Assembly (NCBI GenBank): GCA_022072615.1
Contig: JAJVHS010000012.1
Span: forward strand, 37,991 to 93,229
Direction of reading: 5' to 3'
Source: Phycisphaerales bacterium
Lineage (GTDB): Bacteria; Planctomycetota; Phycisphaerae; Phycisphaerales; UBA1924
DNA: 55,239 bases
Made by a program: the position numbers and the translations under genes
In this document: in pieces, positions 1-55,239 of the stretch
Position numbering within the stretch: position 1 is the first letter of the stretch
Layout: each line of letters begins with the position of its first letter
Notes under the pieces: generated by a model
What the model was told of the DNA's origin: nothing
The model's input: the letters and a program-made list of their open reading frames with translations, nothing else
Database searches by the model: none

Positions 1-413
1 ACGAGCGAGGCCGCTGCCGCGCACGCCGCGAAGCCCGCGGCAAGATCGCTCGTGCTCAGCCAATCTTCGAGCGAGGCGTCTGGATTGAAACCCAAGTGAT
101 AGGCCGCCGCGACAAGCCCGCCCGCGGTCAGGGCCGCGGCCAGCGTGCCGGCGAACCCTCGTTCGGTGCGGTCGCTCGACCGCCAGCGCAGGACGAGCAC
201 GAGCGTGCCGGCCAGGATCCCGGCCGCGTTCAGCGCCAGGCGCATGGCGGGGCCTACCGCCGTGCCGATGGCGACGTCGCCGATGGTGGGGTCCGAACTC
301 CAGCCCGGCATGGTCTCATACGTCACGAGCATCCGCAGCGAGACAACCGTTCCGATGACCGCCGCCGCGTACGCGACGGCGCTGTGGTCACGCTCGCGAC
401 CGGCGGGTGTCAT
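1..413 (-). CDS. Multi-spanning membrane protein, N-terminal part only (possible O-antigen ligase-like)
   Basis: The reading frame begins with ATG at 413 and is still open at the left edge, so only about 137 residues are visible. They contain three or four hydrophobic segments, around residues 12-32, 58-76, 87-106 and 122-137, joined by short loops, as in the N-terminus of a polytopic inner-membrane protein. The start overlaps the stop of the upstream sugar-phosphate transferase gene in an ATGA, so the two are probably translationally coupled. That context suggests a polysaccharide role such as an O-antigen ligase/polymerase, but no diagnostic motif lies in the visible part. The family is a guess from context; the gene itself is well supported. 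Confidence 0.6.
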   Translation of the reverse strand, partial: MTPAGRERDHSAVAYAAAVIGTVVSLRMLVTYETMPGWSSDPTIGDVAIGTAVGPAMRLALNAAGILAGTLVLVLRWRSSDRTERGFAGTLAAALTAGGLVAAAYHLGFNPDASLEDWLSTSDLAAGFAACAAAASL

Positions 414-1702
414 GGCTCGTCCGCCTCGTCCGCGGTGGACATCGCCGGGGCGGCCGGAGATCCCGGGCGGAGCGGCTTTGCCGTGTGGCGGCTGGCGTGC
501 TCGTAGGCGTACAGCACGCCCAGGATCATCAGCGTCTGGGCGACCACCAGGGCGGCCTGCCAATCCTGGAGCGAGCGGAGCGAGATCGCGCCGCAGCCCG
601 TGGCGGCGGTGAGCGCCCAGAGGACGTACACCGCACCGCGCCGCGTCAGCCCGCGCTGCACGAGCCGGTGGCTGACGTGCTGGAGATCGCCCACCAGCGG
701 GTTCTTGCCCTGGCTCAACCGCAGGATGACGACGGTGGTGAAGTCGTACAGCGGGATGGCGAGCACCACCAGCGGCGTGAACACGCCCAGCCACGTCGTC
801 GCGAAACTGCCGGCCTCATGCGTGGCCTCGTGCGCGGCGGCGCCGGCATCGGAGCTGCTCGGCCACGACTCCGCGTAGGTGATCCGCACCGAAAGAAACG
901 CCAGCAGGAGCCCGACCACGAGCGAACCGCCGTCGCCCATGAAGATGGTCGCGGCACGACCCGACCAGGGCCGCGGCGCGTTGAACAGCAGGAAGCCGGC
1001 GAGCGACCCGATCAGCAGCGCCAGACACGCCGCGATGAACCACTGCGGCGGCGAGCCGACCAGCGCCGCGGCGAGAAAGAACGCCGCCGCGATCGCGCCG
1101 ATGCCCGCCGACAGCCCGTCCATGTTGTCCAGGAAGTTCATCGCGTTCATCACGACGATGATCCACGCCACCGTCACCGCGTACGAGAGCCACGCCCCGC
1201 CCGCGTACGGGTCCAGCAGCGTCAGCATGCGGGACCCGGTGATCCCGACCAGCGCCGAGCACACGCCGATCATCACGAGCAGCTTCGGAATCGCCTTCAG
1301 CGGCCGGCGGTCGTCGGCCAGGCCCATGACGTGCACGATCAGCAGAGCCCCCGCGAGCGCCGCCGCGTCCAGCGTCTTGTCGCGGATCCCCGGCAGATGA
1401 TCGTGGAGCGCTGGAACCCAGCGCGTGATGACGCCGGCGATCCCGGAATCGGACGCTGACGGCGCCCGATCGAGGCCGGGAAGATTCAGGGCCACGAGCG
1501 CCGCGAGCAGCGGGATCGCGACGCCAAGGAACACCGCCACGCCGCCGGTGTTGGGCACCCGCCGGGGTGCTGCCTTCACCTGGCCCGCCACGCCGGGCGA
1601 ATCAAACGTCTTGAGCCGGTGTCCCAGGCGGATCAGCACCGCCGTCAGCGGCGTCGAGATCGCCGCGCCGACGAGAATGAGGCTGAGGCAGGCCCAGATC
1701 AT
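410..1702 (-). CDS. Undecaprenyl-phosphate sugar-1-phosphate transferase (MraY/WecA family, GT4)
   Basis: A 430-residue polytopic membrane protein with about eleven hydrophobic segments. Family motifs are clear: RRVPNTGG near residue 47 (lipid/nucleotide region), GLADDRR around 125 (the Asp pair), NAMNFLDNMDGL around 185 (metal-binding NxxNxxDGxxG-type loop), and FMGDGGSL around 254. Such enzymes move a sugar-1-phosphate from a UDP-sugar onto undecaprenyl phosphate at the cytoplasmic face, starting O-antigen, capsule or wall-polymer synthesis. WecA/TagO-like use is more likely than mraY because no peptidoglycan ligase genes are adjacent, but the sugar cannot be read from sequence. It lies downstream of the FHA gene on the same strand and overlaps the next membrane gene by 4 bp. 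Confidence 0.85.
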   Translation of the reverse strand: MIWACLSLILVGAAISTPLTAVLIRLGHRLKTFDSPGVAGQVKAAPRRVPNTGGVAVFLGVAIPLLAALVALNLPGLDRAPSASDSGIAGVITRWVPALHDHLPGIRDKTLDAAALAGALLIVHVMGLADDRRPLKAIPKLLVMIGVCSALVGITGSRMLTLLDPYAGGAWLSYAVTVAWIIVVMNAMNFLDNMDGLSAGIGAIAAAFFLAAALVGSPPQWFIAACLALLIGSLAGFLLFNAPRPWSGRAATIFMGDGGSLVVGLLLAFLSVRITYAESWPSSSDAGAAAHEATHEAGSFATTWLGVFTPLVVLAIPLYDFTTVVILRLSQGKNPLVGDLQHVSHRLVQRGLTRRGAVYVLWALTAATGCGAISLRSLQDWQAALVVAQTLMILGVLYAYEHASRHTAKPLRPGSPAAPAMSTADEADEP

Positions 1703-1792
1703 GCGGCCGGCCGTTCCAGGGTGTCTTCGATTGATGGCGCGCAGGACAGCGGGTCACGGCCGGCCCCGAAGCTGCCGGGGGCCCCCGCGCGG

Positions 1793-2320
1793 CTACTTCT
1801 TCCCCGGCTTCTTCTCGTCGTCATCATCCGAGAAGTCAAAGTCGAAGGAGTCGCTGTCGTCATTCGCGTCCTCGTCATCCTCGTCGTCGTCATCGGTCAC
1901 GGAGGAGACCGGCGCGGGAGCGCGGGAAGAGACGGTGGTGGGGGCCTCGGCCGGCCGCCCGGACCCGGTCGCCGTGGTGGCGACGATGCCGTCCTCGTAT
2001 GTGTCCTCGGCGTCGACGTCGGGCGGCTTGCCGCCGATGCGGACGGCGCACACGACGTTCCCCACCGAGATCAGGTCCCCCGCGTGCAGCTCCGCCTCGG
2101 TCACGCGCTTGCGGTTCACGAAGGTGCCGTTGCTGGACCCCAGGTCCTTGATCCGCAGCGTCTGACCGTCCACCAGGAGCTCGCAGTGCTGCCGGGAGAC
2201 GTCTCCCGACGGGATGCGGATGTTGCACTCCGTCGCTCGGCCGATGACCGTCCGCGACCGGGCGATCGGCACCAGCCGTTTGTTGAAGTCCGCCGTGACG
2301 AGCACCAGTGAGAAGTCCAC
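1793..2320 (-). CDS. FHA-domain protein with a strongly acidic C-terminal tail
   Basis: A 175-residue protein beginning at a GTG (2318-2320). Residues about 22-95 form a forkhead-associated domain, a phosphothreonine-binding fold: GR at 27-28, SRQH at 42-45 and the NGT at 64-66 are the usual ligand-contact positions and all are present. After a proline/alanine linker the last ~35 residues are almost all Asp/Glu with a few Phe and Ser, ending in lysines. There is no transmembrane segment or enzyme domain, so it is probably a cytoplasmic adaptor recognising a phosphorylated partner. It is the first gene of the minus-strand group leading to the WecA-like enzyme and is divergent from the hemW-like gene. 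A Ser/Thr kinase is encoded about 29 kb away; a link between them is speculation. Confidence 0.85.
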   Translation of the reverse strand: MDFSLVLVTADFNKRLVPIARSRTVIGRATECNIRIPSGDVSRQHCELLVDGQTLRIKDLGSSNGTFVNRKRVTEAELHAGDLISVGNVVCAVRIGGKPPDVDAEDTYEDGIVATTATGSGRPAEAPTTVSSRAPAPVSSVTDDDDEDDEDANDDSDSFDFDFSDDDDEKKPGKK

Positions 2321-2373
2321 GCGTTCGCTATCCTTCCCGGCGTGTCCGCCCGTCGCCGGGCAGACACAACCCT

Positions 2374-3678
2374 ATGGCCCACAATACACCGCTCAATGTC
2401 CTTCCGCAACGCGACGGGGCCGGCGGCGGTCGCCCGCACCTCGCCAACCGGCTCCCAACCCCCGGCTCGCCCGGGCTGGACCGGCCCGCCAGCCTCTATC
2501 TCCACGTCCCATTCTGCTTCCACAAGTGCCATTACTGCGATTTCTACAGCATTGTTGACACCTTCGACCGCCAGCGGGCGTTCTGCGACCGTCTGGAAAG
2601 GGAACTGACCGCCCTGGCCGCCTATTCCTGCCCGGGGCCGCTGGAGACGATCTTCGTCGGCGGGGGTACTCCCAGTCTTCTGGCCGTCCCGCTCTGGGAA
2701 CGGCTCCTGGACCGCCTGCGTGCGCTCTTTGACCTGGCGTCGCCTCGACTCGAGTTCACGGTCGAGTGCAACCCCGAGACCGTGACCCTCGAGCTCATGG
2801 CCGTGCTCGCCGCGGGCGGAGTCACCCGCGTCAGCATGGGCGCCCAGTCCTTCGACACCCGCCACCTCAAGACCCTCGAGCGCTGGCACGACCCCGAGAG
2901 CGTCCCCCTGGCCCTGGAGTTCGCCCGGGCCGCGGGCATCGGTCGCCAGTCCATCGACCTCATCTTCGGGATTCCCGGCCAGACCCTCGACGACTGGCAC
3001 CGGGACCTCGACCGGGCCCTTTCCCTGGGCACCGAGCACCTCTCCTGCTACTCCCTCACCTACGAGCCGCAGACCGCGATGACGGCGCGGCTCAATCGCG
3101 GAGAATTCGAACCGATCGACGAAGAACTCGAGGTCGCCATGCACCGGGCCACCTGGGCGGCGGTCCGAACCGCGGGCATGGAGCGCTACGAGGTCAGCAA
3201 CTTTGCTCGGCCGGGCGCGGAATGCCGCCACAACATGGCGTACTGGCGTCAGCGCTCGTGGCTCGCCGCGGGCCCGTCGGCGTCGGGGCACCTGCGGGTC
3301 GCGGACACGAGCTCCGGTGACGCCTTCGCCCTGCCCGGGCACCGGTGGAAGAACGTCCCGCGCCTCGACGACTACCTGCGGCTCGACGATGGATCGGGCA
3401 CGTCTCCGCTGGCCGACCATGAAGGCCCGGACGCGGCCCGGGCCGTCCGCGAACGCATCATGACGGGGCTGCGCCTGGCCGAGGGCGTGAACACCGCCGA
3501 AGTGATCGACGCGGCGGCGGTCATCGCGCCGGGATCAGCCGACCGGCTGAGGGCGATCGCATCCCGCCTGATCGACCGCGGGCAGATGCTCGATGTCGAG
3601 GGGCGCTGGGTGCTGACCGACGAGGGAATCCTGTTTGCGGACGCGATCGCGGTCGAGTTCTTTGGTGCGGTGGAGTGA
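2374..3678 (+). CDS. hemW: HemW-like radical SAM protein (coproporphyrinogen III oxidase-like)
   Basis: A 434-residue radical SAM protein. The cluster motif CFHKCHYCDF gives Cys48, Cys52 and Cys55 for the [4Fe-4S] centre; the Phe after the third Cys spacing is typical of the HemN/HemW branch. GGGTPSLL near residue 102 is the SAM-binding glycine motif, and the C-terminal third matches the HemW C-terminal domain. HemW proteins are now regarded as heme chaperones and lack the extra N-terminal cysteine of true HemN; I see none before Cys48. The frame stays open to an ATG at 2308, but I chose 2374 because the 2308 start would overlap the divergent FHA gene. It could be annotated as an oxygen-independent coproporphyrinogen oxidase, but the motif spacing favours HemW. 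Confidence 0.85.
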   Translation: MAHNTPLNVLPQRDGAGGGRPHLANRLPTPGSPGLDRPASLYLHVPFCFHKCHYCDFYSIVDTFDRQRAFCDRLERELTALAAYSCPGPLETIFVGGGTPSLLAVPLWERLLDRLRALFDLASPRLEFTVECNPETVTLELMAVLAAGGVTRVSMGAQSFDTRHLKTLERWHDPESVPLALEFARAAGIGRQSIDLIFGIPGQTLDDWHRDLDRALSLGTEHLSCYSLTYEPQTAMTARLNRGEFEPIDEELEVAMHRATWAAVRTAGMERYEVSNFARPGAECRHNMAYWRQRSWLAAGPSASGHLRVADTSSGDAFALPGHRWKNVPRLDDYLRLDDGSGTSPLADHEGPDAARAVRERIMTGLRLAEGVNTAEVIDAAAVIAPGSADRLRAIASRLIDRGQMLDVEGRWVLTDEGILFADAIAVEFFGAVE

Positions 3679-3708
3679 CGAACACAGCCGCGTGTGCAAA
3701 CATGCTGG

Positions 3709-5316
3709 CTACTTGGCTCGCAGTTTGTCGAGACATCCTGTGAGTCGCTCGGCGCTCAGTTCGAGTTCACCCTTCATCTTCTCTGACTGCTCGAGTACTT
3801 TCTGGCTGTGGCTGATGGAGAGCGTTGCAGCGTTCGCGATCACGCCGAGGCACTTGCCGGCCTTTTCAAGCATCTCGCACGCCGCCTCGACCGGGCCCAG
3901 GTCAACGTGCGCGGCCTCCGACTCGATCTTCCGCCGCACCACCAGCGCCCTTGCGACGCTGACGGCCGCCTTCACGTACACGTCGGTCGTGCGGTCCTCG
4001 GGGTCCCACACGACTACCAGGTCATCGCCGTGTCGGCAGAATGAATCGACGCCCGTCAGCCCGCCCGCGGACGCCGAGGCGAAGACGAAGATGCCGATGT
4101 CCGCCGCGCGGTTGCGGCGGGCTTCCTCGAGCTCGGCCCGGGCCTGGGCGAGGTTCTTCGCCTGGCGCTTGGCCTCGATCACGATCCTGCGGCCCGCGGC
4201 CGCGGTTTCCGCGCCCAGCACGATCACCGCGTCGCCCTTCTTGGAGCGGGGGACTTCGCCCGGCGTGGCGCCGACGGCCTCGAACTGATCGCCGAGCCGG
4301 CCGGCCTCGGACGCGAGCAGTTCGCAGAGCGCGGACTCGAAGTCCTGGCCGCCGGCCGTGTTCCGCTCGCGTTCGCCGCGCACGGCCTTGAGCGATTCCA
4401 CCGCGGCCTTCACGTCCTGCTGGAACTGGGTGTTGCGGTCGCGCAGCTCCGACAGCAGGCCCACGATCTCGCCCTTGAGCTTCGAGAGCGCCGACGCCTG
4501 GTTGTCGAGCGTGAACTCGCCGGTGATCCGCTTCTGCGCCTCTTCGACCCGCTGCACGAGCCGGGCCAGGGCACCGTCGGCGTTCCCAAGGTCGAACTCG
4601 CGCTGGAAGCGCTGGACGTCGTCGGCGAGTTCCTTGCGGAGCTTGCCGTTGACCTCCGTCAACTGGCCCTTGAACACGCTCAGGGCCGACTGCGGGTCGT
4701 TGAGCGAGAACTGGCCGGTCACGCGGCGGCTCTGCTCGTCCAGGGCCTCCTTGATCGCGGTCTTCAGCGACGCGACCAGGCCGTCCTGCTGCTGCGGGTT
4801 GAGCAGCTTGAACACGGGGCTCGCCTCGCCGACCTGCCGGGCAAGCGCCTGGGCCATCGTCGAGTTGTCCGCCCCGACATGCCGCCTGAGCAGCTGGTCG
4901 AGCTGTCCATCGGGCCGCAGCACCTCGTTCAGCCGCATCGGCAGGTGCCCGTCGGTCGGGTCCAGGTACTGGCGGAGCGCCGCCGCGAGCTGGCTGGCGA
5001 CCTGCTCGCCGTGTCGGTCGAGCTCGCCGCGCACGCCCGCGATGAGCCGGTCTCCCTCTCCGCGGAGAGCCGCGGCATCGATGGTGCCGGTCGCCTGCGC
5101 GATCGCGAGCACGCCCACGCGCAGCGCGGCGAGGGCCGCTCGGTCCCGGGCATCACCTTCCACGAACCCGCGCAGGTAGCGCACGACCTCCGGGTCGCGG
5201 ACGATGAGCGCCAGGTCGATCGCCCCGTCATCGGCGGTCGGCGTCGGCGCTGAAAGCGCGCTGTTCGCGGCGGGCTGATCGTGCGGCTTGGCTTCGTGGA
5301 TGGTGCTCGCGTCCAT
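3709..5316 (-). CDS. Coiled-coil protein with a predicted PD-(D/E)XK nuclease-like domain
   Basis: A 535-residue protein without signal peptide or membrane segment. Residues about 35-320 are helical and charged, and contain three copies of a short element of the form F-(S/T/D)-L-(N/D)-x-x-x-x-A-L, at about 203, 241 and 268. Residues 324-460 carry GQDFE (Glu327), KGD (Asp362) and IEAK (Glu381, Lys383), the order and spacing of a PD-(D/E)XK nuclease core, followed by a helix with repeated Glu/Arg. The layout resembles RmuC/DUF2130-type proteins, but I cannot assign it to a named family. The ATG at 5316 was chosen over an upstream ATG (5415) because the latter overlaps the end of the DUF3052 gene. 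It follows ruvA and DUF3052 on the same strand, which would suit a DNA-repair role (inference). Confidence 0.75.
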   Translation of the reverse strand: MDASTIHEAKPHDQPAANSALSAPTPTADDGAIDLALIVRDPEVVRYLRGFVEGDARDRAALAALRVGVLAIAQATGTIDAAALRGEGDRLIAGVRGELDRHGEQVASQLAAALRQYLDPTDGHLPMRLNEVLRPDGQLDQLLRRHVGADNSTMAQALARQVGEASPVFKLLNPQQQDGLVASLKTAIKEALDEQSRRVTGQFSLNDPQSALSVFKGQLTEVNGKLRKELADDVQRFQREFDLGNADGALARLVQRVEEAQKRITGEFTLDNQASALSKLKGEIVGLLSELRDRNTQFQQDVKAAVESLKAVRGERERNTAGGQDFESALCELLASEAGRLGDQFEAVGATPGEVPRSKKGDAVIVLGAETAAAGRRIVIEAKRQAKNLAQARAELEEARRNRAADIGIFVFASASAGGLTGVDSFCRHGDDLVVVWDPEDRTTDVYVKAAVSVARALVVRRKIESEAAHVDLGPVEAACEMLEKAGKCLGVIANAATLSISHSQKVLEQSEKMKGELELSAERLTGCLDKLRAK

Positions 5317-5404
5317 GGATTGATCGTACCGACCACGCCCCCGCGACAGCGCCTTAATTCGCGCCCCGCGCGCACCATCAGCCGCCGTCCATGACAACAG
5401 GCCG

Positions 5405-5848
5405 TCAGCGATCAACCCTCGTGTTCTCGCCCTTCGCGGGCCGGTCCTTCACGCGGTACACAAATCGCAGTCCCGACCACACGTCGGTCACGGCGCAGAC
5501 CTTGTTGTCCACCAGCCCGGTCGCGAGCCCGTGCGCTCGGACGACATTCTCATCCAGGTCAGTCTTCACGCCCGACGATTTCTTGGGCCAGGCGACCCAC
5601 AGGCCGCCGGCGAAATCGAGTGCTCGGGCGGCTCGGTCGAAGCCCTTCGCCAGCGACTTCTCATCCCCGCAGAACAGCACGATGACGTCCGCTCGGCGCG
5701 AGCGCGGCAGCGACCGTGAGACAACCGCGTCCGGAGGCAGCTCGCCGAGCACATCGTCGAATTCATCGGGGGCGCTGACGAGGACAATCCGGTGCCCTGC
5801 CTTGATGCCCAGCTTCGCCGCGAGCGGAGTTCCTGAGTACCCCGGCAT
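5405..5848 (-). CDS. DUF3052 family protein
   Basis: A 147-residue protein opening with MPGYSGTPLAAKLGIK, the characteristic start of DUF3052 proteins, and keeping the later AWPKKSSGV stretch and the C-terminal VWSGLRFVYR. The family is small, cytoplasmic and widespread in bacteria; no biochemical activity is established to my knowledge. The gene lies 36 bp after the ruvA stop and 88 bp before the coiled-coil/nuclease-like gene, all on the minus strand, so the three could be one transcript. The Shine-Dalgarno sequence before the ATG at 5848 is weak, which would fit translation coupled to ruvA. Confidence 0.85.
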   Translation of the reverse strand: MPGYSGTPLAAKLGIKAGHRIVLVSAPDEFDDVLGELPPDAVVSRSLPRSRRADVIVLFCGDEKSLAKGFDRAARALDFAGGLWVAWPKKSSGVKTDLDENVVRAHGLATGLVDNKVCAVTDVWSGLRFVYRVKDRPAKGENTRVDR

Positions 5849-5884
5849 GTTTCACCGTCGTGTTCAGTTGCGGCACGCCAGCCG

Positions 5885-6538
5885 CTACCCCCCGTACACC
5901 GCGCCGAGCACTTCGTCCGCGGTCGTGAGCGTACCGGCGTGCCTCGCCACCGCCTGCTCGACTTTCCTCACCGCGTCGGCCCGGGTTTCGCCAAGGGCCA
6001 CCAGCGCCTCGACCGCCTCCTGCTGGCCCGGCGGCAGCGATGAGGGCCTGGCCTCGGCCCCGGGCTTCAGCTCGGCGAGCTCGGCGGCGCCCAGGTAGAT
6101 GTCGACCTTGCCGTGCAGTTCGGCCACGATCGTCTCGGCGAGCCGCTTGCCGATCTCGGGCAGCTTGACCAGCGCCCGGGTGTCCTTCTCCGCCACCGCC
6201 CGAGCAATCACCGCCGGCTCGACTTCGAGCGCCCGCAGGGCCTTGCGGTTGCCGATCCCCTTGACGGTCGTGAACAGCTCGAAGAACCGCCGGTCCAGCG
6301 CGGATTCGAAGCCGATGAGCCGCGGGATGAAAGACGCCCCCTGCCCCTGGCCTTCTAGATAAAGGTGAGTCAGGAAGCTCACGGTGCCGCCCGGGCCGCC
6401 GCCGCCGGCAGTCCGTGCCTCCAGCTTCCGACCCAGGTACGCCGGGACCAGGACCTCCAGCGTGATCCCCCCGGGCATGCGCACAATCGCGGTCATCCCC
6501 GCCACGGTCTCCAGCACGCCCTCGACTCGATGGATCAT
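5885..6538 (-). CDS. ruvA: Holliday junction branch migration protein RuvA
   Basis: A 217-residue protein. The N-terminal OB-fold (residues 1-70) begins MIHRVEGVLE, as in RuvA. A helix-hairpin-helix region follows with VKGIGNRKALRAL (about 93-105) and LPEIGKRLAETIVAEL (about 127-142). The C-terminal three-helix domain that contacts RuvB ends in TTADEVLGAVYGG. RuvA binds four-way DNA junctions as a tetramer and loads the RuvB motor during recombinational repair. Neither ruvB nor ruvC lies in this window; ruvA instead leads a minus-strand group with DUF3052 and the nuclease-like gene. The acidic-pin region is moderately divergent, but the order of domains leaves little doubt. Confidence 0.88.
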   Translation of the reverse strand: MIHRVEGVLETVAGMTAIVRMPGGITLEVLVPAYLGRKLEARTAGGGGPGGTVSFLTHLYLEGQGQGASFIPRLIGFESALDRRFFELFTTVKGIGNRKALRALEVEPAVIARAVAEKDTRALVKLPEIGKRLAETIVAELHGKVDIYLGAAELAELKPGAEARPSSLPPGQQEAVEALVALGETRADAVRKVEQAVARHAGTLTTADEVLGAVYGG

Positions 6539-6681
6539 GATCGCCCGATGGTACCGGGCTCTGCCCCGGGCCGGGGTCGGCTGAGTTCCGCACCGGTCTC
6601 CGGCCCGGCTTCAAGGCAGGTCCGGTAAGTGCCGATAACACCTCCACGCCGGGCTCTCGCTCGGTCTGTCAGGAGCCTTGA

Positions 6682-8325
6682 TTGACCGAGCAAACCCACG
6701 AGCCCAGCCGTTCTCCCTCGCCGGCCCGGGCATGCGTGCTCATCGGGACCGGGCGGACCTGCGACCAAGTGGCGTCCCAGCTTTCGTGCCTGTCGACGCC
6801 GCCCGTGGTCCACGGGTGCGTCACCTGCGACGGGCGGGCTCCCTCGGCGGCCGTGAAACTCCTGGGTTCGATCGACCAGCTGCCGGCGATCCTCGCCCCG
6901 CTTCTCGCGACCGGCACGGTGGCGGTGGTCTGCCTGCCCCGGCGGCTTCGAGCCGTCGCGCTTCGAGCCATGTCGGCGCTCGACCGAGCCGGGATTCCTG
7001 CACGGGTCGTGCCCGCCATCGAAGACCTGCTCGAGGGTAACGGCGCCATCGATCCGCTTCGCCGGACGGTGCTCGATTACTCCCGGCTCATCGGACGGAC
7101 GCCCTACGGCATCGACCGCCGGGCCGTGGCTCGGCTGATCGAGGGCCGGCGCGTGCTTATCACCGGCGCGGGCGGATCGATCGGCTCCGAAATTGCCCAG
7201 ATTGCCGCGACTTTCGCTCCCTCGAGCCTGGTTCTCATGGAGCGAGCGGAAAACTCGCTGTTTGAGATCAATCGCCGCATCGGCGAACGCTTCCCCACCG
7301 TGCACCGGTCGGCCGTCCTCCACGACGTGATCGACGCGCCCGGGACGCTGCGGCACCTGACGGCCCTGAAGCCCGACGTCGTCTTCCACGCGGCGGCGCA
7401 CAAGCACGTCCCGCTCATGGAGGAGCACCCGTACCACGCCGTCGCGAATAACTTCTTCGGGACCAAGAGCATCGCGGACGCGGCGGTCGCGTGCGGGGCG
7501 ACCAGGTTCGTGCTGATCTCCTCCGACAAGGCCGTCAAGCCGACCTCGGTGATGGGGGCCACCAAGCGGCTGGCCGAGATGTACGTCCAGGCGATGCACA
7601 GGTCGATCTGGGCCCGTCGCCGGCAGGCCACCGCGTCCAGCCCCGCCGCGTCGCTGTGCATGGTGCGGTTCGGCAACGTGCTGGGGTCGGCGTGCAGCGT
7701 GCTCCCGATCTGGTCGAGCCAGCTCTCCGACGGCGGTCCCATCACCGTGACCGATCCGCGCATGACGCGGTACTTCATGACCATCCAGGAGGCCGCGGCC
7801 CTGGTCATCCAGGCCGGCGCGATCGAAACCGCCGACCCGACGGCCCGGGTGTACGTCCTCGACATGGGCGAGCCGGTCAAAATCCTCGACCTTGCGCGGT
7901 CATTCGTCCGGGCGTCGGGCTTCAACCCGGTCGTCGCCGGCGGCGACACCTCCATCGAGGACCCTCAAGACCCGTCGTTCCCCGCGACGGACCTCCCGAG
8001 CATGGAGATCCGCCTGACGGGCGCTCGCCCGGGCGAAAAGCTGCACGAAGAACTGGCCTACGCGGCCGAGCTCCTCCAGCCGACGCCATATCCGGGCATC
8101 AACGCCTGGGCCGGACCGCTCGGGGACGACTTCAGCCTGACCACACTGGTCTCCGACCTGGCCACGCTGAGCCCGACGAGCGACCGCCGGACGGTGCTCG
8201 ACGTCATCCGGGCCCACGTTCCCGAACTTCCTGAGCGTCAAACACCCGCTCAAGAACCGAAAATGACGACAAACACCGCCAAGGAATCCATACGGGATAC
8301 GAACATCACCGCGATAACGGCTTGA
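6682..8325 (+). CDS. Nucleotide-sugar 4,6-dehydratase/epimerase, soluble CapD/PglF/FlaA1 family
   Basis: A 547-residue protein started by TTG at 6682, supported by AGGAG at 6671-6675 six bases upstream. Residues 15-120 resemble the degenerate N-terminal Rossmann-like region of PglF/WbpM enzymes, but the usual N-terminal membrane helices are missing, so this version should be soluble. The NAD-binding SDR domain starts at about 155 with GAGGSIG (162-168); SSDK (280-283) and MGATK (291-295) hold the catalytic Asp-Lys and the Met that replaces Tyr in PglF-type enzymes. The likely reaction is conversion of UDP-GlcNAc or a related sugar to a 4-keto-6-deoxy intermediate for capsule, O-antigen or glycan synthesis. 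It is divergent from ruvA. Substrate is not readable from sequence. Confidence 0.85.
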   Translation: MTEQTHEPSRSPSPARACVLIGTGRTCDQVASQLSCLSTPPVVHGCVTCDGRAPSAAVKLLGSIDQLPAILAPLLATGTVAVVCLPRRLRAVALRAMSALDRAGIPARVVPAIEDLLEGNGAIDPLRRTVLDYSRLIGRTPYGIDRRAVARLIEGRRVLITGAGGSIGSEIAQIAATFAPSSLVLMERAENSLFEINRRIGERFPTVHRSAVLHDVIDAPGTLRHLTALKPDVVFHAAAHKHVPLMEEHPYHAVANNFFGTKSIADAAVACGATRFVLISSDKAVKPTSVMGATKRLAEMYVQAMHRSIWARRRQATASSPAASLCMVRFGNVLGSACSVLPIWSSQLSDGGPITVTDPRMTRYFMTIQEAAALVIQAGAIETADPTARVYVLDMGEPVKILDLARSFVRASGFNPVVAGGDTSIEDPQDPSFPATDLPSMEIRLTGARPGEKLHEELAYAAELLQPTPYPGINAWAGPLGDDFSLTTLVSDLATLSPTSDRRTVLDVIRAHVPELPERQTPAQEPKMTTNTAKESIRDTNITAITA

Positions 8326-8476
8326 TTCGCGGGCGCATCTGCGGGACACTTTGCCCAGTCAGCTTGCTCAGACGATCGCCTTCTTCCGGGCGCCGGGCGC
8401 CAAAGTTCATGGATGAACGCGGGAGTGGACGACTGGATCGAGTCTGCGCGAGCGAGTGGACGGCAAAGGAACGCGG

Positions 8477-8767
8477 ATGAATCGCAGCAATCCGGCGGAA
8501 GTCTTGAGGGACAGCGTCGATGCTCGGCGGAAGGCCGAGGACCTTCTCCGGGGCCTGCTCGAGGCGAAATCGCAGACCGAGTCATTCCTCGCCGAGGGCG
8601 GGCGTGAAGATCCGGTGAAGAGCCTGACCGGCCGGTCGGCCATCGACAACGCGATCAACTCCACCAAACGGATGATCGACACCCTTGATCGGGCGATCGA
8701 GCAGGTTCGGCGCGAGCTCGACCAGGATGACTGGGTCGAGATCGGCGACGCCGTCGAAGCCCGCTGA
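8477..8767 (+). CDS. Small conserved-looking helical protein of unknown function
   Basis: A 96-residue, charged, mostly helical protein without cysteines, signal peptide or membrane segment. The ATG at 8477 has AAAGGA at 8465-8470 six bases upstream and is preferred over an in-frame GTG at 8456. Heptad-like spacing of Leu/Ile between residues about 60 and 85 (STKRMIDTLDRAIEQVRREL) suggests a coiled coil or helical bundle. It lies 150 bp after the CapD-like gene and converges on the first PilZ gene, ending 20 bp from that gene's stop. I do not recognise a family; codon use and the ribosome binding site support a real gene. Confidence 0.7.
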   Translation: MNRSNPAEVLRDSVDARRKAEDLLRGLLEAKSQTESFLAEGGREDPVKSLTGRSAIDNAINSTKRMIDTLDRAIEQVRRELDQDDWVEIGDAVEAR

Positions 8768-8787
8768 GCAGGTTCCGGTTCGAACCG

Positions 8788-9963
8788 CTAATCGATCTTG
8801 GCCCGCGTGTTCTGGCAGGTGATGATGAGCCTGCGCACCGCGCCGACCGACTCCTCGAGGCTCATGGTCGAGATGATCGCCGCCTCCGCCTGGCGGGCGA
8901 GCTCGGAGAGCTTCTCGAAACCCACAAGCGGCGCGACGCCGGCGATCTGCTGGCAGAAGACCAGGCACTGGTCGAGGCTTGACGCTCGGACCGCTTCCTC
9001 GAGTTTCTTCGCCTGCGCATGCACCTCGTTGATGAAGCTGTCCACGAGCATCGCGGAGGGGTGGCCGGCGGGAAGCGAGGTGCTCGTGAGCCCCTTGCCG
9101 TCGTCCATCATGATGAACTCGGCGATGGCCTGGAGCAGGACGCTCTGGGTGAAGGGCTTGGAGATGTAGGCTTCGAGGTTGTGCTTCTCGCGCGACGGCG
9201 GCTTGATCTTCTGCGTGGTGAAGGGCAGGATCACGATCACCGGTGAGGCGACCCCCGACTGGCGAAGCTGGGGGAGGATTGAGCTGTCGGGCCTGGCGGC
9301 GCTCTCGGCCTCGCAGATAATCAGGTCAACGCCGGCCAGCGCCTTGGCGATGACGTCCTCGGGCTTGGCGATGATGTGCAGTCGGACCTGCGTCTCGCGC
9401 AGGTAGTGCCTCATCAGCCGCTGATCGAGCTCCGACCGGGTGACGTAGATCAACGTGCCGCGGAGCGTGCCGGGGTCGACGCGTTCCAGCGAGAACGCCC
9501 CGGCCTGCGGGGAGAGCTCGACGAAATCCGCGATCTTGACCGGCGCATCGAACTTGATGCCGACCTCGTGAACGATGCCCGAGAGGTGCGAGCACCTGGC
9601 GAGCGTGCCCTTGACCGTGACCTCCGTTCCGTCGTTGTGCGGGAGCGTGACCTCGCAGCGGCTGCCGGGGTAGAGGTAGGAGCTGTGCAGCACGCTCACG
9701 CCGCCGCACGAGAGATTCCGGCAGGCGACGCGGACCGACGCCTTGGAACCGCCCAGGTGCGAGACCGTCAGCGGCAGGTGCAGGTGGCGGAAGGGCCAGC
9801 GGACGTACTGGCGGTTGGAGACGGCGTGCTGTCCGTCGCGGCGGTCGAGCTCGTCGAGCAGCGCGTTGAGCTTGGCCATGTCCAGCCGCACCGAGTTCGA
9901 CACCGCGGCGTTGGCGGGCGAGTTGGGACGGGCATCGCCGGTCGGGGCCTTGGTCGTGGACAT
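8788..9963 (-). CDS. PilZ-domain protein with pseudo-receiver and Hpt-like tail, paralogue 1 (Glu at phosphosite)
   Basis: A 391-residue protein; the ATG at 9963 has GGAG nine bases upstream. Residues about 45-145 are a PilZ domain with the c-di-GMP contacts intact: RQYVR (Arg51, Arg55) and NLSCGG (from Asn83). Residues about 168-285 follow the alternating pattern of a response-regulator receiver, but the N-terminal acidic pair is absent and the phosphoacceptor position is Glu218 (LIICEAES); the Lys-Pro near the end (Lys269) is kept. Residues about 305-391 resemble an Hpt four-helix bundle (AGVAPLVGF, then L..LARQAEA), but the histidine position is Gln338. It is the last of three tandem paralogues. 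Expected behaviour is c-di-GMP sensing without true phosphotransfer (inference). Confidence 0.8.
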   Translation of the reverse strand: MSTTKAPTGDARPNSPANAAVSNSVRLDMAKLNALLDELDRRDGQHAVSNRQYVRWPFRHLHLPLTVSHLGGSKASVRVACRNLSCGGVSVLHSSYLYPGSRCEVTLPHNDGTEVTVKGTLARCSHLSGIVHEVGIKFDAPVKIADFVELSPQAGAFSLERVDPGTLRGTLIYVTRSELDQRLMRHYLRETQVRLHIIAKPEDVIAKALAGVDLIICEAESAARPDSSILPQLRQSGVASPVIVILPFTTQKIKPPSREKHNLEAYISKPFTQSVLLQAIAEFIMMDDGKGLTSTSLPAGHPSAMLVDSFINEVHAQAKKLEEAVRASSLDQCLVFCQQIAGVAPLVGFEKLSELARQAEAAIISTMSLEESVGAVRRLIITCQNTRAKID

Positions 9964-10132
9964 CCGCGGTTTCTCCGATGGCGTGTGAAGTTCAGGGTCG
10001 CCGGCTGTGGAATCGGACGTGCGGGTCGCGCGGTTCAACGGTCAAACCGGCCGGCGGCCCGTCGATCGCCGGGCGGGCGTCCCGGATCAACTGGCGCACG
10101 TGCGCCGCTGGTTCTGGGACGTGGGACCGCGC

Positions 10133-11290
10133 CTACCGCGTCCGGGCCTTCATGCAGGCCGAGATCAGGTGATGGAGATCGAGCGCCGCGTCCTGCACGC
10201 GCATGGTCGCCACCAGCGCGGCCTCGGCGCGTCGAGCCACGCTTGACATGCCCTCGAACCCGACCAGCGGCGCGATGCCGGTGATCTTGCGGCACAGCGC
10301 CAGGCACGCCTCGGCCTGGCGAGCGCGGACGGCCTGGTCGAGGCTCTCGGCGTGCCTGCGGACTTCCTCGACGAAGCTCTCGGCGAGATAGAACGACGGG
10401 TCGTGCGGTTCGAGCGAGGAGATGGTCAGCCCCTTCTGGGCTCCGCCGCGCATGAGCCCGGCGATGACCTGGAGGAGCGTGCGGTCGGAGATGGGCCGGA
10501 CGAGGGTGGCGTCGGCCTTGAGGCGGGTGGAGGGGTGCATCGACGTGGCCGTTTCGCTGGAGACCAGCACGACCATCGGCGCGCTGAACCCGCTGGACCG
10601 GAGCCGCTCGCTCGCCGGGGGTTCGGTCGCGACGTCGAAGTCCGCGTCCAGGAAGATGAAGTCGATCGACTTGGGCGAGAGCTTCACCGCGTCGTCGACG
10701 GTCGCGACGGAGCGCATCTCGAGCCCGGTGTCGCGGAGGTAATGGCCGATGACCTGGCTGTCGAGTTCGCTGGCGCCGCAGAGCAGGAGCTGGCCGCTGA
10801 GCGCCGCCTTGTCGACCCGTTCGATGGAGAGCACGTCCACCTGCCGCGTATCGGCGATGAAGTCTCCGACCCGGACCTCGCGGTCGAACTTGATGCCGAT
10901 CTCGTGGACGATCCCGCTGACGTGCGTGCAGCGGGCGATGATGCCCTGGAGCTCGATCGTGCCGCCGTCGCACTTGGGGATGGCGACCACGCACTCGTTC
11001 TTGGGGTGCAGGAACGCGTTGTGCAGGACCGAGAGGCCGCCGCAGGAGATGTTCCGCGACGCGACGCCGATCGACGCTCGCGACCCGCCGGAGTGAGTCA
11101 CGATCATCTGCACCCACGGGTGCCGGAAAGGCCAGCGGACGTACTGGCGGTTGGCCTTCCCGGCGCCGCCCTCGCGGGCATCGAGGAGGTCGAGCAGTTT
11201 GCCGAGCCGAGCCGGGTCGAGTCGGAGACTGTTCTGCCTGCGAGAGGCGTCGCTCGCTGGAGCATCTCTGGCCGGTGCGTGTTCTGTCAT
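10133..11290 (-). CDS. PilZ-domain protein with pseudo-receiver and Hpt-like tail, paralogue 2 (Asp retained)
   Basis: A 385-residue protein; the ATG at 11290 is preceded by GAGGGAAG with good spacing. The PilZ domain (about 45-145) keeps RQYVR (Arg49, Arg53) and NISCGG (from Asn80). The receiver-like segment (about 165-280) retains Asp215 at the usual phosphoacceptor position (FIFLDADF), but lacks the N-terminal acidic pair and has Arg265 where receivers have Lys. The C-terminal Hpt-like bundle (about 300-385) has Arg334 in place of the phosphorylatable His. The same domain order and the linker SSL..HDPS are shared with its two neighbours, so the genes arose by tandem duplication. Of the three, only this copy might accept a phosphoryl group at an Asp. 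Confidence 0.8.
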   Translation of the reverse strand: MTEHAPARDAPASDASRRQNSLRLDPARLGKLLDLLDAREGGAGKANRQYVRWPFRHPWVQMIVTHSGGSRASIGVASRNISCGGLSVLHNAFLHPKNECVVAIPKCDGGTIELQGIIARCTHVSGIVHEIGIKFDREVRVGDFIADTRQVDVLSIERVDKAALSGQLLLCGASELDSQVIGHYLRDTGLEMRSVATVDDAVKLSPKSIDFIFLDADFDVATEPPASERLRSSGFSAPMVVLVSSETATSMHPSTRLKADATLVRPISDRTLLQVIAGLMRGGAQKGLTISSLEPHDPSFYLAESFVEEVRRHAESLDQAVRARQAEACLALCRKITGIAPLVGFEGMSSVARRAEAALVATMRVQDAALDLHHLISACMKARTR

Positions 11291-11485
11291 GGCTTCCCTC
11301 GGTTGCGACAAGCCAAGTCCATGGTCGGACCAGTTGTTTCGTCGTTTCCGAGGGTCGTTCGCAGCGGGTGGAGCGAGGGCGTTCACCGGCCGGCTCGGCG
11401 GGGCGGGGTTGTACCGTCTGGAGAAGAACCGAGCGTCCGGGAAGCAATGAAGTTTTTACCGCATGTGAATATCCGCTGGAGGTTT

Positions 11486-12646
11486 TCAGGCGGCGGCGCG
11501 CGCACGCAGGCACGCGGTCAGGAGCTGGTGCAGGTCGTTGGCCGCCGCGTCCACGCGCCCCGCCGAGGCCAGCGTCGACTCGGCGCGGCGGGCGATCGCG
11601 GACATTCCATCAAAGCCCACCATGGGCGCGATGCCGGCGATCTGCCGGCACACGGCCATGCACGCCTCCTTTTCTGCCGTCCGCAGCGCCGATTCGAGCT
11701 GGCTTGCTTGGCGGCGGACCTCGTGCACGAAGCTGGGCACGAGACACTGCGACGGATGGTCGGCGGGGAGTGAAGAGAGGAACACGCCCCTGCCGGTTTC
11801 ACGCATCAGCCCGGTGATAACCCGGAGCAGCGACTTCTCCTCGACCGGTGTCGTCAGCACCGAGTCGGCTTTCAGCCGCGTGGATGGATGGATTGATGCG
11901 ACGCCATGGTCCGGGCTGAGGATCACGATCGGCGCACTGACCTCGCTGGAGCGGAGCCGCTCGGTGAGCGAGGGCTCGACGGAGAAATCCATGGCGGCCG
12001 AGAGCAGCAGCAGCGAGCGATCCCTCATGAGGGCTGCCCGGATCTGGTCGGGTGTCGTCGCGGTGGAGATGGTGAGCCCGGTCTCCCGCAGGTGGAACCT
12101 GACAAGCTGGGACTCCATCTCCGAGGCGCCGGCGATGACAAGGTTGCCCGAGAGGGACGCGGGATCGACACGCTCGACCGAACGGATCTCCGCCTCCGGC
12201 CCCAGATCGATAAAGTCGGCGATGTTGAGCTCGGACGAGAACTTGATGCCGACCTCGTGGACGACGCCGCTGAGGTGGACGCAGCGAGCGATGGTCCCGC
12301 TCACGATCGCGGCGGGCCCGGACCGCCGCGGGAGCGAGATATGGCACGTGCTCCCCGAATGGACGTAGGCCGAGTGCAGGACGCTCAGCCCGCCGCCCGA
12401 GAGGTTGCGGCAGGCAACGGAGATCGAGGTTCGCGAGCCGTCGATCTGGATGATGGTGAGCGGCAGGCAGACGTGCCGGAACGGCCAGCGAACGGACTTT
12501 CGACGGGTGACCTTTCCCTGATCCTCGCGTGCGTCGAGCAGGTCAAACAGCTTGCATAGCCGGACGAGGTCGAGGCGGACGGAATTCGCGCGGGCGTCGT
12601 GCGACCCGGCGGCCGGTTTATATGCTGTTCGTATCGAAGACGGCAT
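11486..12646 (-). CDS. PilZ-domain protein with pseudo-receiver and Hpt-like tail, paralogue 3 (Ser at phosphosite)
   Basis: A 386-residue protein. The frame is open far upstream, but that part lies opposite the beta-propeller gene; I place the start at the ATG 12646, with AAGGGGG just upstream and a length matching the two paralogues. The PilZ domain keeps RKSVR (Arg49, Arg53) and NLSGGG (from Asn81). In the receiver-like segment (about 167-281) Ser216 occupies the phosphoacceptor position and Thr266 replaces Lys. The Hpt-like tail has Arg334 for His. It is the first gene of the minus-strand trio, with about 195 bp to the next copy and its likely promoter in 12647-12815. Confidence 0.78.
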   Translation of the reverse strand: MPSSIRTAYKPAAGSHDARANSVRLDLVRLCKLFDLLDAREDQGKVTRRKSVRWPFRHVCLPLTIIQIDGSRTSISVACRNLSGGGLSVLHSAYVHSGSTCHISLPRRSGPAAIVSGTIARCVHLSGVVHEVGIKFSSELNIADFIDLGPEAEIRSVERVDPASLSGNLVIAGASEMESQLVRFHLRETGLTISTATTPDQIRAALMRDRSLLLLSAAMDFSVEPSLTERLRSSEVSAPIVILSPDHGVASIHPSTRLKADSVLTTPVEEKSLLRVITGLMRETGRGVFLSSLPADHPSQCLVPSFVHEVRRQASQLESALRTAEKEACMAVCRQIAGIAPMVGFDGMSAIARRAESTLASAGRVDAAANDLHQLLTACLRARAAA

Positions 12647-12815
12647 GCGACCCCCTTGCCCCGGTTCACTTCGGCCCCGGGGGCTGGGAGATCCGCAGCC
12701 CGACGTCGATTTTGGATCGATTCCGGAGTGCCCCGTCGCACGGTTGGAATCGTTAGACTGACTCGCGCCGTTCGACGCGGCGCATCCGGCCGCCAGCATT
12801 TCCCTGGAGAGATGA

Positions 12816-13880
12816 ATGTCCGACACGCCGACTCCGAATTCCGCCGCCGCGCCGTCCCGCCGAGGGTTTCTCAGGACCATGGCGGCGGCCGGGCTCGCCG
12901 GTTCGGTCGCGCCCTTTGTGCGCGCGTCCAATAAGTCCGGGCTCGAACCGATCATCGTCGGAACCGGCGAGTACACGTTCGAGGTCATCCACGACTGGGG
13001 CACGCTTCCCAAGTCGATGTCGTACGGGAACACGCACGGCGTGTGCGAGACGGCGTCGGGGAACATCCTGATAAAGCACACGGTGGGCGGCGACCCGGAG
13101 TGCAAGGACGCGGTGGTTGAGTACGACGCCAAGGGCACATTCGTGCGCAGCTGGGGGTCGGAGTTCCGCGGCGGCGCCCATGGGCTGCACCTGGCGCGCG
13201 ACGGGTCTGACGATGTGCTGTATCTGTGCGATCCCAACCGCGGGCTGGTCGTGAAGACCGACGTGCGGGGGAACGAGATCTGGCAGCGGGGCTGCCCGGT
13301 GGAGTCGGGGCTCTACAACAACCCCGGCGAGTACAAGCCGACCAACGTCGCGGTCGCCGCCGACGGGACGGTGTACGTGGGCGACGGGTACGGCAAGAGC
13401 TGGCTTCACATCTACAAGCCCGACGGCACCTACGTCCGGTCCTTCGGCGGACCGGGCAACCAGCGGGGCCAGGTCTCCTGCCCGCACGGGCTGGCGATCG
13501 ATGCGCGGTCCGGCGTCGAGCGGCTGGTGGTCGCCGACCGGTCCAACCGCCGGCTGCAGTACTTCACGCTCGACGGGCGGCACGACGGGTTTGTGACCGA
13601 TGAGATGCGGGCACCGTGCCATTTCCATTTCCACGGGTCGGCGATGGTGGTGCCGGACCTCGAGGGCCGGGTCACGATCCTGGACAAGGACAACAAGCTG
13701 ATCGCGCACCTGTGCGACGGCTGGACGGACAAGGGTTTCGAGCTGCGGGACAAGCCGCGCGATCGATTCGTCCCGGGCAAGTTCATCGCTCCGCACAGCG
13801 CGATCTTTGATCACGAGGGCAACATCTTCGTTGTCGAATGGGTCGAGGTGGGCCGGGTGACCAAGCTCCGCAGGGTGTGA
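12816..13880 (+). CDS. Tat-exported NHL/six-bladed beta-propeller protein
   Basis: A 354-residue protein. Residues 14-22, SRRGFLRTM, are a twin-arginine signal followed by a short hydrophobic stretch, so the folded protein should be exported by the Tat route. The rest is built from NHL-type repeats: GAHGLHLARDG, NVAVAADGTVYVGDGYG, CPHGLAIDARSG and SAIFDHEGNIFVVEW each mark one blade, and the spacing fits a six-bladed propeller. Close relatives are often annotated as peptidyl-alpha-hydroxyglycine lyase-like or 6-bladed beta-propeller proteins; I see no basis for a specific enzyme activity. It is divergent from the PilZ trio. Confidence 0.85.
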   Translation: MSDTPTPNSAAAPSRRGFLRTMAAAGLAGSVAPFVRASNKSGLEPIIVGTGEYTFEVIHDWGTLPKSMSYGNTHGVCETASGNILIKHTVGGDPECKDAVVEYDAKGTFVRSWGSEFRGGAHGLHLARDGSDDVLYLCDPNRGLVVKTDVRGNEIWQRGCPVESGLYNNPGEYKPTNVAVAADGTVYVGDGYGKSWLHIYKPDGTYVRSFGGPGNQRGQVSCPHGLAIDARSGVERLVVADRSNRRLQYFTLDGRHDGFVTDEMRAPCHFHFHGSAMVVPDLEGRVTILDKDNKLIAHLCDGWTDKGFELRDKPRDRFVPGKFIAPHSAIFDHEGNIFVVEWVEVGRVTKLRRV

Positions 13881-13923
13881 TCGGGGCGAGGTCGGCGAAC
13901 GCTGACGACTCGTACACTGGCGT

Positions 13924-14475
13924 GTGACCTCACGCGCTGATGACCAGACCGCACCGGCGCGCCGCGTGATGACGGCGTCGGCGTGGAGGCGGCGGCGCCG
14001 GCGGAGGATCGTCGCGGCCGTCGTCTTCAGTGCGCTGGTCGCCGGGTGCGTCGGACTCCTGTTTCTGTCACGGGCCAAGAGCATCGGCTACCGGCGCGGG
14101 TACCAGATGGTCGAGCTGCGCGATGGCATGGTGGGGTACTACGCCAACCGCGTGTACAAGAACTTCACGTGGCTGGACCGCGGACGCGAGGAGGGGCTGC
14201 TGATCTCCGCCGCGGCGAAGGTGCCACCCGGGCCGTACCGGCTGTACGCTCGGAACCAGTACTGGGTCGCGGTGTACGTCAAGCTCTGGCACGCGGCGGG
14301 CGTGCTCGCGGTGCCGACGGTGTGGCTGTGGTGGCGCGTCGGGCGCCGACCGCGGCGCGGACGGTGCGTCGCGTGCGGGTACGACCTTGCCGGGTTGAAA
14401 GCGACCGCCGGGCAGGCTGTTTCATGCCCGGAGTGCGGGGTCGTCGATGATGAACCGCGTGGAGAGTCCTTCTGA
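13924..14475 (+). CDS. Membrane protein with C-terminal zinc ribbon
   Basis: A 183-residue protein with a basic N-terminus, a transmembrane segment at about 29-48, an exposed middle region, a second hydrophobic segment at about 117-137, and a C-terminal ribbon with CVACGYDLAG (Cys148, Cys151) and CPECG (Cys168, Cys171). The ribbon should face the cytoplasm. This CxxCGYDL...CPECG ribbon is common in planctomycete membrane proteins of unknown function. The GTG at 13924 gives the full first helix; an ATG at 13969 is an alternative, and neither has a strong ribosome binding site. Its last 29 bp overlap the start of murG, so the two are probably co-translated. Confidence 0.7.
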   Translation: MTSRADDQTAPARRVMTASAWRRRRRRRIVAAVVFSALVAGCVGLLFLSRAKSIGYRRGYQMVELRDGMVGYYANRVYKNFTWLDRGREEGLLISAAAKVPPGPYRLYARNQYWVAVYVKLWHAAGVLAVPTVWLWWRVGRRPRRGRCVACGYDLAGLKATAGQAVSCPECGVVDDEPRGESF

Positions 14476-15628
14476 AACCGAGCGGCGTTCCCGTCCCGGC
14501 GTGCACGGCGTCGTCTTCGCCGGCGGCGGGACGGGCGGGCACATTTTCCCTGGGATCGCGATCGCCGAATCACTCCAGTCGATGCACGGCGACCGGGCCG
14601 ACTGCTGCTTCGCGGTGTCGGACCGTCCGCTCGACGCGGAGATTCTGCGTGTCGCCGGACGCCAGTTCGTGGTGATCCCGGCGGCGCCGTTTTCGGCCCG
14701 CCCGCGCAAGCTGCTGCGATTCGTCGGGCGGTGGGGTCGAGCGGTCCGGACTGCTCGTGAGCTCATCCGCGGCATGAAGGCCAGTTGCGGCGGCGGGGTG
14801 GATGTGCTCGCGATGGGCGGGTTCGTCGCGGCGCCGGTGGTGCAGGCGGCGAGGGTTGAGAAGGTGCCGGTGACGCTGGTCAATCTCGACGCGGCGCCGG
14901 GGCTGGCCAACCGGTGGATCGCGCGACGAGCGGCCCGGGTGTGCAGCGCGATGGAGGTTGAGGCGGGCCAGCTGGGGACCGGCCGGGTGCAGATGGTGCC
15001 GCCGATCGTCCGCCGGGCGGCACGTGCCGCCGGGACGGCGGCCGAGTGCCGCCGGATGCTCGGGCTTGATCCCGACAGGCCAACGCTGCTGGTGACCGGG
15101 GCGAGCCAGGGCGCCCGGTCGATCAACGCATTCGTGGCACAGTTTGCGGCCGGACGAGCGGGGCTCTTGCAGCAGGCAGGGTGGCAGGTGATCCATCAGA
15201 CCGGCAAGGGGGAAGCGGCCGCGGCCGAGCAGGCGTACGCGGCGGCGGGGGTGCCCGCGGTGGTTCGCGAGTTCATCGATGAGATGGGCGTCGCGTGGGG
15301 AGCGGCGGACGTCGCGGTCACGCGGTGCGGGGCGGGGAGCGTGGCGGAAGCGTGGGCCAACGCCGTCCCGTCGCTGATGATGCCATACCCCTACCACAAG
15401 GATCAGCATCAGAAGAAGAATGCCCAGGTGCTGGTCCAAGCCGGGGCGGCGGTGGTGTGCGATGACCTGATTGAACCCGGCGCGAATGACCGGGCGGTGG
15501 GACCGGTGCTCGAGCGGCTGATGCGGGATCCGCAGGAACGGGAGAGGATGCGGCGGGCGTTCGGCGTGCTCGGACCGGCGGACGGGGCCGCTCGGATCGC
15601 GAAACTGGTCAGCGGATCGTGGCGCTGA
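14447..15628 (+). CDS. murG: UDP-GlcNAc:lipid II GlcNAc transferase MurG
   Basis: A 393-residue GT-B glycosyltransferase. GGGTGGH at 26-32 is the MurG/lipid-binding glycine loop; further marks are MGGFVAAPVV near 123, GASQGARSIN near 218, the donor-site RCGAGSVAEAW near 290, and PYPYHKDQHQ with the Gln/Glu that contacts UDP-GlcNAc. MurG adds GlcNAc to lipid I on the cytoplasmic face to make lipid II. Normally murG sits in the division/cell-wall cluster; here it is alone, overlapping an upstream zinc-ribbon gene and followed by two more. The about 20 extra residues before the glycine loop may mean translation starts slightly later. Confidence 0.88.
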   Translation: MMNRVESPSETERRSRPGVHGVVFAGGGTGGHIFPGIAIAESLQSMHGDRADCCFAVSDRPLDAEILRVAGRQFVVIPAAPFSARPRKLLRFVGRWGRAVRTARELIRGMKASCGGGVDVLAMGGFVAAPVVQAARVEKVPVTLVNLDAAPGLANRWIARRAARVCSAMEVEAGQLGTGRVQMVPPIVRRAARAAGTAAECRRMLGLDPDRPTLLVTGASQGARSINAFVAQFAAGRAGLLQQAGWQVIHQTGKGEAAAAEQAYAAAGVPAVVREFIDEMGVAWGAADVAVTRCGAGSVAEAWANAVPSLMMPYPYHKDQHQKKNAQVLVQAGAAVVCDDLIEPGANDRAVGPVLERLMRDPQERERMRRAFGVLGPADGAARIAKLVSGSWR

Positions 15629-15679
15629 GAACGCCGAACCGGTGCAACGATGTCCGTGAAATCCCAGTAAAGTGAGTTC

Positions 15680-16390
15680 ATGGCGCATTCGCGCGTGTGC
15701 TCGGCGTGCGGGCACGACACCTGCGGGACAGCTCCCTTCACCGAGCCCCGATACGGGCTGACGGTGATCCGCTGCGCGGCGTGTTCTGGCGTGATGGCGA
15801 CGCGGCGATGGGCGGGGTTCGTGGGCTGGTGGCGCCACGCGAGGCGCGTGCTGGATGCTGCCGTCGTGCTCGGGGTGCAGCTCGCGTGCGCGACCGCGGC
15901 CATCCTGGGGCTGGCGTTCGTGTCCTTCGGCGTGAGCATCGAACTGTCGCAGGCGGGCTTCTACATTCCTTCGCTCCTCACCGGGGCGAGCGCCGGGTCG
16001 GGAGAGACATTGCGGGAATGGGCCGAGGGGCGCGGGTGGGGACCCGTCGCGGGGCTTGGTCTGATCAGTGCCTTTACCGGGATCTGGGTGGGAGCGATGT
16101 TCGGGCAGCGCGGCGTGATGCGGGCGTTCGCCATCGTCGCCGGCTCCGCGCTGGTGGTGTCGCAGGTGACGGTCGCGGTGATCCGGGCAAACAGCGGTCC
16201 CGGCGGTATTTTTCCGGGCGGCGCCTCGTTCGCCGATCCGGCGGGGACCGCGCTGCTGCTTCTGGCGGGGTTGATCGTCGCCGGCGGGTTCGTCCCGGTC
16301 GGCCTGGGGGCCGGGGCGGCATTGCGGCTGCTGCGGCGGAACGTGATCGGCACGCTCGTTCGCATGGAGCGCCGGAGGAGAAGGCGATGA
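15680..16390 (+). CDS. Four-helix membrane protein with N-terminal zinc ribbon (paralogue of next gene)
   Basis: A 236-residue protein. The N-terminus is a zinc ribbon: CSACG at 7-11 and CAAC at about 32-35, separated by EPRYGLTVIRC. Four hydrophobic segments follow at about 58-86, 113-133, 149-167 and 190-213, and the C-terminus is basic. The ribbon and its EP.YGL..(V/I)RC spacer match the next gene, so the pair are diverged tandem duplicates. The stop codon overlaps the next start in an ATGA. The function is unknown; co-transcription with murG, 51 bp upstream, hints at an envelope role but does not prove it. Confidence 0.75.
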   Translation: MAHSRVCSACGHDTCGTAPFTEPRYGLTVIRCAACSGVMATRRWAGFVGWWRHARRVLDAAVVLGVQLACATAAILGLAFVSFGVSIELSQAGFYIPSLLTGASAGSGETLREWAEGRGWGPVAGLGLISAFTGIWVGAMFGQRGVMRAFAIVAGSALVVSQVTVAVIRANSGPGGIFPGGASFADPAGTALLLLAGLIVAGGFVPVGLGAGAALRLLRRNVIGTLVRMERRRRRR

Positions 16391-17334
16391 GCGACCAGCA
16401 GCGACAGGTCCCGGGTGAGTCACCGGCGCGGGCGGAGGACGCGGATCGCCGGATGCCGGAGATCGTCGGCGACCGCCCGTGCGCCACGTGCGGGTTCAAC
16501 CTGCACGGGCAGATCATCACGCGCGAGCCGCACTACGGGCTGCTGATCGTGCGCTGCCCTGAGTGCTCGGCGGTGGCGCCGCTCCAGGAATACCCGTCGC
16601 TGGGCCGGTGGTCGGTCCGCCTGTCGCGCCTCGCCGCGGCGGTGTTCGTGCTGGCGGTCATCGGCGCCTTCGCCGGGACGTCGATCATGATGGCCGGCAT
16701 CGCGACCATCTACCGCGAGTCGGCGGTGCGCGAGGTGGCGAGGCGGATCGCGACCGAGCACCGCGATTATCAGAACGCCCAGACGGCCGCGGGCACAACG
16801 GGCGCCACGCGCGGGGTCTTCGCGCAGCTCAACGGCTGGGAGTACGACCTGATCGACATGAACTGGTGGGCGACGGTCAACCCCGCGACGTTTACGGGCG
16901 ACATCCCGGCGTTCTGGTCGCGGCTGACGCGGGAGGAGTGGACGGGCGTGGGCGGCCTGATCCTGCTGTTCGGCGTCGTGGGCAGCGTGTGGTCGGTCAT
17001 GCTGTGCGCCGTTCCACGCCGGAAGATCCTGCTGTTCGCACTGTTTGTCATGATGGCGGCGCTAACGGTTCACGCCGTGATGACGGTCAGCGACTCGCAG
17101 CGCAGCACCCCCCTGACGATGGCGATCGTGCTCGCGCGGCAGCTCGTGAAGGATGATTCGGGCTGGTGGGTGATCGGCCTCGAGACCGCGGCGATCTCGA
17201 TTGGGCTGATCCTGGGCCGCCCGCTCTGCCGGCTGCTGCTGCGGGCTTTGCTCGTGCCGCGCCACCTGTATGTCTTCGGCTGGCTCTGGACGTGCGACGG
17301 CGCCGCCCTGCCCAGGCCGGCGCGCCGTTCCTGA
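16387..17334 (+). CDS. Four-helix membrane protein with N-terminal zinc ribbon
   Basis: A 315-residue protein. The start at 16387 overlaps the preceding stop (ATGA); the frame is open much further upstream but that stretch is another frame of the previous gene. The ribbon has CATCGFNL (about 36-43) and CPECS (about 64-68), separated by EPHYGLLIVRC. Four hydrophobic segments lie at about 83-105, 180-200, 213-234 and 262-285, with an extra extracytoplasmic region of about 70 residues between the first two. It is larger than its tandem paralogue mainly because of that loop. No enzymatic motif is visible. Confidence 0.75.
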   Translation: MSDQQRQVPGESPARAEDADRRMPEIVGDRPCATCGFNLHGQIITREPHYGLLIVRCPECSAVAPLQEYPSLGRWSVRLSRLAAAVFVLAVIGAFAGTSIMMAGIATIYRESAVREVARRIATEHRDYQNAQTAAGTTGATRGVFAQLNGWEYDLIDMNWWATVNPATFTGDIPAFWSRLTREEWTGVGGLILLFGVVGSVWSVMLCAVPRRKILLFALFVMMAALTVHAVMTVSDSQRSTPLTMAIVLARQLVKDDSGWWVIGLETAAISIGLILGRPLCRLLLRALLVPRHLYVFGWLWTCDGAALPRPARRS

Positions 17335-17355
17335 TCACGTCGATGCAGCCAGCGA

Positions 17356-18354
17356 TTACCGAGCTGCCGGCTCCGCCGCGGTCGCCGGGCGGGTCACGGG
17401 CTTGGGCGCGGTGCCGTACGGCAGCGCGTCGATCAGGCGGGCGTTTTTGACCTTCGGCGGAGGATCGGTGGTGGGGCGGCCCTCGCCGTCGACGGAGGTC
17501 GCCGCCAGCGCCGTGATCGTCTCGACGCCCGAGATCGCCTGCGCGAACGAGCAGTAGCTGCCGTCGAGCATCTGCGTTCCCTCGCGGCTGAGGCAGATGA
17601 AAACCTGCGACCCGTTGGTGTCGGGGGCGGACTCCCGAGCCATTGACAGCACCCCGTAGGTGTGCGGCAGGCGCGAGCGTTCGAGGTCGATGGAGTATCC
17701 CGGAGAGCCCGCGCCCGTGCCCGTCGGGTCGCCGAACTGGATCACGAAGGGCGCGCCGTCCGGGCGGCGAGGAACGATGCGGTGGATCAGGATATCGGTG
17801 TAGAACCCGCCCTCGACCAGGTGGAGGAAGTTGTACGCGGTGTTGGGGGCCTCGTCGGGGCGCATCACGAACTGGATGTCGCCGGCCGTGGTTTCCACGA
17901 CGACCATCTTGTCGACGTAAGTCCGGTAGCCGGTGAACGTTCGCATCGGCTGGGGCTTCCACTCGACGCGGTTCTCGCGGACGACGGCTTCACGCGGGTC
18001 CTCCATCGGCTGCAGCACCACCGCCGGGCCGACTCGCTGCTCGCCGACGACGAGCTGGGCGTACAGCAGGCGCTTGGTCGCATCCTCCCACAAGGTCGGG
18101 AACAGCGACGCGAGGTTGATGGGGCCTTCCTTCACCGGGGCCGTCTTGACGACGTTCGCGCTGACCGGTTCGAGGAGCTGGATCGACAGCTCGCCCTCCT
18201 TGCCGGCGGGACGCGTGACCGACATGGGGATCGGCCGGTCCACGCCGTTGTACAGGTGATCGGGCTTGAGTTGGGCGTGGGCCAGACCCGCGAACGCGCA
18301 CAGCGCCGTCAGGGTCAGGGCGGAAATGGTCCGGCGTCGGTTGAACGGTGTCAT
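17356..18354 (-). CDS. Secreted cyclophilin-type peptidyl-prolyl isomerase
   Basis: A 332-residue protein. From the ATG at 18354 it has a basic n-region, a hydrophobic core and an AHA-Q type cleavage site, so it is exported by Sec. Residues about 30-155 form an N-terminal domain I do not recognise. The cyclophilin domain covers about 160-315: TTAGDIQF, FLHLVEGGFYTDILIHRI (with the catalytic-type Arg), VIQFGDPTGTG, NGSQVFICL and LDGSYCSFAQ. The last ~15 residues are low complexity. It likely assists folding in the periplasm. The gene converges on the zinc-ribbon gene, with 21 bp between their stops. Confidence 0.85.
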   Translation of the reverse strand: MTPFNRRRTISALTLTALCAFAGLAHAQLKPDHLYNGVDRPIPMSVTRPAGKEGELSIQLLEPVSANVVKTAPVKEGPINLASLFPTLWEDATKRLLYAQLVVGEQRVGPAVVLQPMEDPREAVVRENRVEWKPQPMRTFTGYRTYVDKMVVVETTAGDIQFVMRPDEAPNTAYNFLHLVEGGFYTDILIHRIVPRRPDGAPFVIQFGDPTGTGAGSPGYSIDLERSRLPHTYGVLSMARESAPDTNGSQVFICLSREGTQMLDGSYCSFAQAISGVETITALAATSVDGEGRPTTDPPPKVKNARLIDALPYGTAPKPVTRPATAAEPAAR

Positions 18355-18404
18355 GGCGGAGATGATACGGACGCGGGCGCGGCGCGTTCCCGCGGGGGCG
18401 GCGA

Positions 18405-18440
18405 GCAAAAACAACGCACGCCCGGGAGGCCGGGCGTGCG
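18405..18440 (-). terminator. Rho-independent terminator of the pseudopilin gene
   Basis: A perfect 11-bp inverted repeat, CGCACGCCCGG at 18415-18425 and its complement at 18430-18440, encloses a 4-base loop. On the minus strand it is followed by a T-rich run (TTGTTTTTG). It lies 25 bp past the stop of the pseudopilin gene. Confidence 0.85.
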
Positions 18441-18465
18441 GTGGTCACGATCGGTTGCCGGCCGC

Positions 18466-19206
18466 TCAGAGCGCCGACTTCTCGTTCTGGGATTCGTCGA
18501 TCCAGTCCCAGGCGTGGCTGGTGGTGTTGCCCGACGAGTCATCCTCGTCTTCGGGGAGCAGGTCGGCGAGGTCCCCTCCCGGATCGCTGAGCCATGACAC
18601 GCCCAGGTCGGCCCGGAGGTAGTTGAGCCCGACCTTGTGGTTGTAGTCGGACTTGGAACGCATGCCGTCGGCGGCGAGCGCGGTGGTCATGGGCTCGATC
18701 TGGAAGAGGCGGGGCATCGAATTGCCGCCGACGCCCATCCCGCGGTACTGGTAATTGGAGACGATCTCGCCCTTGCTCTCGCCCCACAGCTTCATGTAGC
18801 GGGCAAAGGGGTGCTTGCCGCGGTGCGACGGGCAGTAGTAGACCTTGCCCGGGGCGAGGTACCCGCCGTGGAAGAGCCGTCCGAGGCCGTCCCACAGGAT
18901 GCCGTCCTTGTACGCCATGGCTTCATCGGCGACGCGGACGATGAGCATCTGATCGGGCTGGCCCTGGGGGCTCTCGCTTCGGCCGCCCCAGGCGGGCGGC
19001 TGGAAGCCCGACGGTGGGAGCCGGTCCTTGTTGGCTTCGGCGTAGGTTGAGATGGCGAAGCCGAACTGGCGCAGGTTGTGCGCGCAGGCGACTCGCCGGG
19101 CCGTTTCCTGGGCCTTGTTGAGGCCGGGGATGAGCAGCCCGATCAGGGTCGCGATAACGGCGATTGAGACCAGGACTTCAAGAATGGTGAAGGCGGCGCG
19201 CGGCAT
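18466..19206 (-). CDS. Type II secretion/type IV pilin-like pseudopilin (planctomycete H-X9-D type)
   Basis: A 246-residue protein. The N-terminus reads MPRAAFTILEVLV: a short leader, Phe at +1, Glu at +5, then a long hydrophobic helix, which is the prepilin peptidase/methylation signal; position -1 is Ala instead of the usual Gly. The C-terminal part has HKVGLNYLRAD, close to the H-X9-DG motif of the large planctomycete pseudopilin family, although the final Gly is Leu here. Such proteins are abundant in planctomycetes and their individual roles are mostly unknown. The start at 19206 was chosen because it places the pilin signal at the N-terminus; the frame remains open upstream. A strong terminator follows, so it appears to be a single-gene unit. 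Confidence 0.85.
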   Translation of the reverse strand: MPRAAFTILEVLVSIAVIATLIGLLIPGLNKAQETARRVACAHNLRQFGFAISTYAEANKDRLPPSGFQPPAWGGRSESPQGQPDQMLIVRVADEAMAYKDGILWDGLGRLFHGGYLAPGKVYYCPSHRGKHPFARYMKLWGESKGEIVSNYQYRGMGVGGNSMPRLFQIEPMTTALAADGMRSKSDYNHKVGLNYLRADLGVSWLSDPGGDLADLLPEDEDDSSGNTTSHAWDWIDESQNEKSAL

Positions 19207-19572
19207 CAGTACCTGGCGCGCATGACGCCGTTGGAATACCTGGGAGCTTGCCCCACGCTCCATCCTGGAGCTGCCGGGGGAGGCCCCTTCCGATGATTGG
19301 TCAAGTTGAGGAAACACCACGATGTCTCCGGCGAAGGGGGAACGCCCCGTATCGCCATGTTCAAGATATAGCGTCGGATTGCCGGGAACAAGACAGATTT
19401 GAATGCGAATCGATAGAAAAGGCCATGAAGGCAGAAAGGAGCACGCCGAACAAAGCCCAGACGGCTGGGAAGTTTTCGGAAATGGCACGATGCCGGACAA
19501 ATACTCCTTGCGTTGTTTGACCGTCTCTGGGAGGATTCCGCCCGTACCAGGACGGTCGAGGCACGGGACAAG
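19207..19572. other. Intergenic region between divergent pseudopilin and ECF sigma genes
   Basis: About 366 bp without a convincing gene. Its middle (19340-19500) is clearly more AT-rich than the neighbouring coding DNA, as expected for a region holding two divergent promoters. A small hairpin, CCCAG/CTGGG, lies near 19459-19472. I could not identify a confident -35/-10 or ECF-type promoter pair. Confidence 0.5.
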
Positions 19573-20151
19573 ATGAGCACGAATCCAGGTCAAGAGGCGC
19601 AAGACCTTGCGCTGATGCGGCGTGTTGCGGCCAATGACGAATCGGCCGTGGCGTTGCTGTACGACCGTTTCGGCTCGCTGGTGTATCGGATGGCGTTCCA
19701 GGCCATGCCGACCCGTGCCGAGGCCGAAGATGCGGTGCAGGAGATATTTGTAAGGCTGTGGCGGACAGCGGATCGTTACGATCCGTCGCGTGCCGCGTTG
19801 GTGACATGGGTGATGTTGATTGCTCGGCGACATTTCGTGGACAAGCTGCGTCGCAGCAAGGCAAGGGTGAAGGCGACCTCTCTGGAAGGGTCTCCGGCGC
19901 CCGAGTCCGAAACGGTGACGCAGGAAATGGCGCCGAACATTGAAAAGGAAGAGCGGTTGGACTCCTTGCTCAAGAGGATCTCAGGGTTACCCGAACTTCA
20001 ACAGACGGTGATCCTGCGCGCCTACCTCGGCGGTCAGACGCTGAGGCAGATTGGCGAGGAGCTCGACACGCCCTTGGGAACGATCAAGTCGGCGCTGAGC
20101 CGAGCCTTGGTCCGATTGCGAGAACGAGGTAGCGAGGAGTTGGCGACATGA
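19573..20151 (+). CDS. ECF-family RNA polymerase sigma factor
   Basis: A 192-residue protein with the two sigma domains. Region 2 spans about 14-85 and includes LLYDRFGSLVYRMAF and the DAVQEIFVRLW core that contacts RNA polymerase and the -10 element. Region 4 spans about 135-188, with LRQIGEELDTPLGTIKSALS as the helix-turn-helix for the -35 element. The ATG at 19573 is preferred over an upstream ATG (19513) that adds a non-conserved extension. The stop overlaps the start of the anti-sigma gene (ATGA), the usual arrangement for an ECF/anti-sigma pair; the pair probably regulates its own promoter (inference). Confidence 0.9.
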   Translation: MSTNPGQEAQDLALMRRVAANDESAVALLYDRFGSLVYRMAFQAMPTRAEAEDAVQEIFVRLWRTADRYDPSRAALVTWVMLIARRHFVDKLRRSKARVKATSLEGSPAPESETVTQEMAPNIEKEERLDSLLKRISGLPELQQTVILRAYLGGQTLRQIGEELDTPLGTIKSALSRALVRLRERGSEELAT

Positions 20152-21056
20152 GCACACGGGAGTTGGTCGAGCTCGCGCAGCTCGACGCGATGGGCCTCCT
20201 CGACGAGCAGGAAGCTCGCGAGTTCGAGGTGGCCTTCGCGGCTGCTCCGGAAGAGATTCGGGAGCAGATTCGAAAAGAACAATCCAGGCTTTGCGTCCTT
20301 GAGCCCGTGCTGCCGGAGGTGAGCCCTCCCGAGCATCTGCGGGGCAAGGTTCTTGCGTCCGTCCACCAGGCCATCGTCGCCTCGATCGTCGAGTCGGCGC
20401 CCGCTGAGCCTTCCGCGGACACCGTGCCCGGCCGCGAGCCGGCCATGCCGGCCGCCTCGATCCCGGCGATCGTGCGGCACGACGCCGGCCGATCGATCGG
20501 GTCTGACACGCGGCGCCGGGGGACCGCCAAGTTCTGGCGGAGCACTTCCATCGCGTTCGCGGCCGCGGCTGTGGTCCTGGCGATCACCACCCTGCGCCTG
20601 CAGGGGATGTACGACGACGTCATCCGGCAGAACAGCACCAGCAAGTCGGTCGAGGCCGTCGGGCAGCTCTTCGGCGACGTGTCGCCCGAGAAGTTCCTGT
20701 TCGACAGCAACACCGAGCGGACGGTTCTGACGGCGACGGCTGACGTGCCCGAGGGATCCGAGTGGAAGAAGGTCCGCGCCGCGGTGTGGCACAACGCCGA
20801 CTGGAAGCAGGCCAAGCTGCTGTGCCAGAACCTTCCGTCCTCCAACGGCGAGAGCTATGAGCTCGTCGTCCTGGACGAGGAAGGCCAGGTCGAGCGCGTC
20901 CTGGGGACCCGGCTCCAGCCCACCGCTGGCGGCGTGATGGCGTTCGACGTCGGCACGCAGTTCCGGCCGCAGACCGATCGCCTGGCCCTCCGCGTGCTGA
21001 CGGGCGCGATGACCCAGGCGACCATCATCCTCGAGCACCGCCCGACCCTGGGCTGA
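20148..21056 (+). CDS. Transmembrane anti-sigma factor (RskA-like)
   Basis: A 302-residue protein. The N-terminal cytoplasmic part (1-70) has the L..LDAMGLLDEQEAREFE pattern of RskA-type anti-sigma domains but no HxxxCxxC zinc motif. A single transmembrane helix lies at about 131-149, followed by an extracytoplasmic domain of about 150 residues with the anti-sigma-K C-terminal pattern. It should hold the upstream sigma factor inactive at the membrane until regulated proteolysis releases it. The signal is unknown. A strong terminator 32 bp downstream ends the operon. Confidence 0.85.
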   Translation: MSTRELVELAQLDAMGLLDEQEAREFEVAFAAAPEEIREQIRKEQSRLCVLEPVLPEVSPPEHLRGKVLASVHQAIVASIVESAPAEPSADTVPGREPAMPAASIPAIVRHDAGRSIGSDTRRRGTAKFWRSTSIAFAAAAVVLAITTLRLQGMYDDVIRQNSTSKSVEAVGQLFGDVSPEKFLFDSNTERTVLTATADVPEGSEWKKVRAAVWHNADWKQAKLLCQNLPSSNGESYELVVLDEEGQVERVLGTRLQPTAGGVMAFDVGTQFRPQTDRLALRVLTGAMTQATIILEHRPTLG

Positions 21057-21088
21057 GCGGTTCGAGTACAAGGAATCCGTCACTCCTG

Positions 21089-21125
21089 GCCGGGGCCCCG
21101 CGAGGGGTCCCGGCTTGCTTTTTGG
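21089..21125 (+). terminator. Rho-independent terminator of the sigma/anti-sigma operon
   Basis: An 11-bp stem, GCCGGGGCCCC at 21089-21099 paired with 21104-21114 (one G-T wobble), has a GCGA loop and is followed by a T-rich stretch (TTGCTTTTT). It lies 32 bp after the anti-sigma stop. Confidence 0.88.
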
Positions 21126-21269
21126 GCGCCGCTGACCGGCGAAGCAGTTGTATCCCATGAGTGTCCCCTGCGTGACTCCGAACTCGATCTCCTCCATCGA
21201 GCCCGGCGGCGTTGAGCGAATGCTCGGACGCCAGTGTTGGCGCGGGTGATGAAACCGACATGAAAGAGT

Positions 21270-21301
21270 GGCAAAGAAAAACCCCGGCTTGCGCCGGGGT
21301 T
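21270..21301 (-). terminator. Rho-independent terminator of beta-helix/dockerin gene 1
   Basis: A 9-bp inverted repeat, AACCCCGGC at 21280-21288 and its complement at 21293-21301, is followed on the minus strand by TTTCTTTG. It lies 26 bp beyond the stop of the 679-residue beta-helix protein. Confidence 0.85.
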
Positions 21302-21327
21302 GCGTGATGGTCGCGGGTGATGGCGGC

Positions 21328-23367
21328 TCAGCAGCCTTCCTGGAACGCGGCGACAAAGGCGTCAAAGTCGTCCGTATCGACGAAGCCGGTCTTGTCGAAA
21401 TCGGCCTTCTGCACGCCGGCCTCGAAGTCGGCGACGAAGGCGGAGTAATCGTCGAGGTCGACGAAGCCGCTGGCGTCATAGTCCGCCGGGCACCACTGGA
21501 CCTCGTAGCAGCCCAGGTCCAGCCCGCCGTAGGGGCCGCCGCCGAAGTACACGATGCGGGGGTTGCCGTCGAGATCGAAGGGGTAGTACTCGAAGGTGTT
21601 TCCATCGCCGTCGACGTCGGAGAAATCCCAGGGGAGCAGGGACTCGTCGCCGTTCTCCATGGCCGATGAGAACGGGGCCTGGAGGTGGCAGTTGTCGTCG
21701 GTGGTGCCGGGGACATTGTCGACGCCGTCGGCGTCCACGAACTGCGGATCGGAGTTCACGCCCTCGATGCAGTTGGAGCTCTTGGTGAGGGTCGCGGTGG
21801 CCGCCTTGTCCCACTGCTCATCGACGGTGTAGCTCGCCAGGAGGCCGATGTTGCCCCACAGGATGCTGTTGCGCAGGTTGACCGTGGCCTGGCCCTCGAC
21901 CCACACGCCCCCGGCCACGGTGCCGGACTTGTTGAGCGAGAACGTGCAGTTGGTGATGGACACGTCGTCGGTGGAGTCGCCGTCCACGCCGACCCCGCCG
22001 CCGTCGCTGCCGGCGTGCGTGGACGCGGTGTAGTTGCCCGAGAACAGGCAGTTGAAGAACGCGGCGTCGGCGAAGCTGATCATGGCGCCGCCGCCTCCGC
22101 CGAGCGACTCGTTGCCCGTGAACTCGGTGTTGTAGAAGACCGGCTTGCCGACGCCGGCGTGGTGGATGCCGCCGCCGGTACGGTCCGACTCGTTGTTGTA
22201 GAACAGCACGTTGTGGAAGCCGGGGTAGAGCGAGGTGTAGGCGCCGCCGCCCTCGAGCGCGGCGTAGTTGGAGATCAGCTTGCACCAGCGCAGGTCGACG
22301 CTGGAGTTGACCGCGTAGAGGCCGCCGCCCCTGCTCTTCTCGCCCGGGCCGTTGGCGTAGCCGCCGGCAATGGTGAAGCCGTCGATGACCGTGGAGCTGC
22401 CGCAGTTGGAGGCGTCGACGACGTGGTACGAGTTGTCGATCGCCGAGCCGCCGCCGATGGCGCCGGACATCGCGGTGATGTGGAACCACGGGTACAGGCG
22501 GCTGTCCAGCGATTGCTCGGTCCCGTTGAACCCGCCGTAGAGGTGCAGGCCCGACGGAACGACGAAGCTGATGTTGCGGTCGACGCCGGTGGTGGGGTAG
22601 TAGAAGCCCGAGGCCGTCCAGATCTCGCAGTGGTCGCCGCCGATGAGGGCCGCGGCCTTGAGCACGGGCTGGAGGTCGCTGTAGGCGTATTCCCACGCGT
22701 CGCCGAGCTCGTCGTTGGCGGTCTGGGACTTGTCCACGTAGAACCGCAGACGGTCGCCGTCGAGCTTTTCGAGCTGGATCCCCGAGCAGGCAGCGTTGCC
22801 CCAGGCCGACTCGCCGACCTCGATCTGGATCGAGCCGTTGGCGGGGATGGTCACGATGTGGACGGCGTGGCTGACGCCGATGGGCAGGTCGTGCGTGATG
22901 TTGCCGCCGACAAGCTGCGTCTGGCTCGGCGATCCGTTGACCTTGACCCAGCAGTAGTCTGACGAGAACGCCGGGCGACCGGCGTAGGTGAAGACGGCGT
23001 ACTTGCCGGCCTCGAGGTGCGAGATGGTGTAGATGAGCTTGCCCGGGCCGCCGCGGAACTGGCCGTCGTCGAGCAGGCGTTCGGGGTTGCCGGTGGTGTT
23101 GGAGTCGTTGGAGTTGGTGACGGCGACGCTCTTGTCCCAGGTGAGGGTGACGCCCGTGGGGCCGGGCGCGTGGATGGTGCACAGGTTCATGGTGCCCGGC
23201 GAGGCGTTGTTGACGTCGTTCCAGTAGCCCGACCGGCCGGCGGCGCCGTAGAGGGCGGCGGGGTACGCGCCCGGGGTCAGGTTGAGGTCGATGTTGATGG
23301 ACTGGCCGAGCGTCGAGGACGCTCCGGCGGCGATCAGGAGTGACGCGACCATCATGTTGCAGCGCAT
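21328..23367 (-). CDS. Secreted right-handed beta-helix protein with GC-type dockerin repeats, copy 1
   Basis: A 679-residue secreted protein. The ATG at 23367 has AAGGAA just upstream and begins a Sec signal ending ...SSTLGQ. Residues about 25-240 form a beta-rich N-terminal region. Residues about 245-580 are a parallel beta-helix with GGG(L/A/I/V) turns and FFNCLFSGN/FYNNE elements, like the GGAI/FxxN repeats of polymorphic outer-membrane proteins. The C-terminus has CPADYDASGFVD and DFDKTGFVDTDD, two calcium-loop repeats, and ends in Gly-Cys: the planctomycete GC-type dockerin, thought to be a surface-anchoring or sorting tag. The second gene of a tandem pair, it has the same length and domain order as its neighbour. 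The natural ligand is unknown. Confidence 0.88.
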   Translation of the reverse strand: MRCNMMVASLLIAAGASSTLGQSINIDLNLTPGAYPAALYGAAGRSGYWNDVNNASPGTMNLCTIHAPGPTGVTLTWDKSVAVTNSNDSNTTGNPERLLDDGQFRGGPGKLIYTISHLEAGKYAVFTYAGRPAFSSDYCWVKVNGSPSQTQLVGGNITHDLPIGVSHAVHIVTIPANGSIQIEVGESAWGNAACSGIQLEKLDGDRLRFYVDKSQTANDELGDAWEYAYSDLQPVLKAAALIGGDHCEIWTASGFYYPTTGVDRNISFVVPSGLHLYGGFNGTEQSLDSRLYPWFHITAMSGAIGGGSAIDNSYHVVDASNCGSSTVIDGFTIAGGYANGPGEKSRGGGLYAVNSSVDLRWCKLISNYAALEGGGAYTSLYPGFHNVLFYNNESDRTGGGIHHAGVGKPVFYNTEFTGNESLGGGGGAMISFADAAFFNCLFSGNYTASTHAGSDGGGVGVDGDSTDDVSITNCTFSLNKSGTVAGGVWVEGQATVNLRNSILWGNIGLLASYTVDEQWDKAATATLTKSSNCIEGVNSDPQFVDADGVDNVPGTTDDNCHLQAPFSSAMENGDESLLPWDFSDVDGDGNTFEYYPFDLDGNPRIVYFGGGPYGGLDLGCYEVQWCPADYDASGFVDLDDYSAFVADFEAGVQKADFDKTGFVDTDDFDAFVAAFQEGC

Positions 23368-23413
23368 GTCGGTTCCTTCTTGCGTGATTGGTGGCACCGC
23401 GGAGGGTTGCTCG

Positions 23414-23451
23414 GTGTGAGCGGTCACGCTCGAGCGGCGCACACCATGCGA
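23414..23451 (-). promoter_or_regulatory. Conserved upstream element shared by the two beta-helix genes (copy 1)
   Basis: GTGTGAG at 23414-23420 and ATGCGA at 23446-23451 (plus-strand reading), with starts 32 bp apart and CACACC just before ATGCGA. The same pair occurs upstream of copy 2 with 31-bp spacing. It ends 47 bp upstream of the copy 1 start. It may be a promoter or operator element or simply duplicated sequence. Confidence 0.4.
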
Positions 23452-23542
23452 CGGACGGACGTGCGGCGGCTATCGGTCTTGCGGCGCAGGCGAGCTGGTT
23501 CTGCGCCGCGGGTTGGGAGCGCGACGCCGGGGCTCGAGCGGC

Positions 23543-23582
23543 GGCAAAAAAGCAGTCCGCTCGGGTGCTGACCCGAGCGGAC
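23543..23582 (-). terminator. Rho-independent terminator of beta-helix/dockerin gene 2
   Basis: A perfect 12-bp inverted repeat, GTCCGCTCGGGT at 23555-23566 and its complement at 23571-23582, with a 4-base loop, is followed on the minus strand by TGCTTTTTTGCC. It separates the two tandem genes into separate transcripts. Confidence 0.9.
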
Positions 23583-23644
23583 CGGTGAAAGGGGGGTTTG
23601 TGCCGATCGGGCCGCGGGCGCCCGGTCGGGGGTGCGAGGCGTAC

Positions 23645-25684
23645 TCAGCAGCCGGCTTCGAACGCGAGCACGAAGGCGGTGAAGTCGTCGGTGTCGACGA
23701 AGCCGGTCTGATCGAAGTCGGCGGACGGGTCGCCGGCCTCGAAGGCCAGGACGAAGGCGGTGTAGTCGTCGGTGTCGACGAAACCGCTCTTGTCGAAGTC
23801 GGCCGGGCAGGTGTGGTACTGGTACTCGTAGCACCCGCGGTCGACGATGGCCGAGCCCTCGCCCGAGGCCCAGGGGACGTCGAGCACGCGGTCCAGGCCG
23901 TCGAGGTCGTAGGGGTAGTACTCGAAGAGGAAGCCGTCGCCGTCGACGTCGCCGAAGTCCATCGGCAGGTAGGTGTTGTCGCCGGTGTCGATGCACGGCG
24001 AGGTATCCTGGAGGCGGCAGTCGTCATCGGTGTTGCCGACCACGTTGTCCGCGCCGTCGGAGTCGACGAAGAGGGGGTTGGAGTTCAGACCCTCGACGGT
24101 GGTGTTGAACTTGGTGATCGAGGCCGAGCTGTTCTTGCCGTACTGGCGGGCCTCGGCGGTCGCGGAGTTGGGGTCGCTGTTGCCCCAGAGGATCGAGTTG
24201 CGGAGGAAGACCTCCATCTGGTTGTTGGCGTAGATGCCGCCGTGGGTCTGGCCGGAGAAGTTGCGGGAGAGGGTGCAGTTGGTGAGGTAGGTCTCGTCGG
24301 TGGTGTCGCCCGCGGCCGAGATGGCCCCGCCGTTGCCCGCGGAGGCGGTGTTGCCGGTGAAGAGGCAGTTGAAGAAGGTGGCGTCGGCGAAGAGGATCTT
24401 CGCGGCCCCGCCGTCGCCGAGGGCGGAGTTGCCGGCGAAGTTGACTCGGTAGAAGTAGGGGTTGCCGGCGGTGTGGTGGTAGACCGCGCCGCCCGGGCCG
24501 TTGCAGTCGTTGTTGTAGAACAGGCAGTTGTTGAACGAGGGGAAGCCGGACGAGTACACGGCGCCGCCGGAGACGCTGGCGTAGTTCGAGATGAACTTGC
24601 AGTTGTTGAAATCGATGTTCGAGTCTTCGGCGAGGACCGCGCCGCCCTTGCCGTCGTCGCCGGGGCCGCTGGCCCGGCCGCCGGAGATGGTGAAGCCGTC
24701 CACCAGGGTCCCGCTGGAGACGCCGTTTGCCCGGACGACGTGGTAGGAGTTATCGCTGGTCGAGGAGCCGCCGATCGCGCCGGACATGGCGGTGATGAAG
24801 AACCAGGGGGTGGTGCGCTGGCTGAGGGAGGTCTCGCTGCCGGAGAACCCGCCGTAGAGGTGCAGGCCGGAGGGGATCACGAACGACGCATCACGGCTCG
24901 TGCCGGTGGTCGGGTAATAGAAGCCCTGGCGGGTCCAGATCTCGCAGTAGCCGCCGCCGATGAGCGCCGTCTGGGTCAGGATGGGCTGGAGGTTGTCGTA
25001 GGCGTTGCTCCACGACGTGCCGGTGTTGGGGTTGGCGGTCTGCGTCTTGTTGACGTAGAACCGGAGGCGGGTGGAGTCGATCTTCCGGACCTGGATGCCC
25101 GTGCACGAGGCGACACCGGAGAAGGTGTCGTTGACCTTGACCACGATCGACCCGCCGGCGGCGACGGTCACGATGTGGATGGCGTGGCTGCTGCCGGGGA
25201 GCAGGTCGTCGGACATGTTGCCCGACACGTACTGGTAGCTGCTGGAGGTGCCGGTCACGGTGACGCCGGCCTCGTTGTTGCTGTTGGGCGTCTGGGCGTA
25301 GGTGAAGACGGCGTAGGTGCCGGCTTCCATGTTGGCGAAGGTGTACTGGAGCGTGCCGAAGCTCGTCATGAACTGGCCGTCGAGCTGGAGCTTGGTGTAG
25401 TCGCCGGAGGTGCCCGAATCGAAGATGCCGCTGATGGCGGTGGTCTTGTTCCAGGTGAAGTTCACGCCGCTGGCCGACCCGTCGACCTTCTGGAGCCCGA
25501 CCGTGGCGGCCGTGCCGTTGTTGATGTTGTTCCAGGTCCCGGGCTGGGCGGCCGCGCCCCCGAACGCCGACGAGGGGACGCCCGACCCGTTCCCGGACGT
25601 GGCGTTGAGGTCGACGTTGAAGGACTGGGCGGTCGCGGTTCCGGCGAACAGCACGAGCGCGGCGATGGCGGTGCAACGAGGCAT
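23645..25684 (-). CDS. Secreted right-handed beta-helix protein with GC-type dockerin repeats, copy 2
   Basis: A 679-residue secreted protein starting at ATG 25684 with AAAGGAA upstream; the signal peptide ends ...GTATAQ. It has the same plan as copy 1: an N-terminal beta-rich region with the RLRFYVNKTQTAN segment (VDKSQTAN in copy 1), a parallel beta-helix with GGAV/GGAI turns and FNNCLFYNN or FFNCLFTGN elements, then CPADFDKSGFVD and DFDQTGFVDTDD dockerin loops and a terminal Gly-Cys. It is Asn/Ser/Thr-rich, as is usual for exported adhesin-like proteins. An adhesin, matrix or polysaccharide-binding role is plausible; no catalytic triad of a polysaccharide lyase is evident. Confidence 0.88.
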   Translation of the reverse strand: MPRCTAIAALVLFAGTATAQSFNVDLNATSGNGSGVPSSAFGGAAAQPGTWNNINNGTAATVGLQKVDGSASGVNFTWNKTTAISGIFDSGTSGDYTKLQLDGQFMTSFGTLQYTFANMEAGTYAVFTYAQTPNSNNEAGVTVTGTSSSYQYVSGNMSDDLLPGSSHAIHIVTVAAGGSIVVKVNDTFSGVASCTGIQVRKIDSTRLRFYVNKTQTANPNTGTSWSNAYDNLQPILTQTALIGGGYCEIWTRQGFYYPTTGTSRDASFVIPSGLHLYGGFSGSETSLSQRTTPWFFITAMSGAIGGSSTSDNSYHVVRANGVSSGTLVDGFTISGGRASGPGDDGKGGAVLAEDSNIDFNNCKFISNYASVSGGAVYSSGFPSFNNCLFYNNDCNGPGGAVYHHTAGNPYFYRVNFAGNSALGDGGAAKILFADATFFNCLFTGNTASAGNGGAISAAGDTTDETYLTNCTLSRNFSGQTHGGIYANNQMEVFLRNSILWGNSDPNSATAEARQYGKNSSASITKFNTTVEGLNSNPLFVDSDGADNVVGNTDDDCRLQDTSPCIDTGDNTYLPMDFGDVDGDGFLFEYYPYDLDGLDRVLDVPWASGEGSAIVDRGCYEYQYHTCPADFDKSGFVDTDDYTAFVLAFEAGDPSADFDQTGFVDTDDFTAFVLAFEAGC

Positions 25685-26076
25685 TGCAGGTTCCTTTCCG
25701 ATGAGACTGTTCTGCTTGACCGGGCGGCTCACCAGCGAGACGCCGGCCGTGGGGTCTGTCGAGGAGTGTGAGACGACCGACCCCGGCACACACCCCATGC
25801 GATGCAGTCGGACCCACCGGCTAAGGCTCGGTGCAAAATAATTGAGGAAGTTCGGTGGAGGGTGGCCGGGCCCAAAAATCGCAGAGGCCCGGGACGAGCC
25901 CGAGCCCCCGCGTGCTGGTGATCCGTACGGTCGTCACCGCGAATTTTCGGTCGTGGCGCCTGCGCGCCGCCCTGGCAAAGCGCCTTCAATGCGTCGGACC
26001 GGTCAGACCGGGCCAGCCTTCTTTCAGTTTTTTCCCACGACGCGCGACCCGGGACCGGTCGCGGAGGTGTCCTGCG
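25685..26076. other. Intergenic region between divergent beta-helix copy 2 and DUF481 genes
   Basis: About 390 bp without a gene I can support. It includes the element shared with copy 1 (25766-25802), an AT-rich patch near 25830-25850 (CAAAATAATTGAGG) that could be part of a promoter, and the GGAGGT ribosome binding site of the next gene at 26063-26068. No hairpin terminator is seen. Confidence 0.5.
25766..25802 (-). promoter_or_regulatory. Conserved upstream element shared by the two beta-helix genes (copy 2)
   Basis: GTGTGAG at 25766-25772 and ATGCGA at 25797-25802 (plus-strand reading), with starts 31 bp apart and CACACCCC before ATGCGA. It ends 82 bp upstream of the copy 2 start and matches the element upstream of copy 1. 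Confidence 0.4.
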
Positions 26077-27027
26077 ATGATGGGACGACGGTCGGTATCT
26101 CTTTCACGCCGCCGCCAAGGCACGCCCGGACGGATGCTCGCCCTGCTGGTCGCCTTGCTTCTGTGCGTCATGGCACGCCCGGCCATGGCACAGGCCGTGG
26201 CGGCCATGAGCATGCGGAACGTCGAACGGGAAGGCCCGGGGCGGCCGGTGATGGTCCGGGCCGAGGGTCGTTCCGGCGGCCCTGATTCGCGGCGCACGGA
26301 CTTCCGCAACCCCGCCTCCGACGCGGAGGATTACGGGCTGACCGCCGAACCGCCGCCGCCGGCTTCGTTCTGGGAGGGGTGGGGCGGGTCGGTCGAGGGC
26401 GGGGTCAACGGCGCGAGCGGCAACAGCGAGAACTTCAACCTGCGCATGGGGTTCAGCGCCCAGCGCCGGACGGTGCCGATGGAAACGTCGGTGACGGGGT
26501 CGTACACGTGGTCCACCGACGGCGGCGAGAAGACCAAGAGCCGTGGCGAGCTCGAGGGCCGCAACGACTGGAACATGGGCGAGTCACCGTGGTTCGTCTT
26601 CGCGGTCGGCAGGGTCGAGTACGACGAGTTCCAGGACTGGCGGTGGCGGCTGTCGGGCATCGCCGGCCCGGGTTACACGCTGGTCAGGAGCGAGCGGACG
26701 ACGCTCAAGCTTCGAGGCGGTCTTGGCGCTTCACGCGAGCTGGGCGGCAGCCGCAACGAGATCATCCCCGAGCTTGACCTTGGTCTTGACCTCGAGCACA
26801 AGCTCACCGAACACCAGAAGATCTACCTCACGCACGATACCTATCCGAGCATCGAGGAGTTCTCCGACTTCCGCAGCGTGACCAAGGCGGGCTGGGAGAT
26901 CGTGGTTGACCCTGAATCCAACCTGCTGCTGCGGCTCGGGGTCGAGCATCGTCACCAGAGCCGCCCGGGCGAGGGATTCAAGAAGAACGATTTGGACTAC
27001 TTCGCGCTGATCGGGTGGCAGTTCTGA
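26077..27027 (+). CDS. DUF481 family outer-membrane beta-barrel-type protein
   Basis: A 316-residue protein. The ATG at 26077 has GGAGGT at 26063-26068 eight bases upstream. The N-terminus has a basic region and a signal peptide ending ARPAMAQ. The C-terminal ~230 residues alternate polar and hydrophobic residues in strands separated by Gly/Asn/Asp turns: GGVNGASGNSENFN, ETSVTGSYTWSTD, LRGGLGASRELGGS, and the final DYFALIGWQF ending in an aromatic residue as in outer-membrane barrels. This matches DUF481 (YdiY-like, salt-induced) proteins. The function in planctomycetes is unknown. The gene ends just before a short tandem repeat. Confidence 0.8.
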   Translation: MMGRRSVSLSRRRQGTPGRMLALLVALLLCVMARPAMAQAVAAMSMRNVEREGPGRPVMVRAEGRSGGPDSRRTDFRNPASDAEDYGLTAEPPPPASFWEGWGGSVEGGVNGASGNSENFNLRMGFSAQRRTVPMETSVTGSYTWSTDGGEKTKSRGELEGRNDWNMGESPWFVFAVGRVEYDEFQDWRWRLSGIAGPGYTLVRSERTTLKLRGGLGASRELGGSRNEIIPELDLGLDLEHKLTEHQKIYLTHDTYPSIEEFSDFRSVTKAGWEIVVDPESNLLLRLGVEHRHQSRPGEGFKKNDLDYFALIGWQF

Positions 27028-27032
27028 GGAGA

Positions 27033-27064
27033 GGTGTCAAGGTGTCGAGGTGTCGAGGTGTCGA
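27033..27064. repeat. 8-bp tandem repeat (GGTGTCGA x4)
   Basis: Four head-to-tail copies of GGTGTCGA, the first ending AA instead of GA, start 6 bp after the DUF481 stop. The unit is related by two transitions to the octamer array at 36541-36572. Confidence 0.9.
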
Positions 27065-27111
27065 GTGAACCTCGAAGCCGGTCGGTGAAGTGATGGAGCC
27101 CGGGGGTCGGG

Positions 27112-28335
27112 TCATTGTGCTAGGGGCAACGACTCGAGCGCTGCAAGGCGGGCCTTGAGCGTCGTTTTGCTGGGCACGAGCCTGGGATCGTCCGACCAGC
27201 GGGCGATGGCTCGGCTGAGCAGCGCCTTGGCGGCTTCGATCTGACCGTCATCCGCGAGGGCATCGGAGGCCGAGACCATCACGGAGCCGTTCTGGCGGTA
27301 CTCGGCGTGCTGCATGTACTGCTCCCAAGAATTGGCGGGCGTTCGCGCCTCGCCGGCGTCAACCAGTTCCATCGCCTGGCGGGCGAGGTCGAGCCGAAGA
27401 CGTGCCGTGCTCGGGTCGGCCTTGCGGCCCGGGTCCAGCGCCGTCACCAGTTCCGAGAGCGCGACGGGCTCGTCCCGGATGCCGGGCAGGTCCCCGGCTT
27501 CGCGCGCGACGGCTTCCGCCTCCGCGTGACGGTCGAGCCGCACGAGGAGTCCGACTCTTGTGGGCCAGGCCCACCACGGCGGCGACATGCCGTCGGTGCG
27601 ATCGACCGGCACCGAGCACACGCCCCTCGCGGCGTCGAGCGCTGCCGTCTTGTCGCCCCGGTTGATGGCCGCGATGTACTGCTGAACGAGGCGGTTGCTG
27701 AAGGCCCGCTGCTCGGCTGCTTCGAGATCGGCTCGGCGGGCGGCATCGAGATCCCAGCGTTCCGCCAGCACGGCATCGACGATCGGAGCGGCATCGACCG
27801 GGTGACCCCACCAGGCCAGGCGTCCGTGTTGATCGACGATAAACGTCCGCGGCAGCGCGGCGTCGCGCACCGCCGATCGGAACGCCCGGGTTGATGCGTC
27901 CGACGAATCGATCGCGACACGGACGGACGAGTCGGCGGGGAACAGCTCCCGAGCGGTGCGCCGGATGTCCGATGGCGAGTTGTCTTCCTCGATGCGCGTC
28001 ACGGCCAGCGCGACCACGCGCCCCTGGTGACGGCCGACAAGATCATCGAGCAACGGCAGGGACGCCAGGCACGGACCACACCACGAAGACCAGAAGTCGA
28101 TGACGTACACGGTGCCCGGTTCGTACGCGGTGACGGGCGGCCCGCGAAGCCATTCCGCGGCCACGACCGGCGGAGCGGGATCTCCCGTGACGAGCGACGC
28201 CGGCTCGGCCCGTTCCTCGGGCGTCAGGTACAGCGGGGAGTCGTAGGTGGCGCATCCGGTCGCACACATCCCGATCGCGACCGAGACAATTCCAGCGACC
28301 GAGCAGGCGGCCGCGCCCAGACTCCCCCGAGCCAC
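27112..28335 (-). CDS. TlpA-like thioredoxin-domain lipoprotein
   Basis: A 407-residue protein. I chose the GTG at 28335 because AAGGA lies five bases upstream and it gives a compact signal, MARGSLG..., with a lipobox-like ATGC at Cys28; an ATG at 28386 is the alternative. Residues about 48-190 are a TlpA/ResA-type thioredoxin domain with FWSSWCGPC (Cys86, Cys89) and the later LPRTFIVDQHG with cis-Pro. The C-terminal ~210 residues are helical and repeat-like (AERWDLDAARRADLEAAEQ...), resembling a TPR-like extension. It is probably a periplasmic membrane-anchored thiol:disulfide reductase with a helical partner-binding region. The gene appears to stand alone. Confidence 0.8.
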   Translation of the reverse strand: MARGSLGAAACSVAGIVSVAIGMCATGCATYDSPLYLTPEERAEPASLVTGDPAPPVVAAEWLRGPPVTAYEPGTVYVIDFWSSWCGPCLASLPLLDDLVGRHQGRVVALAVTRIEEDNSPSDIRRTARELFPADSSVRVAIDSSDASTRAFRSAVRDAALPRTFIVDQHGRLAWWGHPVDAAPIVDAVLAERWDLDAARRADLEAAEQRAFSNRLVQQYIAAINRGDKTAALDAARGVCSVPVDRTDGMSPPWWAWPTRVGLLVRLDRHAEAEAVAREAGDLPGIRDEPVALSELVTALDPGRKADPSTARLRLDLARQAMELVDAGEARTPANSWEQYMQHAEYRQNGSVMVSASDALADDGQIEAAKALLSRAIARWSDDPRLVPSKTTLKARLAALESLPLAQ

Positions 28336-28546
28336 GCGTGTCCTTCGAGTTCCCACGGCGGATGCTCCCCGGTCGGGACATGACATCCCGATGCCGTGAT
28401 CCTACAGGAATCGAGGCGATGCCAGGGGCTGCCGTTCGCGTTGAGCAGTCGGCGGCCGGAAGCGTTGCACGCCGAAGCTTACGGATGGGTCCGCCGGCCC
28501 GGGTGGAACCTTGGCCTGATCGCCGTGCTCCGTGGATGCAAGTGTG

Positions 28547-29257
28547 TCAGTGCGGTTCGTCCCGCATCACCCGAGCCCACGCGAAATCCACGTTGGGAAT
28601 CCGGGACCGGGGCATGTTGCGGACGCGGGCCGCGCAGTCGCCGCAGCAGACTCTCAGTAGCCGGTTGGCGACCACGACATTGACGGCGGAATCCTCGTCC
28701 AGCTCCACGCCCTGCACGAGGCACTTGTCGATGTCGTACCGCGGGAGGCGGTAATCGATGACGGCGCGATCCAGTTTCTGGATGAAGACTTTCGGGTTTG
28801 CAAGGAATGTGCTCTGCTCGTCGGCATCGCAGACCCGAATCAGCCGGTTCATCCAGATGAACTCCGTTGCGTCATCGGGCAACGACCGGTTCGACACGAT
28901 GGAGAAACTGGTCGGGTACAGCGGTTTCTGATCGGCGATCATGACCTGGTCGAGGCGAGCCATCGCGTCTGGAAGGGCAGCTTCGAACGCCGCGCGGCAG
29001 CGCTGGTCGCACACAATGACCTCGCGACCCTGATAGAGCACCGTCACCGCCGGACCGGTCGTGCCCAGGAGCCCGCCGCATGCGGCGCAGGAGGCAAGGT
29101 AATAGCCGTCACCTCGGCGCTCGCTGTCGGTCGGGGCCGGCTGTTGGGCGGCCGTCGTCGTGCGCGTCGTCGAAGCGCACCCGGGCAGCGCCGCGGCGAG
29201 CGCTGCGCAGAGCGTCCAGAGCGCAAACGCGAGTCGACATTGACAGACGGCACTCAT
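28547..29257 (-). CDS. Cysteine-rich lipoprotein with TRASH-like motif
   Basis: A 236-residue protein from ATG 29257. It has a lipoprotein signal with LPGC (Cys27). Residues 57-90 read CAACGG...GREVIVCDQRC: four cysteines (57, 60, 83, 87) in an arrangement like the metal-binding TRASH/YHS-type fold. The C-terminal half holds a repeated element, NRLIRVCDAD near 143 and NRLLRVCCGDC near 204, the second with additional cysteines. The protein may bind a metal at the envelope, but no family is certain. The start codon lies inside an inverted repeat (29251-29269). The nearest same-strand gene, tlpA-like, is 211 bp downstream. Confidence 0.65.
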   Translation of the reverse strand: MSAVCQCRLAFALWTLCAALAAALPGCASTTRTTTAAQQPAPTDSERRGDGYYLASCAACGGLLGTTGPAVTVLYQGREVIVCDQRCRAAFEAALPDAMARLDQVMIADQKPLYPTSFSIVSNRSLPDDATEFIWMNRLIRVCDADEQSTFLANPKVFIQKLDRAVIDYRLPRYDIDKCLVQGVELDEDSAVNVVVANRLLRVCCGDCAARVRNMPRSRIPNVDFAWARVMRDEPH

Positions 29258-29269
29258 TTGCGATGAGTG
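29251..29269. promoter_or_regulatory. Inverted repeat over the start codon of the cysteine-rich lipoprotein
   Basis: CACTCAT at 29251-29257 and ATGAGTG at 29263-29269 form 7-bp perfect arms around a 5-base spacer, covering the ATG of the minus-strand gene. A smaller palindrome, GTATC-CT-GATAC, follows directly at about 29269-29280. It could be an operator or a start-site hairpin; chance is not excluded. Confidence 0.35.
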
Positions 29270-29510
29270 TATCCTGATACGCGACGGCGGGTGGAGCGGC
29301 GGGGCGATGAGCGTCACCGGCCTGCAGCAATTTTGGCTGATCTCGCGACTGCACCGGTGATTCCCTTGCACCGCGCGGGCGGGAGTAGCGCTGAGCGCCG
29401 GAAAAGTGAGCGATGCGCAAAAGCTCCGGCCGGAGACTCCCAACCATGCGATGTCTGCAACGGACTGTCGTGTCCGGGCCCATCCCTCTGACTCTCTGCA
29501 AGGACTGCTC

Positions 29511-30899
29511 ATGCACGGACTGATGACTCGCGTGTCGCCCGGTGTCGCCGCTTCGATCACGGTCGCCGCCTCGTTGCTGCCCGCCCACGCCGAGCTCCCG
29601 ACCGATGCCGAGCTCGCCGCGAGGGTTGACGCCGCGGCGATCAAGATCCTCAGCCAGCCACGGGCGGCGGGGCTTTCCATCGCCGTGGGTCGGTCGGGGA
29701 AGGTCATCCTCGCCAGGGGATACGGCATGGCGGACGTCGAGTGGTCGGTGCCGGCGACGGCGGACACGGTGTTCCGGATCGGGTCGGTCACCAAGCAGTT
29801 CACGGCCGCCGCGATCATGCGGCTGGTGGAGGCGGGCAAGGTCTCGCTCGACGCGACGGTGCAGACCTACCTGCCGGACTTCCCGGTCAAGCAGTGGCCG
29901 GTCACGATCCGTCACCTGCTGACGCACACTTCGGGGATCTGGAGCTACACCGACGACAGCACGTTCATGACGCGCGACGCGTCGCTGGAGCTCACGCCCG
30001 ACGAGCTGATCGCCACGTTCAAGGACAAGCCGCTCGAGTTCGAGCCGGGCACGCGGTACAACTACAGCAACTCGGCGTACTACCTGCTGGGGTCGGTGAT
30101 CGAGAAAATCTCGGGCAAGCCGTACGCGGCCTTCGTGCAGGAGGAGTTCTTCTCCCCGCTCGGGCTGACGCGGACCCGGTACGAGAGCAACGGGGCGATC
30201 ATTCCCGGGCGGGCGCAGGGCTATTCGTTCCGCGACGGAACGCTCGTTAATGACCGCCCGCTGGGCGCGGATGTCCCGGGGGCGGCCGGGTCGCTGCTCT
30301 CGACCGCGACCGACCTTGTGAACTGGACCACGGCCCTGACGACCGGCAAGGTGGTCACGCCGGACTCTTTCATCGAGATGACGACGAGCGCGACCCTCAA
30401 TGACGGCAACCCGACGGGCTACGGGCTGGGGCTCGAGGTCGACATGTGGGAGGGCCGTCGCCGCTTCGCGCACGGTGGCGGCATCTTCGGGTTTACGTCC
30501 CGGCTCATCACCCTGCCCGATGACGAGGTGACCGTCGCGGTGCTCATCAACAGCGAGTCGATGAACCCGGGAACGGTGGCCGACACGGTCGCGCGGCTCG
30601 CGCTCGGGATCCCGGTGTTCGAGCCCAAGGACCTCTCGCTCTCCGGGCCCGAGATCGACCGGTTCAGCGGCGTGTTCGCGTTCGACGACATCCCGATGGA
30701 GATCCGGCTGTTCGAGCGGGACGGCAAGATGTGGGCCCAGGCGACCGGCCAGGGCGAGACGCAGCTCTACTTCCAGGGCGGCGATGAATTCCGAGCGTCG
30801 TTCGACCCGCAGGTCAGGATCGTCTTTGAGACCGCCAGCGCGGATGTGTTCACGCTGCACCAGGGGGGCGGGGAGCACCGAGCGAAGCGGAAGAAGTAA
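29511..30899 (+). CDS. Secreted serine hydrolase, beta-lactamase/D-Ala-D-Ala carboxypeptidase (class C-like) family
   Basis: A 462-residue protein. The ATG at 29511 has AAGGA six bases upstream; an earlier ATG in frame (29406) is not used here. The signal peptide ends LLPAHAE. The penicillin-binding fold carries SVTK (Ser92, Lys95), YSNS about residue 180, and HGGG about residue 320 in place of KTG, the three active-site motifs of serine beta-lactamase/AmpC-like hydrolases. A C-terminal domain of ~100 residues (DLSLSGPEIDRFSGVF onward) matches the DUF3471-type lipocalin-like extension found in many family members. Substrate may be a peptidoglycan peptide, ester or amide; it cannot be called a resistance enzyme from sequence. 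Confidence 0.85.
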   Translation: MHGLMTRVSPGVAASITVAASLLPAHAELPTDAELAARVDAAAIKILSQPRAAGLSIAVGRSGKVILARGYGMADVEWSVPATADTVFRIGSVTKQFTAAAIMRLVEAGKVSLDATVQTYLPDFPVKQWPVTIRHLLTHTSGIWSYTDDSTFMTRDASLELTPDELIATFKDKPLEFEPGTRYNYSNSAYYLLGSVIEKISGKPYAAFVQEEFFSPLGLTRTRYESNGAIIPGRAQGYSFRDGTLVNDRPLGADVPGAAGSLLSTATDLVNWTTALTTGKVVTPDSFIEMTTSATLNDGNPTGYGLGLEVDMWEGRRRFAHGGGIFGFTSRLITLPDDEVTVAVLINSESMNPGTVADTVARLALGIPVFEPKDLSLSGPEIDRFSGVFAFDDIPMEIRLFERDGKMWAQATGQGETQLYFQGGDEFRASFDPQVRIVFETASADVFTLHQGGGEHRAKRKK

Positions 30900-31038
30900 T
30901 CACCTGCGACGGCACTGCACGCTCGCGCGTCATGTGCGGCGTCAGCAACTGATTCGTCCCCGGCATGTGTTACAGAAAGGACTGACTGGAGCCCAACCCG
31001 GCCACGCCGTCCGTCGCGCGGCCTCGGGCGCCGCTGGC

Positions 31039-31944
31039 TCACGCATCCGTCGGCGGGTCGACGTTGAACTTCGAGTCGTTCAGGCCGGCCCGGGCGAGCA
31101 GGATGCCGTGGATGAGGTTGAGCTGGTCGGCGACCGTCTGCATGTCGCGCGGGCGGTCGTCGGGGTCGACCTCGACGCAGTGCATGATCAGGTCGTTGAG
31201 CTTGGGCGGGATCTTCTTGTTGATCTCGATCGCGGGCGTGGGCTTGGGCATCAGGTGCGGGTCGAGCGAGCTGACCAGCGAGTCGCCCTTGGGGAGCGCG
31301 GTGGGGATGAACTTGCGGGTGAGCACCCAGTACATCATCGCGCCGAGGTTGTAGATGTCCGTCTTGGCCGTGATGGGCTTGAGGTGGACCTGCTCGGGGG
31401 CGATGTAGTCGGGGGTGCCCTGGATGCGGGGCTTGACGGTGCCCGTCTTGCAGGCCTGGCCCAGGTCGATGATCTTGACGGCGCCGCGGTCGTCGACGAC
31501 GACGTTGTTGGGCTTCATGTCGGCGTGGACGAAGCCGCGCTCGTGCATGTGGGCCATGGCCGAGGCGGTCTGGTGGAAGATGTGGACCGCCTGCTCGAAG
31601 GTCTTGGGGGGCTGGATGTCGATGGAGACGCCGTCGACGAGCTCCATGACCAGGAAGAGCTCCTTGACGGCCAGGAGGCCGGACTTCTTCTTGATGAGCC
31701 GGTGGATCTTGCGGATCGCCGGGTGATCAAGGTCGGCGGCGATGCGGCACTCCATCTCGGCCTGCTCGAGGAACCGGTCGTCCTTGGGGCCGATCTTCTC
31801 GACGTGCTTGAGGGCCCAGATCTGCTTGTTCTCGGGGTCCTGGACGAGGTAGACGATGGATCGCGCACCGCGACCCAGTTCCGCCATGATGCGGAACCCT
31901 TCGACCACCTGCCCGACCTTGTACTCCGTCTGCTCGGATGCCAT
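31039..31944 (-). CDS. Cytoplasmic serine/threonine protein kinase
   Basis: A 301-residue protein made almost entirely of a Hanks-type kinase domain. Visible elements are the Gly loop GRGARSIV (24-31), ATP-binding Lys46 in WALKHV, the catalytic loop FVHADMKPNN (His140, Asp142, Asn147), DLG at 160-162 for Mg binding, and IAPEQ at 181-185. The Arg of the usual HRD triplet is Ala here, so it belongs to the non-RD style. There is no transmembrane segment or extracellular sensor, unlike PknB-type kinases. The C-terminal tail is short. It stands alone; its targets are unknown, though FHA proteins are typical readers. Confidence 0.88.
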   Translation of the reverse strand: MASEQTEYKVGQVVEGFRIMAELGRGARSIVYLVQDPENKQIWALKHVEKIGPKDDRFLEQAEMECRIAADLDHPAIRKIHRLIKKKSGLLAVKELFLVMELVDGVSIDIQPPKTFEQAVHIFHQTASAMAHMHERGFVHADMKPNNVVVDDRGAVKIIDLGQACKTGTVKPRIQGTPDYIAPEQVHLKPITAKTDIYNLGAMMYWVLTRKFIPTALPKGDSLVSSLDPHLMPKPTPAIEINKKIPPKLNDLIMHCVEVDPDDRPRDMQTVADQLNLIHGILLARAGLNDSKFNVDPPTDA

Positions 31945-32345
31945 CGCCGCGGTTCACACCCTTCGGTCCGGTGCCTCCGGCCCGCCCTCCGTTTCGACAT
32001 GCCGTCACGGTCGGTTGAGCCGACGGCAATCAAGACCGAGGGAAGGTCGGGACCACCGCCGAGGCCTTCAGTCAGAAAAGACGCCGGCCCGGGAGGATCG
32101 GCCTCGGACTCCCGGGTCCTGACGGTACGCACCCACCGCCCGCAGGGGCAGGTTCGCCCCGGGTGGCCAGCGGTGGGGGAGTATCAGGGATTGAACCGGA
32201 AAAGGCAATCGGCGGTTGAAGAAACCGTTGCGACCCCTGGGGGATGGACAGGGCCATGGCGAACGGCCGAGGTGCCGCGGGCGGTCTTTATCGGCCCGGC
32301 GCCGGATCACGAAATTCCGCAGATTCCCCCGCGTTCGACGGGACG
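31945..32345. other. Intergenic region, no gene recognised
   Basis: About 400 bp between the kinase start and the stop of the amidase-fold gene, both on the minus strand. Frames that cross it show no convincing homology or ribosome binding site and I see no tRNA-like fold or strong terminator. It should contain the kinase promoter near 31945-32050. Confidence 0.45.
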
Positions 32346-33014
32346 TCAGCGGACCAGGGCCGAGATGCGCTCGTGGAACTCGGCACCGGGGAAGAAGCGG
32401 CCCGGGCTGCGTCGAGAGGAGACGTCGCTCGCCAGGACGATGCTCTCGCTGCGGACGCCCAGGCGGCGAGCAAGGGCCTGCACGAGGTCAACCAGGCGGT
32501 CCACCTGCTCACGGCTGAACTCGCCGCGTTCGCCATCGCCGACCAGGCAGATCGAGACGGCGTTCTGGTCGTACCAGGCCGCGTCCGACCCGTGGGCGTG
32601 GCGCGTGGCCTCCTGGAGGAGCCAGCGGTGATCGACGTACAGGCCGCCATCGTCCATGCCGTTGCCGTTGCCGATGATGAAGTGGAACGTCGAGGGATCG
32701 GGCCCGCGAGCGGCGAGCGTTTCGGGCGTGCCCGACGGCGTCGCGCTGTGGTGGATCACGATTGACTTCCAGCGGCCGTGCTCGATCGGGCGCCGCGTGC
32801 GGAACACGGCCTCCACCGACGGGGGCTGGTCGGTCGACACCAGCGACGCCAGGGCCAGGCCGTCGAGGCGCGGGGCGCCCGACGAGCGGTCCGCCAACCA
32901 CAGCACTCCACCAACGCCGGTCATCGCCATGACCAGGAGACCCCACACGACCTGCGTGCGGGAGACCGCCTGCGGCGGACGGCTGACGGTTCGGCTTGAC
33001 TTGCGGCTTGCCAT
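32346..33014 (-). CDS. Membrane-anchored amidase/PGRP-fold protein lacking zinc ligands
   Basis: A 222-residue protein from ATG 33014. A single transmembrane segment (about 22-41) anchors it. Residues about 80-215 have the N-acetylmuramoyl-L-alanine amidase/PGRP fold: IVIHHSAT (His88, His89), HFIIGNGNGMDDG, RWLLQEATRHAH and AVSICLVGD. In active enzymes the C-terminal part reads like GH...CPG or GH...DPG with two zinc ligands; the matching segment here is LASDVSSRRSPG, with Ala195 and Ser203 at those positions. It may therefore bind peptidoglycan without cutting it, like the non-catalytic animal PGRPs. The start is uncertain, with an earlier ATG at 33068. Confidence 0.78.
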   Translation of the reverse strand: MASRKSSRTVSRPPQAVSRTQVVWGLLVMAMTGVGGVLWLADRSSGAPRLDGLALASLVSTDQPPSVEAVFRTRRPIEHGRWKSIVIHHSATPSGTPETLAARGPDPSTFHFIIGNGNGMDDGGLYVDHRWLLQEATRHAHGSDAAWYDQNAVSICLVGDGERGEFSREQVDRLVDLVQALARRLGVRSESIVLASDVSSRRSPGRFFPGAEFHERISALVR

Positions 33015-33225
33015 ACCGGGACTGCCCCAAGACTTCGTACGCGAGTGTCGCTTCCAACAATGCGACAAACAAACCCGCGGACGAACAGTGTTATCGACGG
33101 TCGCGCGCGGGAATGTTCAAAGAGTGTAACGCGTGCAGCGTTCACGGCAACGAATCCGACTGCCACAGGTCGCACATTCGCGACGATCGCCACGGCACGT
33201 TGTGGTCCCAGAACGTGGGCCACTA

Positions 33226-33489
33226 TTAGTCGTTATCGAGCAGACGGCCGCGCACATTTGGTTTCTTGTACCCGAATTCGTCCTCGACGGTCGCCGGCGG
33301 ACGCTGGGCCCGGATGGCGTCGTAGCGGTCGTAGGGACTCCGCTCCTCGTCGGGGGAAAAGAGCGCCTTCTGGCAGCCGGTGGACACCAGCACGAGCACG
33401 AGAAGACCGGCCGCGGCGGCGAGCATTCGCGGCGCCCCGACAACACCGTCACTCTGGAATTTCCCGCGGGGGGAGCACGCAAGGGTCAT
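33226..33489 (-). CDS. Small lipoprotein of unknown function
   Basis: An 87-residue protein from ATG 33489, or 66 residues from ATG 33426. The segment AAAAGLLVLVLVSTGC is a clear lipobox signal, and the longer start supplies the positive charges expected before it. The mature part, about 48 residues, contains PYDRYDAIR and FGYKKPNVRGRLL and is polar. I do not recognise a named family, but short QKALF-type lipoproteins of this kind occur in planctomycetes. No strong ribosome binding site precedes either start. Confidence 0.6.
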   Translation of the reverse strand: MTLACSPRGKFQSDGVVGAPRMLAAAAGLLVLVLVSTGCQKALFSPDEERSPYDRYDAIRAQRPPATVEDEFGYKKPNVRGRLLDND

Positions 33490-33644
33490 GCGCGCAGTGT
33501 ACCGCCCAGCAAGAGCTGTGCGGCACACCGGAGGAGAGAGAGAGACTTGATTCAGGCCGGCTCGAATGCGCCGGCGCGTGATTTCTTACCCACTATCGAT
33601 ACGAATGGGGCTCGGCGATGGTTCTTACTTCTTGAAGGCGATGT

Positions 33645-34175
33645 TCAAGGAATGTTCAGGAGGGCCAAACGGCCATCTTCCCGAACTTGTACCGAACCAT
33701 CGGCGATGAGCTGCCGCACGCCTTCGTAGATCGCGGAACACACGACGGTCGCGAGATTCAGCGATCGCTCGCCCGGCAGCATGGGGAAGCCGATCGCTCG
33801 GTCGCCGGCCCGCTGGAGGACGGAGTCGGGCAGCCCGGCCGTTTCCTGGCCGAAGATCAGGTAGTCCCCCCGCGCGAAGGGTGCATCGAACACCGACCGC
33901 CGCGCCTTGGTGGTGAAGTACCACAGGCGCGCGTCCTTGCGTCCGCGGGTGAAGTGCTCGAACGATTCGTGGTGGTGGACTTCCAGCCGCGGCCAGTAGT
34001 CGAGGCCGGCTCGTCGGCAGGCTTTCTCCGAGGTGTCGAAGCCCAGTGGATGGACGAGGTGCAGCGAGCACCCCGTGGCGACGCAGGTTCGACCGATGTT
34101 CCCCGTGTTATTGGGGATCTCGGGCTGGTGCAGGACCACGTGGAAGAGCGGACTGGCCGGTGTCCCGCTCGGCAT
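33645..34175 (-). CDS. trmL: tRNA (cytidine/uridine-2'-O)-methyltransferase TrmL
   Basis: A 176-residue SPOUT-class methyltransferase. The three family motifs are present: PEIPNNTGNIGRTC (about 19-32), FGQETAGLP (about 108-116) and MLPGERSLNLA (about 131-141), the last two building the knotted SAM site. TrmL methylates the 2'-OH of the wobble base (position 34) in certain leucine tRNAs. The stop of the upstream double thioredoxin-fold gene is directly followed by this ATG (TAAATG), so translation is likely coupled. Confidence 0.9.
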   Translation of the reverse strand: MPSGTPASPLFHVVLHQPEIPNNTGNIGRTCVATGCSLHLVHPLGFDTSEKACRRAGLDYWPRLEVHHHESFEHFTRGRKDARLWYFTTKARRSVFDAPFARGDYLIFGQETAGLPDSVLQRAGDRAIGFPMLPGERSLNLATVVCSAIYEGVRQLIADGSVQVREDGRLALLNIP

Positions 34176-35528
34176 TTACTTGGTTCGAGCCTTGAGGTAC
34201 GCGGCGTCGGCGGTTCGGCGGGCTCGGACTCCGGGGTCGAGCGAGAGGGTGTTGTCGAGGGACGACTCGAAGGACGGGTGCTTGGCCCAGCCCGAGAAGC
34301 GGACGGTGCCGTCACTGGAGCAGACGACGACGTAGGGGAGCGGCACGCGGTCGCTGGAGGTGTCGGCGCCGCGCGTGGTGCTGAGCAGCACGCCGGTCGG
34401 GTCGACAAAGGTCGAGTGCTGGAGCGCCTTGCCGCGGGTGAAATCGGTGACTTTCTTGAGCAGCCTGGCCGGGTCTTCGGGGGTCTGGTCGGTGGAGCTC
34501 GCGTTGGGGTCGGCGAACTTCGTCAGGATGCCGACGACGGCGACGTCGCGGCCCTTGGCCTTCTGGAGCTGGTCCATGCGCTGCATGATGGAGTAGCTTT
34601 CGTACGAGTCGAAGGCCCAGAAGTAGAGCACCCACACGCGGCCTTGGAGCTCGGGCTTGGGGCCGATCCAGCCTTCGCCGTCGGGGAGCTGGATGGAGGG
34701 CGGGGGGCCTTTGTCTGCGTTGGGATCGGACGATGTGTTGCTGTCCATCCGCTGGAAACGCGTGGGCGGCCAGTGGATTCTCATGAAATCGTCGGGAGTG
34801 GGCGCCGTGAATCCGGGCGGGATCGGCGGAATGGAGCTCATGTCCACCGACTCGCGAGCGCCCTGGGACTTGGCGGCCTCGCGGCGCAGGCGGTCGAGTT
34901 CGCTCTGGATATCGGCCTTGCGAGCGGAGGCCTTCTCGGCGGTCTCCGCGAGCAGCATCGTGATGGCGGGCTCGACCGACGCGGTGGCGATGTCCGCGAA
35001 GCGGAGCTGGCCGGCACGGTCGAGGACGTAGAAATCGGGGTCACCGTCGGAGTCGAGCGCACGGCGGAACTCGCCCTTTTCATCGAGGCCGACGAAGAAC
35101 CTGGCATCGGCCGAGGCAAGGGCCGGGGCCGCCTTGACCGCTTCGTCCCAGTTCTGGTTGTCGTGGATCGCAGCGACCACCAGGCCCTTGCCTGCATAGG
35201 TCTCGGCGAGGCGACGAGCGGTTTCCATGGCTCGGCGAGAGACGGGGTGGTAGTACTTCCAGGTGCAGATGAGAACGACCTGCCCGGAGAGGTCCGCGGC
35301 GGCGGGCGCGCGGTCTGCGGACCACCTGGTGACCTTGGACCATGCGGTGGCGTCGAAGGGCGCCAGCTCGCGGGTCGTCAGAGAGTCGCGGCGGGAGCCT
35401 GTGCCCTCCCGGAGGATGTTGGGTTGGTCGATGCTTGGCGGGCCGCTCTGAGCGAGCGCGACCGTCACCAGCGGGTTGAGGCCGGCGAGCGCGAGCAGGG
35501 CGAGCGGGAGTGTGCGGCGGTACGACAT
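34176..35528 (-). CDS. Secreted double thioredoxin-fold protein lacking both CxxC motifs
   Basis: A 450-residue exported protein with a signal peptide ending TVALAQ. Two TlpA/redoxin-like domains can be seen. In the first (about 75-205) VVLICTWKYYHPVSRRAM aligns with the FWATWCGPCRAEM active-site strand, but CGPC is replaced by HPVS. In the second (about 285-420) VLYFWAFDSYESYS aligns with the same strand and CGPC is replaced by SYES. A helical linker with many charged residues joins them. No thiol chemistry is possible at these sites, so a structural or binding role is likely. The stop abuts trmL (TAAATG). Confidence 0.75.
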   Translation of the reverse strand: MSYRRTLPLALLALAGLNPLVTVALAQSGPPSIDQPNILREGTGSRRDSLTTRELAPFDATAWSKVTRWSADRAPAAADLSGQVVLICTWKYYHPVSRRAMETARRLAETYAGKGLVVAAIHDNQNWDEAVKAAPALASADARFFVGLDEKGEFRRALDSDGDPDFYVLDRAGQLRFADIATASVEPAITMLLAETAEKASARKADIQSELDRLRREAAKSQGARESVDMSSIPPIPPGFTAPTPDDFMRIHWPPTRFQRMDSNTSSDPNADKGPPPSIQLPDGEGWIGPKPELQGRVWVLYFWAFDSYESYSIMQRMDQLQKAKGRDVAVVGILTKFADPNASSTDQTPEDPARLLKKVTDFTRGKALQHSTFVDPTGVLLSTTRGADTSSDRVPLPYVVVCSSDGTVRFSGWAKHPSFESSLDNTLSLDPGVRARRTADAAYLKARTK

Positions 35529-35679
35529 GCGTCAAGGCTCCGGGTCGAGCGTCCGATGGGGGGACAGCCGGGGAATCCGGCTCGGGCGACTGAGTTCAGA
35601 CGCCTAAGCATACCGGTTGGTTCGCGCTGCGGAGGGCACATCCCTGATCGTGCGTCCGGTTGGACGCGGGATCCGGGGG

Positions 35680-36504
35680 CTATGGGCGGACCAGGTGGCT
35701 GAGGATGACGCCCGCCGCCACGACGACATTGAGCGAATCGACGCCCGGCGTCAGCGGAATCCGGGCATTGAGCCCGCCGGCGGCGAGCAGCGCCCGGGTT
35801 GTCTGTGGCGTGAGCCCGGGACCTTCCGAGCCCAGCACCAGCGCGAGGCGATCAGGGGGGGCGATGTGGTGCACGGGAATGTGTGACTGGGCCGCATCGG
35901 TCGCGACGAGCGTGAAGCCGAGCGATGCGAGGCCGGTCCAGAAGGCGCCGTCGAGTTCTGCCCGGGCGTATGGCACGCGCAGGGCGTGGCCGATCGAGAC
36001 CCGGAGCGCCTTGCGGTAGAGGGGGTCTCCGCACGCCGGGCTGAGGATGATCCCGCAGCGATCGCCTCCCAGCGCCGCCGCCACGCGGAACAGGCCGCCG
36101 ACGTTGTCGTGATTGGTCAGATTCTCCAGCACGACCAGCACCCGGCACGAGCGTGCGAGGTCGGTCGCATCGCGCGCGGCGGGAACCTGTCCGCACGCGA
36201 GCACGCCGCGGTGCAGGTGAAACCCGGTGATGGCGTCGAGGACGGGCTGGGTCGCGGTGTAGACCGGGATGGACGCGGGCAGATCGGACAGGGCGTCGCG
36301 GAGGGATTCGAGTTTCCCGTCGTGAACGAGCACCGACCTGGTCGTGTAGCTGGAGCGCAGCAGCGTTCGCACTACCAGCGGGCCTTCGGCGATAAAGAGC
36401 CCGCCGCGGCGGGCAAGATCCGCGTCCTTCAAGTTCGCGTAGTCGGCGACGCGCGGGTCGGCCAGGTCCTCAATCTTCACCGTGTGCAGCGATTGACCGG
36501 CCAC
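35680..36504 (-). CDS. TrmH/SpoU-family RNA 2'-O-methyltransferase
   Basis: A protein of about 274 residues. The N-terminal substrate-binding domain has FIAEGPLVVRTLL; the C-terminal SPOUT domain has VLENLTNHDNVGGLFRVA (motif 1 with the N..N.G..FR signature), LVLGSEGPGL (motif 2) and IPLTPGVDSLNVVVAAG (motif 3). It most likely 2'-O-methylates a tRNA or rRNA ribose; target not predictable. The start is uncertain: no ribosome binding site is seen, and candidates are GTG 36504 (chosen by position relative to family N-termini), GTG 36480 and ATG 36558, the last lying inside the octamer repeat array. Confidence 0.82.
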   Translation of the reverse strand: MAGQSLHTVKIEDLADPRVADYANLKDADLARRGGLFIAEGPLVVRTLLRSSYTTRSVLVHDGKLESLRDALSDLPASIPVYTATQPVLDAITGFHLHRGVLACGQVPAARDATDLARSCRVLVVLENLTNHDNVGGLFRVAAALGGDRCGIILSPACGDPLYRKALRVSIGHALRVPYARAELDGAFWTGLASLGFTLVATDAAQSHIPVHHIAPPDRLALVLGSEGPGLTPQTTRALLAAGGLNARIPLTPGVDSLNVVVAAGVILSHLVRP

Positions 36505-36540
36505 GGCCGATGGTACGGCTACATTTGGGGCCAGGAAGGC

Positions 36541-36572
36541 ATCGAGGCATCGAGGCATCGAGGCAGCGAGGT
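36541..36572. repeat. 8-bp tandem repeat (ATCGAGGC x3 plus one variant)
   Basis: Three perfect head-to-tail copies of ATCGAGGC at 36541-36564, then AGCGAGGT. It lies between the divergent TrmH-like and uppP genes. Related by two transitions to the array at 27033-27064. Confidence 0.9.
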
Positions 36573-36609
36573 ATCACGGTGTGGCCGCGGGTGAGCGGAG
36601 GAGCGAGCA

Positions 36610-37539
36610 TTGGAGATCTGGCAGGCTGTCATCCTCGGGCTGGTCGAGGGAATCACGGAGTACCTCCCGATCAGTTCGACGGGCCACCTGATCCTCGCTT
36701 CATGGCTCATGGGCCTGGACGATCCGAGCACCAAGCAGGCGGTGGACGACTTCAACATCGTCGTGCAGGGGGGCGCGATCCTCGCGGTGGTGGGGCTCTA
36801 CTGGCCGAGCGTTCTTCGCATGATTAAGGGCGTGCTGGGGAAGGACAACGGCGGCTTTGCGATGCTGGTGAACCTGGTCATCGCGTTCATCCCGGCGGCG
36901 GTGGTGGGGCTGCTGGCGAAGGACTGGATCGAGGAGAAGCTGTTCTGGTCGGGGCCGGTGCTGGGGGCGGTGCTGGTGGGGGCGGTGGTGATGCTGCTGG
37001 TGGAGGCCCGTCACCGCGGTCGGATCGGCCCTCCGCGTCACTCGGCGGCATTCAGAACAATTGAGCAGGTCCGCCCGGTGGATGCGCTGTTGATCGGCGT
37101 TCTGCAGTGTGCGGCGCTGTGGCCGGGGATGAGCCGGTCGATGGTGTGCATCCTGGGCGGATACGCGGTGGGGCTGCGGCCCCGAGCGGCGGCGGAGTTC
37201 AGCTTCCTGCTCGGGCTTCCGACGCTGACGGCCGCGTGCGTCTACAGCCTCGCGAAGAACCTCGCAAGGTCGCACCGCGACGGCACGCCGAACCTCTTCG
37301 AAGCCCTGGGCCTGGCGCCGGTGATCGTCGGCGTGGTGGTGGCGACGGTGTCGGCGGCGGTGGCGGTGAGATGGCTCGTGGGCTTCCTGTCGAGGCGCGG
37401 GCTGACCCCGTTCGCGTGGTACCGCGTGGGCCTTTTCGTCGTGCTCGCGTTGGTTCTCGGGCTGTCGCCGGCGCGGGTTGAGGTGCGGGCGTCCGAAAAC
37501 GAGTCGGTTCCGCAAGCCGGCTTGGCGGGCGATCGATGA
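36610..37539 (+). CDS. uppP: Undecaprenyl-diphosphate phosphatase UppP (BacA)
   Basis: A 309-residue polytopic membrane protein started by TTG at 36610 with GGAGG about eight bases upstream. Family motifs are EGITEYLPISSTGHLIL (about 13-29) with the catalytic Glu/Glu pair and ALWPGMSRSM (about 170-179) with the catalytic Ser-Arg. It removes a phosphate from undecaprenyl diphosphate at the outer face of the membrane, recycling the lipid carrier for peptidoglycan and polysaccharide synthesis, the same carrier used by the WecA-like enzyme and MurG in this window. Length is slightly above the usual 265-280 because of a C-terminal tail. Confidence 0.92.
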   Translation: MEIWQAVILGLVEGITEYLPISSTGHLILASWLMGLDDPSTKQAVDDFNIVVQGGAILAVVGLYWPSVLRMIKGVLGKDNGGFAMLVNLVIAFIPAAVVGLLAKDWIEEKLFWSGPVLGAVLVGAVVMLLVEARHRGRIGPPRHSAAFRTIEQVRPVDALLIGVLQCAALWPGMSRSMVCILGGYAVGLRPRAAAEFSFLLGLPTLTAACVYSLAKNLARSHRDGTPNLFEALGLAPVIVGVVVATVSAAVAVRWLVGFLSRRGLTPFAWYRVGLFVVLALVLGLSPARVEVRASENESVPQAGLAGDR

Positions 37540-37570
37540 AGTCAGCTTTCAGCAGGAGCGCCGAGATTCC

Positions 37571-38833
37571 ATGAAGACCGCGGGCAAGACGAGCTTTCCG
37601 AAGGCCAGCATCCGGGTCGTGCTCCTGGAAGGGATTCATCCGCGGGGGGCCGAGTTGCTGCGGCAGGAAGGGTTCCAGGTGGAGCTGCTTCCCAAGGCGC
37701 TCGAGGGCTCGGCGCTGCACAAGGCGATCGCGGGCGCGCACGTCCTGGGCATCCGTTCCAAGACGCAGGTCGATGCCGCGGCGCTCAAGGCGGCGCAGCG
37801 CCTCCTGGCGGTGGGGTGCTTCTGCATCGGCACCAACCAGGTGGATTTGAGCTCGGCGTGCCAGGCGGGCGTGCCGGTCTTCAACTCGCCGTTCAGCAAC
37901 ACCCGCAGCGTGGCGGAACTGACAATCGCCGAGGCGATCGCGCTGTGCCGGCAGATGACCGAGAAATCACGCAAGATGCACGCGGGCGAGTGGGACAAGT
38001 CGGCCGAGGGGTCGCACGAGGTGCGTGGCCGGACGATCGGCATCGTGGGGTACGGGCGGATCGGGTCCCAGGTGTCCGTGCTCGCCGAGGCCATGGGCAT
38101 GCGGGTGGTGTTCTACGACATTCTCCCGCGGCTTGCGCTTGGCAATGCCCGGGGGTGCCGGTCGCTGGGCGAGCTGCTCGAGCAGTCGGACATCGTGACG
38201 CTGCACGTGCCCGCGACGGACCAGACGGAGGGAATGATCGGGAAGGCCGAGCTGCGCAAGATGAAGAAGGGCGCGATGCTGATCAACAACGCCCGCGGCG
38301 GGGTTGTTGACATCCCGGCCCTGGCCGCGGCGCTGTCGTCGGGCCACCTGTCGGGCGCGGCCTTGGACGTGTTCCCCGTCGAGCCGGTGGGCAAGGGCGA
38401 GCCGTTCAAGAGCGAGGTGTGCGGGCTTCCCAACGTGATCCTGACGCCGCACGTGGGCGGGAGCACCGAGGAGGCGCAGGAATCCATCGCGGAGGACGTC
38501 GCCACCAAGTTCATCAAGTTCGTGAACGTGGGAACGACGACAGGGGCCGTGAACGTGCCCGAGGTGGAACTGCCCCCGCAGGCCGAACGGGACGGCCCGG
38601 GCAAGGGGCCCCGGCGGCACAGGATTCTTCACTTCCACCGGAACGTGCCGGGTGTGCTCAGCGCGATGCACGGCGAGATCGCGCGGCTGGGGGCGAATAT
38701 CTCGGCCGAGTACCTGCAGACCAACAAGGACATCGGGTACGTGGTGCTCGACGTCGACCCCACCGACGGATCGAAGGTAATGGAGAGCGTGCGGTCGATT
38801 CCGGAGACAATCCGCGTGCGGATGCTGTGGTAA
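37571..38833 (+). CDS. serA: D-3-phosphoglycerate dehydrogenase with C-terminal ACT domain
   Basis: A 420-residue protein from ATG 37571. The D-2-hydroxyacid dehydrogenase fold shows RTIGIVGYGRIGSQ (NAD-binding glycines, about 155-167), NNARGGVVD (catalytic Arg region) and LTPHVGGSTEEAQ (catalytic His, about 297). The last ~80 residues, beginning HFHRNVPGVLSAMHGEI, form an ACT domain, as in the short E. coli-type enzymes whose serine feedback control acts there. It oxidises 3-phosphoglycerate in the first committed step of serine synthesis. It follows uppP by 31 bp, in the same direction, and converges on asnB. Confidence 0.92.
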   Translation: MKTAGKTSFPKASIRVVLLEGIHPRGAELLRQEGFQVELLPKALEGSALHKAIAGAHVLGIRSKTQVDAAALKAAQRLLAVGCFCIGTNQVDLSSACQAGVPVFNSPFSNTRSVAELTIAEAIALCRQMTEKSRKMHAGEWDKSAEGSHEVRGRTIGIVGYGRIGSQVSVLAEAMGMRVVFYDILPRLALGNARGCRSLGELLEQSDIVTLHVPATDQTEGMIGKAELRKMKKGAMLINNARGGVVDIPALAAALSSGHLSGAALDVFPVEPVGKGEPFKSEVCGLPNVILTPHVGGSTEEAQESIAEDVATKFIKFVNVGTTTGAVNVPEVELPPQAERDGPGKGPRRHRILHFHRNVPGVLSAMHGEIARLGANISAEYLQTNKDIGYVVLDVDPTDGSKVMESVRSIPETIRVRMLW

Positions 38834-38876
38834 GCCGGGTGGCCGCGTACGGCGTGAGGTTGCGCCGGCGCCCGGC

Positions 38877-40856
38877 TCAGCGCATGGCTCGGAGCCAGCG
38901 GTTCCACAGGCCGAGCACCGTGAGCAGGTAGAGCCGTTGCGAGTGGTCCCGACGCGAGGCTGCGTGTTCGGCGGCCATGGCCTTGATCGCCTTGCGGTCC
39001 AGGTCGATGCCGAGGCCGTCGAAGGCCGTCACCGATTCGCAGGTGCCGCGGACCAGGTCGCCGAGCTTGCCGTGGTTCGACCGGATCCACTCGCCGATCG
39101 GGATGGCGAACCCGGATTTCGGTCGGGACACGATCTCGTCGGGCATGTAACGCCGGGCGACCATCCGCAGCAGTGATTTGGGCCCGTTTGCGGTGAGGGT
39201 GGAGGCTGGGAGAGAGAGGCCCAGCTCCATCACGGCGGTCGCCAGGAGCGGAGCGCGGACCTCGAGCGCGACGGCCATGGACGCGGTGTCCACCTTGCGG
39301 AGCAGGTCATCGGGGAGGTACGAGGCGACGTCGTAGCGAGCGGGGTCGGTGATCCGGGTGCCCGGCGGCAAACGCAGGGTTGATGCGGGGTCAAGAGCCG
39401 GTGCGATCCTGGCCAGGTCGGGCGTCGGGAAGATCGAGAGCAGTTCCTCGTACCCGGCGTGTGCCGCGGCGACCGCGAAACGCCCGAGCTTGTGCGGCTT
39501 GCTGCGCGGGTGGAAGCGTTCGAGGGGGCGAGTCGGCAGGACTCGGAGCAGCGGCCCGTAGTCGCGGAGCAGCGACGCGGCCTTGTAGCGGTCATAGCCC
39601 ATGAAGAGCTCGTCGCCGCCGTCGCCCGAGAGCGCGACAGTGACGTGCCGACGGGCCGCCGCGGCCACCCAGTGCGTCGGGAGGAGCGAACTGTCTCCGA
39701 AGGGCAGGCCGAGGCCTTCGATGAGACGCGCGAGATCCTCGGCGGGCCTGGGGCTCACTTCGAGCGTCGCGTGCTTGGTGCCCAGCCGACGGGCGACGGA
39801 CCGTGCATGCGCCGACTCGTCGTAGCGCGGGTCGGGCATCCGGACGCAGTAGGTGTTCAGCCCGGGCCGGGCCTTCGCGGCGTACGCGGCGACAAGGGAT
39901 GAATCGATGCCGCCGCTGAGGAAGCACCCCAGCGGGACGTCGGATTCGAGGCGGTCGGCGACGGCTCGGGCAAGTACGCGGTCGAGTTCGTCGAGCGTGA
40001 TGGCTCGGTTTGGGTCGCGCTGAGCGGGAAGCGTGAAGTAGGGCCGGGAGGTGACGTTCGTGAACGAGCCTTCGGCGACCGCGATGTGCCCGGGGGCGAC
40101 GGCTGCGATCCCTTGGAGCGGAACGGATGCATCAAAGCCGAAGCGCAGCCAGCGGGCGATCGAATGGGGATCGACCGCCGGGGTGTCGCCAGTGGCGGCG
40201 TGGATGAGACGCACGAGCGCCGGGACGGTGCTGGCGAAGGCCAGGCAACGGCTCGGCCCGTGCGGGTCTTGCGGCAACTCGAAGCTCGCGGTGTAGAGCG
40301 GTTTTTCGCCGGGTCGATCACGAGCGAGGACCAGGCGCCCGTGGCGGCGGTCCCACAGCGCGAAGGCGAACATGCCTTCGAGGTGCGACGCGAGCGAGGT
40401 GTTCCATGCTCGGAATCCGTGCAGGATGGCTTCGGTGTCGCTGTGATCGGTGCGGAAGCGGGCGCCGGCGGCGGCGAGCTGCTGGCGAAGGGCTCGATGG
40501 TTGTAGATGCAGCCGTTGAAGACGACGGCGAGGAGGTCGTCGGCGGACGCCGGGGGCGCGGGCGGGAGCGGGCTGGCGGCGTGCTGCTCGGTCCACGCCG
40601 GATCGAGCTTGGACGAGGCGACCATGGGCTGGTGGCCGGCGGCGGGATCGATGACGGCGAGGCGGTGGTGGACGAGCAGGACGTCGAGGATCTGCCCGGT
40701 CGAGGAGCGGATGCGATCGGTGAAAGTTCCCCGGCCGTCGGGCCCGCGGTGGGCGATGCACGCTGACATGGCATCGACCCAGTCTGCGGGGATTCCGGGC
40801 TTGGGCGGCGACGCCGATGAGTCCCATGATCGAAGGATGCCGCCGATGCCGCACAT
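38877..40856 (-). CDS. asnB: Glutamine-hydrolysing asparagine synthase (AsnB family)
   Basis: A 659-residue protein. The start ATG 40856 puts Cys at position 2 (MCGIGGIL), the N-terminal nucleophile of class II glutamine amidotransferases, released when the initiator Met is removed. HRGPDGRG about residue 37 also belongs to that domain. The synthetase domain has LSGGIDSSLVAAYA (PP-loop for ATP) and LSGDGGDELFMGYDRY. It makes asparagine from aspartate and glutamine; many AsnB relatives outside primary metabolism act in polysaccharide or peptidoglycan modification, and the envelope-gene context leaves that open. Divergent from xylA. Confidence 0.88.
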   Translation of the reverse strand: MCGIGGILRSWDSSASPPKPGIPADWVDAMSACIAHRGPDGRGTFTDRIRSSTGQILDVLLVHHRLAVIDPAAGHQPMVASSKLDPAWTEQHAASPLPPAPPASADDLLAVVFNGCIYNHRALRQQLAAAGARFRTDHSDTEAILHGFRAWNTSLASHLEGMFAFALWDRRHGRLVLARDRPGEKPLYTASFELPQDPHGPSRCLAFASTVPALVRLIHAATGDTPAVDPHSIARWLRFGFDASVPLQGIAAVAPGHIAVAEGSFTNVTSRPYFTLPAQRDPNRAITLDELDRVLARAVADRLESDVPLGCFLSGGIDSSLVAAYAAKARPGLNTYCVRMPDPRYDESAHARSVARRLGTKHATLEVSPRPAEDLARLIEGLGLPFGDSSLLPTHWVAAAARRHVTVALSGDGGDELFMGYDRYKAASLLRDYGPLLRVLPTRPLERFHPRSKPHKLGRFAVAAAHAGYEELLSIFPTPDLARIAPALDPASTLRLPPGTRITDPARYDVASYLPDDLLRKVDTASMAVALEVRAPLLATAVMELGLSLPASTLTANGPKSLLRMVARRYMPDEIVSRPKSGFAIPIGEWIRSNHGKLGDLVRGTCESVTAFDGLGIDLDRKAIKAMAAEHAASRRDHSQRLYLLTVLGLWNRWLRAMR

Positions 40857-41060
40857 GACCGAGGATAACGAGCAAACCGCATCGGGCAACGGCGGGGCGT
40901 CGGGATGCCGCGCGCTGCGCGAGCGAACGAGCAGGGTCGGCGGGGGTGGTGGAGGATGCCGGGTGGGGCTCGGATCGGACCATCTCACCGGCCCCGCGGC
41001 GGGTGCCAACCGGGCCAGAGACTGCTACCTTTGGCCCGTCACGTTCGGGAGCCCGCGACC

Positions 41061-42233
41061 ATGGCCGACGACTTTGCGCCAACGCCCAAGGACAAGTTCA
41101 CCTTCGGACTGTGGACCGTCGGAAACACGGGGCGCGATCCCTTCGGCGAGCCCACGCGAGCGAGGCTGACGCCGGCGGAGATCGTGGACCTGCTCGGCGA
41201 GGTCGAGGGGGTGCACGGAGTCAACTTCCACGACAACGACCTGGTGCCGATCGACGCGTCGGCGGAGCAGTCCGAGCAGATCAAGAGCGAGTTCGCCAAG
41301 GCGCTCAAGCGCACCAAGATCAAGGTCGCGATGGCGACTACCAACCTGTTCGCCGACCCCGCGTTCCGCGACGGCGCGTTCACGAGCAACGACGCGGAGG
41401 TCCGCGCGTACGCGGTGCAGAAGACGATGCGAGCCATGGACCTTGGCGCGGAATTCGGCGCGCAGGTGTACGTGTTCTGGGGCGGGCGGGAGGGCACCGA
41501 GACCGACGGGTCGAAGGACCCGATCGAGGCCGAGTTGCGATTCCGCAAGGCGCTCGACTTTCTGTGCGAGTACTCGATCGAGCGCGGGTACGACTACAAG
41601 TTTGCGCTCGAGGCCAAGCCCAACGAGCCGCGCGGGCACATGTACTTCGCGACCACCGGCCACTACCTGGCGTTCATCCAGACGCTCAAGCACAAGGACA
41701 TGGTCGGGGTGAACCCCGAGGTGGCGCACGAGCACATGGCGGGGCTTAACTTCGTTCACGGCGTGGCGGCGGCGCTCTCGGCCGGCAAGCTTTTTCATAT
41801 CGACCTGAACGACCAGGAGTTCGGGCGTTACGACCAGGACTTCCGCTTCGGCGCGGTGAACATCAAGCACGCGTTCTTCCTGGTGAAGCTGCTCGAGGAC
41901 CACAAATACGCGGGCTTCAAGCACTTTGACGCGCACGCCTACCGGACGGCGGACCGGGCCGACGTGATCGAGTTTGCCCGGGGGTGCATGAGGACGTACC
42001 TGATCCTGCGGGAGAAGGCGCGGCGGTGGGGGGCTGACGACGAGGTGCGGAAGCTGCTCAAGCAGATCAACCGGCCTTCGAAGGACTTGGACGGGCTGTG
42101 GGGCGGGTACAGCCGGGCGCACGCCGAGACGCTGCTTGGGATGACGTTCGATCGCGGGGCGATGGCGTCGCGTCCGCTGCCGTACGAGCGGCTCGACCAG
42201 CGGACGATGGAAATCCTGATGGGGATCGAATAG
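41061..42233 (+). CDS. xylA: Xylose isomerase (class I, actinobacterial-type short form)
   Basis: A 390-residue TIM-barrel protein from ATG 41061. Visible signature elements include FHDNDLVP (catalytic His), VYVFWGGREG, FALEAKPNEPRGH (metal-binding Glu and catalytic Lys), the HIDLND metal site, and KHFDAHAYRT. The length and the N-terminus, TPKDKFTFGLWTVGN, match the short class I enzymes of actinobacteria rather than the 440-residue class II type. It interconverts D-xylose and D-xylulose, often also D-glucose and D-fructose. No xylulokinase or xylose transporter is adjacent, so the physiological substrate remains open. Confidence 0.92.
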   Translation: MADDFAPTPKDKFTFGLWTVGNTGRDPFGEPTRARLTPAEIVDLLGEVEGVHGVNFHDNDLVPIDASAEQSEQIKSEFAKALKRTKIKVAMATTNLFADPAFRDGAFTSNDAEVRAYAVQKTMRAMDLGAEFGAQVYVFWGGREGTETDGSKDPIEAELRFRKALDFLCEYSIERGYDYKFALEAKPNEPRGHMYFATTGHYLAFIQTLKHKDMVGVNPEVAHEHMAGLNFVHGVAAALSAGKLFHIDLNDQEFGRYDQDFRFGAVNIKHAFFLVKLLEDHKYAGFKHFDAHAYRTADRADVIEFARGCMRTYLILREKARRWGADDEVRKLLKQINRPSKDLDGLWGGYSRAHAETLLGMTFDRGAMASRPLPYERLDQRTMEILMGIE

Positions 42234-42303
42234 CGGCGCATCCAGCCATGGTGGGTGCATGGGCGGCGAGGGCCTGAGAGGGCGTTGGATGAGGCGTCAC
42301 ACG

Positions 42304-44061
42304 CTAGTGGGCCTTGGTCCTGGCGAGCGCTGTCTCGAGCTCCTGCCGCTCGGGAGCCTCTTTTGGCAAACGCGTGAGCAGTTCCGCGATGGCGGCGTGG
42401 ACCGGTTCGCTGGGGACGTGATGCGTCAGCAGCTTGAGGGCGCCTGAAGCTGACTCGGGCGACCCGAGTGGCCGGGAACCACCGCGTGGACCGGAGGGCG
42501 AAATGGCATCGCAGACCTTCGAGAGCGCGCTCTCCGAGGGCAACGTGATGGGCGACACGATGTCCAGCCGGGCGACCAGCCTCAGGATTGCGTCGTCGAG
42601 CTCGGGATTCTCGGCGAGCCTGGGGAGCAACAAATCCACGGCGACACCCGGCGGTATCAACCCGGTGGGTGCGCCATCGGCGGCCGCGGCGGCGATATCG
42701 GGGCTCGCGCTTGTCAGCAGTGATTTCCACGCGGTGACCAGTTCGGGGTGATGGGGGGCGATGCTCGGAAGCCGGTTGATGAGGAAGTGGCTGTTGGGAA
42801 GAAGATTCAGGAACACCTGCCGAGCCTTGTCGGATCTTGCGGCGAGCCCGGCGAGGGCCCGGTGAGCGAATTGCATCTCCCTTCCGGGAAACTGGTACTG
42901 TTCCAACTGGGCGAGGAAGGGATCAATGAACGGGTCGGCCGCGTCGCCCGCGGCTTCGAGCACGCACATCGCCGCGATGGACGGATTCCCGTGGCCCCGT
43001 TTTCCAAGCGCCAGGGCGACGAGTTCCTGCGCATGGGCCCGGGCGACCGGGGATTCCTCAAGCAGTTCGAGTTTGTCTTGGTACGTGACGATGAGCCACG
43101 CGGCTCGGTCAGCGTCACCGAGGTCCGCTGAGACCAGTCCCCTGACAAGGTCGTCGGTGGTCAGCCCGAAGGGGACTTCGAACCCGCCGTAGTGCAGGAT
43201 GTGGGCCGAGCACACGTTCCCGATGTCGTGCGATGTCGCCCACAGGTGCTCGCAGTGCCAGTGGAGCAGGTGCCGCTGCCAGACGGCCAGCTCGCCTTCG
43301 AAATCGCGTTGCTGAAGGGAGCCCGAGGTGAGCCCGACGGACGCCGGGATCGGCGGCTGCCCCGGCGCCGGGCGGAACTGCCCCGGCGAATTCCAGACGA
43401 TCAGTTCATCCGGGAGCCACGGGAGCGCGGCGATGAGCGCCGCGTTAGGGATCAGACCGTTGGGGCCGTACTTGTTGACCGAGGGGATCTTCCACGCCGT
43501 GTATGCCAGCGGGAGCGCGAGCAGCGACGCGAGGACGTACCGAGGCTTGCGCCGAGTTCTGTAGAAGTCGGCGAGGCGACCGCTGGAGTACCCGCATTCC
43601 GGGCACGTGAGCGATTCAAAGTCACCGGAGTCGCCGCGGCGGATGTTCTCATCGAGGTCGTACCAGCATTTTGGGCACCGCGCCCGCCCGCGTGATCGGT
43701 CGAAGGTCAACCCGGCCACCGCCATCCCGACGCCGATGAAGATGACAACGCCCGCGCTGATGTCCCAGGGGGAGAGTGATTCAGACTCCATCTGACGGCC
43801 GTACAGCAGGGTGTCGAGGAACGCCGCGAGCGCGACCACGACGATGCCGGCGAAAAACGCCAGGATCGCGATCCTGAAGGCGGCGGTCACGGTGACCGCG
43901 TCGGAGGGGCGGACGAAGTTGGGAACTGGTTTGCCGGCCGCGGCGAGACGCCTGGCGAGCGTCTGCTCGTACCTCCGCCCGGCGATTCGGAACAGGAGGC
44001 TGACCGCCCATGACGCGAGAAACCCGCCGATGACGAGCAGGATGAGTTCCGCGGCCACCAC
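42304..44061 (-). CDS. Membrane protein with zinc ribbon and C-terminal helical-repeat domain
   Basis: A 585-residue protein from a GTG at 44061. Hydrophobic segments lie at about 2-20, 62-85, 100-118 and 176-192. Between the third and fourth is a zinc ribbon: CPKCWYDL (Cys129, Cys132) and CPECGYSSG (Cys153, Cys156). From about 200 on it is soluble and helical, with Ala/Leu-rich helices at regular spacing, like HEAT or armadillo-type repeats. The ribbon is of the same planctomycete style as the three genes around murG. No catalytic motif is seen. Its neighbours (xylA, POT transporter) do not explain it. Confidence 0.72.
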   Translation of the reverse strand: MVAAELILLVIGGFLASWAVSLLFRIAGRRYEQTLARRLAAAGKPVPNFVRPSDAVTVTAAFRIAILAFFAGIVVVALAAFLDTLLYGRQMESESLSPWDISAGVVIFIGVGMAVAGLTFDRSRGRARCPKCWYDLDENIRRGDSGDFESLTCPECGYSSGRLADFYRTRRKPRYVLASLLALPLAYTAWKIPSVNKYGPNGLIPNAALIAALPWLPDELIVWNSPGQFRPAPGQPPIPASVGLTSGSLQQRDFEGELAVWQRHLLHWHCEHLWATSHDIGNVCSAHILHYGGFEVPFGLTTDDLVRGLVSADLGDADRAAWLIVTYQDKLELLEESPVARAHAQELVALALGKRGHGNPSIAAMCVLEAAGDAADPFIDPFLAQLEQYQFPGREMQFAHRALAGLAARSDKARQVFLNLLPNSHFLINRLPSIAPHHPELVTAWKSLLTSASPDIAAAAADGAPTGLIPPGVAVDLLLPRLAENPELDDAILRLVARLDIVSPITLPSESALSKVCDAISPSGPRGGSRPLGSPESASGALKLLTHHVPSEPVHAAIAELLTRLPKEAPERQELETALARTKAH

Positions 44062-44315
44062 GGGCTCAGTTTAATCCGGCACGGGCGTGCGTGGGCGGCC
44101 GTGTTTTTCGGCCGGCGGCGGCTGGGGCGTCCGGCGGGGTGTCTGCCCGTCCGGGCGTGTCGATCCGGCATCCGGTCGCGATCTACGGTTGGAGTCGGGG
44201 TGGGGGGCCGGTTTGTCGCCGGTTCGACCCGGATTGACCGATCGGTTATGCTCAGCCTCTTGCGAAATGCCGCTCGGTATCTCCGGAGCGGGCCGACCAT
44301 CGAGGAAGCGAACGA

Positions 44316-46427
44316 ATGAGCGCCATCCAGACGCCTCCGACCACGCCCGGCGAGATCAACAACGAACGGACGCTGTTCGGGCACCCCCAGGGCCTTTTCC
44401 TGCTGTTTCTGGTCGAGATGTGGGAGCGTTTCAGCTACTACGGCATGCGCGGGCTGCTGGTGCTGTACCTCATCACGGTCATCGCGGTGCACCAGGCGAC
44501 GCCCGGCGTTCACACCAACAGGCTTGATTTCGAGGAGATCGAGGCCGGCACGACCGACACGGTGGCCGCGGTGCAGTCCCGAGACCTGCACCTGGTCGTG
44601 GGCACGGCCGCCTCGCCGGTCGTGGACACCAACGAGCCGTCGGGCGGCACACCCCGGCTTGTCATCCAGCGAGCGGTCGTTCCAGCGGCCGGCCAGGATG
44701 AAGGGGGCGTCGAGATCCAGACCGGGGATACGGGCCAGGACGTCGTCATCCAGGGGCCCGAGAACGGGAACGATGACCGCGAGACCAGGGGTTTCGAGAA
44801 CACCGTGGTGCACTACGCGGTGACGAACCCGACCGATGCGCCGGTGAAGGTCCGCATCAGTATCCACCGCAACGGCGAGGCCGATCGGACCTACTTCACG
44901 GTCAACGACTCGCCCGAGAGCGTGACGACCGAGATCAAGCCGGATTCGCAGCGAGGGCCGGACGAGGATCCCTTCATGCTGGAGATCCGGGCCAACACGC
45001 ACGACAGCGGCCGCAACTGGCTCGAATCCGATGCGGCGGTCCTGTACGGCTGGTACACCGGCCTGGCGTACCTGTTCCCCATCCTGGGCGGCATCATCGC
45101 CGACAAGCTGATCGGTACGCACCGTTCGATGCTGATCGGCGGCGTGCTGATCTCGATCGGCCACGTGATCCTGGGCATCTCCGGCATGGGTGAGATGGCC
45201 CAGAACCGGGCCGGACTCAGTCTCTTCATCATGGGCCTGGCGGTCATCGTGCTCGGCACGGGGCACTTCAAGCCCACGGTGTCGGTGATGGTGGGCCAGC
45301 TTTACAAGCCCGGGGACCCGCGGAGGGACGGCGCGTTCACGATCTTCTACATGGGCATCAACCTGGGCGCGTTCATCTGCGCGTTTGTGTGCGGGACGCT
45401 GGGCGAGATGGTGGGCTGGCACTACGGCTTTGCCGCGGCCGCGGTGGGAATGCTCCTGGGGCTGGGTCTCTACCTGATGGGCAAGCCCATCCTGCTGCGG
45501 GACATCGGCGACCCGCCGCCGAACATGATGGGCCGGGCCAACGGGCCTGCGTTTGGCTTCATGGTCGTCGCCCTGGCGCTCTCTGCCCTGTTCGCGCTGG
45601 CCTTCCACTACGGGGCGGTGGCGAAGATCGGCGAACTGTTTGCGTACCTCCAGGAGAATCACAAGCTCGGCTGGACGGTCGTGGGCGTCCTCATCGCGGT
45701 CATCCTGGGGTGGGTCGGCTGGTTCGTCAGCATCAACCGGCCGGAAGACCGGGGCCCGATCATCACGATCTTCGTCTTCATGCTCTTCAACGCGTTCTTC
45801 TGGATCGCGTTCGAGCAGGCCGGTTCGAGCATCAACATCTTCACCAAGCAGAACACCGACCGCATGCTGGGGTCGTTCGAGGTTCCGGCGACTTGGTTCC
45901 AGTCGGTGAACGCGGGTCTGATCTTCATCCTGGCGCCGTTCTTTGCGGCGCTGTGGACCTGGCTGGGCAAGCGCAAGCGCAACCCGAGCCAGCCGGTCAA
46001 GATCTCGCTGGGGCTCATCTTCCTGGGGCTGGGCTACATCTTCATGGTGTGGGCCGGCCAGATCGCGATCGGCGGCGCCGCCAAGGCGAGCATGTTCTTC
46101 GTCCTGATGTGCTACTTCTGGCACACCGTGGGCGAGCTGTGCCTCTCCCCGACCGGTCTTTCCTACGTCACCAAGGCCGCGCCCGTGAAGTTCGTGTCGC
46201 TGCTGATGGGCATCTGGTTCATCTCGAGCTTCATCGCCAACCTCGGCGGTGGCCTGGTGGCGTCGCAGGTCAAGAGCATCGAGGAAGGGACGCTCAAGCT
46301 GCCGTGGAACTTCGGCGGCCAAGCCGATTTCTTCTTCCTGTTCGTGGTGACTTCGTGCGTCGCGGGCGTCGTGATCCTCTTGCTCACGCCGCTGCTCAAG
46401 ATGCTGATGCGCAGCCCCGCCGATTGA
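44316..46427 (+). CDS. POT-family proton-dependent peptide transporter with large loop insertion
   Basis: A 703-residue MFS transporter; the ATG at 44316 is preceded by GAGGAAG. POT signatures are EMWERFSYYGMRGLLVLYL in helix 1, GWYTGLAYLFPILGGIIAD in helix 2 and FEQAGSSINIFTKQNTDR later. Typical members are about 450-520 residues; the excess here is a polar, beta-rich segment at about 58-237 (DNA about 44487-45026), between helices 1 and 2, which should face the periplasm. The substrate is probably di- or tripeptides. The insertion has several ~TVxxAVTNPTDAPVKVRI-like strands and may be a separate extracytoplasmic domain. Confidence 0.85.
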   Translation: MSAIQTPPTTPGEINNERTLFGHPQGLFLLFLVEMWERFSYYGMRGLLVLYLITVIAVHQATPGVHTNRLDFEEIEAGTTDTVAAVQSRDLHLVVGTAASPVVDTNEPSGGTPRLVIQRAVVPAAGQDEGGVEIQTGDTGQDVVIQGPENGNDDRETRGFENTVVHYAVTNPTDAPVKVRISIHRNGEADRTYFTVNDSPESVTTEIKPDSQRGPDEDPFMLEIRANTHDSGRNWLESDAAVLYGWYTGLAYLFPILGGIIADKLIGTHRSMLIGGVLISIGHVILGISGMGEMAQNRAGLSLFIMGLAVIVLGTGHFKPTVSVMVGQLYKPGDPRRDGAFTIFYMGINLGAFICAFVCGTLGEMVGWHYGFAAAAVGMLLGLGLYLMGKPILLRDIGDPPPNMMGRANGPAFGFMVVALALSALFALAFHYGAVAKIGELFAYLQENHKLGWTVVGVLIAVILGWVGWFVSINRPEDRGPIITIFVFMLFNAFFWIAFEQAGSSINIFTKQNTDRMLGSFEVPATWFQSVNAGLIFILAPFFAALWTWLGKRKRNPSQPVKISLGLIFLGLGYIFMVWAGQIAIGGAAKASMFFVLMCYFWHTVGELCLSPTGLSYVTKAAPVKFVSLLMGIWFISSFIANLGGGLVASQVKSIEEGTLKLPWNFGGQADFFFLFVVTSCVAGVVILLLTPLLKMLMRSPAD

Positions 46428-46526
46428 CGCTGAGCGAAGTCCCGGGCGGGGCAAGGTGCCCGGCGAGGCGGATTTGCGATCAGCCGGGCCTGATGTCACG
46501 CCGTCGGCGCGACCACGCGGCCGCGG

Positions 46527-47906
46527 TCAGTGCCTGGTCTCGTCCATCGACGCGACGATCGGGGTGTCCACCGCGCCGGCCGACGGGCGCACCGCGAGCG
46601 TCTGCATTTCCAGGTGCGGGGCGTGCGCGGCACCCGGCCGCGTCCGCAGCAGGAGCGGGATCGTCAGCAGCCGCGCGACCAGCGACGCCACGAACACCGC
46701 GGCGTAGGCCTGCCACGATGCGTCGAGGTACCAGATGCCCACGGCGCCCAGGGCGTTGCCCGCCACCATTGCCAGCGAGTTGAGGAACTGATACTGGCTG
46801 ACGATGCTCGTGCGCTCCTCGGGCGCGGTCGTGTCGAGGAGCATCAGGAACAGGCCGAGCTCGTACGCCGCCCACGCCGCGCCGCTGGCGAGCTGGGTGA
46901 CGAACAGGAAGACGAAGTTCTCGCTGATCAGCCAGTTGACGCTGAAGGGGACCAGGCCGACGCCCCCGACAACCAGCAACATCCGGGCGCCCCGCTTCTC
47001 GGCGGTTGCCCCGCAGAACGGCAGGGCCAAGGCCCGTCCCAGCAGCGGCGCGGCGAGCAGCAGGCTGTACATGTCGGGCTCGGCTTCGAGGCCGAGCTTG
47101 CGGAGCATGAACGGGTTGAAGAACGGCTGGGCGATGTGAGCGGCGATGCTCATGCACACGAGGTAGAGGATCAGCCGCCCGTCGGATCCGTGGAAGAACC
47201 GGTGGACCAGTTCCTTGGGGCCGACTAGCCGCTGGACGATCGGCAGGGGCCGGGGCTCGGATTGGCGGGTGAGGTAGTACGTGGAGATGGCCCTCGCGAC
47301 GCAGGCGACGCCGAAGAGCACGCCGAACGCCCGGGTCCCGATGGAGGAGAGGAATTCCCCGGAGAGGCCGGTGCCGGCCAGCCACTCCGGCGCGTGCTCG
47401 GCAGCGCGGAGTACGAACCCGCCTCCCAGGAGGCCGGTGAGCACGGCGACCTGCAGCAGGCGGTTGCGCCAGCCGAAGTACCTGGCCCGGACGCGCACCG
47501 GCACGTTCATTCCGATCCAGGTGTTCCAGGCTGCCCCGCCCGAAAGGAAGCTGAACCAGTACAGCGAAGCAACGACGAACACCAGCCACCCTGGGCAGAT
47601 GTCCAGCGCCGCCATCACGGCCAGCGGCAGGAGCGTCGCCGCCTGGAATCCGGCCGTGAAGACGATCCAGGACTTGTACGAACCCAGGCGCCTCACCACC
47701 GCCGCGGAGATGAGCTGGAACGCGGCACCGATGACCAGCGGCACCGTCGCGACCAGTGCCGCGGCGACCTCTCCCATGCCCAGCGCGAGCACGAATGCCG
47801 GGAAGTAGTTCTCGCCGGCGCCGACCATCACGGAGAACGCGATGCCGTCGATGGTGGATGCCCGGAGGTTGCGGCGGAGCTGCGATGGCGGTCGAGCGTG
47901 TTGCAC
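46527..47906 (-). CDS. Major facilitator superfamily transporter
   Basis: A 459-residue, twelve-helix membrane protein. I place the start at GTG 47906 (MQHARPPSQLRRNL), because the frame further upstream runs through the terminator hairpin of the preceding gene. The helices begin with GIAFSVMVGAGENYFPAF; a loop with GMNVPVRVRARYFGWRNRLL lies between helices 4 and 5, and LLDTTAPEERTSIVSQ between helices 10 and 11, both of them MFS-style cytoplasmic loops. No substrate can be assigned from sequence. The stop faces the POT transporter gene, 99 bp away. Confidence 0.78.
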   Translation of the reverse strand: MQHARPPSQLRRNLRASTIDGIAFSVMVGAGENYFPAFVLALGMGEVAAALVATVPLVIGAAFQLISAAVVRRLGSYKSWIVFTAGFQAATLLPLAVMAALDICPGWLVFVVASLYWFSFLSGGAAWNTWIGMNVPVRVRARYFGWRNRLLQVAVLTGLLGGGFVLRAAEHAPEWLAGTGLSGEFLSSIGTRAFGVLFGVACVARAISTYYLTRQSEPRPLPIVQRLVGPKELVHRFFHGSDGRLILYLVCMSIAAHIAQPFFNPFMLRKLGLEAEPDMYSLLLAAPLLGRALALPFCGATAEKRGARMLLVVGGVGLVPFSVNWLISENFVFLFVTQLASGAAWAAYELGLFLMLLDTTAPEERTSIVSQYQFLNSLAMVAGNALGAVGIWYLDASWQAYAAVFVASLVARLLTIPLLLRTRPGAAHAPHLEMQTLAVRPSAGAVDTPIVASMDETRH

Positions 47907-48004
47907 CGGGCCAAGTGTTCGCCGGTCGGGCGCGAAGCTCAAAGCGTGCGGCGTTGAAGCTCGAAGATTGGGCCGAATACCTGCGAGCGGGGGCACACCG
48001 ACGC

Positions 48005-48038
48005 CAGAACGAAAGCCGCCCCGGCGTTGCGGGGCGGC
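48005..48038 (-). terminator. Rho-independent terminator of the DUF1579 gene
   Basis: A 9-bp perfect inverted repeat, GCCGCCCCG at 48015-48023 and its complement at 48030-48038, with a 6-base loop; on the minus strand a short T-rich tail (TTTCGTT) follows. It lies 31 bp after the DUF1579 gene stop. Confidence 0.75.
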
Positions 48039-48069
48039 GAGACAGCGTCTCAACGAGTTCGGGCCGGCG

Positions 48070-48795
48070 TCAGCGAGTCTTGACCGCCGGCGCCGGAGTT
48101 GTGGCCTTCGAGGCCGGGCTCGTGCGGGTGAGCTCGACCTCCATCATCTTGAACTCCTTGCCGGACTTGGGCTCGGTCGCGTAGGTCTCGATGACCTTCG
48201 AGTCCTTGGAGACCTGCTTGTGGATCTCGCGCATGGTGGTGGGCTTCTTGTTGACGGGACATGTGTACGTGTAGCTCCAGGTCATGGTCTTGCCGTCGGA
48301 AGACCGGTCGCCGGTGCCGATGGCCATGGTCGTGCCCATGTTGTCGACCCAGGTGGCCTGGAACTTCTTCGCGACGTTGTCGTAGCCCACGATCGAGAAG
48401 CCGGTGTACGGGCCCATGCCGGGCATCTCGCCCTTCATGTCGATCGTGATGAAGCGGCCGTCCATGATCGACTGGACCGTCGTGGTGCCTTCGCTCTTCA
48501 TCGGTTCGCCGCCCGGCGTCATCCACATGGTGCACTTGCTCGACCAGGTCCCCACGCTTTCGGCGAGGAACGCGTGCTCTTGGCCCGGGGTGCCGGCCTC
48601 GATGCAGGCCTGCATGTCGGCGTCGGTCCATCCCTCGGGCAGGGGCGGCTGCTGTCCGGGCTGCCCGGCGGGCTGGGCGGTCTTGTCCGCCGGCTTGGCG
48701 GGCTGGGTCCTGGTGTCCTTGGCGGGCTGGGCGAACACGAGCGACGCGGAGAGCGAAGCAACGCCCACGAGAACGATTCGCACGATGCGTTTCAT
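48070..48795 (-). CDS. Secreted DUF1579 family protein
   Basis: A 241-residue protein from ATG 48795 with AAGGAA just upstream. The signal peptide ends SASLVFAQ. A Pro/Gln/Lys/Ala-rich segment (about 24-52) leads to a DUF1579 domain (about 75-225) with VGTWSSKCTMWMTPGGEPM, GRFITIDMKGEM, GYDNVAKKFQATWVDNMGT and the final FKMMEVELTR. The family is small, beta-rich and of unknown function. A terminator follows, so it is transcribed alone. Confidence 0.85.
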   Translation of the reverse strand: MKRIVRIVLVGVASLSASLVFAQPAKDTRTQPAKPADKTAQPAGQPGQQPPLPEGWTDADMQACIEAGTPGQEHAFLAESVGTWSSKCTMWMTPGGEPMKSEGTTTVQSIMDGRFITIDMKGEMPGMGPYTGFSIVGYDNVAKKFQATWVDNMGTTMAIGTGDRSSDGKTMTWSYTYTCPVNKKPTTMREIHKQVSKDSKVIETYATEPKSGKEFKMMEVELTRTSPASKATTPAPAVKTR

Positions 48796-48949
48796 TGCTT
48801 GGTTCCTTGTTCTGCCGGTGACGAGCAGCGTGCCCCCGCGGTACGCACTCGGCCGGAACGGGCCAGTATACGGCGACCCCCCGGCGCGATGGAGCTGTGA
48901 CATATGCCAATCAGCGCGGGTCAGTACCTGCATTGCCGAGCGACTTGAG

Positions 48950-48995
48950 CAGGTCCATATTTGGACACATTGAACATGAATCTGGTATTCATGAA
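48950..48995. promoter_or_regulatory. Two inverted repeats in AT-rich intergenic DNA
   Basis: GTCCA-TATT-TGGAC at 48953-48966 and CATGAAT-CTGGT-ATTCATG at 48975-48993 stand close together in a locally AT-rich stretch between the divergent DUF1579 gene and the secreted protein gene that starts at 49077. Their perfect arms suggest protein-binding sites. No matching regulator is identifiable. Confidence 0.4.
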
Positions 48996-49076
48996 CGCCC
49001 GCAGCACGGTTCGCGAGGAAGACGGTAAGCTCGATCTCCTGCCGCGGGGAGACCGCGGGCTCCGGGAGGATCCGGC

Positions 49077-50489
49077 ATGGCTTCGTGGAGGCATGGAATA
49101 CTGGTGGGGGTTTTCGTCGCGCTGTTCGTGGCCGCACCGGCGACGGGGCAGACATCCGATCCGATCACATCCGCGATTGAGAACGCCAGGGGCGTGTTCG
49201 AGCGGGCGATCGACCAGGAGCGTCAGAAGCTGCTCGACGCGCTCACGCGAGCCGAGGCTGATCCCGCCATCGACGGGGCCGCGAGGGAGCGCATCGCCGC
49301 CGAGCGCAGGCTCTTCGAGGAAGACAGCTCGCTGCCGCCCGTCTCGTTGCCGCGGGATAGCGAGACGTACCAGCGGGAGATCAAGCGGGCGTACGCTGTG
49401 CTGAGTGCGAACTGGTCGGGGAAGGCGGCGGCGCTTCGCAAGGCATCGCGCGACGACGAAGCTGCCGCGCTCGAGGAGGAGCTGAGCGGGCTCCGCGAGG
49501 AGAACCCGCTTCTTTCATGGACGGACCTCATCTGCACGACTCGTCTGGACGAGGGCGCCTCGTCCGGCTGGTCGGTCGAGGACCGGGAACTGGTCTCCAC
49601 GGGCACCTTGCCCGGGGTCGTGCGCTTCAGCCCACCGCCGGGGCAGGAGTTCGAACTGGAACTCGACGTGGCCCGAACCGTCGACGATGCGGAGCACGGG
49701 CCGCTCGCCGTCGCATTTAACGGGTCACAGCGAGGGGTGCTTGTGATCGGAGGCGGCGAGGAGGGCCGGTCGATCGAGCTCCGCGATGCTCCCGGGGGAG
49801 CGGCGACGGCCGAGATCACCGCGCCCGCGAGCCGGAAACTCGCCGCTCGCGTGGTTCTATCGGTGCGGAAGTCGGGCGTGCATGTGAGCGTCGATGGGGA
49901 GACGGTGATCGACTGGTCGCCGTCTTCCGGGCAGCTGAAACTGCCCGCGGACGTGTCATCGGAGATGAACGGGTCGCGTCTGGCCATTCTCGGAGAAGGT
50001 CCCGGCTTTCGCGTTTCTTCCTTGACGCACCGGGTGCTCGAGCCCGAGCCGCGGCAGGCGGTCGCCACCGCCGGTCGCCGCCAGAAGTCCACACCGGCGA
50101 CGAGTTCCCAGCCCATCGACCCGTGGGCGACCGGTACGCGCTTTTCCGGGTCATTCGACCACACACGCCCCAGCAGCAGCCGAGGCAGCGCGGAAGTCAG
50201 CGTTGTTTCCCGTGGCGCCGACACCGTGACTCTCAAGATCGTCACCAACCGGACGTGGACCATCGAGTTCAATGTCAACGGGCGATCGATCCACGGCTCC
50301 TCCGAGAACCCGAATCCGAACAGCCGCGGGAGGATCAGGATCAGCGATCTGGCGGTCTCGGGCGAGCTGGACGGAGACAGGTTGCGTCTCACCTACGTCG
50401 GCAAGGCACGGACGATCCGCCCGAACAAGAAGGACGGAAAGTCGCAGAACAACGAGTATCGGGGCACGATCGTCGTCACCAGGCAGTAG
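49077..50489 (+). CDS. Secreted protein of unknown function with coiled coil and LamG/DUF1080-like region
   Basis: A 470-residue protein; ATG 49077 has GGGAGGA six bases upstream and a signal peptide ending APATGQ. Residues about 30-150 are helical, with charged heptads (NARGVFERAIDQERQKLLD; KASRDDEAAALEEELSGLRE). Residues about 155-325 are beta-rich with features of concanavalin-like DUF1080/LamG domains, such as LAARVVLSVRKSGVHVSVDG. The last ~120 residues are a separate beta domain, with TRFSGSFDHT, LKIVTNRTWTIEFNVNG and YRGTIVVTRQ. Several Ser-rich linkers suggest an envelope or extracellular location. I assign no function. Confidence 0.7.
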   Translation: MASWRHGILVGVFVALFVAAPATGQTSDPITSAIENARGVFERAIDQERQKLLDALTRAEADPAIDGAARERIAAERRLFEEDSSLPPVSLPRDSETYQREIKRAYAVLSANWSGKAAALRKASRDDEAAALEEELSGLREENPLLSWTDLICTTRLDEGASSGWSVEDRELVSTGTLPGVVRFSPPPGQEFELELDVARTVDDAEHGPLAVAFNGSQRGVLVIGGGEEGRSIELRDAPGGAATAEITAPASRKLAARVVLSVRKSGVHVSVDGETVIDWSPSSGQLKLPADVSSEMNGSRLAILGEGPGFRVSSLTHRVLEPEPRQAVATAGRRQKSTPATSSQPIDPWATGTRFSGSFDHTRPSSSRGSAEVSVVSRGADTVTLKIVTNRTWTIEFNVNGRSIHGSSENPNPNSRGRIRISDLAVSGELDGDRLRLTYVGKARTIRPNKKDGKSQNNEYRGTIVVTRQ

Positions 50490-50821
50490 CGTCCTTCGAC
50501 GTGCTCGATCGATCGTCCGTCATCATCAGACTGACCACGTCTTGCGGTCGGGACGCGCCCGACTCGATTCGCGACCGAGCGGTCCACGGGCGGTCGCATT
50601 TCTTTCAAGAAAAACTCTTTTTGTCAGCGTTTTCATTCCTCGGTCCGCGTGCATGAAAACGCCTTCAGCGTGGACCCCCGCTGGGGTGATTTTCATGAAG
50701 CCGCGGAATTCGGCGCCGGGCCCGGTATACTGGATTTCGTCGGGCCAGATCATGATGCCGGGGGCTTTCGAGTTCGTGATATGGGAGGCAGACCGGGGAC
50801 CCTTCCACCTTCGAGGCCGGG
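50490..50821. other. Intergenic region upstream of the receiver-only regulator
   Basis: About 330 bp without a convincing gene. It contains an AT-rich run (50600-50640), a 10-bp inverted repeat GCGTTTTCAT (50627-50636)/ATGAAAACGC (50653-50662), and TATACT at 50726-50731, which could be a -10 element for the regulator gene about 90 bp downstream; no good -35 is seen at the right distance. Confidence 0.45.
50627..50662. promoter_or_regulatory. 10-bp inverted repeat, possible hairpin or operator
   Basis: Perfect arms GCGTTTTCAT at 50627-50636 and ATGAAAACGC at 50653-50662 with a 16-base spacer, upstream of the response regulator gene. No T-run follows directly, so a terminator for the gene ending at 50489 is less likely than a binding site, though not excluded. 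Confidence 0.4.
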
Positions 50822-51226
50822 ATGATTCGAGTCTTGTTCGTCGACGATGAGCCGCGTCTGCGCAGCGCGTGGGAACGCCTGTTCGCGGGTCAGGCTGACT
50901 TCAAGCTGGTGGGGACGCTCGAGTCCGCCGACGGACTGGGCGACGTCGCCGCACGGGTCGGCGCTGACATCATCGTTCTGGATCTTTCGATGCCGGGGGC
51001 GGACCCTCTGGAAATCGTCAAGCAGATGAGCGAGAAGGGCTCCGCCGCGCGGGTCGTGATGTACAGCGGTCACTGCGGGATTGAGCTGATGCAGTCGGCG
51101 TTCGACGCCGGCGCGTGGGCGTTTGTCGACAAGCTGGCGCCGACGGCGGAGCTTTTCGACGTGCTGCGCCGCGTGGCGGCGGGCGAGGTCGTGCTGCCCC
51201 CGAGGCTCTCGATCCGCAGGTCCTGA
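50822..51226 (+). CDS. Receiver-only response regulator
   Basis: A 134-residue protein consisting of one receiver domain: VLFVDDEPRL (acidic pair), IIVLDLSMPG (phosphoacceptor Asp58), VVMYSG (Ser/Thr switch) and FVDKLAP (conserved Lys). It ends where a NarL-type regulator would begin its DNA-binding domain, so it has no output domain. It is a paralogue of the convergent regulator at 51274-51783. It may pass a phosphoryl group between partners or act by protein contact. The ATG at 50822 has GAGG nearby. Confidence 0.85.
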   Translation: MIRVLFVDDEPRLRSAWERLFAGQADFKLVGTLESADGLGDVAARVGADIIVLDLSMPGADPLEIVKQMSEKGSAARVVMYSGHCGIELMQSAFDAGAWAFVDKLAPTAELFDVLRRVAAGEVVLPPRLSIRRS

Positions 51227-51273
51227 GTGCTGATCGATGGACCACGCGCGCCAAACGGCCGGCGCCGGTCGGT

Positions 51274-51783
51274 TCACATGCCGCGCTCGATCGGCGGGAT
51301 GAAGATCATCTCCCCGCCCTGGATCTTCACCAGGTTCTCCAGCAGCGACGGGAACTCGTCGTCCTTGTGCAGGTAGCCGCAGGCGCCGGCGTCGAACGCG
51401 GCCTCGATGTACTCCTCGCGAAGGTGGCCGCTGAACATCACCACCTTTGACTCCGGGCAGCACGCCACGATCTGACGCACGAGGCCGAACGTGTCGACCT
51501 CCGGCATGTCGACGTCCATCAGCACGATCCTGGGGGCGGCGCGGCGCACGAAATCGAGCACGCTGGCCCCGTTGCTCACCCAGCCCGCCCACTCGAATCG
51601 GGGGTCGCGCCGGATCACATACGGCATGGCATCGGCCAGCATGGCGTTGTCATCCACCAGGACCACCGTGATGCGGCTGGTGTCCGCCTTCCCCGACCGC
51701 GCTGCGTCGCAGGCGGGGCGGGGGGGCGAGCGATCGGACCCGGCGGCCGCGTCGTCGGCGTTGTCGCGGTTGGTTGCTGCCAT
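51274..51783 (-). CDS. Receiver-only response regulator with disordered N-terminus
   Basis: A 169-residue protein from ATG 51783. Residues 1-35 are polar and probably disordered; residues about 36-160 are a receiver with VVLVDDNAML (acidic pair), IVLMDVDMPEVD (phosphoacceptor), VVMFSGH (switch) and GYLHKDDE (Lys). No output domain follows. Its ATG lies one base after the stop of the REC-PAS-kinase gene on the same strand (TAGCATG), so it is very likely co-translated with that kinase and could be its partner. Confidence 0.85.
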   Translation of the reverse strand: MAATNRDNADDAAAGSDRSPPRPACDAARSGKADTSRITVVLVDDNAMLADAMPYVIRRDPRFEWAGWVSNGASVLDFVRRAAPRIVLMDVDMPEVDTFGLVRQIVACCPESKVVMFSGHLREEYIEAAFDAGACGYLHKDDEFPSLLENLVKIQGGEMIFIPPIERGM

Positions 51784-51784
51784 G

Positions 51785-54028
51785 CTAGTTGGTCGCGGCG
51801 TAAGGGCTGGGTCGCTCGGGTGGGACGGTGTGGATCGTGCCGGGGTGCGGCGGTCCGAGGGTGGACTGCCCGGGGTCCTGGTCCTTCTGGAGGCCGTCGA
51901 TCTCGCTGGCTGGATCTCCGGCGGGCGACTCAGCGTTCTCGACCGCCTTGAGGAGGGCCCCGCGGATGGCCGTGAACGTCGGCCGTCGACCGAGGTACTG
52001 CACACGCCCGCCCAGGAGACCCGGCTCGGGGAGCGGCCACTCGGGGCTCGCTCGAGAACCCGTGGGCCGTTCCGGCGCGGAGGCCGCGCTCTCCAGCACG
52101 ATTGCCTGGCGCCGTGGGTGCTCGGCCAGGAACGCGATGACGCGCTCGGGCGTGGCCGAGGCTCCGCCCAGGATCCACATTTCCGCGTCGGGAACGCGGC
52201 CTTCTTCGCAGTTGAAGACACCGGCCCCGCGAGCCGTCAGCATGGACTTCACCAGGCCCTCGGCCCGGGCGTCGTCGAGGCTCACCGCGGCCCGCAGGCG
52301 AGCGCGTGGCGGCGTGTGCGCCGGGGTCTCCCCGGTCGTCCTGAGCGACAGTGTGAAGGTCACGCCGCTGCCCGGGGCCGTCCGAAGGTCCACGCGTCCG
52401 CCGGCGGCCTCCACCCAGGCCCGGACCATCGGCAGGCCCATGCCGGTGGAAACCACGCGGGTCTTGGTGCTGAAGTATGGCTCGAAGCACCTGGCGGCGA
52501 TCTCGGGGGTCATTCCCGGGCCGTTGTCGGAGATCATCAATTGCACGAACGGCCTGCCGTCCTCGGTGGCGAGGCTGCTCGACACCTGGATGACGCCGGG
52601 CGTGGTGGTGTGGCCGGATGTGACCGCCTCGCCGGCGTTCTGCACGAGGTTGAACACGGCCTGCGTCAGGCGGGAGGTGGCGATCGAGACGCGCGGCAGG
52701 TCCGGCGCGATGCGTCCCTCGAGACGCACGCCGCGGGGCAGCCCTGCCCGGAAAACGCCCTCGACGTCCCGCCACCAGTTCGCCAGGTCGATGCCCGACT
52801 GACCTTCCTGTGCGCGGTCGGGATCGGCCGCGAGCAGGCGCAGGCCCGATGCCAGGCGCTGCAGGTACGCCGCCGCCTCGCGGATCGAGGCCACGTCATC
52901 GGCCGCGGACGCGGGCAGGTCGAGCTCCGCGAGCGAACCGAGCCTGGCCCGGATGGGCAGGAGGAGGTTGCTCATGTCGTGGCCGAGCCCGGCCGCCAGG
53001 GTGCCTACGGTCGCCAGACGCTCGGAGTTGTGCAGCCGCTCGAGCGATTCGCGCAGCTCGCGGGTGCGCTGGGCGACCGCCGCGTCGAGCAACTCGTTGT
53101 GCCGCTGGAGTTCCTCTTCGAACTGCTTGCGGCGTGTGATGTCCATGAGGACGCCCAGCGCCCGCACCGGCCGGCCTTCCGCGTCGCGGATGATGCGCCC
53201 GCGGTTGATCACCCAGGCCACGCCCTGCTGCGGGCGGACGATGCGGAACTCCGCCGCGTACTCGGATTCGGACGAGTTGACGATGCCCCGGAACGCCGAC
53301 AACGCCGCCTGGCGGTCCTCGGGGTGCACGACCCGGGCCGCGTCCTCGAGCGGGCCGTCCCACGAGCCGGGGGCGAATCCGAACGTCTCGGGCGCTTCGG
53401 CCGCGAAGCTGATCCGCTCGTTCGAAAGGTCCATCTCCCAGGGGAGCAGGTGCGCGGCCGCGATGGCGAGCCGCAACCGTTCTTCACTTTCGCGCAGCGC
53501 CGCGTTGGCAACCGTCAGATCGGAGGTTCGGTCGCGGACCATTGTTTCGAGATGGTCGTTGACGCGGCGGAGTTCTTCCTGCACGCGCAGGCGTTCGGAG
53601 ATCTCGGTCTGGAGCGCGCGGTTGGCGTCGAGCAGGGCCCGGTTCTTGCGGTAGAGGTCGACGAACACCGCAACTTTGCTGCGCAGGATCTGAGGATTGA
53701 TGGGCTTGGTGAGATAATCGACCGCGCCGACGCCGTAGCCCCGCAGGACCTCGTGCTCGTCCATCAGGTGCGCAGTCAGGAACAGCACCGGGACGTGCTG
53801 GGTGCGTTTGCGCTTCTTGATGAGGTCGGCGAGTTCGATGCCGCTGACGCCGGGCATGCGGATGTCGAGCACGATCGCGGCAAAGTCGTGCCGGAGGACC
53901 GCCAGCAGGGCCTCCTCGGCGGATTGGGCCCGCACGAGGGTGAACTCCGGCGACTGGAGGATCGCCTCGACCGCGTCCAGGTTCCGCGGCTGGTCATCGA
54001 CGATCAGGATGGGAGCCGGCTCATTCAT
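51785..54028 (-). CDS. Hybrid histidine kinase: REC - coiled coil - PAS - HisKA/HATPase
   Basis: A 747-residue soluble protein. Order: receiver (about 1-120; LIVDDQPRN, phosphoacceptor Asp55 in IVLDIRMPG, Lys in YLTKPI), a coiled-coil linker (about 125-195), a PAS domain (about 195-305; FGFAPGSWDG, EFRIVRPQQGVAWVINRG), dimerisation/phosphoacceptor helix with GLGHDMSNLLLP, and an ATPase domain with NAGEAV, ISDNGPGM and STGMGLPMV. About 150 further residues follow, the first part resembling a receiver without a phosphoacceptor (VPDAEMWILGG). No membrane segment: a cytoplasmic sensor kinase. It is upstream of, and abuts, a receiver-only gene, and lies 54 bp after the multi-receiver gene. Confidence 0.88.
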   Translation of the reverse strand: MNEPAPILIVDDQPRNLDAVEAILQSPEFTLVRAQSAEEALLAVLRHDFAAIVLDIRMPGVSGIELADLIKKRKRTQHVPVLFLTAHLMDEHEVLRGYGVGAVDYLTKPINPQILRSKVAVFVDLYRKNRALLDANRALQTEISERLRVQEELRRVNDHLETMVRDRTSDLTVANAALRESEERLRLAIAAAHLLPWEMDLSNERISFAAEAPETFGFAPGSWDGPLEDAARVVHPEDRQAALSAFRGIVNSSESEYAAEFRIVRPQQGVAWVINRGRIIRDAEGRPVRALGVLMDITRRKQFEEELQRHNELLDAAVAQRTRELRESLERLHNSERLATVGTLAAGLGHDMSNLLLPIRARLGSLAELDLPASAADDVASIREAAAYLQRLASGLRLLAADPDRAQEGQSGIDLANWWRDVEGVFRAGLPRGVRLEGRIAPDLPRVSIATSRLTQAVFNLVQNAGEAVTSGHTTTPGVIQVSSSLATEDGRPFVQLMISDNGPGMTPEIAARCFEPYFSTKTRVVSTGMGLPMVRAWVEAAGGRVDLRTAPGSGVTFTLSLRTTGETPAHTPPRARLRAAVSLDDARAEGLVKSMLTARGAGVFNCEEGRVPDAEMWILGGASATPERVIAFLAEHPRRQAIVLESAASAPERPTGSRASPEWPLPEPGLLGGRVQYLGRRPTFTAIRGALLKAVENAESPAGDPASEIDGLQKDQDPGQSTLGPPHPGTIHTVPPERPSPYAATN

Positions 54029-54082
54029 TCGTCAGGGGCACCCCGAAAGGCAGGAGACGCACTCGACCGCACCGGCGGCGGG

Positions 54083-55239
54083 TCATCGGTAGAGCCACAC
54101 CCTCAGAAGCGACAGGAGCTGCTCGGTGTTCACTGGCTTGGCGATGTAATCCGACGCGCCGGCTTGGAGGCACTTCTCGCGGTCCCCCTTCATGGCCTTG
54201 GCGGTCAGCGCGAGGATCGGAAGCGTCCGGAAACGCGGGTCCCGGCGGATCTCGCGCATGGTTTCGTAACCGTCCATCTCGGGCATCATGATGTCCATCA
54301 GCACGACGCTCAGGTCCGGCGTCTGCTCGATGATCTCGATCGCCTGGCGGCCGTTGGTGGCGCTGAGCACCTCCATCTCGTAGTTCTCGAGCACGGTGCT
54401 GAGGGCGAAGATGTTGCGGGCGTCGTCGTCCACCACCAGCACCTTGCGCCCGCGGAGCACCTCGGACGAGCCGTGGAGCTGGGCGATCATGCTCTGCTTG
54501 GAGGCGGGCAGGTCCGCGATGACGCGGTGCAGGAAGAGCGAGGTCTCGTCCAGCAGGCGCTCGGGCGACTGCACGTCCTTGAGGACGACGCTCTTGGCCA
54601 TGGTCCGCAGCCGAGCCTCTTCCTGGGCCGACAAGTCCTTGCCGGTGTAGACCACCACGGGGATGTCACGCAGCGTGGGCTCGGCCTGGATGCGTTCGAG
54701 GAGCTCGAACCCCGTCATGTCCGGCAGGCGCAGGTCCACCACGCAGCAGTCGAAGATCCCGTCCAGCAGCGCCGTCAGCGCCTCGGAGCCGGTGCCGACC
54801 GCGCGGATCTGGATGTCGTCGTGCGCGAGCAGCTCGACGATGCTCTGGCGTTCCAGGTCGTTGTCCTCGACCACCAGCAGCCGCTTGGTGTGCGGGGCGA
54901 TGTAGGTCTTGATGCGGTCGAAGGCCTGCTCGAGCTCCTCCGTCGTCGCGGGCTTGACCAGGTACGAGAAGGCCCCGTGCGAGAGGCCGTGCTGGCGTTC
55001 TTCCTCCACCGAGAGCATCTGCACCGGGATGTGCCGGGTGTAAGGATCGAGCTTGAGGTTGTTGAGGACCGTCCAGCCGAGCATGTCGGGCAGGAACACG
55101 TCGAGGGTGATCGCCGTCGGCCGGTAGTCTCGCGCCAGCGAGAGCGCGGTCTGCCCGCGCGAGGCCACGATCCCCTTGAAGCCCTTGCCGCGCGCCATGC
55201 CCAGCAGCACACGGGCGTAGTGGGGGTCGTCGTCCACGA
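54083..55239 (-). CDS. Multi-receiver protein, C-terminal part (probably end of a hybrid histidine kinase)
   Basis: The frame reaches the right edge of the window, so the N-terminus is missing; the apparent start there is only an internal Val codon. The visible ~385 residues are three receiver domains in a row: first with VDDDPH and LDVFLPDM, second with VVEDNDLER and VVDLRLPD, third with VVDDDARN and LMDIMMPEMDG. All three keep the phosphoacceptor Asp, but in the second the Lys region reads VVLKDVQ. Three C-terminal receivers are typical of large HAMP-type hybrid kinases. It belongs to the minus-strand signalling group with the hybrid kinase and the receiver-only gene. Confidence 0.85.
   Translation of the reverse strand, partial: VDDDPHYARVLLGMARGKGFKGIVASRGQTALSLARDYRPTAITLDVFLPDMLGWTVLNNLKLDPYTRHIPVQMLSVEEERQHGLSHGAFSYLVKPATTEELEQAFDRIKTYIAPHTKRLLVVEDNDLERQSIVELLAHDDIQIRAVGTGSEALTALLDGIFDCCVVDLRLPDMTGFELLERIQAEPTLRDIPVVVYTGKDLSAQEEARLRTMAKSVVLKDVQSPERLLDETSLFLHRVIADLPASKQSMIAQLHGSSEVLRGRKVLVVDDDARNIFALSTVLENYEMEVLSATNGRQAIEIIEQTPDLSVVLMDIMMPEMDGYETMREIRRDPRFRTLPILALTAKAMKGDREKCLQAGASDYIAKPVNTEQLLSLLRVWLYR

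Follow-up and report, generated by a model that had tools for sequence, protein, structure and literature searches.

A possible family of c-di-GMP-responsive adaptors in the Phycisphaerales, joining a PilZ domain to a receiver-Hpt tail that is unlikely to carry phosphate

Three adjacent genes of a Phycisphaerales bacterium, found in a 55,239-nucleotide stretch of contig JAJVHS010000012.1 (the window), encode proteins in which a PilZ domain with intact contact motifs is followed first by a receiver fold and then by an Hpt fold. The tail is unlikely to carry phosphate because the Hpt lacks its histidine and the receiver its acidic pair, and we rejected a role as phosphorelay carrier on these grounds. 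We tentatively propose, with somewhat less than even confidence, that PilZ-receiver-Hpt proteins are c-di-GMP-responsive adaptors that would dock on a phosphorelay without being able to carry phosphate themselves. A first-pass annotation of the window had missed that the phosphorelay half is probably dead.

The genes, designated a, b and c, lie on the minus strand and encode 391, 385 and 386 residues with one domain order (Table 1), as that annotation had described. It had not recognised the architecture, and we found no named Pfam or NCBIfam family above cut-off except for the single domains. The family is present in 46 of the 61 genomes of the order Phycisphaerales; a search of plasmid records gave no match. 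Three copies are kept in the source genome, but the proposal that the protein is kept in triplicate does not extend to the family-bearing genomes at large, where we counted one to five matches per genome, partial ones among them. Most matches are open frames, and some copies contain in-frame stops.

Table 1. Positions of genes a, b and c and of their domain parts within the window
Feature	Position	Strand	Description
Gene a	8788..9963	-	391 aa; PilZ - pseudo-receiver - pseudo-Hpt
Gene a, Hpt-fold part	8812..9048	-	residues 306-384; Pfam match below cut-off
Gene a, receiver-fold part	9124..9423	-	residues 181-280; weak Pfam match
Gene b	10133..11290	-	385 aa; PilZ - receiver fold - Hpt fold
Gene b, four-helix Hpt-fold part	10145..10408	-	residues 295-382; lost-histidine position is residue 334
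Gene b, receiver-fold part	10439..10801	-	residues 164-284
Gene b, PilZ part	10853..11155	-	residues 46-146; RxxxR (R48, R52), NxSxxG (N80, S82, G85)
Gene c	11486..12646	-	386 aa; PilZ - receiver fold - Hpt fold
Gene c, Hpt-fold part	11495..11734	-	residues 305-384; above Pfam cut-off
Gene c, receiver-fold part	11816..12109	-	residues 180-277; weak Pfam match
Gene c, PilZ domain	12215..12505	-	residues 48-144; above Pfam cut-off

PilZ domains contact c-di-GMP through the motifs RxxxR and [D/N]xSxxG. Both motifs are intact in genes a, b and c, as had been noted earlier, and the relatives agree. Dereplication of 136 rows at 95%, counting only those in which all three domains were aligned, gave a table of 71 members (partial forms and further matches are outside it). 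The contacts were retained there at R48 in 70, R52 in 71, N/D80 in 71, S82 in 70 and G85 in 70 rows (b numbering). Pfam PF07238 placed one of the three proteins above its cut-off of 22.5 bits (gene c, 25.1 bits) and did not list genes a and b; among family members, 28 of 55 had a Pfam PilZ match at E <= 0.01. A profile search of solved chains ranked YpfA, which we take to be a PilZ-type protein, third (E 0.14), and a PilZ search of the source genome did not return genes a, b or c among its matches. The whole-chain fold search was uninformative on this domain because its rows were receivers or receiver-containing chains. Given what is known of the PilZ family, the PilZ domain is the likely c-di-GMP sensor.

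The C-terminal part of each protein has the four-helix Hpt fold, and the phosphoacceptor histidine is replaced by Gln in gene a and by Arg in genes b and c, so that none contains HxxKG. Among the 71 dereplicated full-length relatives, this column holds His in one row and HxxKG in none. Of 17 non-family Hpt domains, by contrast, 16 have His and 12 have HxxKG; they were drawn by the same PilZ-receiver-Hpt family profile, and near relatives (L064, L065, L069; L068, L070) and one stand-alone Hpt are among them. This comparison set began as 18 non-family rows with letters in the Hpt column, of which L057 2127-3401, without an Hpt pattern, was dropped. A Pfam check of two of these proteins found a kinase ATPase domain and no PilZ domain, and the remainder were assigned as kinases by their frame length and tail alone. 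The sole family histidine (L113 8940-10154) lies within HEIRT in a protein whose receiver has lost its entire site, and because of this context we read it as a chance occurrence.

The receiver fold is firm, which together with the Hpt fold confirms the two domain calls made in the first-pass annotation. The set of acidic pair, phosphoacceptor Asp and Lys is incomplete in all three proteins: gene a has TR for the acidic pair and Glu for Asp with Lys kept, gene b has Gly-Ala with Asp kept and Arg for Lys, and gene c has GA, Ser and Thr. Their PF00072 scores (a 13.1, b 17.8, c 12.9 bits) all fall below the cut-off of 30.2. A somewhat unlikely alternative is a switch like that of response regulators, in which c-di-GMP binding would be integrated with receiver phosphorylation, where the site is complete, or with dimerisation independent of phosphate, and the Hpt would be a structural cap. 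Besides the firm fold, it draws on the complete site found in 18 of the 71 members and on the Fitch root state, which is 'complete' on a tree of weak support. Across the 71 members the receiver is also slightly better conserved than the Hpt, which is the lowest of the three domains (mean pairwise identity: PilZ 38, receiver 27, Hpt 24 percent), and this low place of the Hpt counts against the adaptor reading. However, the 15 rows of the clade holding genes a, b and c have no acid at either position of the acidic pair, and phosphorylation of these proteins is unlikely for that reason. The order of conservation is also reversed within the clades, with the Hpt above the receiver in both the a-clade (8 rows; PilZ 69, receiver 63, Hpt 65 percent) and the b/c-clade (Hpt 46, receiver 37 percent).

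A dead Hpt about as conserved as the receiver, as in the clade of gene a, fits the adaptor reading. Residues C333, Q335, A337, G338, P341 and G344 (b numbering) are invariant in the a-clade, and position 334 is Q or R. Because the fold is retained and the former active-site face is conserved, the tail may dock on phosphorelay partners. In the mechanism that we propose, c-di-GMP bound at the PilZ domain would alter the docking of the dead tail on the receiver or Hpt domain of a partner, and docking would raise or lower the flow of phosphate along that partner's relay. The tail would thus act on its signalling partners by binding, not by phosphate transfer.

The source genome encodes GGDEF proteins, and a single Hpt was found in it outside a CheA-type protein and genes a, b and c. 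This stand-alone Hpt bears the histidine and adjoins a receiver-GGDEF (diguanylate cyclase) gene, which makes it a candidate partner; if it is the partner, a feedback loop on c-di-GMP synthesis would follow. We tested co-occurrence as support for such a loop and found no association. GGDEF-linked Hpt matches, counted with kinase Hpts and family tails included, occurred in 39 of 46 family-bearing and 13 of 15 family-lacking genomes (Fisher p = 1). A fuller version, unlikely as a whole, would make the Phycisphaerales proteins c-di-GMP-gated phosphorelay decoys. PilZ proteins would have captured a receiver-Hpt tail that then lost its phosphate chemistry, the dead pair would block or gate a relay from hybrid kinase through Hpt to receiver-GGDEF, letting c-di-GMP throttle its own synthesis, and the tandem copies would set specificity toward different relays.

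Comparisons bearing on the origin of the tail gave a mixed answer. With a hybrid-kinase set that was itself drawn with the PilZ-receiver-Hpt family profile, the hybrid-kinase profile outscored the GGDEF-linked profile in single-protein comparisons for 70 of 71 receivers and 63 of 71 Hpt domains. Profile-profile comparison agreed for the receiver (hybrid-kinase 190.8, GGDEF-linked 121.0) and reversed the order for the Hpt (GGDEF-linked 114.0, hybrid-kinase 97.6). The receiver thus appears to favour hybrid-kinase tails by both approaches, and the Hpt gives opposite answers.

The first-pass annotation had proposed that the array, lying near a CapD-like sugar enzyme, is a c-di-GMP effector of polysaccharide or surface functions, which we consider very unlikely. 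The CapD-like gene, a Polysacc_synt_2 match at E 1.1e-92, is the second one beyond the array, and the link is kept in three genomes of the source genus. However, that gene is convergent with the array, not co-directional, and a clustered capD homolog was absent from 32 of 35 family stretches, the other three all coming from the source genus. The commonest neighbour is gyrB, immediately upstream of the family gene in 15 of the 35. Because the family often follows gyrB and is rarely near capD, the polysaccharide proposal is unsupported, and we set the link aside as weak and confined to one genus.

The plant pseudo-HPt AHP6 has an Hpt fold without the histidine and probably works as a decoy; it resembles a, b and c in this respect but is free-standing and lacks PilZ and receiver domains. 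The tails of hybrid histidine kinases share the receiver-Hpt order and are matched by the family profile, and differ in that the non-family Hpt rows nearly all retain the histidine. Among the papers listed by our literature searches, none was seen to describe a PilZ-receiver-Hpt architecture, and searches on PilZ in planctomycetes or Phycisphaerales gave no paper on the family, returning instead one on Myxococcus. The closest functional parallel by description may be HapZ (PA2799) of Pseudomonas aeruginosa, a PilZ protein reported to act with c-di-GMP on SagS/HptB, a hybrid kinase-to-Hpt step (PMC10333796, PMC12564702). There HapZ is classed as a PilZ domain protein, whereas a, b and c fuse PilZ to a dead receiver-Hpt tail of their own. 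The first of these sources also lists PopA and ShkA of Caulobacter as c-di-GMP effectors with a degenerate GGDEF domain or a pseudo-receiver (PMC10333796). These too are signalling domains that serve binding without the usual chemistry, but their c-di-GMP site is in the degenerate domain; in a, b and c it is likely in the PilZ domain, with the dead domains after it. Since pseudo-receivers that bind c-di-GMP are reported, namely ShkA and Cle (PMC10333796), the pseudo-receiver of a, b and c might itself bind the ligand, PilZ being one of two sites. We regard this as very unlikely, as conservation in both the a-clade and the b/c-clade is lowest in the receiver (63 and 37 percent).

That genes a, b and c are degenerate, non-functional duplicates is hardly credible: the receiver site was lost repeatedly (19 losses under Dollo on the weakly supported tree) and some copies carry the stops noted above, but most frames are open, the PilZ contacts persist in 70-71 of 71 rows, a-clade identity is 63-69 percent across three domains and the linkage to gyrB recurs.

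As adaptors, the proteins would join a c-di-GMP motif that is intact to a phosphorelay module that has lost its chemistry. They would be a clear natural example of pseudo-signalling domains retained for binding, and would allow a link between second-messenger and phosphorelay signalling to be tested in planctomycetes. A census that drops histidine-less sequences, as one did for part of its set (PMC4558063), would overlook proteins like these.

We also considered whether a hybrid kinase swaps with the family gene after gyrB, for which the neighbourhoods give at most a hint. Among 26 gyrB regions that lack a family gene next to gyrB, one of which (G033) ends at gyrB, four have a kinase like that of G008 downstream, three of them from the source genus. 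The G008 kinase is the second gene downstream of gyrB, and a fifth, weaker kinase match lies on the other side of gyrB in G046.

We scored active-site residues column by column in one profile of the PilZ-receiver-Hpt family (homologues of gene b, whose numbering is used here). Rows were admitted only if the PilZ, receiver and Hpt parts all aligned, which gave 136 full-length rows, or 71 members after dereplication at 95 percent. The PilZ contact residues, read as intact in a, b and c by the first-pass annotation, are retained in 70-71 of the 71 members (R48 in 70; R52, R79 and N or D80 in 71; S82 and G85 in 70). The receiver aspartate is present in 44 members, the lysine in 55, and the complete site (acidic pair, Asp and Lys) in 18. 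At the Hpt phosphoacceptor column, position 334, histidine occurs in 1/71 members (within HEIRT, in a copy whose receiver site is lost too) and HxxKG in 0/71. Non-family Hpt domains caught by the same profile served as an internal control; the histidine is found in 16/17 of these rows, which include the stand-alone Hpt of the window's own genome (GCA_022072615.1), and HxxKG in 12/17. In the window's clade, an acid occurs at either acidic-pair position in 0/15 rows, and therefore, judging from receiver chemistry, even gene b, which keeps the aspartate, is predicted not to bind the metal that phosphorylation requires. These residues predict that the receiver-Hpt tail is dead for phosphorelay.

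Mean pairwise identities show clear constraint on the tail inside the window's clades and weaker constraint across the whole family. For PilZ, receiver and Hpt respectively, the a-clade (8 rows) gives 69, 63 and 65 percent, the b/c clade (7 rows) 59, 37 and 46 percent, and the full set of 71 rows 38, 27 and 24 percent, making the Hpt part the most divergent across the order. Around the lost histidine, C333, Q335, A337, G338, P341 and G344 are invariant in the a-clade (8 rows). G338, the H+4 glycine, is retained in 45/71 members. Substitutions of this glycine in yeast Ypd1 are described as spoiling transfer while only modestly reducing binding (PMC6341664); retention of G338 fits an inherited docking face, without proving docking.

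Scores for the origin of the tail were mixed. Single proteins favour hybrid-kinase over GGDEF-linked tails for the receiver (70/71) and the Hpt part (63/71). Profile-profile comparison agrees for the receiver (190.8 for hybrid-kinase vs 121.0 for GGDEF-linked) but is opposite for the Hpt part (97.6 vs 114.0).

The own genome has four GGDEF matches and, besides a, b and c, two Hpt matches: one within a CheA-type protein that also has CheW and receiver domains, and the stand-alone Hpt, whose gene adjoins a receiver-GGDEF gene. The two genes lay together in 10/10 loci read, the best 10 Hpt matches, and in this taxonomic family they are a likely phosphorelay ending in a diguanylate cyclase. Such a relay could comprise an Hpt-less hybrid kinase, the stand-alone Hpt and the receiver-GGDEF protein. 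An intact PilZ domain joined to a dead receiver-Hpt pair would put a protein in a good position to gate this relay. The PilZ protein HapZ is described as inhibiting SagS to HptB transfer, more so on c-di-GMP binding (PMC10333796). The stand-alone Hpt had matches in 52/61 genomes (counting kinase Hpts and PilZ-receiver-Hpt tails), with no signal of co-occurrence with the family (39/46 bearing vs 13/15 lacking genomes), which counts against this specific relay-gating loop. Because of this and the mixed tail-origin scores, we adopt, without naming one partner, the tentative reading that the protein could be an adaptor that binds phosphorelay partners in response to c-di-GMP.

No Pfam or NCBIfam model spans the architecture; NCBIfam matches were to response-regulator models only, far below cut-offs. 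Among the open-licence papers listed for PilZ with planctomycetes, Hpt or receivers, we found no description of the fusion. The first-pass annotation, which did not recognise the arrangement, is borne out here, as on the position and lengths of three neighbouring minus-strand genes. Each single domain is already known; the fusion and the family-wide histidine loss are new.

The array reads c, then b, then a, with computed stop-to-next-ATG spacings of 195 and 169 bases. Gene b is 40 percent identical to a and 47 percent to c, and the three are the only matches to b (E <= 1) in the own genome (4.4 Mb, 104 contigs, 92 percent complete). Beyond gene a come a convergent 103-aa ORF and a CapD-like gene, and beyond gene c lies a divergent NHL-repeat gene. 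The ORF has no match in Pfam or NCBIfam and is conserved alongside gene a in the genus's three genomes. The NHL-repeat protein carries a twin-arginine signal and resembles ScyF, with a score far below the ScyF cut-off.

Coordinates of the genes and sites discussed (L, DNA stretches)
Feature	Location	Strand	Remark
Gene c	window 11486-12646	minus	386 residues
Gene b	window 10133-11290	minus	385 residues
Gene a	window 8788-9963	minus	391 residues
103-aa ORF	window 8456-8767	+	convergent with gene a
NHL-repeat protein gene	window 12816-13880	+	divergent from array
Stand-alone Hpt gene adjoining receiver-GGDEF gene	L071 1453-2861		own genome, C12
CHASE4 hybrid histidine kinase gene	L135 4212-7292		directly after gyrB
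CHASE4 hybrid histidine kinase gene	L136 3784-6966		directly after gyrB
CHASE4 hybrid histidine kinase gene	L137 3528-6680		directly after gyrB
PilZ-receiver frame	L054 1009-1947		313 aa
In-frame TAG	L031 about 2305-2307		genome G025
In-frame TAG	L042 about 2311-2313		genome G153

Gene b was matched (E <= 1e-5) in 46/61 genomes (own plus 60 relatives), 34/37 in the window's taxonomic family and 12/24 elsewhere in the order, some matches spanning PilZ or PilZ-receiver only. Phylum-wide (294 genomes), PilZ-into-Hpt matches among the matches listed came from 7/7 for the taxonomic family and 4/8 for the order. Listed matches outside the order begin no earlier than profile position 131, at the receiver; with at most 6 candidates scored per genome, this search bounds absence there rather than proving it. 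In the protein database, b matched at least 17 proteins, window's a and b included, among the 7994 most word-sharing candidates scored. One order-level relative has a PilZ-receiver frame without an Hpt match (L054), perhaps an earlier or reduced version of the protein.

In a midpoint-rooted FastTree tree of the 71 members, many of whose deep nodes are weak, gene a groups with members P0007, P0008 and P0010-P0014 (support 1.00), and gene c, together with the closely related P0004, groups with gene b (0.99) inside another clade (0.96). Tandem copies are sisters in three relatives' genomes, G046 (1.00), G030 (1.00) and G033 (0.96), so duplication occurred repeatedly. Complete receiver sites are scattered across both tree halves (10/51 and 8/20), and HxxKG is absent from every part of the tree; the common ancestor had therefore probably already lost the Hpt histidine, and loss of the receiver site came later, many times. 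Fitch reconstruction gave a complete receiver site at the root with 13 changes, and Dollo 19 losses.

Genomic context was read in 41 stretches: the window, 36 around relatives' family genes and 4 elsewhere in the own genome. A family gene was called in 35/41 (the simple gene caller missed it in L096 and L119), with more than one copy called in 12, including L099, where a stop divides one gene in two. Directly upstream on the same strand lies gyrB in 15 of the 35, and capD was found in 3, all from the window's genus. By coordinates, the gyrB pair is present in 15/46 family-bearing genomes, hidden by contig ends in a few. In the window's genus, the gene after gyrB in the three genomes encodes a CHASE4-HisKA-HATPase-receiver hybrid kinase, for which no Hpt appears among the domains listed; this slot holds the PilZ-receiver-Hpt gene in 15 relatives. 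Two gyrB-linked family genes (L031, L042) from two species of one genus carry an in-frame TAG in the identical place, at which a conserved Arg precedes Cys in other members. The frame is open on both sides, two more species of the genus (L043, L045) are stop-free, and the shared TAG could reflect shared decay or read-through.
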